A DNA stretch of 64,000 nt from Arenicellales bacterium (GTDB lineage: Bacteria; Pseudomonadota; Gammaproteobacteria; BMS3Bbin11). The notes beneath the pieces are model-generated. The model was given only the letters and a program-made list of their open reading frames with translations, did not search any database and was not told the origin of the DNA. Below, in pieces: positions 1 through 64,000 of this stretch; within the stretch, counting starts at the first letter, position 1, and each line of letters begins with the position of its first letter. The stretch covers positions 1 through 64,000 of the forward strand of contig JARFQE010000065.1 in the NCBI GenBank assembly GCA_029287915.1, read 5' to 3'. The translations under genes were made by a program, and so were the position numbers.

Positions 1-41
1 CGTAAGAGTCTCGTGGGCTCGGAGATGTGTATAAGAGACAG
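1..41. other. Nextera transposase adapter left on the contig end
   Basis: Bases 8-41 match the Illumina Nextera read-2 adapter, and bases 23-41 are the 19-bp Tn5 mosaic end. The seven bases before it are where a sample index would lie. This is library DNA, not genome sequence. It fuses in frame to the truncated dsrA gene and creates spurious short ORFs on the plus strand, none of which is biological. Confidence 0.97.
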
Positions 42-1055
42 GTCATCCATGGTCTCAAGCTTCTTGAATGGGATGAGTACCGTTCCCATCAAGTCACCAA
101 TTTTCAGTGTACGTTTACCACCAACGAGAATTGTGACACCGCGGTCGTCACCTGGGGTCAATGCTTTGTTCATGACATTCAGACAGTGCATGCAACGTAC
201 ACAGTTGCTGTTATCGACAGTCATCGTGTCGTCATCATTAAGTGTCATGCAGTCAGTTGGACAGCGTGAAGTTACATTATCAATTACATACTGACGGCCT
301 TTTTTGGCAACAAAGGCTTTAACTTCTTCCTGGTCAATCTTCATATCGTCACGCCAGGTGCCAATAATTGCAAAGTCAGAACGTTCGATGGCATTCTGGC
401 AATCATTCGGGCAACCTGAAACCTTGAACTTGAACTTGTAAGGCAAAGCAGGACGGTGGACGTCATCTGTGAAGTTGTTCAACAGGTGGCGATGAATGGC
501 CTGCTCATTGCAACAGGACTGTTCACAGCGAGCCATGCCTATACATGACATACCGGTACGTACGCAAGGGCCAGCGCCACCCAGATCCCAACCGTATTCA
601 TTGATGTCATCGAAGAAGTGCTGGGTATTTTCGGTAGTTGTGCCAATAAACATGATGTTACCGGTCTGTCCGTGGAAAGTTACCAGGCCAGAACCATATT
701 TTTCCCAGCTGTCGCCAAGCTGACGCAACATATCAGTAGTATAGTAGTTACCTGCCGGTGGCTGTACCCGGAGGGTGTGAAATTCTTTAGATTCTACGAA
801 CTGATCACCAACTTCAGAAAAGCGCGGGATAATGCCTCCACCATAGCCGAATACGCTGACAGTGCCACCTTTCCAGTAACCTTTGCGTGTTTCGTATGAA
901 TGCTCAAGCTGTCCCAGCAGGCTGTTTGCCATGCCACGAATCGTTTCGCTCTCGTGATTGTCGCGTAAGCGCTTGAAGCCACTGATGAAGCTTGGCCATG
1001 GGCCATTTTCCAGCTCATCCAGCATTGGGGTATCAAAATGTTTATTGTCAGCCAT
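42..1055 (-). CDS. dsrA: Dissimilatory sulfite reductase alpha subunit DsrA (3' end missing)
   Basis: The first 338 codons are present; the C-terminus is lost at the adapter junction. DsrA pairs with DsrB in the cytoplasmic siroheme enzyme that reduces sulfite or, in sulfur oxidisers, runs in reverse. Visible are the siroheme/4Fe-4S ligands C171-x5-C177 and C215-x3-C219, then an inserted ferredoxin domain with C265, C269 and the C285-x2-C288-x2-C291 cluster. The ATG is preceded by GGAG at good spacing. Full-length DsrA is roughly 400-420 residues. The oxidative (rDsr) type is inferred from the gammaproteobacterial context; a tree would be needed to prove it. dsrB and the rest of the operon would lie beyond the left edge. 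Confidence 0.95.
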
Positions 1056-1482
1056 TTACGATCTCCTTCAGAATCGAAGCCACCCTGTCCGGGGCATAGT
1101 TTATATCTTGATTATGTTGAATATTTAATCATCAACAATATATCTAAAACGTGTGCAACGTAGTCTTCTCTATATTTAACAAGCCCATTTTAAATCAAAT
1201 ATGCAGATGTTAAGAATCCTACTTAAGGGGGGTAGGAGATGGTGTCATGTATTACCAAAGGGATATAGAGGTTTAGCGATTAAAGTAAGCTAAATTATGA
1301 GGAAAGTATAATAAGCGGTTGTTTATTATCGGCTTCCTAAAATATAAATCGTAATCTACTTCGAATAGAGTAAATCAGTGGCGCGCTGGAATTTGTATCA
1401 GATAGAAATTGAACTGTTGAACCAATGCGATACAAGGATATTTATTTGTCAATCTGTTCAATGATTTTGAGTGTGTTTCTTT
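1056..1482. other. AT-rich intergenic region upstream of dsrA
   Basis: These 427 bases without a convincing gene separate dsrA from the next gene, which is transcribed the same way, so the dsrA promoter should lie here. A hairpin with arms at 1217-1222 and 1232-1237 is visible. A short ORF on the plus strand is hydrophobic and unsupported. I found no FNR-type palindrome. Confidence 0.6.
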
Positions 1483-2199
1483 CTATTCTTTTAATTTTAT
1501 TTTTAATTGTCCATCTACAACATGAATATTTTCTACACCTTCGGCAAATGCCTTCCAGAATCCCTCGCTGGTGCCAAATTCTTCAACGAGATCGATGTTC
1601 TTCATTCCGCCGAGCCATGCATTGGGTATTGGAATTCCCATGATACTTACGCCTCGTAAAACAACTATCGGTTTGCTGTTTTCATAGGCAACTTCCAGAC
1701 CACCAGTGACACGAAGAGTTTTTCCTCCCAATATGGGAAAGTCCTGATCTACAGGTACCAGTAGTTTGGCACTCATCAGGTTATCAGACAGGTCTATCGC
1801 CAGTTTTCTGGCAAGCTCTGTATTATTAGCCAGCAGGGAGTTGAGTTCTCTTTCGGTGAAGCTGACTTCTCGCTTTGCACCGACTTCACTATATGCCTCT
1901 GGTAGAAGATTTCCATCTGCATCAAATTCGTTGTTTTGCGCGGATTGATTACCTGATACATCGGGTTTCGATGATTGCGGAGTAAAACCCAGTTGCTTGA
2001 GCTTATTATTAAGAACGACAACTTCTTTTTGTTTTAAAACAACAGGCGTAAAGTCTTTTGCATATATATAGCTACGCACTACCCAGTACGTCGCTCCTGC
2101 TGTCAGTAATACGGTTGCAAGAATGATCCACACAACGTGTGACCAGCGAAGGCCGTTTTTAGAACTGCCTGAAGTATTTTCTATTGAATTATTTGACAC
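1483..2199 (-). CDS. Membrane-anchored protein of unknown function
   Basis: This 238-residue protein has one N-terminal transmembrane segment at about residues 22-44. A polar linker follows to about residue 110, then a soluble C-terminal domain, probably periplasmic. The domain opens with a segment rich in FTERELNSLL-type residues and ends in a short beta-rich tail. The pattern of a signal anchor followed by a 'search for L-N-x-L' domain reminds me of DUF2140/YpmS-like proteins, but I cannot confirm this. The start is GTG with a weak ribosome-binding site. It lies upstream of dsrA on the same strand, separated by over 400 bases, so co-transcription is uncertain. Confidence 0.7.
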   Translation of the reverse strand: MSNNSIENTSGSSKNGLRWSHVVWIILATVLLTAGATYWVVRSYIYAKDFTPVVLKQKEVVVLNNKLKQLGFTPQSSKPDVSGNQSAQNNEFDADGNLLPEAYSEVGAKREVSFTERELNSLLANNTELARKLAIDLSDNLMSAKLLVPVDQDFPILGGKTLRVTGGLEVAYENSKPIVVLRGVSIMGIPIPNAWLGGMKNIDLVEEFGTSEGFWKAFAEGVENIHVVDGQLKIKLKE

Positions 2200-2287
2200 G
2201 TATATGTTTTTGCCGGAATGACTATCTAATTAGTAGATGTTGTCATGTTGAATGTCATATTGAATAAATGCGTATTCAAGTTGAATA

Positions 2288-3331
2288 TTATTGACTGCAG
2301 AATACGCTAAATGACTCATCATAATCCTGTCTGTTAACATATTCAATATCACTGGCAGAGATAGATTTTTGATGATTTGTCCTGATTTCGATCCAGTCTG
2401 TAACATCATCAAGTACCCGTTTTGCCTGTAAATCACGATTCAACATATGGTAACCATTTTCATAAATAATTACTTGCCGCTGGTCGGGAATTACAGCAGG
2501 CAGCCTGGCTAACCACTGGCAGGTAGGTTTGCGTGGCACAATCTGATCATTCTTTCCATACAGAATTAGTGAGGGCTGGGTGAAGTCAGCTGATACTGCA
2601 GCAGCCAGGTCCATTAAATTGCTTACACCGTAAAGAACATCAACCCTGGTGGCCTTGATGACCAGTGGATCTTGTCCCAGCGCACGTAACATTTCGATAT
2701 TATCCGACGGCATCAGATCGAGCCCTTCACCGGTAAGTTTTTTTGCCGGGACTGTATGGGCGCTTAACCAGAGCAGGGCACGCTGATACCAGGGCATGGT
2801 CTGGCGTGACCAGACGGCCGGTGCAATCAGAATTGCACCATTAATGACCCCGTTAACGTTATCGGCCATCTGATTCAGTGTCGCCAGTACAACAGCACCG
2901 CCCATACTTTCACCAAGCAGAAAAATCGGTTTATCCGGATATTTGACATGCAAAAGGCGGACGATGGCCTGGCTGTCCTTGATCATGCGCTGGCTTCCAT
3001 GCCAGTAACCATGCCCCGTAGTTAGGCCAAAACCCCGCTGGTCATAGGCAATCAATGAAACTCCCTGTTCGGCCAGAAACCTGCCGGTAGAATCGAAACC
3101 AGAGCTGTAATCATTCAGTCCATGAAAAGCCAGCACAATTGCCCTGCTATCATTGATATCTCCCCAGCGGCGAACAGGCAATTTGTAACCATCTTCCATG
3201 ACCACATAGTTGTCGTATAAATGTGGAACAGTGTGCCCTGGTTTTTGCGGATATATGTAAGGTGTGGCGCAGCTGCTGAGCTGGGAAGTTAAAACAATGA
3301 AAATGGTGAAATAGAGGACTTTTACTAGCAT
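2288..3331 (-). CDS. Lipoprotein alpha/beta hydrolase (lysophospholipase / monoacylglycerol lipase type)
   Basis: This 347-residue serine hydrolase of the S33/Hydrolase_4 group probably cleaves an ester such as a monoacylglycerol or lysophospholipid at the envelope. The N-terminus is a lipoprotein signal with lipobox L18-S-S-C21. The nucleophile elbow is G140-E-S142-M-G144. An Asp in the LYGKND segment and a His in the ENGYHML segment near the C-terminus complete a plausible triad. An HGLND segment near residue 70 supplies the oxyanion hole. The start is ATG. The substrate cannot be told from sequence. Confidence 0.88.
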   Translation of the reverse strand: MLVKVLYFTIFIVLTSQLSSCATPYIYPQKPGHTVPHLYDNYVVMEDGYKLPVRRWGDINDSRAIVLAFHGLNDYSSGFDSTGRFLAEQGVSLIAYDQRGFGLTTGHGYWHGSQRMIKDSQAIVRLLHVKYPDKPIFLLGESMGGAVVLATLNQMADNVNGVINGAILIAPAVWSRQTMPWYQRALLWLSAHTVPAKKLTGEGLDLMPSDNIEMLRALGQDPLVIKATRVDVLYGVSNLMDLAAAVSADFTQPSLILYGKNDQIVPRKPTCQWLARLPAVIPDQRQVIIYENGYHMLNRDLQAKRVLDDVTDWIEIRTNHQKSISASDIEYVNRQDYDESFSVFCSQ

Positions 3332-3462
3332 CGGGTAATTCTATTATGTAATGGTATTCGAGCAGTATTTGACTATGCTTGCAATACAGGGAAGCAATCT
3401 GGCAACATATAAACATTAAATATTAGTTGCAATATTCAATCCATCTCAAGAGGATACAGCTG

Positions 3463-3702
3463 TTGGAAAAGCCTACTACTATGACAGTGGACATTGATCA
3501 GTCACTGCGTAAGGAACTTATCAAAATGGCTGAATATAAGGGTACTACACTGGCAAATTACATCATAGAAGCTATAAAAATTCAGCTTAATCATGATAAG
3601 GGCAATCAGTTTGCTGAAACCAATGTTGCCCAGTCAAGTGTTTCACCAGAAGAAGCAGCGAGAATATTAAAGGAATTTATCGAGGCTTCGGATAAAACCT
3701 GA
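3463..3702 (+). CDS. Orphan ribbon-helix-helix-like DNA-binding protein
   Basis: This 79-residue protein carries a short beta-strand (MTVDIDQSL) followed by two helices. That is the layout of Arc/CopG-type ribbon-helix-helix domains, which bind DNA as dimers and are common as antitoxins. The C-terminal 30 residues look flexible with a final helix. I chose a TTG start at 3463 because an AAGAGGA Shine-Dalgarno lies 8 bases upstream; the ATG at 3481 is the conservative alternative. No toxin gene is adjacent: both neighbours run on the opposite strand and encode hydrolase/propeller proteins. Confidence 0.65.
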   Translation: MEKPTTMTVDIDQSLRKELIKMAEYKGTTLANYIIEAIKIQLNHDKGNQFAETNVAQSSVSPEEAARILKEFIEASDKT

Positions 3703-3707
3703 CTTGC

Positions 3708-5240
3708 TTAATAACTCACTTTGATGCCTAGCTCACTATTGTAGTGACTGGCTGTAGTTTCGGTGTAGTATTGTGCATTTATAATAATGTTAATCTGGTA
3801 CTCTCCCTGTTTGATATTTTGTAGCAGTAACACATCTTTTCGTTCGTCTTCATTGTCAAAAAATTCATAATCCAGCTCTATATTTTCTCCAGTATCGATA
3901 TTGCTTATATTGATAGTGTAATGGATAAATGTGTAGAAATCGTAGGCATCGGGTATCTGTTGCGGCCTCGGTGCATCAATTCCAGAAAGAATTTCTTCAC
4001 CTGCGACAACTTTCCAGCTGGCAACCAGCTTTCCATTTTCTATCGTTGCCCGGAAGTATTTGATTTTTACTGAATCATCTTCGATTGGCTCGTCATACCG
4101 GTAATCAATTTTTCCACTATCAACGAGTTTAGCGATCTCTTGATTCAGGGTATTGATTACAGATGTGTCGACGATTTTTTCTCGTGCCTTATTCAGCACC
4201 TGTCTGATTTCGTCATTGCTGTATCGGGCGCGTAAGGTATCAACATAGCTTGCAATATCTACAGCATTGATATTGTCCTGCAACAGCGGTTTAATGAGCA
4301 TATCCACACTCACATCTTCCGATTGATATGGTGCGGTATGTTCCGCTATTGATAATTGGCTATGATTGCTGATTTCATAGTCTCCCCCGAGCCAGTCAAG
4401 ATATAAATCCTGATGCAATATAGTTAATTGATTATTTCCTGCATCAGCAAACCAGATATCTTTGCCGTCATAAGCAATTCCAGCCTGTCGCTTGATTGAT
4501 GGTCTATATTGATGAAGGACAGCAGGAGAAGTGCTGCTGGAATTGTGAATATTATACAGTGTAACGGTATTGCTGAATGCATCCCCCCACCATAGAAATT
4601 TACCATCCCAGACCATGCCCTGGCACCCGATCCCAGCACCATCATAGCTGTCTACAAGTTTGAGGTTCTGATCAAATTTATATAATGCAGATTCACCTTT
4701 CTGCTGTGCACTATTTAAACGTGTGCCTGCCCAGTAATTTTGTCCATCCCAGGCCAGGCAGTGGGCATCATCAGGAGCTTTGCCGATTACTCTGGTGATC
4801 TTATATGTCAGTGGATCAAGTTCTACGAATACTTTACTGTGAATAGACTGAAACCTGTCACCGTAGCTGATAGCAATCAGTGATGTTCCATTCCAGCTAA
4901 TTCCCTGAAAACTGACTTGTTGCAGATAATCATCGTCAACGACAGGGATGCCTTTTTTACGAAATTGTCCATTTTCCAGCGGGGTCAGGCGCACAATTCC
5001 CCATGGAGAACGGCGGTTAGTTAAAATCAGGTTCTGACCATCCCAGGTCAGGCCGTCTGCTTCGACATCAATCCCGACTACAGAGGGGAAATCCGGCGTT
5101 GAGCCTGCCACCAGAGACAGGCGATTGGCATAGTAGGTATTGGCAAACCAGCCAGCGCCAAAGGAAAAAACCACAAATACCAGTAAAAGTACAATCAGAC
5201 CGGTTAGACTGATACCGGTTTGCTTTTTATGTTCACTCAT
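3708..5240 (-). CDS. Membrane-anchored five-repeat beta-propeller-like protein
   Basis: This protein of about 510 residues has a transmembrane anchor at residues 13-34. Five repeats of the form G-(L/I/M)-x-(W/Y)-(D/N)-G-x-x-(L/I)-W begin near residues 63, 113, 161, 208 and 254, spaced 46-50 residues apart, which suggests propeller blades. The remaining C-terminal half (about 280-510) is charged and helical, then beta-rich, and resembles nothing I recognise. The ATG start at 5240 overlaps the stop of the upstream hydrolase by 8 bases, so the two are translationally coupled. Function unknown; a periplasmic scaffold or ligand-binding role for the hydrolase is a guess. Confidence 0.75.
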   Translation of the reverse strand: MSEHKKQTGISLTGLIVLLLVFVVFSFGAGWFANTYYANRLSLVAGSTPDFPSVVGIDVEADGLTWDGQNLILTNRRSPWGIVRLTPLENGQFRKKGIPVVDDDYLQQVSFQGISWNGTSLIAISYGDRFQSIHSKVFVELDPLTYKITRVIGKAPDDAHCLAWDGQNYWAGTRLNSAQQKGESALYKFDQNLKLVDSYDGAGIGCQGMVWDGKFLWWGDAFSNTVTLYNIHNSSSTSPAVLHQYRPSIKRQAGIAYDGKDIWFADAGNNQLTILHQDLYLDWLGGDYEISNHSQLSIAEHTAPYQSEDVSVDMLIKPLLQDNINAVDIASYVDTLRARYSNDEIRQVLNKAREKIVDTSVINTLNQEIAKLVDSGKIDYRYDEPIEDDSVKIKYFRATIENGKLVASWKVVAGEEILSGIDAPRPQQIPDAYDFYTFIHYTINISNIDTGENIELDYEFFDNEDERKDVLLLQNIKQGEYQINIIINAQYYTETTASHYNSELGIKVSY

Positions 5241-6699
5241 TGTGAACAAAATCGAGGATCCGCTTTTCAAGATACGGGTAAAAAGGATTGTATCTCAATC
5301 TCATGATATCACTGGCTTGAACGCTGAGTATGCCGCGCTCCCCTCTGGGGGAAACCAGTCCAATATGCAGGCCTTTGCCAGCAGGCCGGGAACCATAAAG
5401 AGAGTCGTCAGCGGGAAATGGCAACGCAATGTGTGACAGAGAATAAACACCTTCTGGCCATGCCAGGTCCAGTTTTCTCTCATGTATCGTGTTATCTGTG
5501 CTTTTGCTTGTCTCCAGAAGTTGGAGACTGTCAGTCGATTCGTTACTTAACAATGAAACACTGAAACCCAGTTCTGTAGCATTCATCAATGCCGTAATAC
5601 TTTCTATCGGGTCACTCTTGAGAAAAGGGATGACATTATCATTGCGGTTAATGTCAAAAAGTACCAGTTCATTGTCCTCATTTTCAAGCCTGTCCAGTAA
5701 ATGCTTTTTCACTGCTGAGACAGAAACTGTGGCGTCCACTATAGAAAGAAAGACCTGGACTTTTGGGAACTCTCCTGTGCTTTTCTGAACTTCCATCTCA
5801 TTGAGTTTTTTGCCGATAGATAATGTCAGTTGATACATCAGATCACCTGCATTGATGGCAAATGACGTATACTTGAATGGATCATACTCTGGTCCAATCG
5901 AGTTCCAGGCCAGCTTTTCCAGACCCGGGATGGCAGATAGACGAGACTGCCAGACGGCCAGCGCAGCAACGCTCGAAACGCCTATGGCAGGAGAAATTAA
6001 AACAAGGCTTTTTGCGCGGGGCAATGATTTGTCCTGCACAGCATCAAGTGAATAATTTACAGCCTGTGCCGCACCCATCGAATAGCCTATTAAATGTAGC
6101 TCCGAGCCCGGTTCCATGATCCGGTCTATATGCCTGACCGCCAGTTTCACCGCTGCTGCCATGTCCTGCCAGTTTGTATCTACCAGGCCTGACGGTATGG
6201 TGCCGTGCCCGGGCATCCGCAGAGCGAGCACATAGTATCCCTGTTCATGTAATGTGTGTGCCAGAGAACGCAGGCTATAGGGGGAATCAGACAGCCCATG
6301 CAGCAGCAATACGGCTGCTTCTGGTTTGTCCTGCTTTAATTCAAAACTACGGTTCCAGTTTTTTTCAAAGACTGTCGGATCTGCCAGACTTCCTGAATTG
6401 TATCGAATCAGCCGGTATTGCTGCTTATCTGAATTTTTTTTATAAATTTTGACCTGCAGCTCTTCAAATAGACGATCTTCAAGAGATAGATAATCAGAAA
6501 AGGAAATAATTTCAGATAATTTTTCAGCCGTGAACTCCTGCTCTAACTCCACTGTATGCCATGCAAAGAGGTCAGGGCGGTTTTGCATCAAATTAACATA
6601 GATTATGATAGCGCCAAGCAAGGAGCCTAACGATGTATAGGCGATTATAAGCAGAATTTTTTTTACTAATTTTGAAATTTTATAACTCCCTTGGTCCAT
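5233..6699 (-). CDS. Membrane-anchored alpha/beta hydrolase
   Basis: This protein of about 488 residues has one N-terminal transmembrane segment (about residues 14-36 from the chosen start) and a periplasmic hydrolase domain. The LLLHGLSDSP segment forms the oxyanion region and G-Y-S-M-G is the nucleophile elbow. The HIALPF segment, with a nearby His near the C-terminus, could complete the triad. It is longer than typical S33 hydrolases because of inserts in the second half. I chose the ATG at 6699; an upstream TTG (6771) would add 24 non-hydrophobic residues and looks unlikely. It is the first gene of a two-gene unit with the beta-propeller protein. Substrate unknown. Confidence 0.82.
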   Translation of the reverse strand: MDQGSYKISKLVKKILLIIAYTSLGSLLGAIIIYVNLMQNRPDLFAWHTVELEQEFTAEKLSEIISFSDYLSLEDRLFEELQVKIYKKNSDKQQYRLIRYNSGSLADPTVFEKNWNRSFELKQDKPEAAVLLLHGLSDSPYSLRSLAHTLHEQGYYVLALRMPGHGTIPSGLVDTNWQDMAAAVKLAVRHIDRIMEPGSELHLIGYSMGAAQAVNYSLDAVQDKSLPRAKSLVLISPAIGVSSVAALAVWQSRLSAIPGLEKLAWNSIGPEYDPFKYTSFAINAGDLMYQLTLSIGKKLNEMEVQKSTGEFPKVQVFLSIVDATVSVSAVKKHLLDRLENEDNELVLFDINRNDNVIPFLKSDPIESITALMNATELGFSVSLLSNESTDSLQLLETSKSTDNTIHERKLDLAWPEGVYSLSHIALPFPADDSLYGSRPAGKGLHIGLVSPRGERGILSVQASDIMRLRYNPFYPYLEKRILDFVHNE

Positions 6700-6763
6700 T
6701 GTCCGCCAATTAAAAAAATAATAATCAAAGCAGTATGAGTCTGCCTGTCGAAAAAAGGCCCGT

Positions 6764-6898
6764 ATGCTCAAATCTAAAATGGATTATGCAGTGCATGGCG
6801 AGCATGATCCTTACTTCAACCACAAGCAATCTCTGGATCCCACTGCAAATCTGAAATGTAAGTTTTGTGGTATGTTGCTTTCCGATTTTGAGACATAG
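6764..6898 (+). CDS. Small Cys-pair protein, 44 residues
   Basis: This short ORF is transcribed divergently from the neighbouring hydrolase. Its ATG follows an AAAAGG ribosome-binding site by about six bases. The product has a His/Asp-rich first half (H11, H14, H20) and a C32-K-F-C35-G knuckle, which could make a small zinc-binding protein. The stop is TAG. I do not recognise the family. Support is the ribosome-binding site, the metal-ligand-like residues and the otherwise unexplained gap; there is no homology evidence. Confidence 0.5.
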   Translation: MLKSKMDYAVHGEHDPYFNHKQSLDPTANLKCKFCGMLLSDFET

Positions 6899-6977
6899 AA
6901 TAAATTTGAGATTTTGAACAGAGAAATCAGGGAAAAGTAGAAGAAGTAGTTATTTAAAAGATTATTCCAGCAATATC

Positions 6978-7892
6978 CTAGAAAAATACTAGGTAAATTA
7001 TGCCTGCGTAAAGGGCATATTTGACGGAGTAGTAAAGGTTTTTATTGTACTTCTTGAGGCGTTTTCCAACGAGCCGAACCTGATAGACATGGTGGAATGC
7101 ACGGTTGAGGATACCTACATTATCATTATCAGTATTCTTGGTTGCCGCCGCTGCGACAAAAAATCGACCAAAGAAGCGGTTAAACCAGCGGGCGATCGGG
7201 TTGTTCATCGGTCTTTCTACATCACAGAAGAAGATCAGTCGATCAATATCAGTATTGTTCTCGGCGTGATGAATATAGGTCTCATCAAACAGTACATCTT
7301 CTCCATCACGCCAGGAATAGTCTTCGCCATCAACACGTATAAAGCATTCATCAGAGTTGGGTGTTACGAGTCCTAAATGATAACGAATGGATCCGGCAAA
7401 AGGATCACGGTGACGTACAAGCGTTGCCCCGGGAGGAAGCAGGGTAAACATGGCAGCCTTTACCGACGGCGCCTGCTGCAGAAGCTCAACAGTTTTTGGA
7501 CATAGTTCCTGGGCAGATGGTAAATAATCCTTGTACCATTTGAGATAAAAACGCTTCCAGCCAGTTCTAAAGAACGAATTGAAGGCCAGGTCATCTAGCT
7601 TCTCTGATTTTTTTACCTGGCCGATTTTTGCGGCATTTAGTGCTTCATCCCGAATAATTTCCCAATTGTCTTTGAAAATCTGCATTTCAGGAAAATCCGT
7701 CCTTTCAAGGTAGGGTTTGTTAGGCACTGCTGAAAACATGTACATGATACTGTTCACCGGAGCCATGAGGGTAGAATGATCACCCAGCTGCCTGAAAAAA
7801 CTATGTCGCACCTTGCCACGATAATGCACATAGATAGCGGACAGGATAAAGAAATACAGTATCAACAGTTTAGGAGTCAAGAAATCTGCCAC
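6978..7892 (-). CDS. lpxO: LpxO-type lipid A hydroxylase (Asp/Asn beta-hydroxylase family)
   Basis: This 304-residue Fe(II)/2-oxoglutarate dioxygenase hydroxylates the secondary acyl chain of lipid A at the cytoplasmic face of the inner membrane in characterised LpxO proteins. The iron ligands are H161-R-D163 and a histidine at 208/209, and R218 is placed to bind 2-oxoglutarate. Hydrophobic segments at both ends (residues 5-23 and about 285-303) fit membrane association. The start is GTG with GAGG five bases upstream. Membership of the family is clear; lipid A as the substrate follows from the length, terminal membrane segments and resemblance to LpxO. Confidence 0.88.
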   Translation of the reverse strand: MADFLTPKLLILYFFILSAIYVHYRGKVRHSFFRQLGDHSTLMAPVNSIMYMFSAVPNKPYLERTDFPEMQIFKDNWEIIRDEALNAAKIGQVKKSEKLDDLAFNSFFRTGWKRFYLKWYKDYLPSAQELCPKTVELLQQAPSVKAAMFTLLPPGATLVRHRDPFAGSIRYHLGLVTPNSDECFIRVDGEDYSWRDGEDVLFDETYIHHAENNTDIDRLIFFCDVERPMNNPIARWFNRFFGRFFVAAAATKNTDNDNVGILNRAFHHVYQVRLVGKRLKKYNKNLYYSVKYALYAGIIYLVFF

Positions 7893-8132
7893 ATTAGCCT
7901 CGTTTATGTAATGATGAAACCATTCACCGGGCGCTAGTCTGTTAGCCTCTATACCAGTGAGCAGTAATTATAACCTACCTGCGTTATCGAATTTCATCAC
8001 AAACCGTGTCAAACCAGATAGTTAAAACGACAAATTTCAGAGTAGCAAGCATAATTCAGCCGATTTAGTTGCTACAATGAGTTTATTAAGTTATTTATAT
8101 GATTATGAAAAATTTACGGTAAATGGAGCGTT

Positions 8133-8693
8133 ATGACGACTGAAAAAGAATCCAAGGTAGACGAGATTTCGTATGACGAGCAGGAATATCTGGAGCGAAC
8201 TGCGCTGCTTGGACTGGAATACGTGCTTGCAGATTTTGCCCGTGAGTTTCAGACCGCTACACGTCGCTGGGAAAGAATTGCCTGGCCAGCAATGATTGTT
8301 TTTGCACTACTTGCCATTTCGGGTTTCTGGCTGATCTATAGTATTACTGAAGATATGCACACATTGTCACGGAATATAGATCCTGATATGGCTCAGCACC
8401 TGGGTGATATGTCGAATAATATTGCTGCTCTGACACAGCATATTGAAAACATGGACAACAATATAACCCAGTTACGAGCTACAGTTGATAATATTGGTGG
8501 ACATGTTGGCAGTATGGATAGATCTATGAGTAGAATGAAAAGTGATATATCGAACATGTCAGTCAATATCTCCCAAATGAATCAGTCGATATATTCCATG
8601 ACCTGGACTACCGGGGTGATGTCTGAAGACATGAACCGTTTAAACAGGAGTATTGGCAAGCCTATGCGATTCATGAACAATTTTCTTCCATAG
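8133..8693 (+). CDS. Membrane protein with long Met/Asn-rich coiled coil
   Basis: This 186-residue protein has a cytoplasmic N-terminus of about 49 residues and one transmembrane segment at 50-71. About 90 residues of heptad-patterned sequence follow, with Met, Ile and Leu at core positions and many Asn/Ser, predicted as a periplasmic coiled coil. The ATG is preceded by GGAG. Only 15 bases separate it from the following lipoprotein gene, so the pair is probably an operon. I do not recognise a named family; it resembles the sensory stalk of chemoreceptors without any signalling tip. Confidence 0.8.
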   Translation: MTTEKESKVDEISYDEQEYLERTALLGLEYVLADFAREFQTATRRWERIAWPAMIVFALLAISGFWLIYSITEDMHTLSRNIDPDMAQHLGDMSNNIAALTQHIENMDNNITQLRATVDNIGGHVGSMDRSMSRMKSDISNMSVNISQMNQSIYSMTWTTGVMSEDMNRLNRSIGKPMRFMNNFLP

Positions 8694-8708
8694 AAGACGT
8701 GCTTTTAT

Positions 8709-9314
8709 ATGAGAAAGAGACTGCGACTGGCAAATTTAACGAAAACATTAGTACTACTGTCAGTCCTGCTGAATGCCTGTGTAAGTTCACCTCAAATTCG
8801 AGTCAATACTGATAAAAATGCTGACTTTTCAGCCTACACCAGCTATGGCTTCATCGAACCTCTCGGTACAGACAAGGCCGGATACACCACACTGGTAACA
8901 AAATATCTCAGGGATGCTGTCAGCGATGAACTGGAGAAACGTGGTTATGTGTTTTCCAGTGACCCGGACCTGCTGGTCAACTTCTTTGCTCGCCTTGAAA
9001 ACCGAATCCATGTAACTTCCGCGCCGACACCGATCTATTATGGAGGGTATTATGATTACCGTCATGGCGTATATGATGCCTACCCTCGATATATATACCG
9101 ACCCTACAGTTACAGTTACAAAGAAGGTACGGTTAATGTCGACCTGATTGATGCAAAGAAAAAGCAGATGGTATGGGAAGGTGTGGCCGTCAATGAAGTT
9201 GACGCTGAAGATCTGGATAACCCGGAACAGGCATTAAGAAAAGTTATTGCAGCCATTTTTATGAGTTATCCGTTTCAAGCGGGCCGTGCTGGCAACGTGA
9301 ATGACAGGAAATAA
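8709..9314 (+). CDS. DUF4136 lipoprotein
   Basis: This 201-residue predicted outer-membrane or periplasmic lipoprotein has a basic N-terminus, a hydrophobic stretch and a lipobox ending in N-A-C near residue 24. The mature part follows the DUF4136 pattern: a 'FSAYTSYGF' opening, a middle region with DELEKRGY and DLLVNFFA, a Tyr/Gly-rich loop, and a closing GTVNVDLIDA...VWEGVA segment. The biochemical role of the family is unknown. It is the second gene of a probable operon with the coiled-coil membrane protein. Confidence 0.88.
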   Translation: MRKRLRLANLTKTLVLLSVLLNACVSSPQIRVNTDKNADFSAYTSYGFIEPLGTDKAGYTTLVTKYLRDAVSDELEKRGYVFSSDPDLLVNFFARLENRIHVTSAPTPIYYGGYYDYRHGVYDAYPRYIYRPYSYSYKEGTVNVDLIDAKKKQMVWEGVAVNEVDAEDLDNPEQALRKVIAAIFMSYPFQAGRAGNVNDRK

Positions 9315-9346
9315 GCAAAGATATTTATGCCTGGCAGGTATTCCTT

Positions 9347-10000
9347 TTACCATTTTTCCGGCAGTGCTTTTCTGATAGTAATTGACGCTTTGCAGGTCTC
9401 GATATAACCATCTGTCTTTAAGTCCTTGAATATGCGGCTGACCATCTCGCGGGAAGCACCAATCATGTTTGCGAAATCCTGCTGAGTAGGTTTGGGTTCA
9501 AGTAAAAGAGTGTTGTTGACCTCTTTGCATAATGTCATCAAGGTGCATCTTAGCCGGCCATAGACATCCATTAATGCCAGTTGCCGTTGTGACTCGGTCG
9601 CTTCGCGTAACCGTTTTGCAAGCACCTGTAACATGTTGATAGATATTTCCGGGTTGCAGCTGAGATACTGTAATAAATCTTTCGATGTAATCACTGATAT
9701 ATTGCAGTCAGATATTGTTATTGCTGATGCAGAACGCGGCTTATTGTCTATCAATGCAAGTTCGCCAAAATAATCGCCCGGACCAAGGGTCTTTAACTGC
9801 ATCTCACGACCATCGGCAGCACTAATGTAGATTTTGACCCTGCCCTCAATGACGATATAAAGAGAATCCGATTGTTCACCTTCAGCGATGATGACACTGT
9901 TGCGGCCGTATGTCCGATTCTGTATCCGAGTTGAAAGCAGTTCCAGACTCTCATGCGGCATATTAGAAAATAGAGGGATAGTGGTTAATGCAGATTTCAT
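9347..10000 (-). CDS. Crp/Fnr-family transcriptional regulator
   Basis: This 217-residue regulator has an N-terminal cyclic-nucleotide-binding beta-barrel (about 8-120), a dimerisation helix (about 120-145) and a C-terminal winged helix (about 165-210). The phosphate-binding cassette is well kept: F78-G-E80-L and R89-S-A. The N-terminal Cys cluster of Fnr is absent, so oxygen sensing by iron-sulfur is unlikely. The recognition helix reads R184-E185-M-V-S188-R189, combining the Arg-Glu of Crp with the Glu-x-x-Ser-Arg of Fnr. It is convergent with the DUF4136 gene and divergent from the SPOR/Sel1 gene, which it might control. Confidence 0.92.
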   Translation of the reverse strand: MKSALTTIPLFSNMPHESLELLSTRIQNRTYGRNSVIIAEGEQSDSLYIVIEGRVKIYISAADGREMQLKTLGPGDYFGELALIDNKPRSASAITISDCNISVITSKDLLQYLSCNPEISINMLQVLAKRLREATESQRQLALMDVYGRLRCTLMTLCKEVNNTLLLEPKPTQQDFANMIGASREMVSRIFKDLKTDGYIETCKASITIRKALPEKW

Positions 10001-10341
10001 TACAATCCATTAAGTAAATAGTTCTATAGCATTGCTCGATTTTGATCCACAACGCTATACATGCATGCAGACTTTGTTATTTGATCCAGCTGTAAGATCG
10101 TGCCGCAGCAAGCAGCAGGGAGTTGTCACTAACGTGAACAGGTATACTGAATTTCAGTTATGCAGAATTCAGCTCATAATTTATGACCATATAGACTAGA
10201 CCTGAAACTACACTTATGTGATTTTGAATGCAAGAAAGTCGTTATTAGTCGATGCAACAGTCAATAATATAATCTATTTTATTATGTAGAATATAAATAA
10301 TTAGTCAGCAAGCAATTTGCTAATAGGGAGTCGTTTGCCAC
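10001..10341. other. Divergent intergenic region between Crp/Fnr regulator and SPOR/Sel1 gene
   Basis: These 341 bases must hold both promoters. An inverted repeat with 7-bp arms (10147-10153 and 10166-10172) lies mid-region and could be an operator. No perfect TTGAT-N4-ATCAA or TGTGA-N6-TCACA site is present. No ORF or RNA gene is evident. Confidence 0.55.
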
Positions 10342-11916
10342 GTGAATATTTTCAAAGTACAGGTAAAAAGCTTGTTTTTTTATCTGCTGATTGCGGTTTT
10401 ATGTGGCCAATCAGATCTTGTTGCCGCAGAGAAGTTAACTATCCATCGCGATGATTGGTATCTGTCTCAACCTGGGGAGCATGCAACAATACAGATGTCA
10501 GGCCATGAGTCTGAACAGGACGCTATCGCCTATATCGAGGATTTGAACTTAACGGGTGATATTGGCTACTATCAAACTCAGTTTAAAAGTCATCCCTGGT
10601 ATGCCGTAACCTTTGGCTCTTTCAGTTCGCTTGATGAAGCTCGAAGCCAGCTTCGACTGATGCCTGAAAATCTACAAAACCATTCGCCCTGGCCTCGAAC
10701 ATTTACAGCCATCAAAGTACTTATCGATGCACACGAACAGGCTGTCAGGATCACTGAAAAGCACACGGTGGCTAGGGACGGCAGTGGAGCAGGTCCACGG
10801 CCTGATAACAAAGGCACAGCAGTAAACTGGGAACAGGGACAGGCTGCCTACGATGACGGAGATTTTGTTAGCGCATTTAAAATCTGGCAAGCTGAGGCAA
10901 AAAAGGGTGATGAGTTATCCCAGTTTAATCTGGGGGTTATGTATAGTCGCGGGCAAGGCACGGAAAAAAATGCTAGTCGTGCGCTCGAATGGTATATGCG
11001 TTCAGCCAAGCAAGGCTATGCCCCGGCTCAGTTCAATCTTGGCACAGTTTTTCTGCAGGGTATTTTCACTGCTAAAGATGAACAAAAGGCCGCAGCCTGG
11101 TGGAAAATGGCGGCTGAGCAGGGATTTGTGCAGGCACAGTTCAATCTTGCAGGCCTCTATTGCCAGGGTATTGGCGTCCCGCGTGATATAGGGAAATGTA
11201 AATTCTGGTATGGCCGTGCCGCTTCTAATGGTGATACGAATGCACGTAAACTGCTCGATCGCATCAAACAAAGCGAACTAGTGCCGAAAGCGGAGCAGGA
11301 AACAGAGAATACAGCTGCATCAGTCATTGCAACGACTACATCAGAAAAAAAGCAGTCTGCTGGAAAAAAAACCGAGCACGCAGCTGTAAAAGTCAAATCT
11401 ACCGAGAATCAGCTACTGCTTGCGCAAGCAGAAAAATCATTAAGCGAACAAAAGCGTAGTGAAAACGGGGGAAATAAAACTGCGGTCCGGCGGATTAGCG
11501 CGCAGCAACAGGTACAGTTAAGCAAGGCCCAGGCGGCATTTACGCGAAACAATTATATGAGATCCCATGATCTCTGGTTGCCACTGGCCGAGAGCGGAAT
11601 TGCTGAAGCGCAGTATAGCCTGGGTTTTCTCTATCAGAGTGGCTGGGGGCCAGAACGAGATTTGCTGCAAGCCGTAGAATGGTACACCCGCGCTGCAGAG
11701 CAAAACGAGACACGTGCCCAGTTCAATCTTGGCGTGCTGCTGATCACTGGTGAGGATGAGGTCGAGAAAGATACTGAGGCAGGAATTCTCTGGCTTACCC
11801 GGTCTGCTGAAGGCAACAACATCAGGGCGAAGGAATTACTGGTAGATATCTACGGTAACGGCAAATACGGCATAGAGAAATCAATAAAGAAAGCAGAATA
11901 CTGGAAGTCGCGCTGA
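10342..11916 (+). CDS. Exported SPOR-domain and Sel1-repeat protein
   Basis: This 524-residue protein has a signal peptide (about 1-29), an SPOR-like peptidoglycan-binding domain (about 45-130) and Sel1-type TPR repeats in two blocks. The first block (about 165-310) has repeats of the QFNLGxxYxxGxG pattern, the second lies at about 395-520. A charged Lys/Glu/Ala linker joins them. This combination suggests a periplasmic adaptor near septal or stressed cell wall. The start is GTG; a GGGAG ribosome-binding site sits somewhat far upstream. Homologous Sel1 repeats are generic protein-interaction modules, so the partner is unknown. Confidence 0.85.
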   Translation: MNIFKVQVKSLFFYLLIAVLCGQSDLVAAEKLTIHRDDWYLSQPGEHATIQMSGHESEQDAIAYIEDLNLTGDIGYYQTQFKSHPWYAVTFGSFSSLDEARSQLRLMPENLQNHSPWPRTFTAIKVLIDAHEQAVRITEKHTVARDGSGAGPRPDNKGTAVNWEQGQAAYDDGDFVSAFKIWQAEAKKGDELSQFNLGVMYSRGQGTEKNASRALEWYMRSAKQGYAPAQFNLGTVFLQGIFTAKDEQKAAAWWKMAAEQGFVQAQFNLAGLYCQGIGVPRDIGKCKFWYGRAASNGDTNARKLLDRIKQSELVPKAEQETENTAASVIATTTSEKKQSAGKKTEHAAVKVKSTENQLLLAQAEKSLSEQKRSENGGNKTAVRRISAQQQVQLSKAQAAFTRNNYMRSHDLWLPLAESGIAEAQYSLGFLYQSGWGPERDLLQAVEWYTRAAEQNETRAQFNLGVLLITGEDEVEKDTEAGILWLTRSAEGNNIRAKELLVDIYGNGKYGIEKSIKKAEYWKSR

Positions 11917-11956
11917 ATAAACAGGGAGCAGAATTCCAATACCGACACCGGCTTTT

Positions 11957-12364
11957 TTAACTCTTTATTCTGGGCCAGCGGTTATGTACGGCATCCTCCA
12001 TCTCAGGCTCAATGGTCACGACATAGACCCGCTGTTCATACTGATCACGGGCAACCAGGCCCTGTAACCACTTGCCTTTGGTCAGATCATACCAATGACT
12101 GTGACCCTCGATATCTTTCTCCATAAAGGATTTAACCGGAATCTTAACCGGCACCGGAAACCATCGTTCCCAGCGTCCACTATAGATAGAATCAAGCCGA
12201 GCCCAGCCTCCGCGTGGCAGACGGCCCGCCTGCTTACTGCGTCGTCCCCAGGGCAATAAACGTATCTCACCATCCTTTTGCCGCACCGGCAACATGGCTT
12301 TAGGGTTGGGAAAATAGACCCGGATATCCTGCCCCTTATGAGAGTAATAGACGCCGCCGCACAT
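11957..12364 (-). CDS. Compact SRAP (YedK/HMCES-like) SOS-associated protein
   Basis: This 135-residue protein begins Met-Cys-Gly-Gly, the position where SRAP proteins expose the catalytic Cys2 that crosslinks abasic sites in single-stranded DNA. It is much shorter than YedK (about 220). A L-P-W-G-R-R segment, the W-A-R-L-D-S segment (matching A-R-x-E-T of YedK) and V-H127-N-R-W-P (matching the catalytic His loop) line up in order. The Asn before A-R in YedK is replaced here by Trp. It follows dinB, with lexA upstream, which supports a DNA-damage role. Enzyme activity is inferred. Confidence 0.72.
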   Translation of the reverse strand: MCGGVYYSHKGQDIRVYFPNPKAMLPVRQKDGEIRLLPWGRRSKQAGRLPRGGWARLDSIYSGRWERWFPVPVKIPVKSFMEKDIEGHSHWYDLTKGKWLQGLVARDQYEQRVYVVTIEPEMEDAVHNRWPRIKS

Positions 12365-12374
12365 GGCTATAAAT

Positions 12375-12460
12375 AAGTTCCAAGTTTCAAGTATAAAGTT
12401 GCAAGCAAAAACTGGAGCAGTCCTTTGTTACGGACTCCAACTTCCTGGAACTTGGAACTT
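12375..12460. repeat. Long imperfect inverted repeat built from AAGTTCCAAGTT units
   Basis: The arm at 12375-12389 pairs with 12446-12460 with one mismatch. A second stem pairs AAGTTG (12396-12401) with CAACTT (12438-12443), and an inner hairpin pairs 12419-12423 with 12432-12436. Short direct repeats of ACTTGGAA continue to 12471. It fills the gap between dinB and the SRAP gene and could be a dispersed intergenic repeat or an mRNA structure separating the two cistrons. Confidence 0.75.
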
Positions 12461-12478
12461 TAGACTTGGAATCTCTTT

Positions 12479-13717
12479 TCACACCGTCTGCCTGTGTCCG
12501 TAAGGCTTCCACGCCGGGGCGATGACATTGGGCATACTGGAGCGATTCAGCAAGCGAGCAGGCGCGAGGGTGAATTCACCGTAGCGCTCGTTAATACTGT
12601 CCATCACGCCATTGACCTGTTTCATTTCATCACCCTGGCTGAACATGTCCAGTTGTCCGTGTGCCGGGCGAGGGTCCAGTGCGGTGACCTGCACCTGATG
12701 GATGCCCTGGCCCTGCCAGTGCCGGCTGAGAAACTGTCGGCATAACGCCATGATCCGGTGACCATCATCGGTAGCGACGACAGTACGCATTTTGGTCGTC
12801 AGCCAGCCATCGGTGCAGCGCAGACCAATATAGAATTTCTGTGCCCGCAGGCTGTGCCTGCGCAATCGGGCAGCTACCTTTTCGCTCATGTGCAGCAGGT
12901 ACAATAATAAAATTTCCCGGTCCTGTGTATCTGGTGGCATTACCTTGCCGTGGCCAATAGATTTAGGCGATGGAACGTTGAGCTGCAGAGGATCCGGGTC
13001 TGTGCCCTGGCACATATACCAGATACGGCGTCCGGGGTTGCCGAAGCGTCGGGCCAATACGCTGATAGGCAGTTTGGCCATGTCACCACAGTAATGCACA
13101 CCGTGTTCAGCAAGAAAGTGGCCGATGCCGCCAGCGATACCGCATAACTCGGTAACCGGCACCTCCCTCAGCTTTTCCTGTGCCTGCCATGGTGGTATCA
13201 CTGTCAAGCCATCGGGCTTGTTGAGCTTGGCGGCATATTTTGCAGTAGTCTTATCACCACTGACCCCGACCGAACACAGGACGCCTGAGGCCTGATAAAC
13301 GATTTTCTTGACCCTGTGTGCGATATCTTCCGGTCGGCCATGCAGACTCTGGCAATGCGTGACATCCAGAAATGCCTCGTCGACTGAGAATATTTCGATA
13401 TACGGGGTGATCTGTTGCAGAGACTCCATGATATTGCTGGAAACCTGGGCATAACGTTGCGGCCGGGCAGGGCACTGAATGAAATCGGGGCAGAGTTTTA
13501 GTGCCTCTTTTACGCGCATACCGGTCTTGATGCCATAGGCACGCGCCTCGTAGGAACAGGTGATAATGCAGGTGCCCTGATGGCCATTGGTAATGCCAAT
13601 CGGCCGCCCCTGCCATTCAGGGTGGTCCTGCTGTTCGATAGAGGCGAAAAAGGCGTTCATATCAGCGAGGATAATGGCGCGTGGCCATTGCTGCTGGTAA
13701 GGAGACGATATTTCCAT
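12479..13717 (-). CDS. dinB: Y-family translesion DNA polymerase (DinB type)
   Basis: This 412-residue polymerase inserts nucleotides opposite damaged bases. Catalytic acidic residues are D19 in the LADMNAFFASIE motif and D113-E114 in FSVDEAFLD. The palm/fingers, thumb and little-finger regions follow in order. A Q-L-D-M-F segment near residue 366 matches a beta-clamp-binding motif, and about 45 more residues follow. The ATG overlaps the lexA stop by one base (TGATG), so the polymerase is translationally coupled to the SOS repressor. It is longer than E. coli DinB (351). An ImuB-like inactive relative is excluded by the intact acidic triad. Confidence 0.93.
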   Translation of the reverse strand: MEISSPYQQQWPRAIILADMNAFFASIEQQDHPEWQGRPIGITNGHQGTCIITCSYEARAYGIKTGMRVKEALKLCPDFIQCPARPQRYAQVSSNIMESLQQITPYIEIFSVDEAFLDVTHCQSLHGRPEDIAHRVKKIVYQASGVLCSVGVSGDKTTAKYAAKLNKPDGLTVIPPWQAQEKLREVPVTELCGIAGGIGHFLAEHGVHYCGDMAKLPISVLARRFGNPGRRIWYMCQGTDPDPLQLNVPSPKSIGHGKVMPPDTQDREILLLYLLHMSEKVAARLRRHSLRAQKFYIGLRCTDGWLTTKMRTVVATDDGHRIMALCRQFLSRHWQGQGIHQVQVTALDPRPAHGQLDMFSQGDEMKQVNGVMDSINERYGEFTLAPARLLNRSSMPNVIAPAWKPYGHRQTV

Positions 13718-14337
13718 CAGCGGTAGGTCCGTAACTGCCCGGTCAGCACGCCCTGGATACGTACACGGTCTGCCGGGTAGATCAGTGGTGACAGATTACG
13801 ATTTTCAGGTGTCAGTTTGATGCGTCGTCCGGAGAGATGGAACAGGCGCTTCAGAGTCGCTTCTTCATCGTCAATCAGAGCAACAACAATTTCACCATCG
13901 TCAGCGGTATCAGTGCGCTGGATTACTACCAGGTCGCCATCCAGGATGCCGGCATCAATCATGGAGTCGCCTTCTATCTTCAGCACATAACGATCTGCAC
14001 CGAGCAGCATTTCAGCAATGTTGATCTCATCGTGGCCGGGAATCGCCTCGATTGGGCGGCCAGCGGCAATTTTGCCCAGCAGGGGAAGGCTCACAGGTGT
14101 CTCATCTGATTCAACCAGCTCAAGTGTACGCCAGCCGCTACGGGAACGTTTTAGTACCCCGCGATCGATCAGTGTCTGGACATGGCGATGTACCGCTCCA
14201 CGTGACTGGATATCGACGCCTTCGCCAATTTCTCGCAGGCTGGGAGAGTGGCCATGACGGCGAATGAAGGCACGGATAAAATCCAGCACTCTTTTCTGTT
14301 GTGTTGTCAGCATGTTTTTCACCATTAAAGTTCTCAT
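13717..14337 (-). CDS. lexA: LexA SOS repressor
   Basis: This 206-residue repressor has an N-terminal winged helix (about 10-70) and a C-terminal self-cleaving S24 domain. The cleavage bond is A92-G93, and the catalytic dyad is S125 (in G-D-S-M-I-D) and K163. I kept the ATG at 14337 because GGAG lies four to five bases upstream; an internal ATG at 14313 would give a protein starting nearer to E. coli LexA. It is the first gene of a lexA-dinB-SRAP unit and presumably autoregulated, but I could not find a canonical CTG-N10-CAG box in the upstream 110 bases, so its operator may differ from E. coli. Confidence 0.96.
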   Translation of the reverse strand: MRTLMVKNMLTTQQKRVLDFIRAFIRRHGHSPSLREIGEGVDIQSRGAVHRHVQTLIDRGVLKRSRSGWRTLELVESDETPVSLPLLGKIAAGRPIEAIPGHDEINIAEMLLGADRYVLKIEGDSMIDAGILDGDLVVIQRTDTADDGEIVVALIDDEEATLKRLFHLSGRRIKLTPENRNLSPLIYPADRVRIQGVLTGQLRTYR

Positions 14338-14776
14338 AACGCTCCACGATTAGGATAGTGAACTTTTTGAGAACATTCAACCCTGTTAGCGCCGCAAATG
14401 ACAATTTTTTATCTACTTTAACTTTGTTTAATATCATATTGTTTTTAATGGATATATTAAATCAATGATAGTCAAGGTTATATTCTATAATTAACATTAT
14501 AATTACAATATAAAATATTGTATTTATTAAAATATTTATATATTTTTTAATAAATATAACAAGCTATCACAAATTTTTGAATTTTAGATAAAAATTAGCA
14601 GCTCAGGCTGGTGCCGAACACGATAAAGTTCAACAAAGTCAGTATATTAAATAGCGGAAATACCCTGTGGCTCTAGGACAAGGGAAAAACAGGAGAGATT
14701 GGGTTTTACTAGCAGCAGGCTGCACAGTTGGATTTTTATGTGCTCTCAACCCTGGCAACATAGATGGAATGCATGT
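14338..14776. other. Very AT-rich intergenic region upstream of lexA
   Basis: These 439 bases lie between lexA and the small exported protein gene. Bases 14440-14590 are almost entirely A/T. The lexA promoter and operator should be near 14340-14450; GTTCTC (inside the start of lexA) and GAGAAC (14369-14374) form a widely spaced inverted pair. No gene is visible. Confidence 0.55.
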
Positions 14777-15118
14777 CTATTCACGCGAGGCCTTGTCCAG
14801 CATGTGAAGCGACAGTTCTACCGCCGCATCTGCGATAGTTTTGTCCGGCATATCTGCACAAAATTCATCGACGGCTTTAAACAGAACGTCTGCTTTTTTG
14901 CTGGCGAGTATATCTTCGCCAGTATTCCAGGATGTTGATGAGAGAAAACCGAGCAACCAGTTGCCGGCACTAAAATACTCGGTTGAGGTGCGTAATTGTC
15001 GCCATTCCTTGCAGGTGACATTCCCGGCCCCCATCATTTTTACAGAAGCAGCAGAGGTCAATGAAAAAGGCAGTAAAATGGCTACCACTAGCAATAGTGC
15101 TGGCAATCGAGACGTCAT
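14777..15118 (-). CDS. Small exported protein, Rap1a/HdeA-like
   Basis: This 113-residue protein has a signal peptide (about 1-24) and a helical mature domain with two cysteines, C36 and C87, likely to form a disulfide. The T-C-K-E-W opening, N-W-L-L-G-F central segment and D-E-F-C-x-x-x-P near the end match the general layout of small periplasmic Rap1a/Tai-type or HdeA-like helical proteins. It starts 18 bases after the sppA stop on the same strand, so it is probably co-transcribed with the peptidase. Exact function is unknown. Confidence 0.72.
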   Translation of the reverse strand: MTSRLPALLLVVAILLPFSLTSAASVKMMGAGNVTCKEWRQLRTSTEYFSAGNWLLGFLSSTSWNTGEDILASKKADVLFKAVDEFCADMPDKTIADAAVELSLHMLDKASRE

Positions 15119-15136
15119 TAGTAGCGCGGCACCTGT

Positions 15137-16261
15137 TCAGGGGCAGATACTTGCCAGATTGCCGTAATAGGCAAGTGTAAGCTGGCGATTATTTTCACAA
15201 ATATGATGCTGAATTTGCTGTTCAGCGGATTGTCCTGCACGATGCACTGGATCAGCCGCTTTATAAAATACACCAAGCAACTGATTCATAAGGCTTTCTC
15301 TACTATAGAAAGGTTTAACCAGCTTGTAGTCATCAGCCAGTCCGGCCAGTTTCGCCAGGCTGTTGATGGCTTCATTGCGATACTGTGTGCCGTCGATCAG
15401 GCCATAGGCCTGCGCCGTCTTGTTATCGAAAATCTGTGCACCCATTTCGTTACGGATCATCTCAGGTTCCATGTTGCGGTTACTGGCAACATGGCTGATG
15501 AAGTTCTCATATTCATTGTTGACCCCGGCAGTGAGGTTAGCGATTTCCTCCTCGCTAGGTTTTCTGTACGGATTGCCGATATCCTTGCCACGACCGGCTG
15601 TAATAGCCGTCTTCTCAATACCGCCTTCGGTGACGATGCCACGGCGAAACAGGCCGCCATCGATAGCCATTGGTTTATTATAATAGGTCAGTGCAGGGCC
15701 GAGTACGCCAATGCTTCCTATCAGGCTGCCGTAGTCAGCATAGATGTTATTGGCTGCCACCATTGCCATCACACCACCGGAGGCAGACATGCCTTCAATG
15801 TAGACAACGACCGGATTACCGGTATCTTCACGGTAATTTTTAATCGCACGAAAAATCGCCTGCGAACCGAAGATTGTGCCACCCGGAGTGCGAAAGGGCA
15901 TAAAAACGCCTTTGATGTCCTCATCCTCTGCCGCTTCTTCCAGCGTATCGACGATATCGTAGCCATAGGTCAGGAATTCACTAAGGCCAAAGCTGAAATC
16001 TTCTTCTGGCGCACTGCCAAGTATGATGCCATTAACCGGTACAGTGAGTAATTTGTTTTCACTGTCCTTATCACCCGAAACATAGCTGTAGTTGATGTCT
16101 TCAACATCTTGCAGCTTGTTGAAACTGCTGGTGCCGATGCCAACGCCAGTGCCCAGCCCCAGGAAAAACAGGCTGAATAGAAAAATAATGATAAAAAAAC
16201 TGATAATGGCAAACAGAGTCTGGCCAAATATCCTGACAAAATATTTAAGTATGTTTTTCAT
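15137..16261 (-). CDS. sppA: Signal peptide peptidase SppA (S49 family)
   Basis: This protein of 374 residues has one N-terminal membrane anchor (about 8-38) and a single S49 domain, the short form of SppA, which degrades residual signal peptides in the inner membrane. The nucleophile is the Ser in the G-M-S-A-S-G-G motif (about residue 160), and the Lys is expected in the G-R-G-K segment before NPYRKPSEEE. I prefer the ATG at 16261; a TTG at 16306 would add 15 residues. The last 35 residues are basic and His-rich and unusual for the family. The downstream gene is the small Cys-pair exported protein. Confidence 0.9.
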   Translation of the reverse strand: MKNILKYFVRIFGQTLFAIISFFIIIFLFSLFFLGLGTGVGIGTSSFNKLQDVEDINYSYVSGDKDSENKLLTVPVNGIILGSAPEEDFSFGLSEFLTYGYDIVDTLEEAAEDEDIKGVFMPFRTPGGTIFGSQAIFRAIKNYREDTGNPVVVYIEGMSASGGVMAMVAANNIYADYGSLIGSIGVLGPALTYYNKPMAIDGGLFRRGIVTEGGIEKTAITAGRGKDIGNPYRKPSEEEIANLTAGVNNEYENFISHVASNRNMEPEMIRNEMGAQIFDNKTAQAYGLIDGTQYRNEAINSLAKLAGLADDYKLVKPFYSRESLMNQLLGVFYKAADPVHRAGQSAEQQIQHHICENNRQLTLAYYGNLASICP

Positions 16262-16296
16262 AATGCGGGTATTCCGAATGTGAGTCTTTTGACAAA

Positions 16297-16332
16297 TAGA
16301 GGGCAATCAATATGTAGAGGGCAATCGATATG
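16297..16332. repeat. Tandem 18-bp direct duplication upstream of sppA
   Basis: Bases 16297-16314 and 16315-16332 are adjacent copies of TAGAGGGCAATC(A/G)ATATG with one mismatch. They lie in the leader of sppA (minus strand). Either a recent slippage duplication or two copies of a binding site. Confidence 0.85.
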
Positions 16333-16495
16333 GCGTGAGATCAATAGTATGCTGTTTAGGTGTACTGTTTATGTTATGGGGCATCGCTGCAGGATTTTTG
16401 CTGGTTAGCATACTGTGTTTCCAGGGTAAAATACCAGTGTTATTATTCCCCTTAATCAGTATGATTATCCGAAATCCTGGAAATACTGAAGCCTT

Positions 16496-17506
16496 TTGAA
16501 AAATAACACAATCACGCTGTTTGTTCCCGGCTTATGGGCCTTGCTAGGTCATGCTGGTAATGAAATGCAGGCCAGTATGCCTTCACTTAATCTACTATTG
16601 AAACGTTGTGATGGTAGTACTGAATCTGTTGTTGAATCAGAGATCCTGTTATTAAATCGACTCGGCTGGCAAGCTGATGAAGGGGCTGATGTGCCGGTGG
16701 CAGCACTTGAACGTCTTGCAACAGGGATTGATAGTGATGGTTTCTGGTTTCGTGCCGACCCTGTGAATCTACAGGAAGACCAGAATTACCTGATGATGAG
16801 CTTTCCTTCGGCACTTGACCTGGATGCTGCAGAAGTAAAGGCCTTGTCCGATAGCATCAACGAACATTTTGCAGAAGACGGCTGGCGACTCGAGGTCGTT
16901 GATCAACAGCGCTGGTACCTGGGGCTGGATAAGAACCCTGATATCCAGACCACCCCCTTGTGGCGAGTAGTGGGTAGAGATGTTTTTAATTTGATGCCGG
17001 TCGGGAATAACAGTCGTCAGTGGCATGCCTGGATGATGGAAATGCAGATGCTGTTGTATAACCATACGGCCAACCAGGCCAGAATCGGACAGGGAAAGGC
17101 GACTGTCAGCGGACTGTGGGTCTGGGGCGGTGGCGAACTGCCGCTACTGCAAAGGAGTGACATCCTGTTGCGCGGTGACAGTCTATTTATGCAGGGCATA
17201 TCGCGTCAGAGCGGCTGCAGAATAAAAGCCTTGCCCGCCAATATGTCTTCTATCTGTGACGATAACGGAGCGCAGGCAGAACAGCTGGTTGTGCTTGAAC
17301 AGGCACGAGCGGCATTGCTGACGGGCGACATGAATCGTGGCATGAAGGCATTGCATGAGCTGGAAAAAGTGGTCTTCCAGCCACTACTAGCTTTATTGCA
17401 GTCGAGAAAATTGACCGCGCTGAGCATCATCGCTACTCCCGGTCACATCGTCAATGTCAGTGCCCGTGGGATACGAAAGTGGTGGCGCCGGAACCACATT
17501 TTATAA
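16496..17506 (+). CDS. RpfE-like / phosphoglycerate-mutase-like protein
   Basis: This 336-residue soluble protein resembles the RpfE group often found beside recJ in gammaproteobacteria and sometimes annotated as a cofactor-independent phosphoglycerate mutase-like regulator. It opens with a TLFVPGLWALLG strand-loop and has conserved Trp/Gly-rich segments (WLVxGxD-like region near residue 160, GLWVWGGGELP near 208). I see no metal-binding Asp/His set of a true mutase, so catalytic activity is doubtful. The start is TTG. recJ lies 1.4 kb downstream, with one opposite-strand gene between. Confidence 0.7.
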   Translation: MKNNTITLFVPGLWALLGHAGNEMQASMPSLNLLLKRCDGSTESVVESEILLLNRLGWQADEGADVPVAALERLATGIDSDGFWFRADPVNLQEDQNYLMMSFPSALDLDAAEVKALSDSINEHFAEDGWRLEVVDQQRWYLGLDKNPDIQTTPLWRVVGRDVFNLMPVGNNSRQWHAWMMEMQMLLYNHTANQARIGQGKATVSGLWVWGGGELPLLQRSDILLRGDSLFMQGISRQSGCRIKALPANMSSICDDNGAQAEQLVVLEQARAALLTGDMNRGMKALHELEKVVFQPLLALLQSRKLTALSIIATPGHIVNVSARGIRKWWRRNHIL

Positions 17507-17577
17507 AAGTCTTGTTATTGCTTGATTAAAAGAGCAGTAGCCGTCATCAAGCTTTGAGGGAACTGTGCGACAGCAGC

Positions 17578-18636
17578 TTATTTGTCTGTTTTCTTTAACA
17601 AAACCTCAACCTTGGCGAACAGGCCAGCTGATGGGTCCCAGTCATCCTCGTTACGGAATGCATACTGAGGTGCTACTTCAACGAAGAACCACGGCTTCCA
17701 GACCTGGCGACGGTAACGAAGTGCCAGTGCCGTAGTATGCAGATCAAAACTGGGTTCGCTGCGGAACAGGTTGTTCCATTCGTACAGCAGTGCCTGCTTA
17801 TTGGAAAAGCGGCGTGACAGAATGACGCGAGGCCTGAATTCATAACCATCGAAATCCTCCTCTTTTTCCTCCCAGTAAATTTCGTTGTTAAAGCGCAGGA
17901 AATATTTTTCACTCAACGCACGGTCGAAATCGAGGCGTGATTCAAGACTCCATCCATCACGTGTATGCCAGCGTATTTTTTGCAGGAAGGTCGTTGACCA
18001 GATATCGAAATCGTGGGTGTAGATATAACGTGGCTCGATTCTGAAGGTTGGATCTCCGCTACTGAATCCTACTCCCATCGCGGTGCTGAACTTTCCCGGT
18101 ATTTTACTTTCAAGGCCTGCAAGATCAAAAAAACGAAAGCCGACGGTTGTCTCTTCTGTTTGCTTCTGCTCTGGGAACACACCGCCAGAACGGCTGCTGG
18201 AAAGTTCTTCATCCGGATCGTTGGTGATGATGAATTGTACTTTTTTTTGTGCCCGCGGCAACTTTACCCGGAGGTTAAAGCTGAAATCGTCATCGTTATA
18301 CTGGTCATCCTGATCAAAAAAACCCCAGTAGGAAAGTTTCAGTCGAGTCGTGTTCTTGATACCCCTGGTACGATCATCGTCAAAAAAACCATCCACCCAG
18401 TTGGCAAACTGGTGTGATTTGTTTAATACGTAACCCAGGCTCTTCGATACCGCGTCATCATGTTTTTCTGTATCCAGTTCCTCATATTTCCAGAAATCCC
18501 CCCTTGGTTTTACTTCTTCTACTTCAATATCACTGTCGCTATCGGGCGACTGTGCGGCTACTGTGACAGGCAGTCCGATTAATAGCAGGGTTAGCGGGGG
18601 CAAAAGAACGCGAGAAATGTATCCAGTATTTTTCAT
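17578..18636 (-). CDS. Outer-membrane beta-barrel protein, unknown function
   Basis: This 352-residue protein has a signal peptide (about 1-28), an acidic stretch (about 30-60) and then alternating amphipathic strands rich in Tyr, Trp, Arg and Asp, for example the paired segments R-F-F-D-L-A and L-E-S-R-L-D-F-D. The last strands fit a C-terminal barrel closure although the protein ends in Lys. I do not recognise the family. Upstream is a perfect FNR-type palindrome with a -10 element at the right distance on this strand, suggesting induction under low oxygen. Confidence 0.75.
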   Translation of the reverse strand: MKNTGYISRVLLPPLTLLLIGLPVTVAAQSPDSDSDIEVEEVKPRGDFWKYEELDTEKHDDAVSKSLGYVLNKSHQFANWVDGFFDDDRTRGIKNTTRLKLSYWGFFDQDDQYNDDDFSFNLRVKLPRAQKKVQFIITNDPDEELSSSRSGGVFPEQKQTEETTVGFRFFDLAGLESKIPGKFSTAMGVGFSSGDPTFRIEPRYIYTHDFDIWSTTFLQKIRWHTRDGWSLESRLDFDRALSEKYFLRFNNEIYWEEKEEDFDGYEFRPRVILSRRFSNKQALLYEWNNLFRSEPSFDLHTTALALRYRRQVWKPWFFVEVAPQYAFRNEDDWDPSAGLFAKVEVLLKKTDK

Positions 18637-18689
18637 GCTGAACCTGTTGCAGTGTTGATGGTATATGTTTTAATGATGGTAGTACTATA

Positions 18690-18738
18690 GCTGATAATTA
18701 TGCATATATTTATTGAATAAACGTTGATCTGCATCAAC
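18690..18738 (-). promoter_or_regulatory. FNR/Anr-type promoter for the outer-membrane barrel gene
   Basis: TTGAT-CTGC-ATCAA (18724-18737), extended to GTTGAT/ATCAAC, matches the FNR consensus perfectly. On the minus strand a CATAAT -10 element (18697-18702) puts the start near 18690, about 40.5 bases from the palindrome centre, the class II activator spacing. The gene start at 18636 lies about 54 bases further. The plus strand (recJ side) lacks a -10 at matching distance. Confidence 0.78.
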
Positions 18739-18927
18739 CTCATCTGCTTTTTTAGCGTTTCTTCAGATAAATATACCACAATGTAATTTAGCTCAGACAA
18801 TCGTAGCAAACAGGGCACAGTGAAGTTTCGTTTTTTGTTACTATTGTTTCATGCTGTGTGCTGATCGTATGATATGCCTTCTTCACATTGTCAGAATGCA
18901 GACCTATATCAGATCTATTCCAAGCAC

Positions 18928-20664
18928 ATGCACAAAGAACCTGTAATAATACGCCAACGCGAAATCCCCGCCGGCATTGATCTTGATACAGATCTGGATC
19001 CGTTGCTACAGCGCATCTACCTGTCGCGTAAAATATCCAGCAAAGACGAACTCGACTACGGCCTTAAGAATTTACCATCTCCGATGCTTATGAAGGGCAT
19101 GTTGGAAGCGGTTGCGCTAATCACTGAGGTACTCGAAGCTGACAGCAAGATCCTGATCATTGGCGACTTCGATGTCGATGGTGCAACATCCACTTGCGTG
19201 ATGGTTAAAGGGCTGCAAGCAATGGGTGCGAGTCAGGTTGGCTTTTTGGTGCCTGACAGGTTTAAGTTTGGCTACGGCCTGACCCCCGAGATCGTCGAAG
19301 TGGCAGCCCAGCAGAGCCCCGATCTGATCATTACTGTAGACAATGGCATAGCCAGCATCGAGGGTGTCGCCGCAGCGAAAGAGCTGGGTATTCGTGTGCT
19401 GGTTACCGACCATCATTTGCCTGGTATTGAGTTGCCTGCTGCGGATGCCATTATCAATCCAAATCAGCCGGGCGATAGTTTTCCGAGTAAAAACATAGCC
19501 GGCGTCGGCGTTGCCTTTTACCTGCTGCTGGCGCTTAGATCCTCTCTGCGTGAGAATAACTGGTTTGCACGACAGCAACTCGCGGAGCCTAACCTTGCAG
19601 AACTGCTCGACCTGGTGGCACTCGGCACGGTGGCAGATGTAGTGCCACTGGATCATGTCAACCGCATTCTGGTGAAACAGGGTCTGGCGCGCATCAATAA
19701 CAGCATGGCCTGTGCCGGCATCCTTGCGCTGCTCGATGTGGCAAACCGAAAACCGGGCAACCTGGCCGCTTCGGATCTTGGTTTTGCTGTTGCACCACGC
19801 CTGAATGCAGCAGGTCGTATCGAAAATATGGCGATTGGCATTGAATGCCTGCTGGCTGAGGATGATGAAAATGCGCATCAGATTGCGGCACGCCTTGACA
19901 GCATAAACATGGAAAGACGTGCTATTGAAGGTGAGATGAAGAAGCAGGCCCTTAACGACCTGAAAAAAATTCAGCTAAATGAAGAAATGGATATACCGCT
20001 CGGTCTCTGTATATATGACCAGAACTGGCACCAGGGCATCATTGGTATCCTCGCAGCAAGAATCAAGGAACGCTTCCATCGCCCGGTAATTGCCTTTGCT
20101 CCAGCCGGTGAGGAGCAGGAAGGGCTGAAAGGCTCTGCCCGTTCAATACCAGGGCTACATATTCGAGATGTGCTGGACGCGGTAGCCACGAGACATCCAG
20201 GTCTTATAACCCGTTTTGGTGGCCATGCCATGGCAGCAGGTTTGTCGTTGCAGCATGACAGTTACGAATCATTCAGGCATGCTTTCAACGAAGAGGTCGA
20301 ACGTCAGCTTGGTGACATGCCGCTAGAAAAAGTACTGCTGACAGATGGAGAACTCGATGCATCGGAATTACATCTCGCTACCGCTATGTTGCTTCGCCAG
20401 TCCGGGCCGTGGGGGCAGCTTTTTCCTGAACCGTTGTTTGAAGGTGACTTCGATGTCATTGATAAGCGAATTGTTGGTAAAAGCCATCTAAAGATGCAGC
20501 TCTCAGCCGGTGATCGTCCTATCGATGCAATAATGTTTAATATACGAGACGGTGATGAGAGCATGGCGCGGGGTAAGGTGCGGGTAGTTTACAAGCTGGA
20601 TGTTAATGAATTTCGTGGCAGGAAGTCGGTACAGCTGATGGTTGAGCACCTGCAACCAGGTTAA
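18928..20664 (+). CDS. recJ: Single-stranded-DNA-specific exonuclease RecJ
   Basis: This 578-residue 5'-3' exonuclease works in recombination and mismatch repair. The DHH-family motifs are present: G-D-F-D-V-D-G (about residue 78-84), the T-D-H-H metal motif (about 163-166), and the C-terminal DHHA1 region with GGHAMAAG. An OB-fold-like C-terminal domain completes it. I chose the ATG at 18928, whose first residues resemble E. coli RecJ; an upstream in-frame ATG at 18874 would add 18 residues. Convergent or overlapping neighbours are absent. Confidence 0.95.
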   Translation: MHKEPVIIRQREIPAGIDLDTDLDPLLQRIYLSRKISSKDELDYGLKNLPSPMLMKGMLEAVALITEVLEADSKILIIGDFDVDGATSTCVMVKGLQAMGASQVGFLVPDRFKFGYGLTPEIVEVAAQQSPDLIITVDNGIASIEGVAAAKELGIRVLVTDHHLPGIELPAADAIINPNQPGDSFPSKNIAGVGVAFYLLLALRSSLRENNWFARQQLAEPNLAELLDLVALGTVADVVPLDHVNRILVKQGLARINNSMACAGILALLDVANRKPGNLAASDLGFAVAPRLNAAGRIENMAIGIECLLAEDDENAHQIAARLDSINMERRAIEGEMKKQALNDLKKIQLNEEMDIPLGLCIYDQNWHQGIIGILAARIKERFHRPVIAFAPAGEEQEGLKGSARSIPGLHIRDVLDAVATRHPGLITRFGGHAMAAGLSLQHDSYESFRHAFNEEVERQLGDMPLEKVLLTDGELDASELHLATAMLLRQSGPWGQLFPEPLFEGDFDVIDKRIVGKSHLKMQLSAGDRPIDAIMFNIRDGDESMARGKVRVVYKLDVNEFRGRKSVQLMVEHLQPG

Positions 20665-20821
20665 TCTGACGAAATATATTAACGCTATAAACATTGCGGT
20701 CATTTGCTTGCTTCTGTGATTTAAAAATGTCACATTTCATTGCTAGCATTTGCTGATAGAAAATACGTTTATTGAATACTCAAGAAAACAATAAATAAGG
20801 ATTAAATAAGGAGAATAAGGA

Positions 20822-21157
20822 ATGGCTGGAAAATTCGTTATCACTAAAGGCAAGGACAACAAGTTTTATTTCAATCTCAAGGCAGGCAATGGTGAGGTTA
20901 TACTTACCAGCCAGGGCTACAAGGCAAAAGCCGACTGTTTAAACGGCATCGAGTCGGTGAAAAAGAATTCACAGGACGAAGCGCGCTTCGAAGTCAAAAC
21001 ATCCAGTGATGACAAAGAATATTTCGTCCTCAATGCCACCAATGGCCAGGTCATCGGTAAAAGTCAGATGTATAAATCAGGCGGCGGTTGTGGTAACGGC
21101 ATGAAGTCCGTGGCTAAAAATGCTGCTGATGCGACAACATCAGACGATTCAGAATAA
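20822..21157 (+). CDS. YegP-type DUF1508 protein, two repeats
   Basis: This 111-residue protein has two tandem DUF1508 repeats (about 5-50 and 55-100), each starting with F-x-(I/V) and containing an F-x-L-x-A-x-N-G-(E/Q)-V-I motif followed by a S-(Q)-x-Y-x-S/A segment. YegP-type proteins are small, widespread and of unresolved function, often linked to stress. The Shine-Dalgarno AAGGAG stands six bases before the ATG. It ends 42 bases before the sulfatase gene on the same strand, so they may share a transcript. Confidence 0.9.
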   Translation: MAGKFVITKGKDNKFYFNLKAGNGEVILTSQGYKAKADCLNGIESVKKNSQDEARFEVKTSSDDKEYFVLNATNGQVIGKSQMYKSGGGCGNGMKSVAKNAADATTSDDSE

Positions 21158-21199
21158 AAAATAAGTCAAATAATATAAAAGCTAATGGAGCATCTATTT

Positions 21200-22762
21200 A
21201 TGAAAATTAGATCTATTTTACCGTTATTGCTGCTGGCCTTTGCCTCGGCTAGCCAGGCAGCGACAGATAAACCCAATATTCTCGTCGTCTGGGGTGATGA
21301 TATTGGCCAGTCAAATATCTCCAACTACACCCGCGGCCTGATGGGGTATAAAACACCAAATATCGATCGCATCGCAGAAGAGGGTATGGTATTCACCGAT
21401 TATTACGGTGAGCAGTCCTGTACGGCTGGACGTTCGTCCTTTATTACCGGTCAGAGTGTGTTCCGCACAGGGCTTAGCAAGGTCGGCCTGCCGGGTGCCA
21501 AGGAAGGCCTCAGCGAAAAGGATCCGACCATAGCAGAAATGCTCAAGCCGCTGGGTTATGCCACTGGCCAGTTTGGTAAGAACCACCTCGGCGACCGTGA
21601 TGAGCACCTGCCCACCAACCACGGCTTCGACGAGTTCTTTGGCAACCTTTATCACCTGAATGCCGAGGAGGAGCCAGAGAACGAGGATTACCCGCGTGAC
21701 ATGGTGCTGCCGGACGGCAAAACCTTCCTGAAAAAGTTCGGTCCCCGTGGCGTGATCCACTCCTGGGCGATGCCGGACGGTACACAGAAGATCGAGGACA
21801 CCGGTCCGCTGACCAAGAAACGCATGGAAACAGTTGATGATGAGACGTCAGATCGTGCTATCGAGTTTATCAAGGAGCAGCACAAGGCTGGCAAACCGTG
21901 GTTTGTCTGGTGGAGTGGAACACGTATGCATTTCCGTACCCACGTAAAAAAGGAATTGCGCGGTATCTCCGGGCAGGATGAATACTCTGACGGCATGGTC
22001 GAGCACGACATGCATATCGGCAAGTTCCTCAAGTTGCTGGATGAGCTGAAGATTGCCGACAACACCATCGTGTTTTATTCAACCGACAATGGCCCACATA
22101 TGAACACCTGGCCGGACGCTGCGATGACACCATTCCGCGGCGAGAAAAACACCAACTGGGAAGGCGGCTGGCGTGTACCATCGATGGTGCGCTGGCCAGG
22201 CCATATCAAGCCGGGCTCAGTGTCTAACGAAATCATGCACCATATGGACTGGATGCCAACTCTGGTGGCTGCGGCCGGTAACGAGAACGTCAAGAAGGAA
22301 CTTCTGAAAGGTAAATCGGCCAATGGCAGAACATTCAAGAACCATCTGGATGGTTCTAATTTCCTGCCTTACCTGACCGGTAAAGCCGAAGAAGGTCCGC
22401 GCAAGGAGATCTTCTACTTCTCTGATGACGGTGACCTGACCGCGCTGCGCTACAACGACTGGAAATTGATTTTCATGGAGCAGCGTGCCGAAGCTACATT
22501 TCAGGCCTGGCGCGAACCTTTCGTGCCATTACGTGCGCCATTGATCATCAACCTGCGTCGTGACCCGTATGAACGCGGCATGGTGACTTCCAACACCTAC
22601 GATGACTGGTGGCTGGATCGCGCATTCCTGCTGGTTCCGGCACAGGCCTACGTCGGCAATTTCCTGAAAACTTTCAAGGAATATCCACCGAGTCAGAAGG
22701 CCGCCAGCTTTAGCCTGGATCAGGTGATGGAGAAACTACAGGAAGGTGGAGGCTCTCATTAG
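21200..22762 (+). CDS. Exported arylsulfatase-type sulfatase
   Basis: This 520-residue type I sulfatase hydrolyses a sulfate ester in the periplasm. It has a signal peptide (about 1-21), metal ligands D33-D34, and C74-T-A-G-R78, the motif in which Cys is converted to formylglycine. The F-G-K-N-H segment near residue 120 and the later D-N-G segment complete the active site. I chose the ATG at 21200 because GGAG lies nine bases upstream; an earlier ATG at 21185 would disturb the signal peptide. A rho-independent terminator follows. The maturation enzyme (FGE or anaerobic maturase) is not in the window. The substrate is unknown. Confidence 0.93.
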   Translation: MKIRSILPLLLLAFASASQAATDKPNILVVWGDDIGQSNISNYTRGLMGYKTPNIDRIAEEGMVFTDYYGEQSCTAGRSSFITGQSVFRTGLSKVGLPGAKEGLSEKDPTIAEMLKPLGYATGQFGKNHLGDRDEHLPTNHGFDEFFGNLYHLNAEEEPENEDYPRDMVLPDGKTFLKKFGPRGVIHSWAMPDGTQKIEDTGPLTKKRMETVDDETSDRAIEFIKEQHKAGKPWFVWWSGTRMHFRTHVKKELRGISGQDEYSDGMVEHDMHIGKFLKLLDELKIADNTIVFYSTDNGPHMNTWPDAAMTPFRGEKNTNWEGGWRVPSMVRWPGHIKPGSVSNEIMHHMDWMPTLVAAAGNENVKKELLKGKSANGRTFKNHLDGSNFLPYLTGKAEEGPRKEIFYFSDDGDLTALRYNDWKLIFMEQRAEATFQAWREPFVPLRAPLIINLRRDPYERGMVTSNTYDDWWLDRAFLLVPAQAYVGNFLKTFKEYPPSQKAASFSLDQVMEKLQEGGGSH

Positions 22763-22780
22763 TCTGTGAACGCCTGAGAA

Positions 22781-22812
22781 AATGCCGCCCACTACCAGGG
22801 CGGCATTTTTTA
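22781..22812 (+). terminator. Rho-independent terminator after the sulfatase
   Basis: A 10-bp stem (22781-22790 with 22798-22807, AATGCCGCCC/GGGCGGCATT) is followed by a T run. It closes the YegP-sulfatase unit. Confidence 0.93.
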
Positions 22813-23033
22813 TCGAGGAATCTATGTTCTAATTAAACAGAATCATAGTGCCAGGCCTGTTGCTGTTCAGTTGCACCTCTCAGAGACAGGCAGCAGACGA
22901 CCCGGCTTCAACGTGTCCGGTGGCGGCATAAAGTTCATGCACCTGATGGTGATAATTCATCATATCTATGCGGATCGTGAGGTGGATATGAAAAAGGACT
23001 GGGTATTTGTTTTATTCAGAGCTGTGACATGCA

Positions 23034-24008
23034 GTGACAAAAGATAGAAAAACGGTCTCTCTCGTTCTCGGCAGCGGTGGCGCTCGAGGCCTTGCACATA
23101 TCGGCGTCATTCACTGGCTGCTGGAGAACGGCTACGAAATAAAGTCGATTTCGGGTTCCTCCATGGGCGCACTTGTCGGCGGTATCTATGCGGCGGGTAA
23201 GCTGGATACCTACATAGAGTGGGTGCGTTCCATTACAAAAATGGACATAGTTGCACTACTTGATCTGTCCTGGGGCAAGGGCGGACTGGTAAAAGGTGAC
23301 AGGATCATCAATACCCTTGTTGATCTTGTTGGCGACCAGAGAATCGAAGACCTGCCGGTCAGCTATACCGCGGTGGCAACCGATATTCAAGGTGAGAAGG
23401 AAATCTGGATTAATAAAGGCAAATTGTTTGATGCCATCAGGGCATCGATGTCACTGCCGCTGTTCTTCACGCCATTTGTGTTCAACGGAACACTTTTAAT
23501 TGATGGCGGTGTGTTGAACCCGGTCCCAATTGCACCGACGTTTGGCGACAATACAGATTTGACAATAGCCGTGAGCCTGGGTGGTCCGCTGGCTGATATA
23601 GACGATCAGTCAGAAAAGCAGGAAGACACAAAGCAGGAAGAAGCTGAGCAGAGGGATTCAAATATACACAGAAACATCAGCCGATTCATAAAAAAACTTC
23701 AGCAAACTGCAACGCTTGAAAATTCACAGCAGGGCGATTCATCTATTCAGCAAAACATCAACCGTTTCATAAAAAGTCTGCAGCAATCGTTACAGAGCAC
23801 AGGCAAAAAAGACTGGGATGTTTACGACGTTGCCGTGCAGGCCTTTGAAGCAATGCAAAGTACCATCGGCCGACAGAAACTGGCGGCCTATCCGCCTGAC
23901 CTGACAATTGAAATTGCCAGAAACGCCTGCAGGACACTCGAATTTGACCGGGCGGATGAAATGATCAAGCTGGGTTATAACAAAGCTAAACAGGCGGGTC
24001 TTTCATGA
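23034..24008 (+). CDS. Patatin-like phospholipase with duplicated insert
   Basis: This 324-residue RssA/YchK-type patatin has the G13-S-G-G-A-R-G19 oxyanion loop, the G41-S-S43-M-G45 nucleophile elbow and D157-G-G as the second catalytic residue. Between residues about 190 and 255 is an acidic insert carrying two copies of an 18-residue helix (208-225 and 235-252, 27 residues apart) with the pattern D-S-x-I-x-x-N-I-x-R-F-I-K. The start is GTG without a good ribosome-binding site, so it may be wrong by a few codons. The next gene, mscS, is 124 bases downstream. Confidence 0.9.
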   Translation: MTKDRKTVSLVLGSGGARGLAHIGVIHWLLENGYEIKSISGSSMGALVGGIYAAGKLDTYIEWVRSITKMDIVALLDLSWGKGGLVKGDRIINTLVDLVGDQRIEDLPVSYTAVATDIQGEKEIWINKGKLFDAIRASMSLPLFFTPFVFNGTLLIDGGVLNPVPIAPTFGDNTDLTIAVSLGGPLADIDDQSEKQEDTKQEEAEQRDSNIHRNISRFIKKLQQTATLENSQQGDSSIQQNINRFIKSLQQSLQSTGKKDWDVYDVAVQAFEAMQSTIGRQKLAAYPPDLTIEIARNACRTLEFDRADEMIKLGYNKAKQAGLS

Positions 24009-24131
24009 GACTATCACTGGCAATATCATTGCCACATTGTGTATCGTTGGGCTGGTTAGACACAAACGACTGCTGTTCATCTTTCAAGCAGACATATAAT
24101 TTAATCAATAAAATTTTGTGGAGAAACAACA

Positions 24132-25013
24132 ATGGCTAATGAAGCAGAAACAACTTCTGTCGTTGAAAAGGTAACTGAGATCATGGATCCCGATAAAGCG
24201 AGCCAGCTAATTGAAATGGGCAAGGATCTGGCAATGACCTATGGTATTAAGCTCATTGCTGCAATTGCTATCTTCATTATCGGGAAGATGGTTGCCAACT
24301 GGCTAAGGAAACTGATTACCCGGGTGATGACCAAAGGGGGGGTAGATAAGATAATCATCGGATTTACCAGCAGTATCGCCTACATCGCCATGTTGGCCTT
24401 TGTGGTCGTCGCGGCACTGGGACAGCTCGGTATCCAGACGACATCCTTTATCGCCATATTGGGTGCTGCCGGTCTTGCTATCGGTCTGGCATTGCAGGGC
24501 TCTCTGTCCAACTTTGCCGCCGGCTTCCTGATGATTATTTTTCGCCCCTTCAAGGTCGGCGATTTCATCGAGGCGGCTGGCGTGGCCGGTAAGGTAAATG
24601 CCATCCATATCTTCACCACTACGCTGACAACCGGGGATAATAAAACAATCATTATTCCTAATGCCAAAATTGGCAACGATAATATTGTTAACTATTCGAC
24701 CCAGCCTACGCGTCGTGTTGATCTCACTATCGGTGTGGCTTACGATGCAGACCTGAAACAGGTCCGTGACATACTGGAAGATATCGTCAGTAAGGACGAG
24801 CGCATCCTGAAAGACCCACCACACCAGATTGCAGTGTCTGAACTGGCCGACAGCAGTGTCAATTTTATTGTCAGGCTATGGGTAGAAAGTGCTGATTACT
24901 GGGATGTGTTTTTTGATGCCAACGAAACTGTCAAAATCCGTTTTGACGAAGCCGGTATCGGTATTCCATTCCCACAACGGGATGTTCACGTGTATGAGCA
25001 CCAGGCTGCCTGA
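24132..25013 (+). CDS. mscS: Small-conductance mechanosensitive channel MscS
   Basis: This 293-residue inner-membrane channel has three transmembrane segments (about 35-58, 72-95, 100-130). The pore helix has the Gly/Ala pattern G-A-A-G-L-A-x-G-L-A-L-Q and is followed by the beta domain beginning R-P-F-K-V-G-D-x-I and the C-terminal alpha/beta domain. This is the standard MscS length; it opens on hypo-osmotic stress. A 42-base gap precedes the porin gene, so the two are probably co-transcribed. GGAG precedes the ATG. Confidence 0.94.
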   Translation: MANEAETTSVVEKVTEIMDPDKASQLIEMGKDLAMTYGIKLIAAIAIFIIGKMVANWLRKLITRVMTKGGVDKIIIGFTSSIAYIAMLAFVVVAALGQLGIQTTSFIAILGAAGLAIGLALQGSLSNFAAGFLMIIFRPFKVGDFIEAAGVAGKVNAIHIFTTTLTTGDNKTIIIPNAKIGNDNIVNYSTQPTRRVDLTIGVAYDADLKQVRDILEDIVSKDERILKDPPHQIAVSELADSSVNFIVRLWVESADYWDVFFDANETVKIRFDEAGIGIPFPQRDVHVYEHQAA

Positions 25014-25055
25014 TGTATTGAAAACAAAGTATCGAAATCAACTGAGGGTTTTCAT

Positions 25056-26378
25056 ATGAAATCCATCCATAAAAATAAAACCCCATATAGGCGTGCTCTG
25101 TTGCCAGCAATATGGTTAGCTGTCATGCAGGCAGGCTTAGCGTTTGAGGCTTCTGCAGCGGACCAGAACCAGTTCAGTTTGAGCGGTAGTGAACTGAGAG
25201 CGGGATGGCTTGAATATGATTACAACAATCCCAGTGGCGATCCGTCTATTAACAAGGGGCATAAGGATTCGAAGGGTTTTTATATCGTCCCGAAGCTGTC
25301 GCTGCGCACACCTGAATACGCTGGTTTCAGCGGCAGGGTCACCTTCGCGGGTGCCACTGACCTCGGCATCAATAACGAAGACGAACAGAGCCGGCTATTT
25401 GTCTTCGATCCGGTAGAAAACAAGGATTTCGCCATACTTCAGGAACTGTTCATCGAGTACAACTCGGAACAGAATCATCTACTGGTCGGGCGTAATGAAA
25501 TCTATACACCGATGATCGAGCACGATGATTACTATATGCTGGCAAACAGTTTTGCAGTCGCTTCATACAAGAACAGTACGTTCGATAACACGGCTATACA
25601 TGCCGGGTACTTCTACGAAATGGCCGGCGTTTGGGACAGTGGCGCGAACGGTACCGAATTTAACTCCATGTCAGACGCCAGTTTCGTCCCGCAGATCAAC
25701 AAGGATGAAGCAGATGATGAAGGGGTCTGGTACGCAGCACTCGATTTTAACAATGATTTGCATCATGCCCAGTTGTGGAACTACTATGCCACCGATCTTT
25801 ATAATATTCTGTTCGCGCAATATAACCTGAAAAAGAAATCTGCCAGCTTAGGCCATGATTTTGGCGCCCAGTTCATTGACTTCTCTCAGGTCGGCAAGCT
25901 GAAAAGCAGCGATACAGAGATTGACTACAATATCTTCTCACTGAAATACGACGTGGCCTTCGAGCAGGGATGGTCAATAGCCAGTGGTATTGCAAAATAC
26001 AGCGACGGCGATGGCCAGGGTTCGACACTGGGTGCCTGGGGCGGTTATCCGTATTTTGCCAACGGCATGATCTTCCATTTCTTTGAAGCGGGCTCACTGC
26101 GCGATGCTTCATCCTATAAGATCCAGGGTGGGTTTGATTTTTCGAAGACTACAAATGCCAGAACGGGGCTCTATGCTCGTTACACCTATTACGATCTCAA
26201 TCCGAGCTACTCGATCAGTTCAGATGGTCAACCACAGGACTTCATGAAAATGTTTGGTGTGCAACTGAAGCAGAGCTATCTAAAGGGCGGATATTTCACC
26301 GGCACCTTTGAACAGCACAAGGTCGATCATGAAAAGAATGTGTGGGCGCTGAGGCTGATTGGTGGTTACAAGTTTTAG
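25056..26378 (+). CDS. Outer-membrane porin (OprD-like)
   Basis: This 440-residue protein has a signal peptide (about 1-34) and alternating beta strands ending in a Phe-terminated strand (G-G-Y-K-F), typical of outer-membrane barrels. The pattern of short turns and long Asp/Asn-rich loops is closest to OprD-type substrate-specific channels. Neighbours on the same strand are mscS upstream (42 bases) and an exported glutaminase downstream (26 bases), suggesting uptake of a small substrate such as an amino acid. Substrate not provable from sequence. Confidence 0.85.
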   Translation: MKSIHKNKTPYRRALLPAIWLAVMQAGLAFEASAADQNQFSLSGSELRAGWLEYDYNNPSGDPSINKGHKDSKGFYIVPKLSLRTPEYAGFSGRVTFAGATDLGINNEDEQSRLFVFDPVENKDFAILQELFIEYNSEQNHLLVGRNEIYTPMIEHDDYYMLANSFAVASYKNSTFDNTAIHAGYFYEMAGVWDSGANGTEFNSMSDASFVPQINKDEADDEGVWYAALDFNNDLHHAQLWNYYATDLYNILFAQYNLKKKSASLGHDFGAQFIDFSQVGKLKSSDTEIDYNIFSLKYDVAFEQGWSIASGIAKYSDGDGQGSTLGAWGGYPYFANGMIFHFFEAGSLRDASSYKIQGGFDFSKTTNARTGLYARYTYYDLNPSYSISSDGQPQDFMKMFGVQLKQSYLKGGYFTGTFEQHKVDHEKNVWALRLIGGYKF

Positions 26379-26404
26379 CTCATTATAATCAGGAGTATAT
26401 CAGT

Positions 26405-27433
26405 ATGAAATCACTATCAAGGATTTTGCTGCAAACCAGCATGGCAGTTGTCATTTCTGCCGCCGCCGTCGTCTCTTCACAGGCTGCATCTGCACTGGAG
26501 CCTGAAAAAATCCAGGCAGCACTGCAGGCCGCCTATGATAAATACAAAGGACTTCAGGAAGGCGCCAACGCAGATTACATTCCAGTCCTGGCCAAGGTGG
26601 ACCCGAATATTTTTGGTATCACACTCGTTACCACTGACGGCAAGATTTATTCCGTTGGTGACGTAAAGTCAGAAGTCTCCATCCAGTCAATTTCCAAAGT
26701 CTTCACGATGGCGCGTGTAATCGAGGAATCGGGTGCAGAAGCAATCTCCGGCAACATGGGTGTCGATGCAACTGGCCAGGTTTTTAATTCTATCGTTGCC
26801 ATTGAGCAGTACCAGGGCGAAGAAATGAACGCCATGGTCAATCCGGGCGCCATCACGGCAACCAGCATGATCAAGGGTGCGAATGGTGATGAGGTCTGGA
26901 ATAAGATCATCAACACCTATAATGATTTCGCCGGGCGCAAACTGCATGTCGACGAAGAGGTCTATAAATCTGAAGCCGAGACCAATCAGCGCAACCAGGC
27001 GCTGGCGATGTTGATGGCGGCCTATGGGCGTATCGAAGGCGATGCCATCGAGGCGACAGATATCTATACACGCCAGTGTTCGGTCGCAGTTAATACAAAA
27101 GATCTCGCCACGATGGCAGCGACACTCGCTAATGGAGGGACCAATCCTGTAACTGGCAAGAAGGTAATCAGTGCCGAAAATGTAGATGAAGTGCTGGCAG
27201 TTATGGCAACTGCTGGTCTATATGATGATTCTGGCAAATGGCTGTACACGACAGGTTTGCCGGCAAAGAGCGGTGTTGGTGGTGGTATCCTGGCGGTATC
27301 ACCCGGCAAGTTTGGTATCGCGGCAATCTCACCACCACTGGATGCTGCCGGTAACAGCGTCCGTGCACAGAAAGCAATTGCGGATATTTCAAACGCGCTG
27401 GGCGGAAATCCCTATAAGGTACAGCCGAAGTAA
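26405..27433 (+). CDS. glsA: Exported glutaminase A
   Basis: This 342-residue serine-dependent glutaminase of the beta-lactamase fold converts glutamine to glutamate and ammonia. The catalytic pair is S95-I-S-K98, and the later Tyr and Ser/Asn regions are in order. Unlike usual cytoplasmic GlsA of about 310 residues, it begins with a clear signal peptide (positively charged start, hydrophobic 7-23, cleavage near residue 27-30), so it should act in the periplasm. The ATG at 26405 has AGGAG nine bases upstream. It lies 26 bases after the porin and ends at a strong terminator. Confidence 0.9.
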   Translation: MKSLSRILLQTSMAVVISAAAVVSSQAASALEPEKIQAALQAAYDKYKGLQEGANADYIPVLAKVDPNIFGITLVTTDGKIYSVGDVKSEVSIQSISKVFTMARVIEESGAEAISGNMGVDATGQVFNSIVAIEQYQGEEMNAMVNPGAITATSMIKGANGDEVWNKIINTYNDFAGRKLHVDEEVYKSEAETNQRNQALAMLMAAYGRIEGDAIEATDIYTRQCSVAVNTKDLATMAATLANGGTNPVTGKKVISAENVDEVLAVMATAGLYDDSGKWLYTTGLPAKSGVGGGILAVSPGKFGIAAISPPLDAAGNSVRAQKAIADISNALGGNPYKVQPK

Positions 27434-27458
27434 TCCATCCACTATTTATGCGATGACG

Positions 27459-27483
27459 TGCCGGCTATTTAGCCGGCATTTTT
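27459..27483 (+). terminator. Rho-independent terminator after glutaminase
   Basis: Stem TGCCGGCT (27459-27466) with AGCCGGCA (27471-27478), four-base loop, then TTTTT. It ends the mscS-porin-glutaminase unit and sits beside the end of the convergent transporter gene. Confidence 0.92.
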
Positions 27484-27487
27484 ACGT

Positions 27488-29164
27488 TCAGAATAGAAGT
27501 ATCAGACTGCCGGCCACCATCAACAGGACGTTGGCAAATGCATAGGTGCCGGTATAGCCCAGTGCTGGCAATGAACTCTTTGCGGCGCCAGTGACGACAG
27601 CCAGCGATGCGCCACTGGTCATGGCACCGGTGATGGCACCGAACAGCAGCACCGGTTCAATCTTCAAAAACTTACGTCCGAACCAGTAGCCGACAAAGAT
27701 TGGTGTGATGGTGACAAAGATTCCTGCCAGGATCAACGAAGGCCCTGTCTGGGCAAGGGTTGCAAGGATTTCACCACCGGCACGCAAGCCAACACCTGCC
27801 ATGAACAGCAGCAGCCCAAACTCCATCAATATCCATTGAGCGGCATCGGGCAGACGCCCGAAAGTTGGTCTCTTGCTGCGCAGGTAGCCGATTGACAGGC
27901 CGGAAGCGAGCAGGCCGCCAGCGGTACCAAGCCCTACTGCTACACCGCCTACTTCGATAGATAGCAGGCCGACCAGTACGCCGAACACGATACCAAAGGC
28001 AAAGGTCACCATGTCCGTTTCCGAAATATCACGCTCGATATGCCCGAGGTATTCGCCAAGCGCATCGATCTGCGAAGCATTGCCAACCACCGTCAGGATA
28101 TCACCCTTGCCTAGCTCGATATCGTTACTGTGTGGGACCTCGATGCCCAGCTGGGTAATGCGCGCAATCATCAGGCCGAAACGCCGCTGAACCTCGATTT
28201 CAGATAGTGGTTTACCGATGACCTGTTTATTCAGAACGACGATTTGGGCGGTATCAATGGCATCGCTGATATGCCAGTCCGGTGGAATCTCCTCACCGAA
28301 CATCGGTGCCACCTTGACAAAGAAATCACGTGGTCCAATAACCTCAAGATGATCCCCGATTTGCATATATTCGTAATCACCGAGACGTTTTCTGTCTCCG
28401 TCACGTGTCAAAGTAACAACGGTGGCCTTGTCCCAGTATTTTTCGCGCAGCTCTGCTACCGTCATTTTTGTTATTTCTTCATTGGTCACTCTATAGCAGC
28501 GTGTCGTGACATTGACCGGTCGCTGTTCTTCACTGCTGTCACTGGACAGGCGCTGTGCATCCGCAGCCAGATCGATTCCCAGCCATTGCGGCAGTAGCTT
28601 GATAACAGTAATCAGACCGGCAAGGCCAAAGATATAGGTAATGGCATAGCCAGTGGCTATATTGTTAATGACAGCGTCCCTGGTCCAGCCTTCCTGCACT
28701 GGCACGATTCCTTGCTGCACCGCATCCGTTGCAGCGGCGAGAGTGGGTGAACTGGTCAGGCCACCGGCCAGCAGACCGGCTGAGGTACCGGGCTGCAGTG
28801 TCATCAGAGATGCACCGATGATGGCGATGCTGAAACCGGTACCGGCAACAACAACCGCCAGCAGCGCGTACTTCATGCCATCCTCCTTGAGGACGCTGAA
28901 AAAACGGGGCCCGGCCTGGTAGCCGACCGAGAAAATGAACATGGCAAAGCCAATGGATTGGGCATCAGACGAAATACGCAGGCCGAAGTGGCCGAGAAAC
29001 AGGCCGGCAAATAACACACCCGCTACTGGTCCGAATGAGAAACTGCCGAAACGAATCCTGCCGATCAGATAACCGACACCGAGTACCAGAAACAGCAACA
29101 GAACGTGTTGCGCATTCAGGAGCTCAATAATTCCAGTTTCGATGCCAGGTAAATATTTCTCCAT
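27488..29164 (-). CDS. AspT/YidE-family membrane transporter
   Basis: This 558-residue inner-membrane protein has the AspT/YidE duplication: two membrane halves (about 15-180 and 385-558) separated by two TrkA-C (RCK-C) domains (about 215-300 and 305-375). Gly-rich motifs G-L-T-S-S-P and G-A-M-T-S-G-A-S in the two halves are the signature. Characterised members exchange aspartate for alanine. It is convergent with the exported glutaminase; the pairing suggests amino-acid exchange, but the actual substrate is inference. Confidence 0.9.
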   Translation of the reverse strand: MEKYLPGIETGIIELLNAQHVLLLFLVLGVGYLIGRIRFGSFSFGPVAGVLFAGLFLGHFGLRISSDAQSIGFAMFIFSVGYQAGPRFFSVLKEDGMKYALLAVVVAGTGFSIAIIGASLMTLQPGTSAGLLAGGLTSSPTLAAATDAVQQGIVPVQEGWTRDAVINNIATGYAITYIFGLAGLITVIKLLPQWLGIDLAADAQRLSSDSSEEQRPVNVTTRCYRVTNEEITKMTVAELREKYWDKATVVTLTRDGDRKRLGDYEYMQIGDHLEVIGPRDFFVKVAPMFGEEIPPDWHISDAIDTAQIVVLNKQVIGKPLSEIEVQRRFGLMIARITQLGIEVPHSNDIELGKGDILTVVGNASQIDALGEYLGHIERDISETDMVTFAFGIVFGVLVGLLSIEVGGVAVGLGTAGGLLASGLSIGYLRSKRPTFGRLPDAAQWILMEFGLLLFMAGVGLRAGGEILATLAQTGPSLILAGIFVTITPIFVGYWFGRKFLKIEPVLLFGAITGAMTSGASLAVVTGAAKSSLPALGYTGTYAFANVLLMVAGSLILLF

Positions 29165-29449
29165 GAGAACTTCCTTCTCGTGTCAGAACTGGTACCTTGC
29201 ACGAGATCAAAGGTTTAAAATGACCAGGTACTAATATAGTTGATGTGCAATTCCTGTAACATACAATACGCTAGTTTGTCGGCTATATGAGGATGCTGGC
29301 ATGCTAGAATGCATGGCATTAATAATCCGTGCCCTAGGATTTTCTAGTGGCTATCGCTCGGCTTTTGCTGGATGACATGATAGACGATGAAAATGATATT
29401 TGTCGACTTTATTCCCGCAAATACAAATAGATAAAATTAAACATCTACA

Positions 29450-30343
29450 ATGAAAGAACTGGAAGATTTTGTCGGTAATACGCCTTTAGCAAGACTAAAG
29501 CATCTGACTGAGGGGAAAAACAATACCATTCTGGCGAAACTGGAAGGCAATAACCCGGCCGGCTCGGTCAAGGATCGACCCGCACTGAACATGATTACTG
29601 CTGCAGAGGGACGGGGTGAAATCAAACCGGGTGATACGCTGATTGAAGCGACCAGTGGCAATACCGGCATCGCTCTTGCGATGGTGGCTGCCGTCAAGGG
29701 TTACCAGATGATCCTGATTATGCCCGAACACATGAGTGCCGAACGAGTAGTAAGTATGACAGCCTATGGTGCTGAGATTATATTTGTCAGCCGAGAGGCA
29801 AGTATGGAAGGAGCACGCGACCTGGCGCTTGAAATGCAGGCAGCCGGCAAGGGCAAGGTGCTGGACCAGTTTTCAAATCCTGATAATCCGGCAGCACATT
29901 ACAAGACCACCGGACCGGAAATATGGAAGGATACAGAAGGTCGTATCACCCATTTTGTTTCCTCCATGGGCACTACCGGTACCATCATGGGGACTTCGAG
30001 ATACCTGAAAGAAGTAAATCCTGCTATTAAAATTATCGGTGTGCAGCCGACTGACGGTTCATCCATCCCCGGCATACGCCGCTGGCCGAAAGAGTACCTG
30101 CCCTCTATTTTTCATGCAGAACAGGTGGACCGCACGATGGATGTTAGTCAGCAGCTTGCAGAGGACACTACCCGCCTGCTGGCAAAGCGCGAGGGAATAT
30201 TTGCGGGCATCTCGTCAGGAGGAGCAGTAGCGGCAGCGATACAGCTATCATGTGAACTAGAAAATGCCCTGATAGTGACTATCATTTGCGATCGGGGAGA
30301 CCGCTATTTATCTACTGGAGTGTTTCAGGAGCAGTCTTCATGA
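29450..30343 (+). CDS. cysM: Cysteine synthase B (CysM)
   Basis: This 297-residue PLP enzyme makes cysteine from O-acetylserine and sulfide or thiosulfate. It aligns with E. coli CysM across its length: N-P-A-G-S-V-K41 carries the PLP lysine, and S-G-N-T-G, G-T-T-G-T-I and C-D-R-G-D-R-Y-L-S-T follow in order. CysM is distinguished from CysK by the I-P-G-I-R-R-W-P segment. The stop overlaps the ATG of the next gene by four bases (ATGA), so the two are coupled. Confidence 0.97.
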   Translation: MKELEDFVGNTPLARLKHLTEGKNNTILAKLEGNNPAGSVKDRPALNMITAAEGRGEIKPGDTLIEATSGNTGIALAMVAAVKGYQMILIMPEHMSAERVVSMTAYGAEIIFVSREASMEGARDLALEMQAAGKGKVLDQFSNPDNPAAHYKTTGPEIWKDTEGRITHFVSSMGTTGTIMGTSRYLKEVNPAIKIIGVQPTDGSSIPGIRRWPKEYLPSIFHAEQVDRTMDVSQQLAEDTTRLLAKREGIFAGISSGGAVAAAIQLSCELENALIVTIICDRGDRYLSTGVFQEQSS

Positions 30344-31065
30344 GTGTAATGTTGCTTGATATTGCAACCGTTCCAGATTTTGAACTGGGAGCTCGTTTGT
30401 ATGCTTTACACGACTTGTCTGAAAAAGACATTGCACGGGTTATGTTGACTAAACGCAGGGAAATGGGCGGTGATTCGGAATTACTGGGCCAGCATATGCT
30501 GCGGATAGCAGCGATATCTATTTTTCTGCAGGATGAAAACGACATAAGTCTTCAAACATCTGCTGGGCCACAAGCAGATGAAATTAATCACCTGCAGTTC
30601 CTGGCATCCATTATTGATCAGCATAAACCGGAAATTATCACGTGGGACAGGCGTGCAATTTTACCGTTAGTTAATTTCCGCTGCCTGTATCACGGGATCC
30701 GCACACCATTAGCTGAAAATTCTGTCGCATCTGATTTAATGACAGAACTGTCAGCATCTGATGGAAAAGCTTCAGCATCGCTACACGAGGTCGCTGTACT
30801 TTGCGGTTTTCCAGGCAATGAAGGAATGTCTGTTGAGACAATTCTCACTGCCTACCTGAAAGATAGTCATGAGCTAATTCGAGCTAACCTCGAGCTCAAT
30901 GTTATCAATACCTGTCTTATCCACCTGCGCTGGCAGCTGGTATGTGGCGAAATAGATCAATCCCTGTATGCAAGCAAAGTGCAGGTATTGAAAGAATATT
31001 TGCAAAAGATAGACCAAACGCATCTAACAAACTTTGTTAATGCATGGGATGTCAAACAGCAATAA
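30340..31065 (+). CDS. PolB-like predicted 3'-5' exonuclease, probably inactive
   Basis: This 240-residue protein belongs to the PF10108-type DEDD exonuclease group often found between cysM and rlmD. The first motif reads L-D7-I-A-T-V-P-D where active relatives have D-I-E: the Glu is Ala. In the second motif, usually W-N-G-x-x-F-D-L-P-x-L, the sequence is W-D-R-R-A-I-L-P-L, with the Asp lost. The final motif (E-T-D-V-L-N-T) reads E-L-N187-V-I-N-T, Asp to Asn. A segment around residues 128-140 is also shorter. I infer loss of nuclease activity. Start ATG overlaps the cysM stop. Confidence 0.82.
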   Translation: MSVMLLDIATVPDFELGARLYALHDLSEKDIARVMLTKRREMGGDSELLGQHMLRIAAISIFLQDENDISLQTSAGPQADEINHLQFLASIIDQHKPEIITWDRRAILPLVNFRCLYHGIRTPLAENSVASDLMTELSASDGKASASLHEVAVLCGFPGNEGMSVETILTAYLKDSHELIRANLELNVINTCLIHLRWQLVCGEIDQSLYASKVQVLKEYLQKIDQTHLTNFVNAWDVKQQ

Positions 31066-31136
31066 GCTCTTATCTCAAGTTAAGGTTTTCTTTACTGCTG
31101 CTTGCAAGCAACTTACCTGTTAATTCGGAATTTTAA

Positions 31137-32465
31137 ATGGCACGAAGAAGAAGGCGGACACCAGCTGTCGAAATGACGCTTTCAATCGAATCATTAAGCA
31201 ATGATAGTCGTGGTGTTGCCCATCATGAAGGGAAAGCAGTTTTTGTAGAGGGTGCATTACCCGGTGAAGTGGTTCGTTGCGAGACCACAAAACGAACCAG
31301 CAAATTTGATACGGCAAAGGTACTGGAGGTGCTGCAGGCTTCTTCTGATCGTGTGCAGCCAAAGTGTAGTGCAGCAGGTGTGTGTGGAGGATGCAGTCTG
31401 CAGCACATGTCGGAATCAAGTCAGATATATGCCAAGCAGCAGGTCCTGCTTGAGAATCTACAGCAATTAGGCAAGCTAAAGCCGCAATCTGTACTGACTC
31501 CGTTGCAGGGTCCGCATTGGCATTATCGCCGCAAGGCCAGACTGGGTGTGAAAGTAGTACCAAAAAAGGGTGGGGTGCTGGTTGGTTTTCGTGAAAAACA
31601 AAGCGGCTTGCTGGCAGTGATGGAACAATGTGAGGTACTTGATGAGCGTTTCTCACATCTCATTACTCCATTAAGAGAGCTGATTGGCAAAATGGCAATC
31701 GCCAAACGCATACCACAAATCGAAGTCGCAGCTGGAGATGATGCTGCAGTATTGGTGTTCAGGCATCTTGAACCAATATCGGAATCGGATCAGGCGTTGC
31801 TGAAAGACTTTGCTCAACAGCATAATTTATCAATCATGTTGCAGCCGGCTGGCCCGAATTCTATACAGGCACTGTATCCGGCGATGCAGGAGTTGCTTGA
31901 ATACCGGCTTGATGAATGGGATGTTTCCATAAGTTTTCGTCCGACTGATTTCACTCAGGTGAATGCAATCATCAATAAACTGATGATTGCCCGCGCACTG
32001 GAACTACTGGCACCTGAGGAAAATGACGAGGTACTTGATCTGTTCTGCGGTATTGGTAACTTCACCTTACCACTGGCACGTGTCAGTAAGCATGTTACCG
32101 GTATCGAAGGTGATACTGTGCTGGTTAATATGGCAAGAGAAAATGCCATCCGAAATCGAATCAGCAACGCTCAATTTATTACTGCAGATTTATACGATGC
32201 GCCTCTGGATGGCAGCTGGTTGCATCGGAAATGGGATCGCATCCTGCTTGATCCCCCGCGTAGTGGGGCGATGGAAGTCATTCAACGTTTGCCGGCGCTG
32301 CAACCAAAGCGGATTGTATATGTGTCATGCAACCCGGCAACCCTGGCCCGTGATACAGATATTCTGGTCAACAAATATGGCTATAAGCTTGAGGCAGCGG
32401 GGGTGATGGACATGTTTCCACATACAAAACACGTTGAGTCAGTTGCTGTTTTCGAGCCAGCTTAA
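31137..32465 (+). CDS. rlmD: 23S rRNA uracil-1939 C5-methyltransferase RlmD
   Basis: This 442-residue protein has an N-terminal TRAM domain (about 12-68), 4Fe-4S ligands C77, C83, C86 and C165, and a C-terminal SAM methyltransferase domain. SAM motif L-D-L-F-C-G-I-G-N-F, the D-P-P-R-S-G substrate loop and V-S-C-N-P-A-T-L-A-R-D with the catalytic Cys are present. The family uses SAM to methylate U1939 of 23S rRNA. It follows cysM and the exonuclease gene in the order common in Pseudomonas relatives. Confidence 0.96.
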   Translation: MARRRRRTPAVEMTLSIESLSNDSRGVAHHEGKAVFVEGALPGEVVRCETTKRTSKFDTAKVLEVLQASSDRVQPKCSAAGVCGGCSLQHMSESSQIYAKQQVLLENLQQLGKLKPQSVLTPLQGPHWHYRRKARLGVKVVPKKGGVLVGFREKQSGLLAVMEQCEVLDERFSHLITPLRELIGKMAIAKRIPQIEVAAGDDAAVLVFRHLEPISESDQALLKDFAQQHNLSIMLQPAGPNSIQALYPAMQELLEYRLDEWDVSISFRPTDFTQVNAIINKLMIARALELLAPEENDEVLDLFCGIGNFTLPLARVSKHVTGIEGDTVLVNMARENAIRNRISNAQFITADLYDAPLDGSWLHRKWDRILLDPPRSGAMEVIQRLPALQPKRIVYVSCNPATLARDTDILVNKYGYKLEAAGVMDMFPHTKHVESVAVFEPA

Positions 32466-32860
32466 TACATATTCTGCTACTTAGAAATTTAGCAATCTAA
32501 CAAATCAGCCTTGCATTAATCATCGATGCTGTACGCCCCATAAACTGTCCTGTCGCAACTCTCTGTGAGGTATTAATTTTATCACCGATTGACAAATACA
32601 GCGGATAAGCGGGTGAAATTCAATCCTGTTTGGTCGTCTGTCTACTTCACAAGTACAGTTTGCCTGCTAGAATGTATTTAACAGTTAAATATTTCTATAT
32701 CATGTAGATTATTGATACCAGTTGTATCATTATGATTAATTGATATAAATTCTTTAGAAATATTCTGGATTATGCTGCTCGACAGGAGTAGTCTTATAAA
32801 AATCTGGGCCATGTGATGTGTTTGAATGCAAAAAAAATATAATGGCAAGGGAGATTACTT
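32466..32860. other. Intergenic region with a palindrome upstream of a barrel gene
   Basis: These 395 bases separate rlmD from the next gene. A palindrome TGATAC-N5-GTATCA (32713-32729) sits about 130 bases upstream of the start and could be an operator. AT-rich stretches follow. No gene, tRNA or terminator is convincing. Confidence 0.5.
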
Positions 32861-33502
32861 ATGATATTAAGCAAATTAATAATCCCACTATCACTGCTGA
32901 CAATCAGCAGTCAGGCATCAATTAGTTTTGCTTCTGAAAAATCCAGTCAGGATTCAACAACATCTGCCTGGTATACGAGCACATCATCGTCACCCGGATC
33001 CCCTGATATCGATGCTCAATTTAGCGCAACTCAGGGATGGCTGTATGATAAATGGTCAGGGCAAAGCATACTCAATCAAATGAATGATCAGGGCATTGAC
33101 ATTGCAGATACCAGCCAGTGGGCAGTAGATATAAAGAGACGGCTGCTGTCTGCAAAAGAGAATACCTACTTTGCTATGGGACTGGGCTGGAAGGATATTG
33201 AGTTGGCGCAGGATGAATCCAGCTCTGGAATGAGGTTTGTCGCAGAAGGGCGCGTAGGAATTTATGGTCCAGCCTATTTATTTGGTCAGGCAGCAGTATC
33301 TCCGTGGATGACTGATGCCGGTAGCCATACTGCACCGTTTGGCAAGGAGCTGGATCTGGGCATGGGCTTGAATCCTCTGCCTTCCATGTCGTTCAGGGCT
33401 GGATATCGCAGTTACTGGTTTGATACCTCAGACTCATCGAACGAATCCATTTTGAAAGGTCATACTGATGGATTTTATATAGGCGGTGGTCTTCACTGGT
33501 AA
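32861..33502 (+). CDS. Small outer-membrane beta-barrel protein
   Basis: This 213-residue protein has a signal peptide (about 1-25), a Ser/Thr-rich start and then alternating strands ending in G-G-G-L-H-W, an aromatic C-terminus typical of barrels. The repeating F-x-A-x-G-R-x-G-I-Y-G-P pattern fits an eight-strand OmpA/OmpW-like barrel. Shine-Dalgarno GGGAG lies eight bases before the ATG. Function unknown. Confidence 0.72.
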   Translation: MILSKLIIPLSLLTISSQASISFASEKSSQDSTTSAWYTSTSSSPGSPDIDAQFSATQGWLYDKWSGQSILNQMNDQGIDIADTSQWAVDIKRRLLSAKENTYFAMGLGWKDIELAQDESSSGMRFVAEGRVGIYGPAYLFGQAAVSPWMTDAGSHTAPFGKELDLGMGLNPLPSMSFRAGYRSYWFDTSDSSNESILKGHTDGFYIGGGLHW

Positions 33503-33586
33503 CAACTTGCCGGTAAAAAGACTTTGTTAGCGACGGACCATCATAAATCGATAGCATTGAGTATATTCATACTTCTGTTCACGTAG

Positions 33587-36214
33587 TTACTCCATCTTGG
33601 CAGGTACCTTTGTTTCCACCTGCACCAGCGTCGATTTCTTCTTCACCTTTTTCGTTTCAGCTGTTTTCGTCTCCTTCGGTGAAGGCGCAGGAGCTGCAGC
33701 TTTGCTACGCACTGATTTTTTCTTCTTTACTTCACGCTTTTCAGATTTTTTACCCTTATCTGTCGCTATTTTGTCAGATGTCTTTTTATCTGAAGCGATT
33801 TTGCCCGATGAAGGTTTGTCTGCAGTGGTCTTGTCAGCGGATTTTGCAACTGCTTTCTTTTCACTGGCTTCAGGCTTGTCCTGTTTAACTGATTTTTCCT
33901 GCTTTTTCGCTACCGCTTTTACTGGGCTATTTTCAGTGCTGGCTTTATCAGAGGTTTTGCTTCCAGTAGACCTTGAAACAGGTGATTTTCTAATTGAGCG
34001 TGACCCACTCGTTGACGCCTTCTTTTTAGCTTTTGCTGCAATATTGCCATTCACATCAACTGTCGAAGCAGGCTCAGCCTGATGGCTACCTACAATATTA
34101 CCATTTACTTCTTTTTTCTTTGTTTCTTCTGCCGCTGTCTGATTCTGACGACTCTGGCCAGCAGGGCCTTTATTTTGCCTGGGATTGCGGCGCCGACTCC
34201 GTTTGGGTCGGTTTTGCTGACGAGGACGTTGTGGTTTTTCCTGTTGTCCCGCTTGCTGATCAGTAACTTTTCTGCTGCCAGCTTGCTGTTTTGTTTTATC
34301 TGTCTGCTTTTCGCCGCCTTTTGCCTGTGCAGTTTTTGCTTGCGGGCTACGCTGGCGACTCTGCTGACCAGACCGGCGCTGGCCTGCTCGGCGATTTTGC
34401 GGTCGATTAGTCTGGGGTCTGCGATTTCTTTGCTGGGGTCTGCGCTGTTGTGGCGCTGGTTTTTCCTCTTGCTGAGGCTCCTCAACCTGTGATGGTTCAT
34501 TACCGAACAATTTCTTAACCAGTCCGGTGAACCATCCGCGCTCCTCGGTAGAACTGGTACCTGCCACCTGGGCTGGAGCGATAGCAGGTGAAGGTGGAGC
34601 AGATGTGGAATGGAATGCTGTGCTAACTGCAGGTTTTTCTGCGGCTGGCTGCGGCTGGCTGCCCGGTGAAGGCAGCTCCTTCTTTACTTCTTCTACGTGC
34701 AGTTTATAACTGGGTTTATCACCCGATTCATCAAGGTCCTCACTACGCATGCGTTCAATCTTGTAATGCGGAGTATCTAGGGAAGATGTCGGTATTATTT
34801 GTATCCTTGTGCCCAGACGATTTTCAATGCCGGTAATTTCATGTCGTTTTTCATTTAATAGAAATGTTGCAGACTCAATCGGCAGATAGGCATGCACCAC
34901 TTCAGTGTTTTCTTTCAGTGCCTCTTCCTGGATGATTCTCAGTATACTCAAGGATGATGACTGTATCCCGCGGATCTGTCCGGTTCCTTCACATCGTGGG
35001 CATACTCCATAGTTCGATTCACCCAACGATGGGCGTATTCTCTGGCGTGACATCTCTATCAGACCAAAACGTGAAATACGACTGGTCTGAATGCGTGCGC
35101 GGTCTATTTCCAGTGCATCATTCAGTCGATTCTCTACTATGCGCTGGTTCTTGTGTGAGGTCATGTCGATGAAGTCGATAACTATCAGGCCACCGAGGTC
35201 ACGCATGCGTAGTTGCCTTGCCACCTCATCAGCAGCTTCAAGATTGGTCTGTAATGCAGTTTCTTCGATATCACTGCCCTTGGTAGCGCGCGCAGAGTTT
35301 ACATCGATGCTTACCAGGGCCTCTGTGTGATCAATGACCAGAGAACCTCCTGACGGCATTTGCACGGTACGTGAAAAGGCTGATTCAATCTGGTGCTCGA
35401 TCTGAAAACGGGAGAACAGGGGAACAGAATCCTCATACAGTTTCAGACGTGTAAGATTCTGTGGCATGACCTGTTCCATAAAACGTTTAGCACGTTCATG
35501 AACTTCAGGGTTGTCAATAAGTATTTCAGAGATATCGGAACGTAAATAGTCTCGCATTGCGCGTACAACCAGATTACTTTCCTGGTATATCAGAAATGGA
35601 GCAGGGCGTTCACTGGAGGCTTTATCTATGGCCTGCCACAATTGAGTAAGGTAGTCGAGATCCCACTGCATGGCCTCCAGAGTTTTGCCAATGCCTGCAG
35701 TTCTAGCTATCAGTGCATGTTCTGCTGGCACATCCAGAGAATTTATTATTTTTCGCAGTTCAGCACGTTTTTCACCTTCAATGCGGCGAGAGATTCCTCC
35801 GCCCTTGGGATTGCTTGGCATCAGAACCAGGTAACGGCCTGCCAGACTGATGAAAGTCGTTAGTGCTGCACCCTTATTGCCTCGTTCTTCCTTTTCGACC
35901 TGGATGACAAGCTCCTGGCCTTCTTTGATAACGTCCTGAATGCGTGTCTGGGATATCGGTGCGGTTTTTTTACTTCCAGTAAAGTAACGGCGGGAGATTT
36001 CCTTCATTGGAAGGAAGCCCTGGCGAATGGCGCCGTAATCTACAAAGCAGGCTTCCAGACTAGGTTCTACCCTGGTGACTTTTCCTTTGTAAATATTACC
36101 TTTTTTTTGCTGAAAACTGGCGGATTCGATATCGAGGTCAATCAACCTCTGGCCATCAACTATGGCGACTCGCAACTCCTCTGTATGAGTTGCGTTAAAC
36201 AACATTCTTTTCAT
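33587..36214 (-). CDS. rne: Ribonuclease E
   Basis: This 875-residue endoribonuclease starts mRNA decay and processes rRNA and tRNA. The S1 domain spans about 35-125. Catalytic Asp residues D304 and D347 and the zinc-link cysteines C405 and C408 match E. coli positions 303, 346, 404 and 407. The C-terminal part from about 530 is low-complexity, rich in Gln/Arg/Pro and then Lys/Ser/Glu, and would scaffold the degradosome and bind RNA. It is shorter than E. coli RNase E (1061). I chose the ATG at 36214 (M-K-R-M-L-F-N-A) because it aligns with E. coli; an upstream start would add seven residues. Confidence 0.97.
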
Positions 36215-36861
36215 TTTATGTCTATACCGACGCACCTTGCGTCAGGTCTACGTACTGCAGTAGCTGTTGCATTACCCTGATGAAAGAACCTTTTTTAGTC
36301 GTTACTCAAAGGTCTGTAAAGGGCTTGAACAGGTTTTATCTAATTATAAATTACCAATGAGCTACGTATAGCCTGTCTGCTTGCGTCATTAGGTCTGTTA
36401 CAAACTGGTAACAGACTGTCATTCTTTATAAATGAGATAATCCGGTTGTTACTAAAAAGCTTAGAGATGTTGTTTACTGCTGGCGCTGGTAATATTTACT
36501 AATTTTTTAGCGCGGTTAACAGTACCTGAAGCTTAAAATTACATTCTTGTGTAGCAGGTCTACTATGCACGGTGGACAGTCATTTTCCGTCATCTTCCCG
36601 GCACTACCTGGCGGATATCTCATTACCCGTGGATGAAGGTTACATCCTTACACCCAATATTCATTCAATATTTGTGATCCAGTTCTAGAAAATCTATAGA
36701 AAAATCAATTAAAAGTCGAACAAATGACTTAATACTGGTTTTCACAGAGACGCACTATACCAGTGTCTGCATATAGCCACAACGTTTTCGGACACTTATA
36801 ACGTTAAGCTAATGAATTATCACGGATTCGATAAGCGAACAAAACCCTGTATCATTAGCTT
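36215..36861. other. rne leader and divergent rne/rluC promoter region
   Basis: These 647 bases between the divergent rne and rluC genes hold no ORF of note. In E. coli the rne 5' leader is long and folds into hairpins through which RNase E controls its own mRNA; the length here allows the same. The most obvious hairpin is listed separately. Promoters for both genes must be here. Confidence 0.6.
36393..36416. other. Perfect 9-bp hairpin in the rne upstream region
   Basis: GTCTGTTAC (36393-36401) and GTAACAGAC (36408-36416) form a perfect stem around a six-base loop about 180 bases upstream of the rne start. No T run follows on either strand, so a terminator is unlikely; an RNA structure in the rne leader or an operator is possible. 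Confidence 0.7.
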
Positions 36862-37848
36862 ATGCCGCAAAAAGACCCGTCAATTAAAACAAAGCTGCCT
36901 GTAGATAAAACTGCAGTCCGCCTGCTCGAGGTAGATCAGGCTTCTAGTGGTCAGAGGATAGATAATTATCTGTTATCGCGGCTAAAAGGTGTCCCACGCA
37001 GCATGATCTATCGATTGTTGCGTACCGGTCAGGTTAGGGTAAACAAGGGCAGAAAGAAGCCATACTACAAATTAAATGCTGGTGATATGGTTCGTATTCC
37101 ACCACTAAGCACGACTGAAAGAGAACCGTCTCTGGCAAGTTTCTCAGACAGAGAAAGACTTTCTAATAGCGTTCTATATGAAGATAAATCACTAATTGTT
37201 CTGAATAAGCCTGCAGGTATGGCAGTGCATGGTGGTAGCGGGATCAGCTATGGTGTTATTGAGGCCTTTCGCCAGTTACGGCCAGAGTGTCGCTTTCTCG
37301 AGCTGGTGCATCGCCTGGACAGAGAAACCTCAGGTTGCCTGGTGCTGGCAAAAAAGCGCACCGCACTGGTACAAATGCATGAAATGCTCAGGCGAGAGCA
37401 TGGAAAGAGTATGGACAAGACCTACCTGGCACTGTTGCGAGGTGTCTGGCACGGAAAAAAGAAAAAAATTAACGATCCACTTGAGGTCAATAGCCGACAA
37501 TCTGGTGAGCGTTTCGTCACCGTATCCGCCAATGGCAAGCCGGCAACCAGTATTTTTATCCTGCAGAGAAATTTTCCGAAGGCGAACACTGCTCTGGTCA
37601 GTATCCGGCTACTTACTGGTCGCACACACCAGGCACGCGTGCATGCCCTGTCAATAGATCATCCAATTGCGGGTGATGATCGATATGGCGATCGGGTGTT
37701 TAACAGACGGATGAAACTTTTTGGCTTAAAACGCCTTTTTTTGCATGCTAGCAGACTACGATTCAGGCACCCAATAGATGACAGACCGATGGATATAGAA
37801 GCACCTTTACCAGAAGAACTCGCCAGTGTGCTGGAAAAGCTTGCATGA
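36862..37848 (+). CDS. rluC: 23S rRNA pseudouridine synthase RluC
   Basis: This 328-residue enzyme makes pseudouridines at 955, 2504 and 2580 of 23S rRNA in E. coli. It has an N-terminal S4 RNA-binding domain (about 28-80) and the RluA-type catalytic domain with H150-R-L-D153-R-E-T-S-G, D153 being catalytic. The late motif L-T-G-R-T-H-Q-A-R-V-H is intact. Divergent from rne, as in most gammaproteobacteria. Its stop overlaps the HAD gene start. Confidence 0.96.
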   Translation: MPQKDPSIKTKLPVDKTAVRLLEVDQASSGQRIDNYLLSRLKGVPRSMIYRLLRTGQVRVNKGRKKPYYKLNAGDMVRIPPLSTTEREPSLASFSDRERLSNSVLYEDKSLIVLNKPAGMAVHGGSGISYGVIEAFRQLRPECRFLELVHRLDRETSGCLVLAKKRTALVQMHEMLRREHGKSMDKTYLALLRGVWHGKKKKINDPLEVNSRQSGERFVTVSANGKPATSIFILQRNFPKANTALVSIRLLTGRTHQARVHALSIDHPIAGDDRYGDRVFNRRMKLFGLKRLFLHASRLRFRHPIDDRPMDIEAPLPEELASVLEKLA

Positions 37849-38507
37849 TGACTAACAGGAACAAGACATACGAACTTATTATTTTTGACTGGGATGGCAC
37901 CTTGATGGATTCAGCAAGCAAGATTGTCAATTGCTTTAGAAAAGCCGTGGCTGATGTTGATATTGAATACCCGGGAGATAGCGCTGTTCGAAATATCATT
38001 GGACTGGGTCTAAAAGAAGCTCTTGATGTCCTGTTACCAGACCACAGTGATGAGATACGACAGCAGGTAGTCGACAGATATCGCGAACATTTCCTCTATC
38101 TTGATGAAACAGAGATGCCGTTATTCGACGGAGTAGAGGAGGGCCTGAGACACCTCTGCTCTGGTAATTACTCACTTGCCATAGCGACAGGAAAAGCCCG
38201 CATAGGGTTAGACCGGGTTCTCCAACACACAAAACTGAGAGAACTATTTGTCGCCAGCCGCTGTGCTGACGAAGCAGCCTCCAAACCACACCCTCGAATG
38301 GTTCTGGATTTACTGACTGCAACAGGGGTGCCGGCAGATAAGGCAATAGTAGTGGGGGATACAAGCTATGATATAAAAATGGCACATCGTGCAAATGCCG
38401 ATGCCCTTGCTGTTTGTTATGGTGTACATCATCGGGACGACCTGCAAGCAGAACAACCGCTGGACTGTGTTGATAATTTTGCAGCCGTATTGGACTGGTT
38501 CCTGTAA
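37845..38507 (+). CDS. HAD-family phosphatase (Gph-like)
   Basis: This 220-residue HAD subfamily IA hydrolase has nucleophile D15 and acid D17 in F-D-W-D-G-T-L. Motif II is I-A-T-G-K, motif III uses the K-P-H-P segment, and motif IV is V-G-D-T-S-Y-D. It resembles the phosphatase usually encoded after rluC, close to phosphoglycolate phosphatases. The ATG overlaps the rluC stop (ATGA), so both are translated from one mRNA. Substrate unknown. Confidence 0.93.
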   Translation: MMTNRNKTYELIIFDWDGTLMDSASKIVNCFRKAVADVDIEYPGDSAVRNIIGLGLKEALDVLLPDHSDEIRQQVVDRYREHFLYLDETEMPLFDGVEEGLRHLCSGNYSLAIATGKARIGLDRVLQHTKLRELFVASRCADEAASKPHPRMVLDLLTATGVPADKAIVVGDTSYDIKMAHRANADALAVCYGVHHRDDLQAEQPLDCVDNFAAVLDWFL

Positions 38508-38580
38508 AATGCTAAATCAGAAAGTGAATGAACATAGAGAGCCCAATTATTAATGAAGGTATTAATAGAAGGATCAAACG

Positions 38581-38958
38581 ATGAATTCTGACAGGAATAA
38601 AGAGTCTAGCGAGAGACTCGATAAAATAGTTGCCGAGGCTCATCGTAACCGAGACAAACGAGAACAGGGATACAGGGAAAAGGCATTGCAAATGTACCCC
38701 TGGATATGTGGCCGCTGCGCACGTGAATTCAGCCGCGAAAATCTGCATGAACTGACTGTTCATCACCGCAATCATGATCATGATTACAATCCTGAAGATG
38801 GTAGCAACTGGGAACTTCTGTGCCTTTACTGCCATGATAATGAGCATTCCAGACTGCTGGATGGTGAGTATGGTGATGTCAGTACTACAGCACAAATGGA
38901 GAAAGGGGCTACCCATAGTCCATTTGCGGGACTTTCCGATTTACTCAACAAGAAATAG
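38581..38958 (+). CDS. yajD: YajD-type HNH nuclease
   Basis: This 125-residue HNH protein has metal-binding pairs C43-x2-C46 and C81-x2-C84, with H61-H62 and a late His forming the HNH core. It aligns well with E. coli YajD (G-Y-R-E-K-A-L-x-x-Y-P-W start of the domain and P-E-D-G-S-N-W-E-L-L-C-L-Y-C). The N-terminal 30 residues are an extra charged extension. The role of YajD is unknown. It lies downstream of the HAD gene with a 73-base gap. Confidence 0.93.
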   Translation: MNSDRNKESSERLDKIVAEAHRNRDKREQGYREKALQMYPWICGRCAREFSRENLHELTVHHRNHDHDYNPEDGSNWELLCLYCHDNEHSRLLDGEYGDVSTTAQMEKGATHSPFAGLSDLLNKK

Positions 38959-39051
38959 ACAACCGTTGCCGTAAGCAAGTTGCATGATTTATATTCTGAA
39001 GTAGACTCAATATAATCATAATCGGCGGGTATTAAACGGGACTCGAGGTAC

Positions 39052-39303
39052 ATGACGATGGATGAAGAAAGAAGAACTGGAGAAATCAAACCTGTTCCGG
39101 ATAACCAGCTTGAGTTCATGAACAACGATCAGATAGCCGCTTTTCGCGCTGTTGAAAGATTTGGCTGGTACATCAAATTCATTCGACGGCCGTTATTTCA
39201 GCGGCCTGTCTGTGTATTGTCCAATCCGGATAATACGATTCTGGCTATACTGGAGGATGACGGCACCATCAATGAGAGCCCTGACATTGTGATCAGGGAT
39301 TAA
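39052..39303 (+). CDS. Small conserved-looking protein, 83 residues
   Basis: Short soluble protein without signal peptide. GAGG lies five bases upstream of the ATG, a good start. Features: an acidic/basic N-terminus, a central aromatic-basic stretch (F-G-W-Y-I-K-F-I-R-R-P) and an acidic end with I-L-E-D-D-G. I do not recognise a named family, but the codon pattern and ribosome-binding site support a real gene. Confidence 0.72.
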   Translation: MTMDEERRTGEIKPVPDNQLEFMNNDQIAAFRAVERFGWYIKFIRRPLFQRPVCVLSNPDNTILAILEDDGTINESPDIVIRD

Positions 39304-39464
39304 AATACTCATACTGACTGTCATCCTGATCATTAATTCCCATCTTCCTGTTATACATAGTCGAGCTCATACTTAAGTCATATTGCTGACCGAATTATCG
39401 CTTGCTATAGCCTGCCAGTAAGCCTCTGCAACCAACGAAAAGCACTTAGGAAATATTCATATTA

Positions 39465-39513
39465 TTGACATTAGTCAATGTAATAATATTAGAAAATACT
39501 GATAATAGGCTCC
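39465..39513 (+). promoter_or_regulatory. FNR/Anr-type class II promoter for the TauE/DsbD-like gene
   Basis: TTGAC-ATTA-GTCAA (39465-39478) is a perfect 5-4-5 palindrome close to the FNR consensus TTGAT-N4-ATCAA. A GATAAT -10 element (39501-39506) sets the start near 39513, which is 41.5 bases from the palindrome centre, the classic activating position. The gene begins 62 bases later at 39575. Confidence 0.82.
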
Positions 39514-39574
39514 CCCGTTTGTTCCGCATCGCAGATTGCAATTGCAGTGATGTGAAACCTGCCAGGAAGTCATT

Positions 39575-40327
39575 ATGAGTGAAATTGGTTACATTGCGGC
39601 ATTCTTGATTGGTCTACTTGGATCTACCCATTGTATTGGTATGTGCGGTGGCATTGTCGGTGCACTAACCCTGGGTCTGCCGGGTACTGTCCGCCAGTCA
39701 GCATGGAAACTGCTGCCTTACCTGCTGACCTATAATATGGGTCGTCTGTTGAGCTATACATTTGCAGGATTACTGATTGGCATACTGACTGAATCAGTCG
39801 GCAACATCTTTCAAATTGGCAGCTTTCCGGTAGGTGGCTTCGTCGGCGGCATGTTCATGGTTGCGCTGGGCATTTATATTGCAGGCTGGTGGCAGACCAT
39901 GGCGCCGCTGGAACGTTTGGGCAGCCATTTGTGGCGCTTGATAGAGCCATTCGGCCGACGACTAATGCCTGTAAAAACATTGCCCCATGCGTTTAGCCTC
40001 GGTCTGTTGTGGGGCTGGTTGCCGTGCGGGCTGGTATACAGCACCCTGGCGTGGTCTGCAACATCCGGTGACGCGATGAAAAGTGCTTTGCTGATGTTTT
40101 CTTTCGGTGTCGGTACGCTGCCTATGCTGTTAGCGATGGGCGGCCTGGCTGAGAAGCTGCAACGTTTTACCAGAAATAAAAAAACAAGATACCTGGCTGG
40201 CATCCTGTTGATACTGTTTGGTGCGATGATTTTAACAAAAGCTTTCAGCGGAGGTCACAATCACTCAGTGCAGCATGACATGCCACACAATGGCCTGCAG
40301 CAGTTGCATGATCATTCTGAAATGTAG
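39575..40327 (+). CDS. TauE/DsbD_2-type membrane protein with CX3C motif
   Basis: This 250-residue integral membrane protein with about six helices carries G-S-T-H-C20-I-G-M-C24-G-G near its N-terminus and a second Cys later (W-L-P-C-G-L), the pattern of DsbD/CcdA-like proteins often annotated 'sulfite exporter TauE/SafE'. In Pseudomonas a homologue sits in the cbb3-oxidase assembly cluster beside an FNR gene. The C-terminus is His-rich, which could bind copper. An FNR-type promoter lies upstream. I infer a role in cytochrome oxidase or copper handling under low oxygen. Confidence 0.82.
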   Translation: MSEIGYIAAFLIGLLGSTHCIGMCGGIVGALTLGLPGTVRQSAWKLLPYLLTYNMGRLLSYTFAGLLIGILTESVGNIFQIGSFPVGGFVGGMFMVALGIYIAGWWQTMAPLERLGSHLWRLIEPFGRRLMPVKTLPHAFSLGLLWGWLPCGLVYSTLAWSATSGDAMKSALLMFSFGVGTLPMLLAMGGLAEKLQRFTRNKKTRYLAGILLILFGAMILTKAFSGGHNHSVQHDMPHNGLQQLHDHSEM

Positions 40328-40458
40328 TGCCGCTGGTTAAATCAGCTGAAGTTCTGTCGATGATGAATTGAAGCCAGGTGACTGTTCTGGGACGCGGCCA
40401 TCAGGAAGCCTGGAGCCGCTGAATTAAAAGTCTGTCTACGTCCATATGTGGAGGTGCT

Positions 40459-42384
40459 TTATTCGGCCATTCCGGCTGCTCGCAAATCATTAAACAAGCG
40501 TTTCCTTAAATCTTCGTCTGCAATAACGACTATTTTCTCCCAATGTGAGATTGTTGAGCCGGGAATTAAAACCTCGAGTTCAGTTATTTGCCACTCAGCT
40601 TCATCCTGGCGTCCGAGTTGTACATAGCTGGCTGCAAGATACAGACGTGGCAGGAAAATAGCCTCATTCCGTTCGATTGCATTCTCAAGCTGTTGAGCAG
40701 CTTTAGCATAGTCTTTGAGGGTGTAGTATGCGCGACCCAGATTATATGGATAATCATAGGTATAATATGGATTGAGTTCCATGCCTTTTTTAATCAGGCG
40801 TAGCGCATCTTCCGCCTGACCCAGATTATTATAAATCAGAGCAAGAAGTCCGTAGCCATCTGCGTAGTTTGGTGCAACTTCTATGGCCTTTTCCAATGCC
40901 GCAATCGCATCGTCGAATTGCTTCTTTCTCATATATACATAAGCCAGTGCCCATTGTGCCTGCGGTGAGCTGGGATCAATTGATACCGCTTTCTGGGCCA
41001 GTTTTAGCGCCCGTTCACTTGCCTCGACAGGAGAATCTGTGTACCCAAGATGGGTTTGGCGTTCCATAGTCACTGCCAGTGACCCATAGGCACGGGCAAA
41101 ACCGGGATCAAGACGGATCGCTTCTCTATAGAGCCCAATAGCGTTATCCAGCCCCTCTTTAGCCATTGTCGCTGACGCACGCTGTCCCTTCAGAAACAGG
41201 TCGTATGCCTCGAAATTGTTTGTTGAATTTTTTGCGACTTGCGTCTGCTCATCGACGCTGAGCTTAACCGACAAGGCCGTGGTGATTCTGTCGGTTATTT
41301 CATCCTGTACTGCAAACACATCCGTCAACTTACGATCAAATTTTTCTGCCCATAGATGGTGTCCACTGTGACTATCGATGAGTTGAGCAGTAATACGCAC
41401 CCGGTCATCGACTTTACGGACACTGCCTTCGAGCACGTATCGAACACCGAGATCTTTGCCAATATCCTGAACTTTTGTATTGGTACCCTTATAGGTGAAA
41501 GAGGAATTACGGGCAATGACGGCCAGGTTCTTTAACTGAGAGATTTTAGTGATAATGTCCTCCGAGATACCGTCACTGAAATATTCCTGTTCGCTGTCAC
41601 CGCTCATGTTGCTAAAAGGCAGCACGGCAATCGATGGTTTATTGGGTGATGTTGCCACTATGCCTTCGCTGTTAAGAGAACTTTCTTTCTGCTGCCATGG
41701 CTGCAACCATGACAACAATGCAAGTACAGCAGTAAAAACAAGCAGAAAAACTGCGAGCAACCATTTCTGTAACTTTAATTTCCTAGCACTATTTGTCAGA
41801 GACTCTGCACTGTGAATTTGCTCTCCCGGCTTGGGCAATTCAGCCCCGGCGGCTAGTTGTACGCTGTAGACACGAACTGGTTGTGCAATATTTTTTACCT
41901 TCTGTTCACCGAGGGATTTGAAATCCAGCGGAAGCTTATTGCCAAGTGCGTCATAAACAGTTCCTGATATACAGATACCGCCGGTGGGAGCCAGACCTTC
42001 CAGTCGGGCACAGATATTGACCCCGTCACCATAGATATCGTCACCATCTATAATGACATCGCTCAGGTTTATGCCCACGCGAAACTGTATCTTTTCGGAA
42101 TCGGCAACGTCTCTGTTGTGTTGTGCCATTCGTTGCTGAATTGTCACGGCACAGGCGACGGCTTCCACCACGCTGGGATACTCAACCAGTAGCCCATCTC
42201 CCATTAGCTTGACGATACGACCGTGAAATGCTTTGACAGTAGGGTAGAGCAGGTCCTGTTGAAGAATTTTCAGCCTGGCAAGAGTACCTGCTTCATCATC
42301 GCCCATCAGTCTACTATAGCCAGCCATATCCACCTGTAAAACTGCGGCGAGTTTGCGCTGTGGCTGATCTTCAGAGGATGTCAT
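40459..42384 (-). CDS. Class III adenylate/guanylate cyclase with TolB-like and TPR domains
   Basis: This 641-residue protein makes cyclic nucleotides. The N-terminal CHD domain has metal residues D19 and D63 (in K-L-M-G-D-G), and N123 and R127 in the transition-state motif. A transmembrane segment lies at about 207-226. The periplasmic part holds a TolB-amino-terminal/FlgO-like domain (S-I-A-V-L-P-F-S-N-M to about 380) and TPR repeats (about 400-620). Substrate nucleotide not determinable here. The Crp-like regulator at 9.3-10 kb could be a partner, but this is a guess. Confidence 0.92.
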   Translation of the reverse strand: MTSSEDQPQRKLAAVLQVDMAGYSRLMGDDEAGTLARLKILQQDLLYPTVKAFHGRIVKLMGDGLLVEYPSVVEAVACAVTIQQRMAQHNRDVADSEKIQFRVGINLSDVIIDGDDIYGDGVNICARLEGLAPTGGICISGTVYDALGNKLPLDFKSLGEQKVKNIAQPVRVYSVQLAAGAELPKPGEQIHSAESLTNSARKLKLQKWLLAVFLLVFTAVLALLSWLQPWQQKESSLNSEGIVATSPNKPSIAVLPFSNMSGDSEQEYFSDGISEDIITKISQLKNLAVIARNSSFTYKGTNTKVQDIGKDLGVRYVLEGSVRKVDDRVRITAQLIDSHSGHHLWAEKFDRKLTDVFAVQDEITDRITTALSVKLSVDEQTQVAKNSTNNFEAYDLFLKGQRASATMAKEGLDNAIGLYREAIRLDPGFARAYGSLAVTMERQTHLGYTDSPVEASERALKLAQKAVSIDPSSPQAQWALAYVYMRKKQFDDAIAALEKAIEVAPNYADGYGLLALIYNNLGQAEDALRLIKKGMELNPYYTYDYPYNLGRAYYTLKDYAKAAQQLENAIERNEAIFLPRLYLAASYVQLGRQDEAEWQITELEVLIPGSTISHWEKIVVIADEDLRKRLFNDLRAAGMAE

Positions 42385-42482
42385 TGTAAAAGCCCCGGAG
42401 TGAATAAGAGTTTAACTATACATCGAATGAGCCGCGATTGGCAGGTGCAGGGTGGTGGATGATTTACTCGATGATTAACGCG

Positions 42483-43070
42483 TCAAATTATACTCACGCC
42501 GAAGTTTTCCAGCATTCGAATCAGGCGGATCAGCGGCAAGCCAATTAGTGTATTCGGATCTTCACCTTCAAAGCGTTCCAATAAGGCAATGCCCAGCCCT
42601 TCTGATTTCACGCTTCCGGCGCAATGATAGGGTTGCTCCTTGAGTAGATATGACTCCAGTTGCTGTTCAGAAAGTTTACGGAATACCACCTGAAAAGGAA
42701 TGACTTCAGTTTGTGCCTCGCCGGTATCAGCGTTTACCAGAGATAAGCCGGTATACAACATGATCTCTTTACCATTGGCCTCTGTTAACTGCTGCATCGC
42801 TTTATCGTGGGTATGTGGTTTACCGACAATCCTGTCACCATGTACTGCAACCTGATCCGAGCCAATCACAAGGCTAGCTGGATTATTGGCGGCAACTGAA
42901 CGGGCTTTATCAAGCGACAGGCGTGCAACCAGTTGCTGAGGTGTTTCATGCGCAAAAGGAGTCTCGTCAATGTCCGGTGCTTCAACACGAAAAGGAATTT
43001 TCAGCCGTTCCAGCAATTCGCGGCGATAGATTGAAGTGGAACCAAGAATTAATTCAGGTTCGGATCTCAT
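42483..43070 (-). CDS. maf: Maf-family nucleotide pyrophosphatase (YceF type)
   Basis: This 195-residue enzyme hydrolyses non-canonical nucleoside triphosphates such as m7GTP to monophosphates. It opens with L-I-L-G-S-T-S-x-Y-R-R and has E-T-P and S-D-Q catalytic segments, as in YceF. In E. coli yceF is divergent from yceD-rpmF-plsX; here a CPA2 antiporter gene lies between maf and rpmF. Confidence 0.94.
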   Translation of the reverse strand: MRSEPELILGSTSIYRRELLERLKIPFRVEAPDIDETPFAHETPQQLVARLSLDKARSVAANNPASLVIGSDQVAVHGDRIVGKPHTHDKAMQQLTEANGKEIMLYTGLSLVNADTGEAQTEVIPFQVVFRKLSEQQLESYLLKEQPYHCAGSVKSEGLGIALLERFEGEDPNTLIGLPLIRLIRMLENFGVSII

Positions 43071-43159
43071 GTTCTGTTTCTTCCTGAGTACTTATATCGT
43101 AGAGGAGTTATCATCAAAGACAGTCTATTCCCTGTCAACATTTGCGTCTACAGCAGTAC

Positions 43160-44380
43160 TTATGCTGGCCCCTGGTTATAAAAATAGCTGTTATTTTTTT
43201 TGTAATACCATTTCAGGAATATCGGCGACATTATTGTTGTTACAGCGATGACCATCACAATACCCGCATAAAGATTATTATCCAGTATACCGGCCGCACG
43301 ACCAAGCTCGGCAAAGATCAAGCCCACTTCACCCCGGGGAACCATCGCAATACCGATTGCTATGCGCTCCACAAGCGGGAGTGGCAATAGAATTGCTCCA
43401 CTAAGTTTGCTGAAAATAGCAATTAGCAACATTGATAAGAAGAAAAACCAGATAAAGCTAACTGTCCAGTCAATAGCAGAAAGATCCAGCGACAGACCAA
43501 CCATGACGAAGAAAATTGGTGTGAATAGCTGGATTATGGGCTGCATCTGGGACTCAATGCGAACAGCAAATTTCGGGTCATTACTTATAGCGATGCCAAA
43601 AGGCAGGAAAAAGCGTCGAGACAGGGCAAGACCAGCGGCAAACCCTCCCATTAGCTCTGGAGCACCTATGGTGTATGCCAGCCATGCAAAAAACAGAACC
43701 AGCGAGACCATCGTAACCGGAATCATACCGGGTATTTCACTGACACCTTCAAAACGTTTGATTAGCAATGAAATAGACTTTGCCAATACAGGTGCAACAA
43801 GAAAGAAAACGCCGATAAAAATTAATACCCGGCTGGTATTTGCCAGGTTGATTCCACCTCCTGTGGAAAATTCATAGAGCAGTGACAGCAGGACCACACC
43901 CAAAACATCATCTATGACAGCTGCGCCAAGAACGATCTGAGCTTCATGACAGGATTTTCGATTGAGGTCTCTCAGTACCCGCACGGTTATACCTATGCTT
44001 GTGGCGGTGAGTGTTCCGCCAACAAACAACGAAACCAGCGTGGCTTGCTGGAAAATGTAAAAGCTGACTGTAAAACCAAGCAAAAATGGCAGGAAAAACC
44101 CACTAAAAGCGACAATAACAGCCTTGCTACCGGCCTTCACAAGCTTGCTGATATCTGTATCCAGTCCCACTTCAAACAGCAACATAATAATGCCGATCTC
44201 AGCGAGCATTCTTAGCGTGTCATCAGGAGCAATCCAGCCAAGCAGGCTAGGTCCCAGCACTACGCCTGCAAGCAGCTCACCGACTACTGGTGGAATATTT
44301 ATGCGGCTGGCGATCTCGGCAAATACCCGTGCCGTTAACAGAATAATGACTATGTTGATAAAGAATGTATGTGTCGCCAT
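43160..44380 (-). CDS. CPA2-family cation:proton antiporter
   Basis: This 406-residue membrane protein of about 12 helices belongs to the KefB/NapA-type antiporters, with D-D near residue 155 (A-A-V-I-D-D-V-L-G) as the transport motif and a conserved P-R-G-E-V-G late segment. No C-terminal TrkA regulatory domain. I chose the ATG at 44380; a GTG at 44416 would add 12 residues. It lies on the strand opposite to rpmF, immediately upstream of maf (89-base gap), where yceD is normally found on the other strand. Confidence 0.92.
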   Translation of the reverse strand: MATHTFFINIVIILLTARVFAEIASRINIPPVVGELLAGVVLGPSLLGWIAPDDTLRMLAEIGIIMLLFEVGLDTDISKLVKAGSKAVIVAFSGFFLPFLLGFTVSFYIFQQATLVSLFVGGTLTATSIGITVRVLRDLNRKSCHEAQIVLGAAVIDDVLGVVLLSLLYEFSTGGGINLANTSRVLIFIGVFFLVAPVLAKSISLLIKRFEGVSEIPGMIPVTMVSLVLFFAWLAYTIGAPELMGGFAAGLALSRRFFLPFGIAISNDPKFAVRIESQMQPIIQLFTPIFFVMVGLSLDLSAIDWTVSFIWFFFLSMLLIAIFSKLSGAILLPLPLVERIAIGIAMVPRGEVGLIFAELGRAAGILDNNLYAGIVMVIAVTTIMSPIFLKWYYKKNNSYFYNQGPA

Positions 44381-44603
44381 TTTTCTATTATTACCAATGC
44401 TACACAGATACACCAATTAAACAGCATAACTCCCTGATTCTCAGTCATTTCTGCATAAAAAAAGATGCTGTAACAGTTTGGAATTACTTTGACAGCTGCA
44501 AACTGAATCCGTATCATTGCGCGGTTTAATTTTATTAATTGGTTTGTGGTAGCTATCGGTTTTTTTGATGGTTGCTGCAGAGAGCACATACAGGGTTAAT
44601 TCA

Positions 44604-44783
44604 ATGGCAGTTCAACAAAATCGTAAGACACCTTCAAAACGCGGCATGCGTCGCTCGCATGATAAACTGAGCAATCCGGCACTGACTACTGATCCAGTGA
44701 CCGGCGAAACACACCGGCGCCATCATATTACTGCGGATGGGTTCTACAAAGGGCGCAAATTAGTCGACACTAACGCAGAATAA
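44604..44783 (+). CDS. rpmF: 50S ribosomal protein L32
   Basis: This 59-residue protein starts [20 protein letters not shown] and has the L32 ending (H-x-H-H-I-T-A-D-G-x-Y-K-G-R). It is of the zinc-free type, as it lacks the paired Cys residues. The first gene of the plsX-fab cluster. The usual partner upstream, yceD, is absent. Confidence 0.96.
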
Positions 44784-44818
44784 TTGCCTCGGCTAACCTG
44801 GAATAGTCTAGAAAGATT

Positions 44819-45856
44819 GTGGCAATAACAATAGCCATTGATGCACATGGTGGTGATACAGGGGTGTCGGTCACTGTCCCTGCTGCACTTTCAGCACTAG
44901 CCAGCAAGCCGGACCTGTCCATTATTCTGGTAGGGCAGCAAGACGTGCTGGATTCTGAACTGGACAGACACAGCAACAATTATTCAGACAGGCTCGAAGT
45001 TCAACATGCCTCACAGATCGTAGGCATGGAAGAATCCCCATCGACAGCATTACGAGGAAAAAAAGATTCCTCCATGCGCATCGCTATTAATCTGGTAAAG
45101 GATGGCCGTGCCAATGCCTGTGTCAGTGCCGGCAATACTGGGGCACTGATGGCGACTGCTCGCTTTGTACTGAAGACATTGTCTGGCATTAAACGCCCTG
45201 CCATTATCACTGCCATCCCAACCATGCATGGCCATGTCCACTTGCTTGATCTTGGTGCCAATGTAGACAGTTCAGCAGAGGTGCTGCAGCAGTTTGGCAT
45301 CATGGGCTCAATTCTTGTTCAGTCTACAGAAAAGATAACTGCCCCTAAAGTTGGCTTGTTAAACATCGGTCATGAAGACGTTAAAGGCAATGAAACTGTT
45401 AAAGCAGCAGGCGAATTACTAAAAAAAAGTCCCATAAACTATGTCGGCTTTGTAGAGGGTGATGATATTTTTACCTCCGACCTCGACGTCATTGCCTGTG
45501 ACGGCTTTGTTGGTAATGTTTCATTGAAAACTATGGAAGGCCTGACACAAATGATTTCTTCAATATTGAAAGAAGAGTTTGGTAAAAACATCTTTACAAA
45601 AATATCAGGCCTGCTTGCAATACCTGTAATCAAAGCCTTGCGCTCACGCTTTGATAATCGTCGTTACAATGGTGCTACCTTGCTTGGGCTCGGTGGGATA
45701 GTCATTAAGAGCCATGGTAGTGCTGATATCTATGCATATACACAGGCAATTCATGAAGCGTACCGGGAGGTCCAATACCAGGTCATTGACGAGATCGAAA
45801 AGGTATTAGCAAAAACGGATTTCAGCAATACAGAAAGAGAACAGGATATTGAGTAA
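44819..45856 (+). CDS. plsX: Phosphate acyltransferase PlsX
   Basis: This 345-residue enzyme turns acyl-ACP into acyl-phosphate for phospholipid synthesis. Opens with I-A-I-D-A-H-G-G-D and carries the S-A-G-N-T-G-A-L-M segment and [10 protein letters not shown], typical of PlsX. The start is GTG. The 3' end overlaps fabH by eight bases, so the two are translationally coupled. Confidence 0.97.
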
Positions 45857-46832
45857 TACTGGCAAGACTTATTCCAGGATAATTGGCACAGGTAGTTATC
45901 TACCGGAGAAAGTCCTGACCAATGCAGATCTCGAGAACATGGTTGAAACCAGTGACGAATGGATTGTTTCTCGAACTGGCATCAGCGAACGCCACATTGC
46001 TGCAGAAGGTGAAACAACCTGTGATATGGCAGTACAGGCGGCTCGTCTTGCTATGGAAAGTGCAGACATCAGCCATTCAGAAATAGACCTTATTATCGTC
46101 GCGACTACGACGCCTGACCTGATTTTTCCTTCAACCGCCTGTCTTTTGCAGGAGCGACTTGGTATTCATGGTTGCCCGGCATTTGATGTACAGGCAGTTT
46201 GTACAGGATTTATTTATGCTTTGACGGTAGCCGATAATTTTATTCGCAGCGGAACTTCTAAACGTGCACTGGTCGTTGGTTCCGAAACCCTTTCACGTAT
46301 TGTTGACTGGACGGATAGAGGCACCTGTATATTATTTGGAGATGGTGCCGGAGCCGTGGTTGTTGAAGCATCCAATGAAACAGGAATTATTTCCAGCCAC
46401 ATTCACTCTGACGGGCAGTTCAAGAATCTGCTGCAGGTGCCAACAGGTGTATCAAATAATTATCAGGATGTCATAGAAGGAAATGCCTATATCGAAATGA
46501 AAGGTAATGAAGTCTTTCGAATGGCAGTGAATACCCTTGGACGTATTGTAGATGAAACACTGAGTCATAATAATCTGAAAAAATCTGATATTGACTGGCT
46601 GGTTCCTCATCAGGCAAATATACGTATTATCAATGCCACCGCGAAGAAACTTGGCATGTCGCTGGATAATGTCGTTGTTACAGTAGACAGGCACGGCAAT
46701 ACTTCAGCGGCTTCAGTTCCCCTGGCTTTAGATGAGGCAGTACGCGATGGGCGAATCAAAGCTGGAGAAACAGTTATGCTTGAAGCCTTTGGTGGTGGAT
46801 TCACATGGGGCGCCGTGCTGTTGAAGATGTGA
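45849..46832 (+). CDS. fabH: 3-oxoacyl-ACP synthase III FabH
   Basis: This 327-residue condensing enzyme starts fatty-acid synthesis by joining acetyl-CoA with malonyl-ACP. The catalytic triad is C118 (V-C-T-G-F), H254 (V-P-H-Q-A-N) and N284 (H-G-N-T-S-A). The start is TTG, preceded by AGGA, and overlaps plsX. Confidence 0.97.
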
Positions 46833-46866
46833 GCAGGCAAAGATAGTAGATTACAGATTAAAACTT

Positions 46867-47799
46867 ATGAGCACAGCATTTATATTTCCGGGCCAGGGTT
46901 CGCAATCTATCGGTATGATGAATTCACTGGCTGAATCAAACACAGTCATCCATGATACCTTTTCCGAGGCATCAGACATTCTCGGCTATGACTTATGGGC
47001 ACTGGTGACAGAAGGGCCTGTAGAGAAATTGAACTCTACTGAAATTACCCAACCAGCAATGCTGACTGCTGGTGTGGCCAGCTGGCGTGCCTGGCAGGCA
47101 GCCGGTGGAGCTAATCCTGCGATCATGGCTGGCCACAGTCTGGGTGAATATACTGCACTGGTCTGTGCCGGTGCGCTGAATTTTTCCGATGCAGTAGCAC
47201 TGGTCTCTGATCGAGCTCATTTTATGCAACAAGCTGTAGCTGAAGGTGAGGGTGCCATGGCGGCAGTACTCGGGCTCGATGACGAGAGTGTCAGGACGCT
47301 CTGTCAGGAAAATGCTGGCGGCGAAGTACTGCAAGCGGTAAATTACAATGCTCCCGGGCAGGTAGTGGTAGCGGGAAGTGCCGCTGCAGTAAGTCGTCTT
47401 GTGCAGAATGCCAAAGTAGCTGGTGCCAAACGTGCGCTCGTCTTACCCGTCAGTGTTCCGTCACATTGTGCATTGATGCGGCCCGCCTCAGAACAGATGT
47501 CAGCAAGGCTCAATGATGTGTCAATCAGCCAGTGCGCGATTCCTGTCATTCATAATGTTAACGTGCAGGCAGCAGCTGATGAAAACGAAATCCGTCAGCT
47601 GCTTGCCCGACAGATCTCTGAACCGGTACGCTGGGTTGAAACTATCAATAATATGCATGATCATGGGGTTGGTCTGCTGATTGAATGCGGGCCCGGCAAA
47701 GTCCTCTGTGGTCTAAGCAAACGCATTAATAGAGATATCAGCTGTATCCCATTGATAAATAAAGATTCTGTTGTTGCAGCACTGGAGGCGGAAAAGTGA
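46867..47799 (+). CDS. fabD: Malonyl-CoA:ACP transacylase FabD
   Basis: This 310-residue enzyme moves malonyl from CoA to ACP. S91 in G-H-S-L-G-E-Y is the acyl acceptor and H200 (V-P-S-H) the base; Q11 region (F-P-G-Q-G-S-Q) is conserved. Its stop overlaps the fabG start. The malonyl-CoA synthetase encoded at 55.7-57.2 kb would make its substrate from free malonate. Confidence 0.97.
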   Translation: MSTAFIFPGQGSQSIGMMNSLAESNTVIHDTFSEASDILGYDLWALVTEGPVEKLNSTEITQPAMLTAGVASWRAWQAAGGANPAIMAGHSLGEYTALVCAGALNFSDAVALVSDRAHFMQQAVAEGEGAMAAVLGLDDESVRTLCQENAGGEVLQAVNYNAPGQVVVAGSAAAVSRLVQNAKVAGAKRALVLPVSVPSHCALMRPASEQMSARLNDVSISQCAIPVIHNVNVQAAADENEIRQLLARQISEPVRWVETINNMHDHGVGLLIECGPGKVLCGLSKRINRDISCIPLINKDSVVAALEAEK

Positions 47800-48539
47800 A
47801 ACTTGAAGGAAAAATCGCACTGGTAACAGGGGCCTCACGTGGTATAGGTGCTGCTATCGCAGATACGCTGGCAGCGCATGGTGCTTTTGTCATTGGTACG
47901 GCAACGACACATGGCGGCGCGCTGGCGATTGAAGAGCGCATCACGGCAGCTGGCTACGAAGGAGTGGGTCGTGAGCTCGATGTCACTTCCCAGCAGTCCA
48001 TTGATGCCATTATCAAGGCGTGCGCTGTGCTGAAGGGTGCACCCACTATCCTGGTCAATAATGCCGGCATTACCCGCGACAATCTGCTAATGCGTATGAA
48101 AGAGGATGACTGGCAGACCATTATGGATACCAATCTGTCATCGGTGTTTCGTATGAGCAAGGCAGTACTGCGTGGAATGATGAAAGCCAAACAGGGTCGA
48201 ATCATCAGTGTTACCTCAGTAGTGGGCGCAACGGGTAATCCCGGACAGGTCAACTATTCAGCAGCAAAAGCCGGTGTAGCTGGCTTCAGCAGGGCGATGG
48301 CACGGGAAGTAGCCTCTCGCAATATCACTGTCAATACCGTTGCACCGGGTTTTATAGATACAGATATGACCCGCGCTTTAGCAGATGACCAGCGTCAGAA
48401 ATTAATTAATGAAATTCCACTTTCACGTCTCGGTACGGCTGAAGATATCGCCGCAGCAGTCCTGTTTCTGGCGTCCGATGATGCTTCTTATATCACCGGC
48501 ACTGAAATTCATGTAAACGGTGGCATGTATATGGGGTAG
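47796..48539 (+). CDS. fabG: 3-oxoacyl-ACP reductase FabG
   Basis: This 247-residue short-chain dehydrogenase reduces 3-oxoacyl-ACP with NADPH. T-G-A-S-R-G-I-G (about 11-18) binds the cofactor. Catalytic residues S141, Y154 and K158 are present, and the terminal G-G-M-Y-M-G is typical. The GTG start overlaps the fabD stop (GTGA). Confidence 0.97.
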   Translation: MKLEGKIALVTGASRGIGAAIADTLAAHGAFVIGTATTHGGALAIEERITAAGYEGVGRELDVTSQQSIDAIIKACAVLKGAPTILVNNAGITRDNLLMRMKEDDWQTIMDTNLSSVFRMSKAVLRGMMKAKQGRIISVTSVVGATGNPGQVNYSAAKAGVAGFSRAMAREVASRNITVNTVAPGFIDTDMTRALADDQRQKLINEIPLSRLGTAEDIAAAVLFLASDDASYITGTEIHVNGGMYMG

Positions 48540-48640
48540 AATAACCGTTCTGCAGAGTCACTCGGTTGGACTGCTAATTTCAAATATGGTATCAATGCCA
48601 TGGAGAACATTTTTGTTTAATTACAGAGGAAAATAATCAA

Positions 48641-48877
48641 ATGAGTAGTGTTGAAGAACGCGTCAAGAAAATTGTAGCTGAACAACTCAGTACCAGCGAA
48701 GACCAGATTTCCAATACGTCTTCTTTTGTCGATGATCTGGGCGCAGATTCACTCGATACAGTTGAACTTGTTATGGCTCTGGAAGAAGAATTTGACCTCG
48801 AGATTCCGGATGATGAAGCCGAGAAGATCACCACAGTTCAGCAGGCTATCGATCACATTAATGCTGCTACCAGCTAG
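48641..48877 (+). CDS. acpP: Acyl carrier protein
   Basis: This 78-residue acidic helical protein carries S37 in the D-S-L motif, the attachment site for 4'-phosphopantetheine. It carries all acyl intermediates of the fab enzymes encoded around it. GAGG precedes the ATG. A strong terminator follows. Confidence 0.98.
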
Positions 48878-48893
48878 TACTATATAGTAGGGG

Positions 48894-48930
48894 AAAGCCG
48901 CTGCATCTTATATAGAGCAGCGGCTTTTTT
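48894..48930 (+). terminator. Rho-independent terminator after acpP
   Basis: An 11-bp stem (48894-48904 with 48917-48927, AAAGCCGCTGC/GCAGCGGCTTT) and a T run. It would lower expression of fabF and downstream genes relative to the abundant acpP message. Confidence 0.94.
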
Positions 48931-48978
48931 CTGATTATAGGTTATGCCTCTAACAGACCATTTGCCGAGAAAATATAA

Positions 48979-50220
48979 GTGAGTAAGCGTCGTGTTGTTA
49001 TTACTGGTATAGGAATTCATTCTCCAGCAGGCCTGGGACTGGATGCCAACTGGCAGAATATTACTGCCGGTAAAAGTGGTATCAGCACTATAAAAAGTTT
49101 TGATACAACAGGTATGCCCGCGACGATTGCTGGACAGATTGTTGATTTTGAGCCTGAGAACTGGATCGACAGTAAATCCTGCCGCAAAATGGATCGCTTC
49201 ATACAGCTTGGTATGGCTGCTGGTCTTGACGCGCTGGCGGATTCCGGGTTTGAGGTCACTGATGAAAATGCACATCGTGTAGGCGTCCATATTGGTGCAG
49301 GTATCGGTGGCCTCGCAACCATCGAAAAACAGACACGGGCGTTATTTGAGCGCGGACCACGACGTATTTCGCCCTTTTACATCCCCAGCAGCATCATCAA
49401 TATGATTTCTGGTAACCTGTCTATTGCGCTGGGTGCAAAAGGCCCCAATCTAGCTATTGTAACTGCCTGCGCGACAGGGACCCACTCGATTGGCGATGCT
49501 GCCAGGTTAATTGAATATGGCGATGCTGATGTCATGTTCGCTGGAGGCTCAGAAAGCTCTATTACCCCGACAGGACTGGCCGGGTTTGGCAACGCGAAGA
49601 CACTAAGCACCCGAAATGATGATCCGCAGGCAGCTTCACGCCCCTGGGATAAAGGCCGCGATGGATTTGTTATGGGTGAAGGCTCAGCAGTAATGGTGCT
49701 GGAGGAACTCGAACACGCACGAAATCGTGGTGCACAAATCTATGCTGAGCTGGCAGGTTTTGGACTCAGTGGCGATGCCTATCACATGACCAGCCCCATA
49801 CCGGGTGGCACAGGTGCGGCACTTTGTATGGAAAATGCCATGCGCAATGCCTGCGTAAATCCACAGGATATTGATTACATCAATGCTCATGGTACGTCTA
49901 CGCTTCTTGGTGACATTGCAGAAACCCAGGCGGTGAAACTGGCCATGGGTGATTATGCAAGCTCGATTGCAGTCAGTTCTACAAAGTCCATGACGGGCCA
50001 TCTATTGGGCGCGGCAGGTGCAATTGAGGCTGTTTATGCCACCCTAGCAATAAAACACCAGGTTGCTCCGCCGACGATTAATCTTGAAGATCCTGATCCG
50101 GAATGTGATCTGGATTATGTACCTGGCACTGCAAGAGATATGAAGATTGATGTTGCGATGTCGAATTCTTTTGGATTTGGCGGCACCAATGGCACCCTGG
50201 TCATGAAACGAATGTCCTGA
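48979..50220 (+). CDS. fabF: 3-oxoacyl-ACP synthase II FabF
   Basis: This 413-residue elongating condensing enzyme has catalytic C164 (V-T-A-C-A-T-G), and the two His in N-A-H-G-T-S-T and S-M-T-G-H-L-L-G-A-A-G. The start is GTG 48 bases after the acpP terminator. The next gene, pabB, begins 18 bases after the stop. Confidence 0.97.
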   Translation: MSKRRVVITGIGIHSPAGLGLDANWQNITAGKSGISTIKSFDTTGMPATIAGQIVDFEPENWIDSKSCRKMDRFIQLGMAAGLDALADSGFEVTDENAHRVGVHIGAGIGGLATIEKQTRALFERGPRRISPFYIPSSIINMISGNLSIALGAKGPNLAIVTACATGTHSIGDAARLIEYGDADVMFAGGSESSITPTGLAGFGNAKTLSTRNDDPQAASRPWDKGRDGFVMGEGSAVMVLEELEHARNRGAQIYAELAGFGLSGDAYHMTSPIPGGTGAALCMENAMRNACVNPQDIDYINAHGTSTLLGDIAETQAVKLAMGDYASSIAVSSTKSMTGHLLGAAGAIEAVYATLAIKHQVAPPTINLEDPDPECDLDYVPGTARDMKIDVAMSNSFGFGGTNGTLVMKRMS

Positions 50221-50238
50221 TCCTGCTGGATCTCAGTC

Positions 50239-51627
50239 TTGTCAACACCCTGCCTGGTACGACAACTCGCGCACTGCCCCGATCTTTTTGATCTGGCAGA
50301 AGCGCATCCTGAAAGATACCCATTCCTGCTTGAGAACACCGGCGAGCCTTCGTCACTGGGCCGCTTTGATATCCTGTTCGCTTTTCCCGGAACACAACTG
50401 ACCTGTCTGGCAAACGGCAGTCTGCTACTGGATGGTGAGAACCTGGGTGAAATACCGTTTCTCGATAAGCTTGATTCAATTTATCGACAGCATGAAAGTA
50501 AGACAAACCATGCCAATGAACATAAACTGCCTTTCTATGGCGGCTGGTTCCTGTACCTGGGCTACGAACTGGTAGAAGAAATAGAACCTGTTCTCAGTAC
50601 CTTCCTGCACCAGCCGGAACTGCCCCGCGCAATGATGGTAGAAATCCCTGCCGGCATAGTCCGTAACAGGGAAACTGGGCAAGACTATGTTTTTGCCAGT
50701 GGTGATGGTGCTGCACAACGACTTGATGAAATTATCAAGGATGTCATTCTGCTAACCGAAGAAGCACCCACCGGTAAGGCTGAAAACAACCCGTTTTTTT
50801 GCGATATATGGGAAGAAGAGGGCGATCAATATCTGCAAAGCATCAAGCGGATAAAAGAGTATGTGCGTGCTGGTGATGTATTTCAGGTCAATCTGTCGCG
50901 TCGTTGGCAGGCTGAATGTAACCATGCCGTGTCAGTGACGGATGCCTGGCGCAGGTTACGGCAATCAAATCCGGCACCCTTTGCCGCCTGGGCAAGACTC
51001 GATCATAAAACTACCATTCTATCCTCATCACCAGAACGCCTGCTGCAACAGCGACAGGGCAGAGTTAGTACACGACCCATTGCAGGCACCTATCCGCGCA
51101 GTAATGACCAGAGAATCGACAGCCAGCTATCTGCTGAGCTGTTGCTGCATCCTAAAGAACGTGCCGAACATATCATGCTGGTCGATCTTGAAAGAAATGA
51201 TCTTGGCCGGATTTGCCAGCCGGGATCTATTCAGGTTGATGATCTTATGGTGCTGGAGAGCTATGCCCATGTGCATCACATAGTTTCAGATATTAGTGGT
51301 GTGCTAAAGGAGGGTGTGTTACCTGGTGAGATAATTCGCGCTGTCTTCCCTGGCGGTACAATTACCGGTTGCCCGAAGGTTCGCTGCATGGAGATTATTG
51401 CCGAGCTGGAGACTGAAGCACGTGATGCCTATACTGGCTCTGTTGGCTATCTATGTCACAATGGCGATATGGATCTGAATATTCTAATAAGGACGATCAC
51501 ACACTACAATAACCGTTACAGTTTTCGTGCCGGGGCTGGAATTGTGGCTGATTCAGATCCGCTACGGGAGCTGGATGAAACACGTTCCAAGGCGAGAGGC
51601 CTGACCAGTATATTTTCTTCGGTGTAG
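50239..51627 (+). CDS. pabB: Aminodeoxychorismate synthase component I PabB
   Basis: This 462-residue chorismate-utilising enzyme works in folate synthesis. The G-G-W-F-L-Y-L-G-Y-E region (about 101-110) is typical of PabB, and the chorismate-binding domain spans about 195-460. The key active-site motif reads R-P280-I-A282-G-T: Ala stands where E. coli PabB has the Lys of P-I-K-G-T, and this resembles anthranilate synthase. The neighbouring pabC supports PabB rather than TrpE. Start TTG, uncertain. It lies 18 bases after fabF. Confidence 0.9.
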   Translation: MSTPCLVRQLAHCPDLFDLAEAHPERYPFLLENTGEPSSLGRFDILFAFPGTQLTCLANGSLLLDGENLGEIPFLDKLDSIYRQHESKTNHANEHKLPFYGGWFLYLGYELVEEIEPVLSTFLHQPELPRAMMVEIPAGIVRNRETGQDYVFASGDGAAQRLDEIIKDVILLTEEAPTGKAENNPFFCDIWEEEGDQYLQSIKRIKEYVRAGDVFQVNLSRRWQAECNHAVSVTDAWRRLRQSNPAPFAAWARLDHKTTILSSSPERLLQQRQGRVSTRPIAGTYPRSNDQRIDSQLSAELLLHPKERAEHIMLVDLERNDLGRICQPGSIQVDDLMVLESYAHVHHIVSDISGVLKEGVLPGEIIRAVFPGGTITGCPKVRCMEIIAELETEARDAYTGSVGYLCHNGDMDLNILIRTITHYNNRYSFRAGAGIVADSDPLRELDETRSKARGLTSIFSSV

Positions 51628-51852
51628 TGCCCGCGGCGGGTCAAGCGGATGATATAAACCAACGTTAATAACATATAAGATTTAGACACCCCATTCATAG
51701 ACTATCGCAGAAGAATCGTTTAACCTTCCTGCGAAACAAAATGGAATAATAACGAATAAAGATCTCCGTCCTGTTAATTATCCCCCTGAATGGAAGCTAC
51801 CAAGGTCGGATATCACAAGCTTGCAGTTAAGCAAAAAACCTGGAGGAAAAAA

Positions 51853-52860
51853 ATGAAACTGATACAAAAGACACTTACCGCTGTAGCTGTTGCCGCTATG
51901 CTGGCCGTCCCGTTAGCGAATGCCCACGCCGCTGACATAAAACTTAAGGCATCGCACCAGTGGCCAGGCGGCAAAGGAGACATTCGAGACGAGATGGTGC
52001 AGATGATTGCCCGTGATATGAATGAGTCAGGCCTTGGCGTCAACATTAGAGTCTATCCCGGAAAGTCATTGTTCAAACCAAAGGAGCAGTGGGGTGCGAT
52101 GACCAAGGGCAAGCTGGATATTACTGCTTTTCCACTGGCCTATGCAGGGGGTAGACACCCGGAGTTCAACCTGACACTAATGCCGGGTATGGTAAAAAAT
52201 CACGACCATGCTCAGCGTCTGAACAAGTCACCATTCATGCAACACATCAAGAAGATTATGGATGATGCAGGGGTTATGGTACTGGCCGATACCTGGCTGG
52301 CTGGCGGTTTCGTATCAAAAAAAGAGTGTATTCTGGAACCTGATGATGTGAAAGGCATGAAATTCCGTGCTGCCGGTAAAGCCTTCAACCAGATGCTGAA
52401 TGCAGCTGGTGCTTCTATAGCATCAATGCCTTCCTCTGAAATTTACTCAGGCCTGCAGACAGGCGTAATCGATGGTGCCAATACGTCCTCTTCATCACTG
52501 GTTTCTTATCGAATCTATGAACAGGTTAGTTGCCTGACAGCACCGGGCAAGAACGCGCTGTGGGTAATGTATGAGCCTATACTAATGGCCAAGAAAAGTT
52601 TTGCAAAACTAAACCCGGAACAGCAGAAGGCGTTGTTGAAGGCGGCTGAAAAAGCAGAACAGTTCGCACACCAGGCCTCTATCGAAGCAGACCAGAAACT
52701 GGTCGATGCCTACAAAAAAGCCGGTGTGAAAGTGGTTGAGATGACTGCTGATCAGGCTGCTATGTGGCGCAAGATAGCAGATACTTCCAGCTATAAAGAC
52801 TTTAGTGATAGTGTAAAAGGCGGTAAGGAACTGCTGGACATGGCACTTAGCGTAGAGTAA
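51853..52860 (+). CDS. dctP: TRAP transporter substrate-binding protein DctP
   Basis: This 335-residue periplasmic solute-binding protein has a signal peptide (about 1-27) and the DctP fold. The conserved Arg in the M-K-F-R-A-A-G-K region (about 165-175) binds the carboxylate of the ligand in this family. The ATG at 51853 has GGAGG six bases upstream. With dctQM and matB on the same strand, a malonate-type dicarboxylate is the likely ligand; that is inference. Confidence 0.95.
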   Translation: MKLIQKTLTAVAVAAMLAVPLANAHAADIKLKASHQWPGGKGDIRDEMVQMIARDMNESGLGVNIRVYPGKSLFKPKEQWGAMTKGKLDITAFPLAYAGGRHPEFNLTLMPGMVKNHDHAQRLNKSPFMQHIKKIMDDAGVMVLADTWLAGGFVSKKECILEPDDVKGMKFRAAGKAFNQMLNAAGASIASMPSSEIYSGLQTGVIDGANTSSSSLVSYRIYEQVSCLTAPGKNALWVMYEPILMAKKSFAKLNPEQQKALLKAAEKAEQFAHQASIEADQKLVDAYKKAGVKVVEMTADQAAMWRKIADTSSYKDFSDSVKGGKELLDMALSVE

Positions 52861-52875
52861 GTGGCAAAATTGATT

Positions 52876-52954
52876 GCCTGGGTTGTGCGCAATGATGCTC
52901 GCAATGTATGTTTATTGCGGGCAGTAAATTGGATTTAGAAAACTCAACCCAGGC
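52876..52954 (+). repeat. Long inverted repeat between dctP and dctQ
   Basis: GCCTGGGTTG (52876-52885) and CAACCCAGGC (52945-52954) are a perfect 10-bp inverted repeat. Inside, CGCAAT (52888-52893) pairs with ATTGCG (52914-52919). No T run follows. It could protect the dctP message or reduce read-through to dctQM, giving more binding protein than membrane protein. Confidence 0.8.
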
Positions 52955-53006
52955 TGATTAATATTCTTCACACACTGTTTTTTCTGTGCCTGAGAAGTAG
53001 CCTATA

Positions 53007-53531
53007 ATGGATACATTTATTCGATTCACCGCCGGGCTCTCACGATTCCTTGGTATCGTTGCGGCCATTCTACTTGTTGTCGCTGTAATTATTATCTGTC
53101 AGATGGTGATAACGCGCTACGCATTAAATCAATCCACACACTGGCAGACTGAATTTGTTACATATACCCTGATGGCCGCCACCTTTCTGGGTGCACCTTA
53201 TGTGCTACTTACGCGTGGCCATGTCAATGTAGAGCTTATACCGCTGGCAGTGAAGCCCAGAATCCGTTTCCTGTTGGCGCTGCTGGCCTATAGTGGCTCA
53301 GCTATCCTTTGTGTACTGCTGGCCTACTATAGTTTTCTGTTCTGGCACGAGGCCTGGGTGGAGGACTGGAGTTCCGATACTATATGGGGGCCCAAACTGT
53401 GGAAAGTCTACCTGTCCATGCCTGTTGGCTTTATCACCATCTCTCTGCAGTACCTGGCAGATTTGCTCTGTTTGATCACTGGAAGGGAACCGCCGTTTGG
53501 CATTAGTGACATTAACGCGGAGGCATCCTGA
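53007..53531 (+). CDS. dctQ: TRAP transporter small permease DctQ
   Basis: This 174-residue membrane protein has four helices (about 15-38, 52-72, 92-115, 135-158), the standard small TRAP subunit that assembles with DctM. Its stop overlaps the dctM start by one base, so the two are translationally coupled. Confidence 0.94.
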   Translation: MDTFIRFTAGLSRFLGIVAAILLVVAVIIICQMVITRYALNQSTHWQTEFVTYTLMAATFLGAPYVLLTRGHVNVELIPLAVKPRIRFLLALLAYSGSAILCVLLAYYSFLFWHEAWVEDWSSDTIWGPKLWKVYLSMPVGFITISLQYLADLLCLITGREPPFGISDINAEAS

Positions 53532-54847
53532 TGGACCCACTGATTCTTGGTCTGCTGGCCGCTGTTGTTCTTGTTATGCTGCTGCTGAGCGGTATGCCAG
53601 TAGCATTCGCTCTGGGTTTCACTGCAGTTCTGTTCCTTGTTATCGAAGACGGTGTGGGTGCTTTTGATGTAGTGGCAGATACACTATTTTCATCGCTCGA
53701 TGAATTCGCTCTGCTGTCGATCCCGATGTTTCTGCTGATGGGTTCGGCGATTGCTGCATCGCGTGCAGGCGCAGATCTATACGAAGCACTTGATCGATGG
53801 TTATACCGAGTACCCGGCGGCTTGCTTATATCCAATATTGGTGCCTGTGGTGTGTTTGCCGCATTGACTGGGTCGTCACCAGCTACCTGCGCAGCAATTG
53901 GCAAGATGGGGATCCCGGAAATGCGCCAGCGCGGTTATCCGGCAAGCCTGGCCACGGGAGCTATTGCCGCTGGTGGGACACTGGGCATACTGATCCCACC
54001 GTCGATAACTATGATTGTCTACGGTATTGCCACCGAGACCTCGATAGGGCGTCTGTTCATCGCCGGCATTCTGCCGGGCGTCATGCTGATGCTGTTGTTT
54101 ATGGCCTGGTCGCTATTTTATGCCTATAGAAAAGGTTATCACTTCACCGAGCCTGGCAAGCGCTTCTCGTTGCGAGAAAAGCTGATAGTCCTGCCCAGGA
54201 TCCTGCCATTTCTTGCGTTAATTGTACTCGTGCTCTGGGCCCTGTACGGTGGTGTCGCAACACCATCTGAGGCATCTGGCGTTGGCGCAATGATCAGTAT
54301 CCTGCTGGTGGTCATTATTTATCACGTCTGGCAGCCAGTAAAATTATGGGAGATCGTACGTGGTGCCACGCGAGAATCGGTAATGCTGATGATGATCATC
54401 GGTATGGCAGGCCTGTTCAGTTACATGATGTCGAGTCTGTATATCACGCAGGGAATTGCCGAGTGGATCGCAGGTATGGAAGTCAATAAATGGCAGTTGC
54501 TGTTCTATGTCAACCTGTTCCTGCTGGTAGCCGGTTTTTTTCTGCCGCCGGTAGCGGTCATATTGATGACCTCCCCAACCATCGTGCCAATTATTACCCA
54601 GGCTGGCTTTGACCCGATATGGTTCGGCGTAGTGCTTACTCTAAACATGGAAATTGGACTTATAACACCACCAGTTGGCCTTAATCTCTATGTCATCAAC
54701 GGTATCGTCAAGGACGTAGATCTTAAGACCGTTCTATGGGGAGCATTGCCCTTTATGCTCTGTCTGGTGCTCGGTATTGTGCTGCTGGCGATATTTCCTG
54801 CCATTGCCACCTGGCTGCCTGATTACCTGATGAAATCAGTTGGCTGA
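53531..54847 (+). CDS. dctM: TRAP transporter large permease DctM
   Basis: This 438-residue membrane protein of about 12 helices forms the sodium-driven transport path. Conserved segments include G-M-P-V-A-F-A-L-G, G-G-T-L-G-I-L-I-P-P-S and the late I-T-P-P-V-G-L-N-L-Y. Coupled to dctQ. Followed 45 bases later by the TauE-like gene. Confidence 0.96.
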   Translation: MDPLILGLLAAVVLVMLLLSGMPVAFALGFTAVLFLVIEDGVGAFDVVADTLFSSLDEFALLSIPMFLLMGSAIAASRAGADLYEALDRWLYRVPGGLLISNIGACGVFAALTGSSPATCAAIGKMGIPEMRQRGYPASLATGAIAAGGTLGILIPPSITMIVYGIATETSIGRLFIAGILPGVMLMLLFMAWSLFYAYRKGYHFTEPGKRFSLREKLIVLPRILPFLALIVLVLWALYGGVATPSEASGVGAMISILLVVIIYHVWQPVKLWEIVRGATRESVMLMMIIGMAGLFSYMMSSLYITQGIAEWIAGMEVNKWQLLFYVNLFLLVAGFFLPPVAVILMTSPTIVPIITQAGFDPIWFGVVLTLNMEIGLITPPVGLNLYVINGIVKDVDLKTVLWGALPFMLCLVLGIVLLAIFPAIATWLPDYLMKSVG

Positions 54848-54892
54848 AGTGACTGATATCTGCTGTAAGAACTGCTATCGGTTAATACAGTG

Positions 54893-55681
54893 ATGGATTT
54901 GACAACACTGCTGATATCGGGTGCGATTGCCGGTACGCTGGCAGGGTTGCTGGGGATTGGTGGCGGCATCGTGATTGTTCCCATAGTTACGTTGTTGTTT
55001 GAAAGTCAGGGTCTGCAAGAAGGAATGGCAATCAAGATGGCCCTTGGCACATCACTTGCGACCATTATTGTCACTGCCATCAGCAGCATCTACACTCATC
55101 ATCGCAAGCGGGCTGTTGACTGGAATATATTTACCATGATGGCGCCGGGTATTCTCGCTGGTTCACTGCTAGGAGCCTGGTTCGCCGACCTGATACCGGG
55201 AAAAATTCTCTATTTCGCATTCATTATTTTTCTATTTGCCGTCTCGCTGCAAATGGCATTCAGCCGAGTTTCGGCACACCGTGGTCTACCCGGTAGACTG
55301 GCGATAAATGGCATATCGACAGGCTTCGGAGTGGTATCGGCTCTGATGGGAGTCGGTGGTGGATCTTTAAACGTACCCTTCCTCAGCTACTGTGGAATTC
55401 CTATCAAACGGGCAATTGCCACTGCTGCGGCGATTGGCCTGCCAATCGCCGTCAGCGCCACCATCGGCTACATTGTTGGTGGCCTGAATGAAGAAAATCT
55501 ACCTGCCGGCAGTATAGGCTATGTGAATCTGCCGGTATTTGGCGGCGTAGTCGCAGCCAGCCTGATATTTGCGCCCCTCGGCGCTACGCTTGCTCACAAG
55601 TTGCCGGATTTGCTACTAAGGCGCTTTTTTGCTGTTTTCCTTTTTGTACTGGCATGTAAAATGACCTTCAACCTATTATGA
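54893..55681 (+). CDS. TauE/SafE-family permease
   Basis: This 262-residue membrane protein of eight or so helices has two G-x-x-G-G-G-S/I-type loops, G-I-G-G-G-I-V (about 21-27) and G-V-G-G-G-S-L-N-V-P (about 150-160), the TauE/SafE signature. Members move sulfite, sulfoacetate or other organic anions. I chose the ATG at 54893; a GTG at 54890 is directly before it. The position between the TRAP genes and matB suggests an anion such as malonate or an exported by-product; unproven. Confidence 0.88.
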   Translation: MDLTTLLISGAIAGTLAGLLGIGGGIVIVPIVTLLFESQGLQEGMAIKMALGTSLATIIVTAISSIYTHHRKRAVDWNIFTMMAPGILAGSLLGAWFADLIPGKILYFAFIIFLFAVSLQMAFSRVSAHRGLPGRLAINGISTGFGVVSALMGVGGGSLNVPFLSYCGIPIKRAIATAAAIGLPIAVSATIGYIVGGLNEENLPAGSIGYVNLPVFGGVVAASLIFAPLGATLAHKLPDLLLRRFFAVFLFVLACKMTFNLL

Positions 55682-55697
55682 AAGTCAGTATATTCAA

Positions 55698-57215
55698 ATG
55701 AGTAGCGCTAACCTTTTTTCCCTGTTCAGTGATAACTTTCCAGCCCAGGCAGATGCAGTTTTTCTGGACGGAATTGATGGCCGGCAACTACGCTACGGAG
55801 AGCTGAATCAACGCACCGGGCAGATGCTCAGCCTGATGAAGAAGCTGTCAATAAAGAAGGGCGATCGCGTCGTTGTTCAGGTTGAAAAGTCCATTGAGGC
55901 TGTGCTGCTATACCTGGGCTGCCTGCGTGCAGGTGTGATCTATATCCCGCTGAATACCGCCTATACCTCGAATGAGGTAAATTTCTTCCTCGGAGACGCA
56001 TCACCACAGCTATTTGTTTGCATGCCGAACAGGCTCGATGAACTGAAAAGTGTGGCACAGCGGCAGGGTGTGCCTGAACTCTTGACACTGGGTGCTGCAG
56101 GTGATGGCGAATTGATGGCAGCTGTGTCGTCAATGCCTGAGTGTGAGGACATCGCTAACATTGCAACAGACGACCTCGCAGCCATCCTTTACACCTCCGG
56201 CACCACCGGACGCTCGAAGGGTGCCATGCTTAGCCATGGCAATCTTGCTGCCAATGCAAGGGTACTATTTGCTTACTGGCACTGGCAAAACAACGATGTG
56301 CTGCTGCATGCACTGCCGATCTATCATGTTCATGGCCTGTTTGTAGCCTTGCACTGTGCCCTGCTGGGCGCTTCACGAGTCATATTCATGCCACGATTCG
56401 AAGTAAGTACTGTATTGCAGAAATTGCCTGAATCTACTGTGATGATGGGGGTGCCAACCTTTTACACCCGTTTGTTAGATGATGCAGGTTTCAACCGAAG
56501 CATCTGCAGTAATATGCGTCTTTTCATCTCTGGTTCTGCGCCACTGCTGGCGGAAACCCATCGTGATTTCGAAGCTCGCACAGGACACCGCATTCTGGAG
56601 CGTTATGGGATGACGGAAACTGGCATGATTACATCCAATCCCTACGATGGAGAGCGTATCGCCGGTACTGTCGGTTATCCCTTACCCGGCATCAGCGCCC
56701 GAGTCGCCGATAATGATGGCAGGGAATTGCCGCGCGGCGAGTCCGGTGTGCTTGAAATTGCAGGACCAAACGTGTTTCAGGGGTACTGGCAGATGCCGGA
56801 TAAAACAGCTGAAGAGTTCCGCGCTGATGGCTGGTTCATCACTGGTGATATCGCGGTGATGGACGATGATGGACGCGTAACCATCGTCGGCCGTGCAAAG
56901 GACCTGATTATTTCAGGTGGTTTCAACGTCTATCCGAAGGAGGTCGAGTCCGAAATAGACGCACTGCCAGGTGTAAAAGAATCGGCAGTGATTGGTGTGC
57001 CACATCCTGACTTCGGAGAAGGGGTGACTGCAATTGTGGTAGCGGATGATAGCACCGAAATCAACGAGCAAATCATCTTTGATGCATTACGCGATCGACT
57101 TGCACGTTTCAAGCAACCGAAGCAGATTTTTATTGTCGATGAATTACCGCGAAATACTATGGGCAAGGTGCAAAAAAACATTCTGCGTAAGAGTTACCGG
57201 GATATTTTCAAATGA
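55698..57215 (+). CDS. matB: Malonyl-CoA synthetase MatB
   Basis: This 505-residue AMP-forming acyl-CoA synthetase resembles rhizobial MatB closely over its length. The P-loop is Y165-T-S-G-T-T-G-R-S-K-G175, the adenine motif is E301-R-Y-G-M-T-E307, and the catalytic lysine is K490 in G-K-V-Q-K. It would join malonate to CoA. In rhizobia matB is paired with a decarboxylase (matA) and a TRAP or MatC carrier; here a TRAP system precedes it but no decarboxylase is visible, so the malonyl-CoA may go to FabD. The stop overlaps the next start (ATGA). Confidence 0.93.
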   Translation: MSSANLFSLFSDNFPAQADAVFLDGIDGRQLRYGELNQRTGQMLSLMKKLSIKKGDRVVVQVEKSIEAVLLYLGCLRAGVIYIPLNTAYTSNEVNFFLGDASPQLFVCMPNRLDELKSVAQRQGVPELLTLGAAGDGELMAAVSSMPECEDIANIATDDLAAILYTSGTTGRSKGAMLSHGNLAANARVLFAYWHWQNNDVLLHALPIYHVHGLFVALHCALLGASRVIFMPRFEVSTVLQKLPESTVMMGVPTFYTRLLDDAGFNRSICSNMRLFISGSAPLLAETHRDFEARTGHRILERYGMTETGMITSNPYDGERIAGTVGYPLPGISARVADNDGRELPRGESGVLEIAGPNVFQGYWQMPDKTAEEFRADGWFITGDIAVMDDDGRVTIVGRAKDLIISGGFNVYPKEVESEIDALPGVKESAVIGVPHPDFGEGVTAIVVADDSTEINEQIIFDALRDRLARFKQPKQIFIVDELPRNTMGKVQKNILRKSYRDIFK

Positions 57216-57652
57216 ACAGTGCAATGGCCACGCTTGAGGAAAAGATTCACCAGACCATTCCACTTAGCCTTGCGATGGGCTACAAGATTGTAGAACTCGA
57301 TGGCCTGCATATTATCGTCGAGGCACCACTGCAGCCGAATATAAATATCCACGGCACCGGATTCGCCGGCAGCATCTATTCTGTTGGTGTATTAACTGCA
57401 TGGGCACTCGTCTATCATGTCATTATCGGGGCGGGTCTTGTTGCTGATCTTGTCATTTCTCGGGCAGCTATTGAGTACAGTGCATCTGTCCATGGCACTA
57501 TTCGCTGTGACTGCCGCCTGGATATGGATCAGGTACAGAGATTTGTCGATGAGCTCGCTGTCAGGCACCATGCACGTATTGAAGCTGCAGTTAACATCGG
57601 TGACAGGCCTGACGCGGAGTTGTTGCTCAGCCTGCATGCGAGTCTACGATGA
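57212..57652 (+). CDS. Hotdog thioesterase of the YiiD C-terminal type
   Basis: This 146-residue protein fits the hotdog-fold YiiD_C thioesterase group. The start region M-x-x-L-E-x-K-I-H-x-x-I-P-L-x-x-x-M-G-Y and the N-x-H-G-T-x-F-A-G-S-I-Y-S segment (about 45-60) are typical. It begins inside the matB stop (ATGA), so MatB and thioesterase are translated together. An acyl-CoA or malonyl-CoA hydrolase that recycles CoA or limits MatB product is one possibility. Confidence 0.85.
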   Translation: MNSAMATLEEKIHQTIPLSLAMGYKIVELDGLHIIVEAPLQPNINIHGTGFAGSIYSVGVLTAWALVYHVIIGAGLVADLVISRAAIEYSASVHGTIRCDCRLDMDQVQRFVDELAVRHHARIEAAVNIGDRPDAELLLSLHASLR

Positions 57653-57673
57653 TAGCAGCCCGGTGTTCTGTAA

Positions 57674-58531
57674 ATGTTAAAAGCTGAACAGACGATGACC
57701 CTGGTGAATGGCGAGGTCTCGTCGTCAATCGACGTGACTGATCGCGGACTACAGTTCGGCGATGGGGTATTTGAAACAATAAGAATAAACAGAGGAAGGC
57801 TGGTATGGTGGCAGCAACATATGAATCGACTGCTGGAGGGATGCCGTTGCCTGCATTTTACCAATCTCCCTAATGTTGATGTGCTGCTGAAAGAAGCTGT
57901 TCAATTATCGGAAAACTGCATGGAAGGAGCGCTTAAGATAATTATTACCCGTGGATTTTCAAACTGTGGTTATACGATTCCACGTGAAATATCGCCGAAC
58001 AGAGTTCTATTGATAAGGCCCGGAGTGAGGAATTCAGCTCAGGCAAGACAGGGTATTAGCATTGGAGTCTGTCAGCAGAGAATTAACAGTGCTACAAATC
58101 TATCAGGCATCAAGCATCTAAATCGACTTGAACAGGTTCTTGCCCGTATGGAATGTGCAACTGAGGGCTGGGACGAAGGCCTGATGCTCAATCAGAGGGA
58201 TAAAGTAATAGAAGGCAGCATGAGTAATCTTTTCGTGTGGCGGCATGATCATTTATTTACTCCAGCACTTGATAATGCAGGTGTTGAGGGAATTACCCGT
58301 GGGATAATCATCAAGCTGGCAGAGAAGTGTGGAATAGCTGTGGAGCAGGGTGAACTTGATGTCCTGGATTTGCCAAATGTCGATGAGCTTTTTGTCTGTA
58401 ATAGCCTGATAGGTATATGGCCAGTATCACAGATTGAGACAGCGAAATCTGGGCAGCTGAACTTCGAAATAGGAGACAAGACCCGCTTTTTGCAACAGCA
58501 ACTGGAGGAGGCTATGTGCTGCGCAGATTGA
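57674..58531 (+). CDS. pabC: 4-amino-4-deoxychorismate lyase PabC
   Basis: This 285-residue PLP fold-type IV enzyme releases p-aminobenzoate for folate synthesis. PLP lysine is K147 (G-I-K-H-L-N-R); G-D-G-V-F-E-T near residue 29 and E-G-S-M-S-N-L-F are conserved. The ATG at 57695 (M8) would match E. coli PabC better. pabB lies 6 kb upstream, separated by the TRAP-matB genes. Overlaps mltG by 16 bases. Confidence 0.93.
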   Translation: MLKAEQTMTLVNGEVSSSIDVTDRGLQFGDGVFETIRINRGRLVWWQQHMNRLLEGCRCLHFTNLPNVDVLLKEAVQLSENCMEGALKIIITRGFSNCGYTIPREISPNRVLLIRPGVRNSAQARQGISIGVCQQRINSATNLSGIKHLNRLEQVLARMECATEGWDEGLMLNQRDKVIEGSMSNLFVWRHDHLFTPALDNAGVEGITRGIIIKLAEKCGIAVEQGELDVLDLPNVDELFVCNSLIGIWPVSQIETAKSGQLNFEIGDKTRFLQQQLEEAMCCAD

Positions 58532-59553
58532 TTCTTTTTTTAATAATCCTGTTGATTATCATTAGCATAATTGCAGGCAACTGGTTACATGATGCAGAAA
58601 ACAGAGTGATTAATTATGAACCTCAAATTATCACTGTGGCGAATGGGACATCAATGCGTGGATTTGCAGATCAACTGGTGTCTGAAGGATTGCTTGATGA
58701 GCCCTGGTCATTCAGAATATGGGCTCGTTATCGTGGCTTAGCAGCTTCACTGAAGGCTGGTGAATACCGGCTCGAGGCCAACACTACATTGCAGGGTCTG
58801 CTGCAACTTGTCACCAGCGGCAAGGTCATTGACTACCCTGTAACATTTATTGAAGGATGGAATTTCAAGCAACTGAGAATGGCCCTGTCAACGCAGAAGA
58901 AGCTTAGACACGAAATCGACGAACTCGATGATCAGGCAATCATGCAAGCGATTGAAGCTGATGGTATACATCCGGAAGGGCGCTTCTACCCCGATACCTA
59001 CCGCTATACATCAAGCATGAGTGATCTGGATATTCTTCGTCGTGCCTATAAAAAAATGGCCGATTTTCTTGTCCTTGAATGGGACCAACGTGAAGACGGT
59101 CTTCCTTTGCAGAACAAGGAACAGGCCCTGGTTCTTGCATCTATTATTGAGAAAGAAACCGGTGTAGCAGATGAACGGCCGATGATAGCCGGCGTGTTTA
59201 TCAATCGGCTACGTAAAGGAATGCGATTACAGACTGATCCGACAGTCATATATGGTATGGGGGAGAACTACAAGGGCAATATTCGAAAAAAAGATCTGTT
59301 GACTGATACCCCGTATAATACCTATACAAGGGCAGGACTGCCGCCTACCCCGATTGCCATGCCAGGGGGTGATTCAATTCGAGCGGCACTACATCCGGCA
59401 GACACCAGGGCACTTTATTTTGTCGCGAAAGGTGATGGAACACATCATTTCTCGACGACGCTTACTGAACACAACGAAGCTGTGATTAAATACCAGTTAA
59501 AAGGACGACGTAAAAATTTTACATCATATGATACTTCTGCCACCAAAAAGTGA
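58516..59553 (+). CDS. mltG: Endolytic murein transglycosylase MltG
   Basis: This 345-residue inner-membrane enzyme cuts nascent glycan strands. One N-terminal transmembrane helix (about 4-22), a LysM-like region, and the catalytic Glu in A-S-I-I-E-K-E-T. The start is GTG inside pabC. The C-terminal Y-N-T-Y and P-x-P-I-A-x-P-G segments are typical. Confidence 0.96.
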   Translation: MLRRLILFLIILLIIISIIAGNWLHDAENRVINYEPQIITVANGTSMRGFADQLVSEGLLDEPWSFRIWARYRGLAASLKAGEYRLEANTTLQGLLQLVTSGKVIDYPVTFIEGWNFKQLRMALSTQKKLRHEIDELDDQAIMQAIEADGIHPEGRFYPDTYRYTSSMSDLDILRRAYKKMADFLVLEWDQREDGLPLQNKEQALVLASIIEKETGVADERPMIAGVFINRLRKGMRLQTDPTVIYGMGENYKGNIRKKDLLTDTPYNTYTRAGLPPTPIAMPGGDSIRAALHPADTRALYFVAKGDGTHHFSTTLTEHNEAVIKYQLKGRRKNFTSYDTSATKK

Positions 59554-59681
59554 AAGCGGACATTACAAAAATGATGTCACAGGCAAAAATACGGGCACCC
59601 AGTGAAGTTCTAAACTGTATTTATGCAACAGCGTCAAAGGAATCCATCATGCGCAGGAATAGCGTGTTTGAAGTGTATTAG
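59550..59681 (+). CDS. Possible small ORF overlapping mltG end, 43 residues
   Basis: The GTG overlaps the mltG stop (GTGA) and the ORF runs 43 codons to TAG with no signal peptide or recognised motif. It is basic with scattered hydrophobic residues. The overlap is typical of real coupled genes in this cluster, but the length and lack of family make it weak. It occupies most of the 163-base gap before tmk. Confidence 0.3.
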   Translation: MKADITKMMSQAKIRAPSEVLNCIYATASKESIMRRNSVFEVY

Positions 59682-59716
59682 TCATTCGTATACACCAGTT
59701 TTCAATCAACTAAGCT

Positions 59717-60352
59717 ATGTCAGGAAAATTCATCACTCTCGAAGGCGGCGAAGGGGCAGGTAAAACCACCTGTCTCAAGCATATCGAGAAACGTATAAAA
59801 GAAGCCGGCATCGACCTTTGTGTTACACGAGAACCCGGCGGCACCAGAACAGGCGAAAAGATTCGCGAGATACTTCTGGATCGGGGTAATTTCGATATTC
59901 TTGATGATACTGAGTTGATATTAATGTTTGCTGCTCGATCGCAACATTTGAATGAAGTAATTAGCCCCGCCCTGGTCGCCGGTACGTGGGTGCTATGTGA
60001 TCGATTCACAGATGCCACCTATGCCTACCAGGGAGGAGGCAGAGGCATAAGCCAGCAACGCATAGCTGATCTGGAGCATTGGGTGCAAAAGGGCCTGAAG
60101 CCGGATCTCACTCTATTACTGGATCTTCCTGTTGACGTGGGACTTGAACGGGCAGGCAAACGTAGTACCCCTGACCGTTTTGAATCGGAAGATATTTCTT
60201 TCATGCAAAGAATGCGCTTAACTTACCTGGACATCGCCAGTCGAGAACCGGAAAGAGTCAAAGTAATCGATTCTTCACAAGCACTGGGGAATGTACTGTC
60301 GCAGATAGACAGTATATTGGATGATTTGCTTGCCGGAGCAACCAGTGAATAA
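59717..60352 (+). CDS. tmk: Thymidylate kinase
   Basis: This 211-residue kinase phosphorylates dTMP to dTDP. P-loop G-G-E-G-A-G-K-T-T (about 10-18), D-R-F-T-D-A-T-Y-A-Y-Q-G-G-G-R motif and the LID region are all present. The stop overlaps holB by eight bases. Confidence 0.97.
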   Translation: MSGKFITLEGGEGAGKTTCLKHIEKRIKEAGIDLCVTREPGGTRTGEKIREILLDRGNFDILDDTELILMFAARSQHLNEVISPALVAGTWVLCDRFTDATYAYQGGGRGISQQRIADLEHWVQKGLKPDLTLLLDLPVDVGLERAGKRSTPDRFESEDISFMQRMRLTYLDIASREPERVKVIDSSQALGNVLSQIDSILDDLLAGATSE

Positions 60353-61409
60353 GCAGGATTTATTGCCCTGGACACAACAAGCCTTTGAAGCTTTTTTCAG
60401 CGCTCATGACAGACAGGCGCATGCCTATTTGCTCGCTGGTCATTCAGGCCTTGGTAAGACTGTCTTTGCAGAAGTGCTGGCAAAAACAATGCTATGCCAG
60501 GAACAGGGAAATGATGCCTGTGGCCGTTGCCACTCATGCCAGTTGTTTGAAAGTGGTACCCATCCCGATCTGCATGTACTGCAAAGTGAAAAACGCACAC
60601 TGGAAATTGCAAACTTACTTGCGACTTATGCTCCTCGCTACCTTGAAGACGAGAGCAAACGAAAAAAACGTAAAAATCCTTCTGCTGCCATTACTATAGA
60701 TCAGGTCAGAGATGTCATTCCTGATATCAATACGCGACCTCATATTTCAGCCTGTCGCATTATTATTCTCAATACTGCAGAAGATTTGAACATCAATGCG
60801 GCAAACAGTTTGTTAAAGTCGCTGGAAGAACCGCCATCAGAATGTTTTTTTCTACTAATCAGTCATCAAGCGGGTCGACTATTGCCCACCTTGCGAAGTC
60901 GTTGTAACCGTATTGATTTCCGTACCCCTGATAAAGCACTGGCCCTGAAATGGCTGAATAGTCGCTTGCCAGGGAGATCGGATACTGTTGATTTGCTTGA
61001 CCGTGCTGCCGGCTTGCCCTTACGTGCAGTGGCACTTGCAGAAGGCAATCAAATACCTGATGAATCTAGAATTGTTCATACGATGCTGCAGCTGGCTAAC
61101 CGAAAAATTGATCCGGTAACAGCAGCCGCTGAGATGATTAAGGATACTGAACTGGTAGATATACTTGCCCCAATTCAGGTATTTATCGGCAACATTATCA
61201 GGCTAAAATTTGTCACACACACCAATTCAGTAAGAAAAAATGATGATGACAGGGTATTGATTGATATCGGAAACAGGTTAAACTTTAAAGAATTGTTCAC
61301 ATATCTTGATAACGTCTCAGTAAGTAAACAACTGGCGGGTGGGCCACTTGATGATTTACTTGCACTGGAAAATGATTTAATCAGCTGGCAAAAATTGTTT
61401 CACAAATAG
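60345..61409 (+). CDS. holB: DNA polymerase III delta' subunit HolB
   Basis: This 354-residue clamp-loader subunit has an AAA+ fold: A-G-H-S-G-L-G-K-T (about 33-41), a four-Cys zinc module C-x8-C-x2-C-x2-C (about 55-70) and sensor L-L-K-S-L-E-E-P-P. Compared with E. coli a basic insert (about residues 100-120) lies before the D-Q-V-R region. I chose the GTG at 60345, which has GGAG six bases upstream and overlaps tmk; an earlier in-frame start at 60321 is unlikely. Confidence 0.95.
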   Translation: MNKQDLLPWTQQAFEAFFSAHDRQAHAYLLAGHSGLGKTVFAEVLAKTMLCQEQGNDACGRCHSCQLFESGTHPDLHVLQSEKRTLEIANLLATYAPRYLEDESKRKKRKNPSAAITIDQVRDVIPDINTRPHISACRIIILNTAEDLNINAANSLLKSLEEPPSECFFLLISHQAGRLLPTLRSRCNRIDFRTPDKALALKWLNSRLPGRSDTVDLLDRAAGLPLRAVALAEGNQIPDESRIVHTMLQLANRKIDPVTAAAEMIKDTELVDILAPIQVFIGNIIRLKFVTHTNSVRKNDDDRVLIDIGNRLNFKELFTYLDNVSVSKQLAGGPLDDLLALENDLISWQKLFHK

Positions 61410-61438
61410 TAATCAGGTCTGCATAAGAGGTGGAGTGA

Positions 61439-61798
61439 ATGTCTAATGATGACAATATTGTAAAGCGTCCAGGGGTATTATCCCTGGCTATAAAAGATAA
61501 AAATGCCCTGTATGCTGCCTATATGCCTTTTATTAAAAACGGTGGCTTGTTTATCCCAACTACTCGGAAATATAAACTGGGTGAGGAAGTTTTTATGCTG
61601 CTAAAACTGCTAAATGGAAATGAAAAGATACCAGTCGCTGGCCGCGTTGTCTGGATTACTCCGCAGGGCGCCCAGGGCCAGAAACATGCAGGTGTCGGTA
61701 TTCAGTTCAACCAGAAGGATTCTGGTCCAGCCAGAGATAAAATCGAAACATTGCTAGGCGGCGCATTAAAATCAACTCGACCGACCCATACGCTATAA
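61439..61798 (+). CDS. pilZ: PilZ-domain protein
   Basis: This 119-residue single-domain PilZ protein is the holB-adjacent type needed for type IV pilus biogenesis in Pseudomonas. It has the L-F-I-P-T and G-R-V-V-W-I-T-P motifs of the fold but lacks the R-x3-R motif for c-di-GMP, as expected for this branch, so it probably does not bind the messenger. The GGAG lies before the ATG. Confidence 0.9.
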   Translation: MSNDDNIVKRPGVLSLAIKDKNALYAAYMPFIKNGGLFIPTTRKYKLGEEVFMLLKLLNGNEKIPVAGRVVWITPQGAQGQKHAGVGIQFNQKDSGPARDKIETLLGGALKSTRPTHTL

Positions 61799-61907
61799 AT
61801 TTTCATCAAAGCGGGCGCAGCGAGTCAATATTATAAAAATTATCAAGCACGGAGATTGATCCCTCTCGTTGTCCCGGCTATAACCCGTCCGCAGAGAACA
61901 CCAAACC

Positions 61908-62690
61908 ATGCTCGTCGATTCCCATTGCCATATAAATTTTGAACCCCTATCGGAAGATACCGAAGGTGTCATTCAGCGCGCCCATGACATGGGTGTTGAA
62001 CACATGCTCTGCGTATCGGTAAATATGGAAGATTATCCCGAAGTGCTGGCGTTGGCCAGAAGCTATGATTTTATTTATGCCTCTGTCGGTGTGCATCCTA
62101 ATCATGATGAGGGAAGAGAACCGAGTACCGAAGAGCTGGTTGAACTTGCCCAGGATCCTGATGTAGTAGCAATTGGTGAAACCGGTCTCGACTACTTTCG
62201 CAGCAGCGGCGATATGAGCTGGCAGAAAGAACGCTTTGCGCGCCATATTCATGCCGGCATCGAGTCGAATAGACCACTAATAATTCATACCCGAGAAGCG
62301 GCATTAGATACCATGGACATGCTGCAAGCAGAGCAGGCCAGTCAGTGTGGTGGAGTCATGCACTGTTTTGCTGAAGACTGGAAAACCGCAAAGCGGGCAC
62401 TGGATATCGGTTTCTATATCTCGTTTTCAGGGATTCTGACCTTTAAAAATGCACAGGACATGCGCGAGGTAGCGAAAAAAGTGCCATTAGATCTTTTACT
62501 TGTTGAAACGGACTCCCCCTACCTGGCACCGGTTCCGATGCGCGGAAAAACCAATGAGCCTGCCTTCACCACTTATGTGGCCGACATGCTTGCAGAGGTG
62601 AAGGGCGTCAGCAAAGAAGAGATCGCCAGGGCAACAACGGATAATTTTTTCAATCTGTTCCAGGCAGCCAATAGAAAGCAGGCCGCCTGA
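61908..62690 (+). CDS. tatD: TatD-family metal-dependent deoxyribonuclease
   Basis: This 260-residue TIM-barrel hydrolase has D-S-H6-C-H8 at the start, G-E-T-G-L-D-Y, I-I-H-T-R, M-H-C-F and V-E-T-D-S-P-Y-L-A-P in order, the full metal-ligand set. It corresponds to YcfH, encoded after holB in E. coli. Length normal. Confidence 0.95.
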   Translation: MLVDSHCHINFEPLSEDTEGVIQRAHDMGVEHMLCVSVNMEDYPEVLALARSYDFIYASVGVHPNHDEGREPSTEELVELAQDPDVVAIGETGLDYFRSSGDMSWQKERFARHIHAGIESNRPLIIHTREAALDTMDMLQAEQASQCGGVMHCFAEDWKTAKRALDIGFYISFSGILTFKNAQDMREVAKKVPLDLLLVETDSPYLAPVPMRGKTNEPAFTTYVADMLAEVKGVSKEEIARATTDNFFNLFQAANRKQAA

Positions 62691-62919
62691 AGCAGAACAC
62701 CCCCTCTATTGTAAATCTGTATAGCTGCTGTACCAACATCACCAAATTATTACTAACGCTGTTTAAATATAGTACATAGGCCATAAAATAAATTAATAGG
62801 CTGTCTATATATATACTTACTTTCAGCTGATACTTAAACTTTATTCATAAAAATAATTGATTATTCACTTTTAAGAATTAGAGTTATAAATCGCATATCC
62901 ATACTAGTGAGGGTCTGAT

Positions 62920-63150
62920 ATGGCAGAAGACGATTTTGATGACGAGTTTGATGCCGGTGATGATAAGGATCTTGCCGATATTGAGGCATTATCGGTAATT
63001 ACTGACAACCTGGAAGATGTCATTGAGCCGGGTAATAAAAAGCTAAAACTCCCTACTGCCCGCAATCGTATTGATGACTATCTGGAACGTCGTCGCCTGC
63101 GTGATGAAATGGGCGACTTGGACTTCGACATCGATTTCGATATAGATTGA
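62920..63150 (+). CDS. PA3496-family acidic small protein
   Basis: This 76-residue acidic protein has a central R-N-R-I-D-D-Y-L-E-x-R-R-L-R-D-E segment, the signature of the PA3496 family (putative envelope integrity), and ends in D-F-D-I-D-F-D-I-D. The first 20 residues are very acidic. GAGGG lies before the ATG. No signal peptide. Function is not established. Confidence 0.85.
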   Translation: MAEDDFDDEFDAGDDKDLADIEALSVITDNLEDVIEPGNKKLKLPTARNRIDDYLERRRLRDEMGDLDFDIDFDID

Positions 63151-63201
63151 TAAACAGTAGCATGCTGCACAATGCTAACGATGAACGATCGATTTGGCTG
63201 A

Positions 63202-64000
63202 TCACAAGGTTTGCCTGAACTTCACAATGCTCACTGATACAAACAGCAATGCAAAGGCAGTGAGAGAGACAAACGATGTGATTAAATCCTGAAAATGCGT
63301 CTGTTTGATCAATAAAGCCCGAATGATCTCGACGAAATAGGTAAACGGAATAACATAACTGATCGGCCTTACAATATCCGGTATCGCCTCGAGAGGGAAA
63401 ATAAAACCGGATAATAAAATGGATGGAACGATTATAAATATAGCGATAAACATGGCCTGCTGCTGAGTCCTGGCGATCAGGGAAATAAGTAAACCCAGTG
63501 AAATCATTACCGCGACAAAAATCAATGCAAGGAAAAACAATAATAGATGGGACACTGGCTGGGGCAGGTCGAATAACAGCCATCCTGCAGCAAGAATAAA
63601 ATAAAAATCCGCCACTGCAATGATTATGTACGGTAGCAGCTTTCCAATGACAAACGTGGTTTTACTCATTGGTGTCACCAGCAGCTGTTCCAGTGTTTTC
63701 TTCTCGCGTTCGCGGACAACGGATATTCCGGTAAGGATCAGGGCAATCTGCATGATCAGCACACCAATGACACCTGGCAGAAAAAACCAGGTCTCTTTTT
63801 CATCAGGATTGAACAATATCTCGGTATCCATGATAAATGGGTCCTGTGCAATGACCACATTCTCTGCTTCGGCATCGGTGAAATACATATCATTGGTCAC
63901 ACTTTCGTCTGTTGCACTGTTCGAGTTGTATTTCATCGCTGTAGTCAACGACGGCATGGTACCATCGACGAAGAAGGTGATATGCGGCTGCTGGTTATCT
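63202..64000 (-). CDS. ABC-2 type transporter permease (5' end missing)
   Basis: The C-terminal 266 residues of an ABC-2 permease of the YhhJ/YbhS type. A periplasmic domain leads to about five helices, including the R-E-R-E-K-K-T-L-E-Q-L-L-V-T-P segment typical of this family after the second helix. The reading frame is open to the window edge and an internal Met at 63957 is not the start. Such permeases work with an ATPase and often a membrane-fusion protein to export drugs or lipids; those genes would be to the right. Confidence 0.93.
   Translation of the reverse strand, partial: DNQQPHITFFVDGTMPSLTTAMKYNSNSATDESVTNDMYFTDAEAENVVIAQDPFIMDTEILFNPDEKETWFFLPGVIGVLIMQIALILTGISVVREREKKTLEQLLVTPMSKTTFVIGKLLPYIIIAVADFYFILAAGWLLFDLPQPVSHLLLFFLALIFVAVMISLGLLISLIARTQQQAMFIAIFIIVPSILLSGFIFPLEAIPDIVRPISYVIPFTYFVEIIRALLIKQTHFQDLITSFVSLTAFALLFVSVSIVKFRQTL

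Follow-up and report, generated by a model that had tools for sequence, protein, structure and literature searches.

The window (the whole stretch of DNA that was analyzed, 64,000 nucleotides) comes from an Arenicellales bacterium that carries a RuBisCO gene. It contains a cluster of genes for fatty-acid synthesis (fab cluster); all features discussed here are on the forward (+) strand. Four genes of this cluster were named from their open reading frames, and each has a homolog in G001, a genome from the same genus: fabH (45849-46832), coding for the standard priming condensing enzyme (87% identical, in the same cluster), fabD (46867-47799), coding for malonyl-CoA:ACP transacylase (78%, syntenic), acpP (48641-48877), coding for acyl carrier protein (ACP; 97%), and fabF (48979-50220), coding for the elongation condensing enzyme (85%). 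The genes pabB (50239-51627; NF006563, 572.3 bits, cut-off 514) and pabC (57674-58531; TIGR03461, 263.8 bits, cut-off 176.85) are the left and right borders of an insertion. The open reading frames of the window and their matches to family profiles give the order pabB-dctPQM-tauE-matB-hotdog-pabC inside the fab cluster. The inserted module codes for a complete TRAP transporter, each component scoring above the Pfam cut-off: the solute-binding protein DctP (51853-52860; PF03480, also over the cut-off of NF037995), the small permease DctQ (53007-53531; PF04290) and the large permease DctM (53531-54847; PF06808, also over the cut-off of TIGR00786). It further codes for a TauE/SafE-family permease (tauE, 54890-55681; PF01925), the malonyl-CoA synthetase MatB (55698-57215) and a small hotdog protein (57212-57652). 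The gene content between pabB and pabC is thus as described in an earlier sequence-only reading.

That reading had also described the genes as tightly packed with several overlaps. The packing is indeed tight, with spacings of 42 bp (dctM-tauE), 16 bp (tauE-matB) and 21 bp (hotdog-pabC). The wording on overlaps was slightly generous: within the module, the only overlaps are those of dctQ with dctM (1 bp) and of matB with the hotdog gene (4 bp). Gaps reach 146 bp (dctP-dctQ) and 225 bp (pabB-dctP). The latter gap (51628-51852), upstream of dctP, has blocks common to the window and G001 in a two-sequence alignment, and it is a possible candidate for a promoter of the module's own. A sigma-70 scan, which returned 8 sites compared to 10.8 in shuffled sequences, listed no site in this gap. 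A short inverted repeat was seen by eye at 51817-51832.

MatB is assigned to the malonyl-CoA synthetase family by NF005702 (806.7 bits, cut-off 558), and its best match in the PDB is the malonyl-CoA synthetase 4fuq (E 2e-184, residues 4-505 aligned), which bears out its initial naming. Malonate is the likely substrate of the module, because a gene for malonyl-CoA decarboxylase (MCD) is found in sister operons that share this gene set. DctP, too, is a putative malonate-binding protein. The nearest structures, by sequence and by fold, are 4mco and 4mev, the ligand of 4mco presumably being malonate, and the protein is 77-79% identical to DctP from MCD-bearing operons (G005, G022 and L028). The TauE-family permease also accompanies MatB in MCD-bearing operons and is perhaps a second carrier. 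It is extremely improbable that the module acts on a different acid, be it methylmalonate or a similar dicarboxylate. The HxHGLF motif of MatB has a V in the window where 60 of the 115 MatB rows have a T, a position that we assume to affect specificity, and both the DctP ligand and the MatB specificity are predictions. However, the same V occurs in sister operons that carry MCD (L001, L119, L120 and L170), which makes it uninformative as a specificity clue, and the NF005702 score is far above the cut-off.

The hotdog protein (146 aa) matches PF09500 (YiiD_C, Mad family) alone and has no GNAT domain. Its predicted model has a pLDDT of 90, with values below 50 in the catalytic loop (residues 46-50). 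The loop residues N43, N45, H47, F51 and S54 are invariant in 45 homologs, T49 is found in at least 90%, and all of them are kept across 8 rows that include E. coli YiiD. The loop agrees with the catalytic residues named in PMC8666670 (Asn45 together with N43, H47, T49 and F51), and the nearest solved folds are those of proven Mad proteins (MadB). From family, loop and fold, we infer that this is a MadB-type malonyl-ACP decarboxylase. The label "thioesterase", given to it previously, is wrong and was set aside. A malonyl-CoA/ACP thioesterase could prevent over-accumulation of the malonyl thioesters made by MatB; the hotdog fold is common to thioesterases, and several database records name relatives as thioesterase domain proteins. 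Given the catalytic loop and the nearest folds, we regard such a function as highly improbable.

Mad proteins convert malonyl-ACP to acetyl-ACP, which in relatives is a primer of fatty-acid synthesis (FAS) and not a catabolic product (PMC8666670). Membership of the hotdog protein in the MadB family would be a more direct link between the module and FAS than the closeness to fabD. Within the genus, the hotdog gene is found only where the module occurs (4 of 8 genomes, with G007 counted in), and its product is the fastest-diverging protein of the module (60% identity between G001 and the genome of the window, G000). Since the gene is also present in all four MCD-bearing sisters, it did not originate as a substitute for MCD; its job in those operons may be different from that proposed here. 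An apparent MCD-hotdog fusion in G094 (open frame of 403 aa) was rejected, as the two are encoded side by side in different frames.

MCD is encoded within the sister operons (G005, G022, G331 and Chromatiaceae Ww536). It is absent from the modules of the window and G001, and only the 42 bp gap separates dctM from tauE in the window. That no MCD is visible had been stated for the window, and this extends to the genome: an MCD protein query found none in G000, G001 and G006, while the same run matched G005, G022 and G056. This query, with its positive genomes, was used instead of a search with the MCD profile PF05292, which was uninformative (no control matched). G000 is 95.7% complete and G006 75%, and MCD could sit in a gap of either. 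The proposed search for a malonate decarboxylase elsewhere in the genome was also carried out; MdcA of the biotin-independent type (PF16957) was found in none of 56 genomes, including G000, and the E. coli control matched. A gntR gene is present in the sister operons, including that of G005, and is absent from the modules of the window and G001; a search of G000, G001 and G006 gave no GntR relative with an E of up to 1e-5. Devoid of MCD and of a GntR regulator, the module of the window does not qualify as a catabolic operon of the matAB type. The loss of MCD looks derived, because the MatB proteins from the window and G001 nest among those of MCD carriers. Together with MatB from a G193 contig, they form a 99/91 clade within a 99/97 clade, and in the latter each of the other four rows has both MCD and hotdog. 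A MatB that lacks MCD is nothing special in itself. In the class sample, this is seen in 12 of the 35 genomes with MatB, and MCD-less TRAP-TauE-GntR-MatB sets with no hotdog neighbor are found in G265, G374, G375 and G376.

Our preferred reading, to which we assign a probability of about one half, is that this MCD-less module in the fab cluster takes up and activates malonate and directs it into fatty acids, likely supplying the extender as well as the primer. DctPQM, perhaps with the TauE-family permease, would bring malonate into the cell, and MatB, a strong member of its family, would convert it to malonyl-CoA. The loading of malonyl onto ACP by FabD is established FAS chemistry, and FabD from the same cluster would turn this malonyl-CoA into malonyl-ACP. 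The hotdog protein, judged from its family, catalytic residues and fold, would decarboxylate part of the malonyl-ACP to acetyl-ACP. FabF may condense acetyl-ACP with malonyl-ACP, thus serving elongation as well as FabH-independent priming; condensation with acetyl-ACP has been shown for other FabB/FabF enzymes (PMC8666670). FAS does not need this route: two PF01039 matches in G000 represent an AccA-type and an AccD-type carboxyltransferase gene (the search covered the carboxyltransferases of the enzyme), and fabH is present. Because of these genes, the malonate route would supplement acetyl-CoA carboxylase and FabH, and a replacement of the carboxylase was rejected. In the original proposal that malonate feeds FAS and bypasses acetyl-CoA carboxylase, the feeding of FAS stands as the best-supported reading, while the replacement was overstated.

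Alternatively, the module may be catabolic in disguise. The hotdog protein, or an unrecognized enzyme, would then do the job of MCD and convert malonyl-CoA or malonyl-ACP to acetyl units that enter central metabolism, and the location among fab genes would merely be convenient. Originally, the module very likely had a catabolic function, since the sister operons hold MCD and a gntR gene, and other MCD-less MatB sets exist, as listed above. Mad proteins do decarboxylate malonyl-CoA, albeit weakly: for those tested, the Km for malonyl-CoA is above 5 mM, and acetyl-ACP is used by FAS and GlmU instead of leading to acetyl-CoA (PMC8666670). In addition, neither MCD (G000, G001 and G006) nor an MdcA-type decarboxylase (G000) was found, and it is the MCD-less lineage that has its module among fab genes. 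A nearby decarboxylase had been named as something that would make the module catabolic; the one predicted here is of the MadB type, which provides a FAS primer in relatives (PMC8666670). We consider disguised catabolism rather unlikely.

Gene order between pabB and pabC was compared across related genomes, as had been suggested. The whole order recurs in G001 (L118), and its right half (matB-hotdog-pabC) lies where a contig ends (L124) in G006, which is from the same genus. An assembly error was rejected on this basis. pabB adjoins pabC in G002, G003, G004, G005 and G007; these include the four further genomes of the same genus in which pabB is next to pabC. The three carriers of the insertion do not form a clade, and G003, which is sister to G001, is devoid of it. 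The MCD-less order is seen again on a G193 contig (L198, 4803 bp) with 98.6% DNA identity to G001. Misbinning from a G001-like strain is the likely origin of this contig, which was left out as an independent occurrence. Among the best 80 MatB loci, there are six with class IV aminotransferase matches to pabC (19-20% identity), one fabF-like match (37%) and 14 fabG-like matches; the fab-pab order is found in none of these, and they are taken as generic paralogs.

The patchy presence at the pabB-pabC site would also fit ordinary malonate scavenging. The module would have landed there by chance and been kept for good expression, with malonyl-CoA joining the pool and the hotdog protein having no special priming role. 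The third-position GC of the module genes (0.50-0.55, compared to 0.38-0.48 for plsX-pabB and pabC-pilZ) is as expected of an insert, and MCD-less MatB is common. However, G000 and G001 have both retained the order, with neighboring proteins at about 70% identity, and dN is low for all six module genes (0.07-0.30, with saturated or near-saturated dS). Malonyl-CoA would largely end up in FAS anyway, so that the hotdog protein is the main difference from the preferred reading. We judge mere scavenging to be improbable.

Carrying the preferred reading of a FAS-feeding module further, we tentatively speculate, at somewhat less than even odds, that it is a malonate-only entrance to type II FAS, built into the fab cluster after the catabolic decarboxylase was lost, through which the cell would need neither acetyl-CoA nor FabH nor acetyl-CoA carboxylase for making lipids when malonate is available. 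If this is true, a RuBisCO-bearing bacterium could make membrane lipids directly from scavenged malonate, sparing acetyl-CoA as well as the ATP and the bicarbonate step of acetyl-CoA carboxylase. MatB would be a concrete physiological partner for MadB-type enzymes, and the recurrent, so far unremarked gene pair matB-hotdog would be explained. The module would also be a natural counterpart of strain designs for raising malonyl-CoA for polyketides.

A TRAP-type malonate catabolic operon, matPQM with GtrA, is reportedly present in S. meliloti, and rhizobia (R. trifolii) reportedly have matABC. The module resembles the TRAP-type catabolic operons in having a TRAP transporter and MatB, in its case predicted to act on malonate; it differs by the lack of MCD and a gntR gene, by its location inside a fab cluster and by its MadB-type partner. 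In the literature searched, no report joins "malonyl-ACP decarboxylase" with "malonyl-CoA synthetase", none of the matches listed links Mad to MatB, and malonate together with malonyl-CoA synthetase was not found in a sulfur-oxidizing context. Malonate and MatBC rescue an engineered E. coli delta-bioH strain without biotin-charged acetyl-CoA carboxylase and raise its fatty acids (PMC12303837, section 9). As the predicted route would do, this strain feeds malonyl-CoA made by MatB from imported malonate into fatty acids. The E. coli strain, however, is a laboratory construct with MatC and, in the section cited, no Mad partner described, whereas the module of the window is natural and occurs beside acetyl-CoA carboxylase genes. 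The mitochondrial malonyl-CoA synthetase ACSF3 serves mitochondrial FAS, according to the abstract of PMC8770830, and, like the predicted route, activates malonate directly for fatty-acid synthesis; unlike the module, it belongs to a eukaryotic organelle and has no dedicated importer operon. With the Mad family (E. coli MadA/YiiD and the MadB proteins from S. oneidensis and P. putida), the hotdog protein of the window shares the PF09500 domain, the catalytic loop and the fold; what sets it apart is that its gene directly follows matB and overlaps it.

Between pabB and pabC in the window lie dctP, dctQ, dctM, tauE, matB and a gene for a 146-aa hotdog protein (MadB-type, Mad family; a predicted malonyl-ACP decarboxylase), as the sequence-only reading had placed them. 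The cluster order is plsX-fabH-fabD-fabG-acpP-fabF-pabB-(module)-pabC-mltG-tmk-holB. Family libraries were searched with all six genes of the module and with its two borders, pabB and pabC; fab, mltG, tmk and holB are named by ORF reading. The assembly (G000) consists of 139 contigs. Of the tight packing with overlaps that had been described, the overlaps exist but are limited to two junctions within the module. MatB is unambiguous (NF005702, 806.7 bits, cut-off 558); its best solved match, 4fuq, spans residues 4-505. Close relatives of the hotdog protein (window 57212-57652) occur in public assemblies (P0001-P0005, 77-96% identity), and P0029 (54%) is from Candidatus Thiodiazotropha, a genus of sulfur-oxidising symbionts. 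Elsewhere in the window (10342-11916), a 524-aa ORF has a partial MerG match (E 2.7e-29), far under the cut-off (102.7 of 350 bits).

Gene order between pabB and pabC was compared in relatives. The complete order is present in the same-genus genome G001 (L118; 99% complete). In G006 (75% complete), matB, the hotdog gene and pabC are found at a contig end (L124), with the left half, including any malonyl-CoA decarboxylase (MCD) gene there, outside the contig. This recurrence, whole and partial, rules out an assembly error. pabB adjoins pabC in G002, G003, G004 and G005, likewise of this genus, and in G007, from another genus of the same family, and the insertion is found in three of the seven genomes of the genus, that of the window included. 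An 11-protein tree (columns filled by G006 to 39% and by G004 to 30%) does not unite the three carriers as a clade (AU p 3.7e-6) and makes G003, which has no insert, the sister of G001. Gain, loss or exchange has thus taken place here at least twice. Third-position GC is 0.50-0.55 in the six module genes versus 0.38-0.48 in plsX-pabB and pabC-pilZ, as would be expected for an insert. A 4803-bp contig (L198, G193:C8) assigned to a genome from a different family matches the G001 module at 98.6% identity; misbinning is likely, transfer possible.

No MCD gene had been visible, and this now extends genome-wide: a ten-genome query (E 0.01) found none in G000-G004, G006 and G007 and matched G005, G022 and G056 (the genome of Chromatiaceae Ww536). 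For the carriers of the insertion, G000, G001 and G006, this absence relies on genomes 95.7%, 99% and 75% complete. G005 holds the gene set at another place, as gntR-dctP-dctQ-dctM-MCD-tauE-matB-hotdog (L120:1723-7456, G005:C45); ~3 kb away are genes of an alpha-carboxysome, for CsoS2, CsoSCA and the large subunit of RuBisCO. Relatives of its GntR regulator (E up to 1e-5) were found in G005 and G056, and not in G000, G001, G003 and G006 (two of six genomes). Related sets with MCD and hotdog genes occur in G022 (L119), G331 (L170; contig begins in dctQ, tauE not found there) and Ww536 (L001; contig begins in dctQ). Pfam identifies the ~460-aa ORF as MCD (PF05292, E up to 6.1e-88) in the four copies submitted to it, L001, L119, L120 and L028; the L170 copy was recognised through BLAST only (51%). 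In the window and G001, tauE directly follows dctM, with no MCD between. A MatB tree (48 rows selected out of 115) unites the window with G001 and the G193 contig in one clade (99/91), joined next by Ww536 (100/99). A larger 99/97 clade also takes in G331, G022 and G005, with two weak inner forks (94/62 and 92/50), and all four of its rows outside the MCD-less group have MCD and hotdog genes. Because the MCD-less MatB clade is nested among MCD carriers, MCD loss would most simply be derived, on the lineage sited in the fab cluster. The MadB hotdog is older than this loss, so its role in the sister operons may be a different one. On another contig, which is without matB, a Mad-family hotdog gene lies directly 3' of an MCD gene (L171:2012-3225, G094:C164), a second type of Mad-malonate link.

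MatB (E up to 1e-150) was found in 35 of 369 class genomes. MCD (E 0.01 in the ten-genome query, 1e-10 in the other; some genomes incomplete) is near matB in 16, elsewhere in seven and not found in 12, including G000, G001 and G193. TRAP genes adjoin matB in 14 genomes, ten with MCD at that place; those without are G000, G001, G193 (not independent) and G265. MatB without MCD is, on these counts, not unusual on its own; it is unusual, though, for the lack of MCD to coincide with a place among fab genes and a MadB partner. In the fetched neighbourhoods of the 33 other MatB genomes, several on short contigs, no pabB, pabC, plsX, fabH, fabD, acpP, fabF, mltG, tmk or holB match was found; two had generic fabG-like matches (30-33%). 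L045, L057, L076 and L224 carry MCD-less TRAP-TauE-GntR-MatB sets with no hotdog neighbour, and their genomes gave no MCD match.

The six module genes show dN of 0.07-0.30 between G000 and G001, and their dS, like that of neighbours, is close to or beyond saturation; purifying selection therefore acts on the module. pabC overlaps pabB in G005, and the hotdog stop overlaps pabC in G001 and G006, so downstream genes may be read along with the module. Blocks shared by the window and G001 in the gap before dctP make a promoter of its own possible; a sigma-70 scan listed no site in this gap. Immediately 5' of the ribosome-binding site of dctP is a short inverted repeat (51817-51832), also present in G001, which may bind a regulator or have arisen by chance.

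The most economical account of the module, all of whose chemistry we infer, is a route from malonate via malonyl-CoA to malonyl-ACP, part of which would be decarboxylated to acetyl-ACP and passed to FabF. Feeding of fatty-acid synthesis, as the sequence-only reading proposed, is retained, but the suggested bypass of acetyl-CoA carboxylase is reduced to a supplement, since AccA/AccD-type genes and fabH are present. RuBisCO was found in 5/5 genus genomes tested, so the organism is probably autotrophic and would use malonate as an additional organic carbon source. Malonate with MatBC rescues E. coli with biotin-less acetyl-CoA carboxylase and raises fatty acids (PMC12303837), and MadB-dependent initiation beside FabH is reported from Xanthomonas (PMC12093956).
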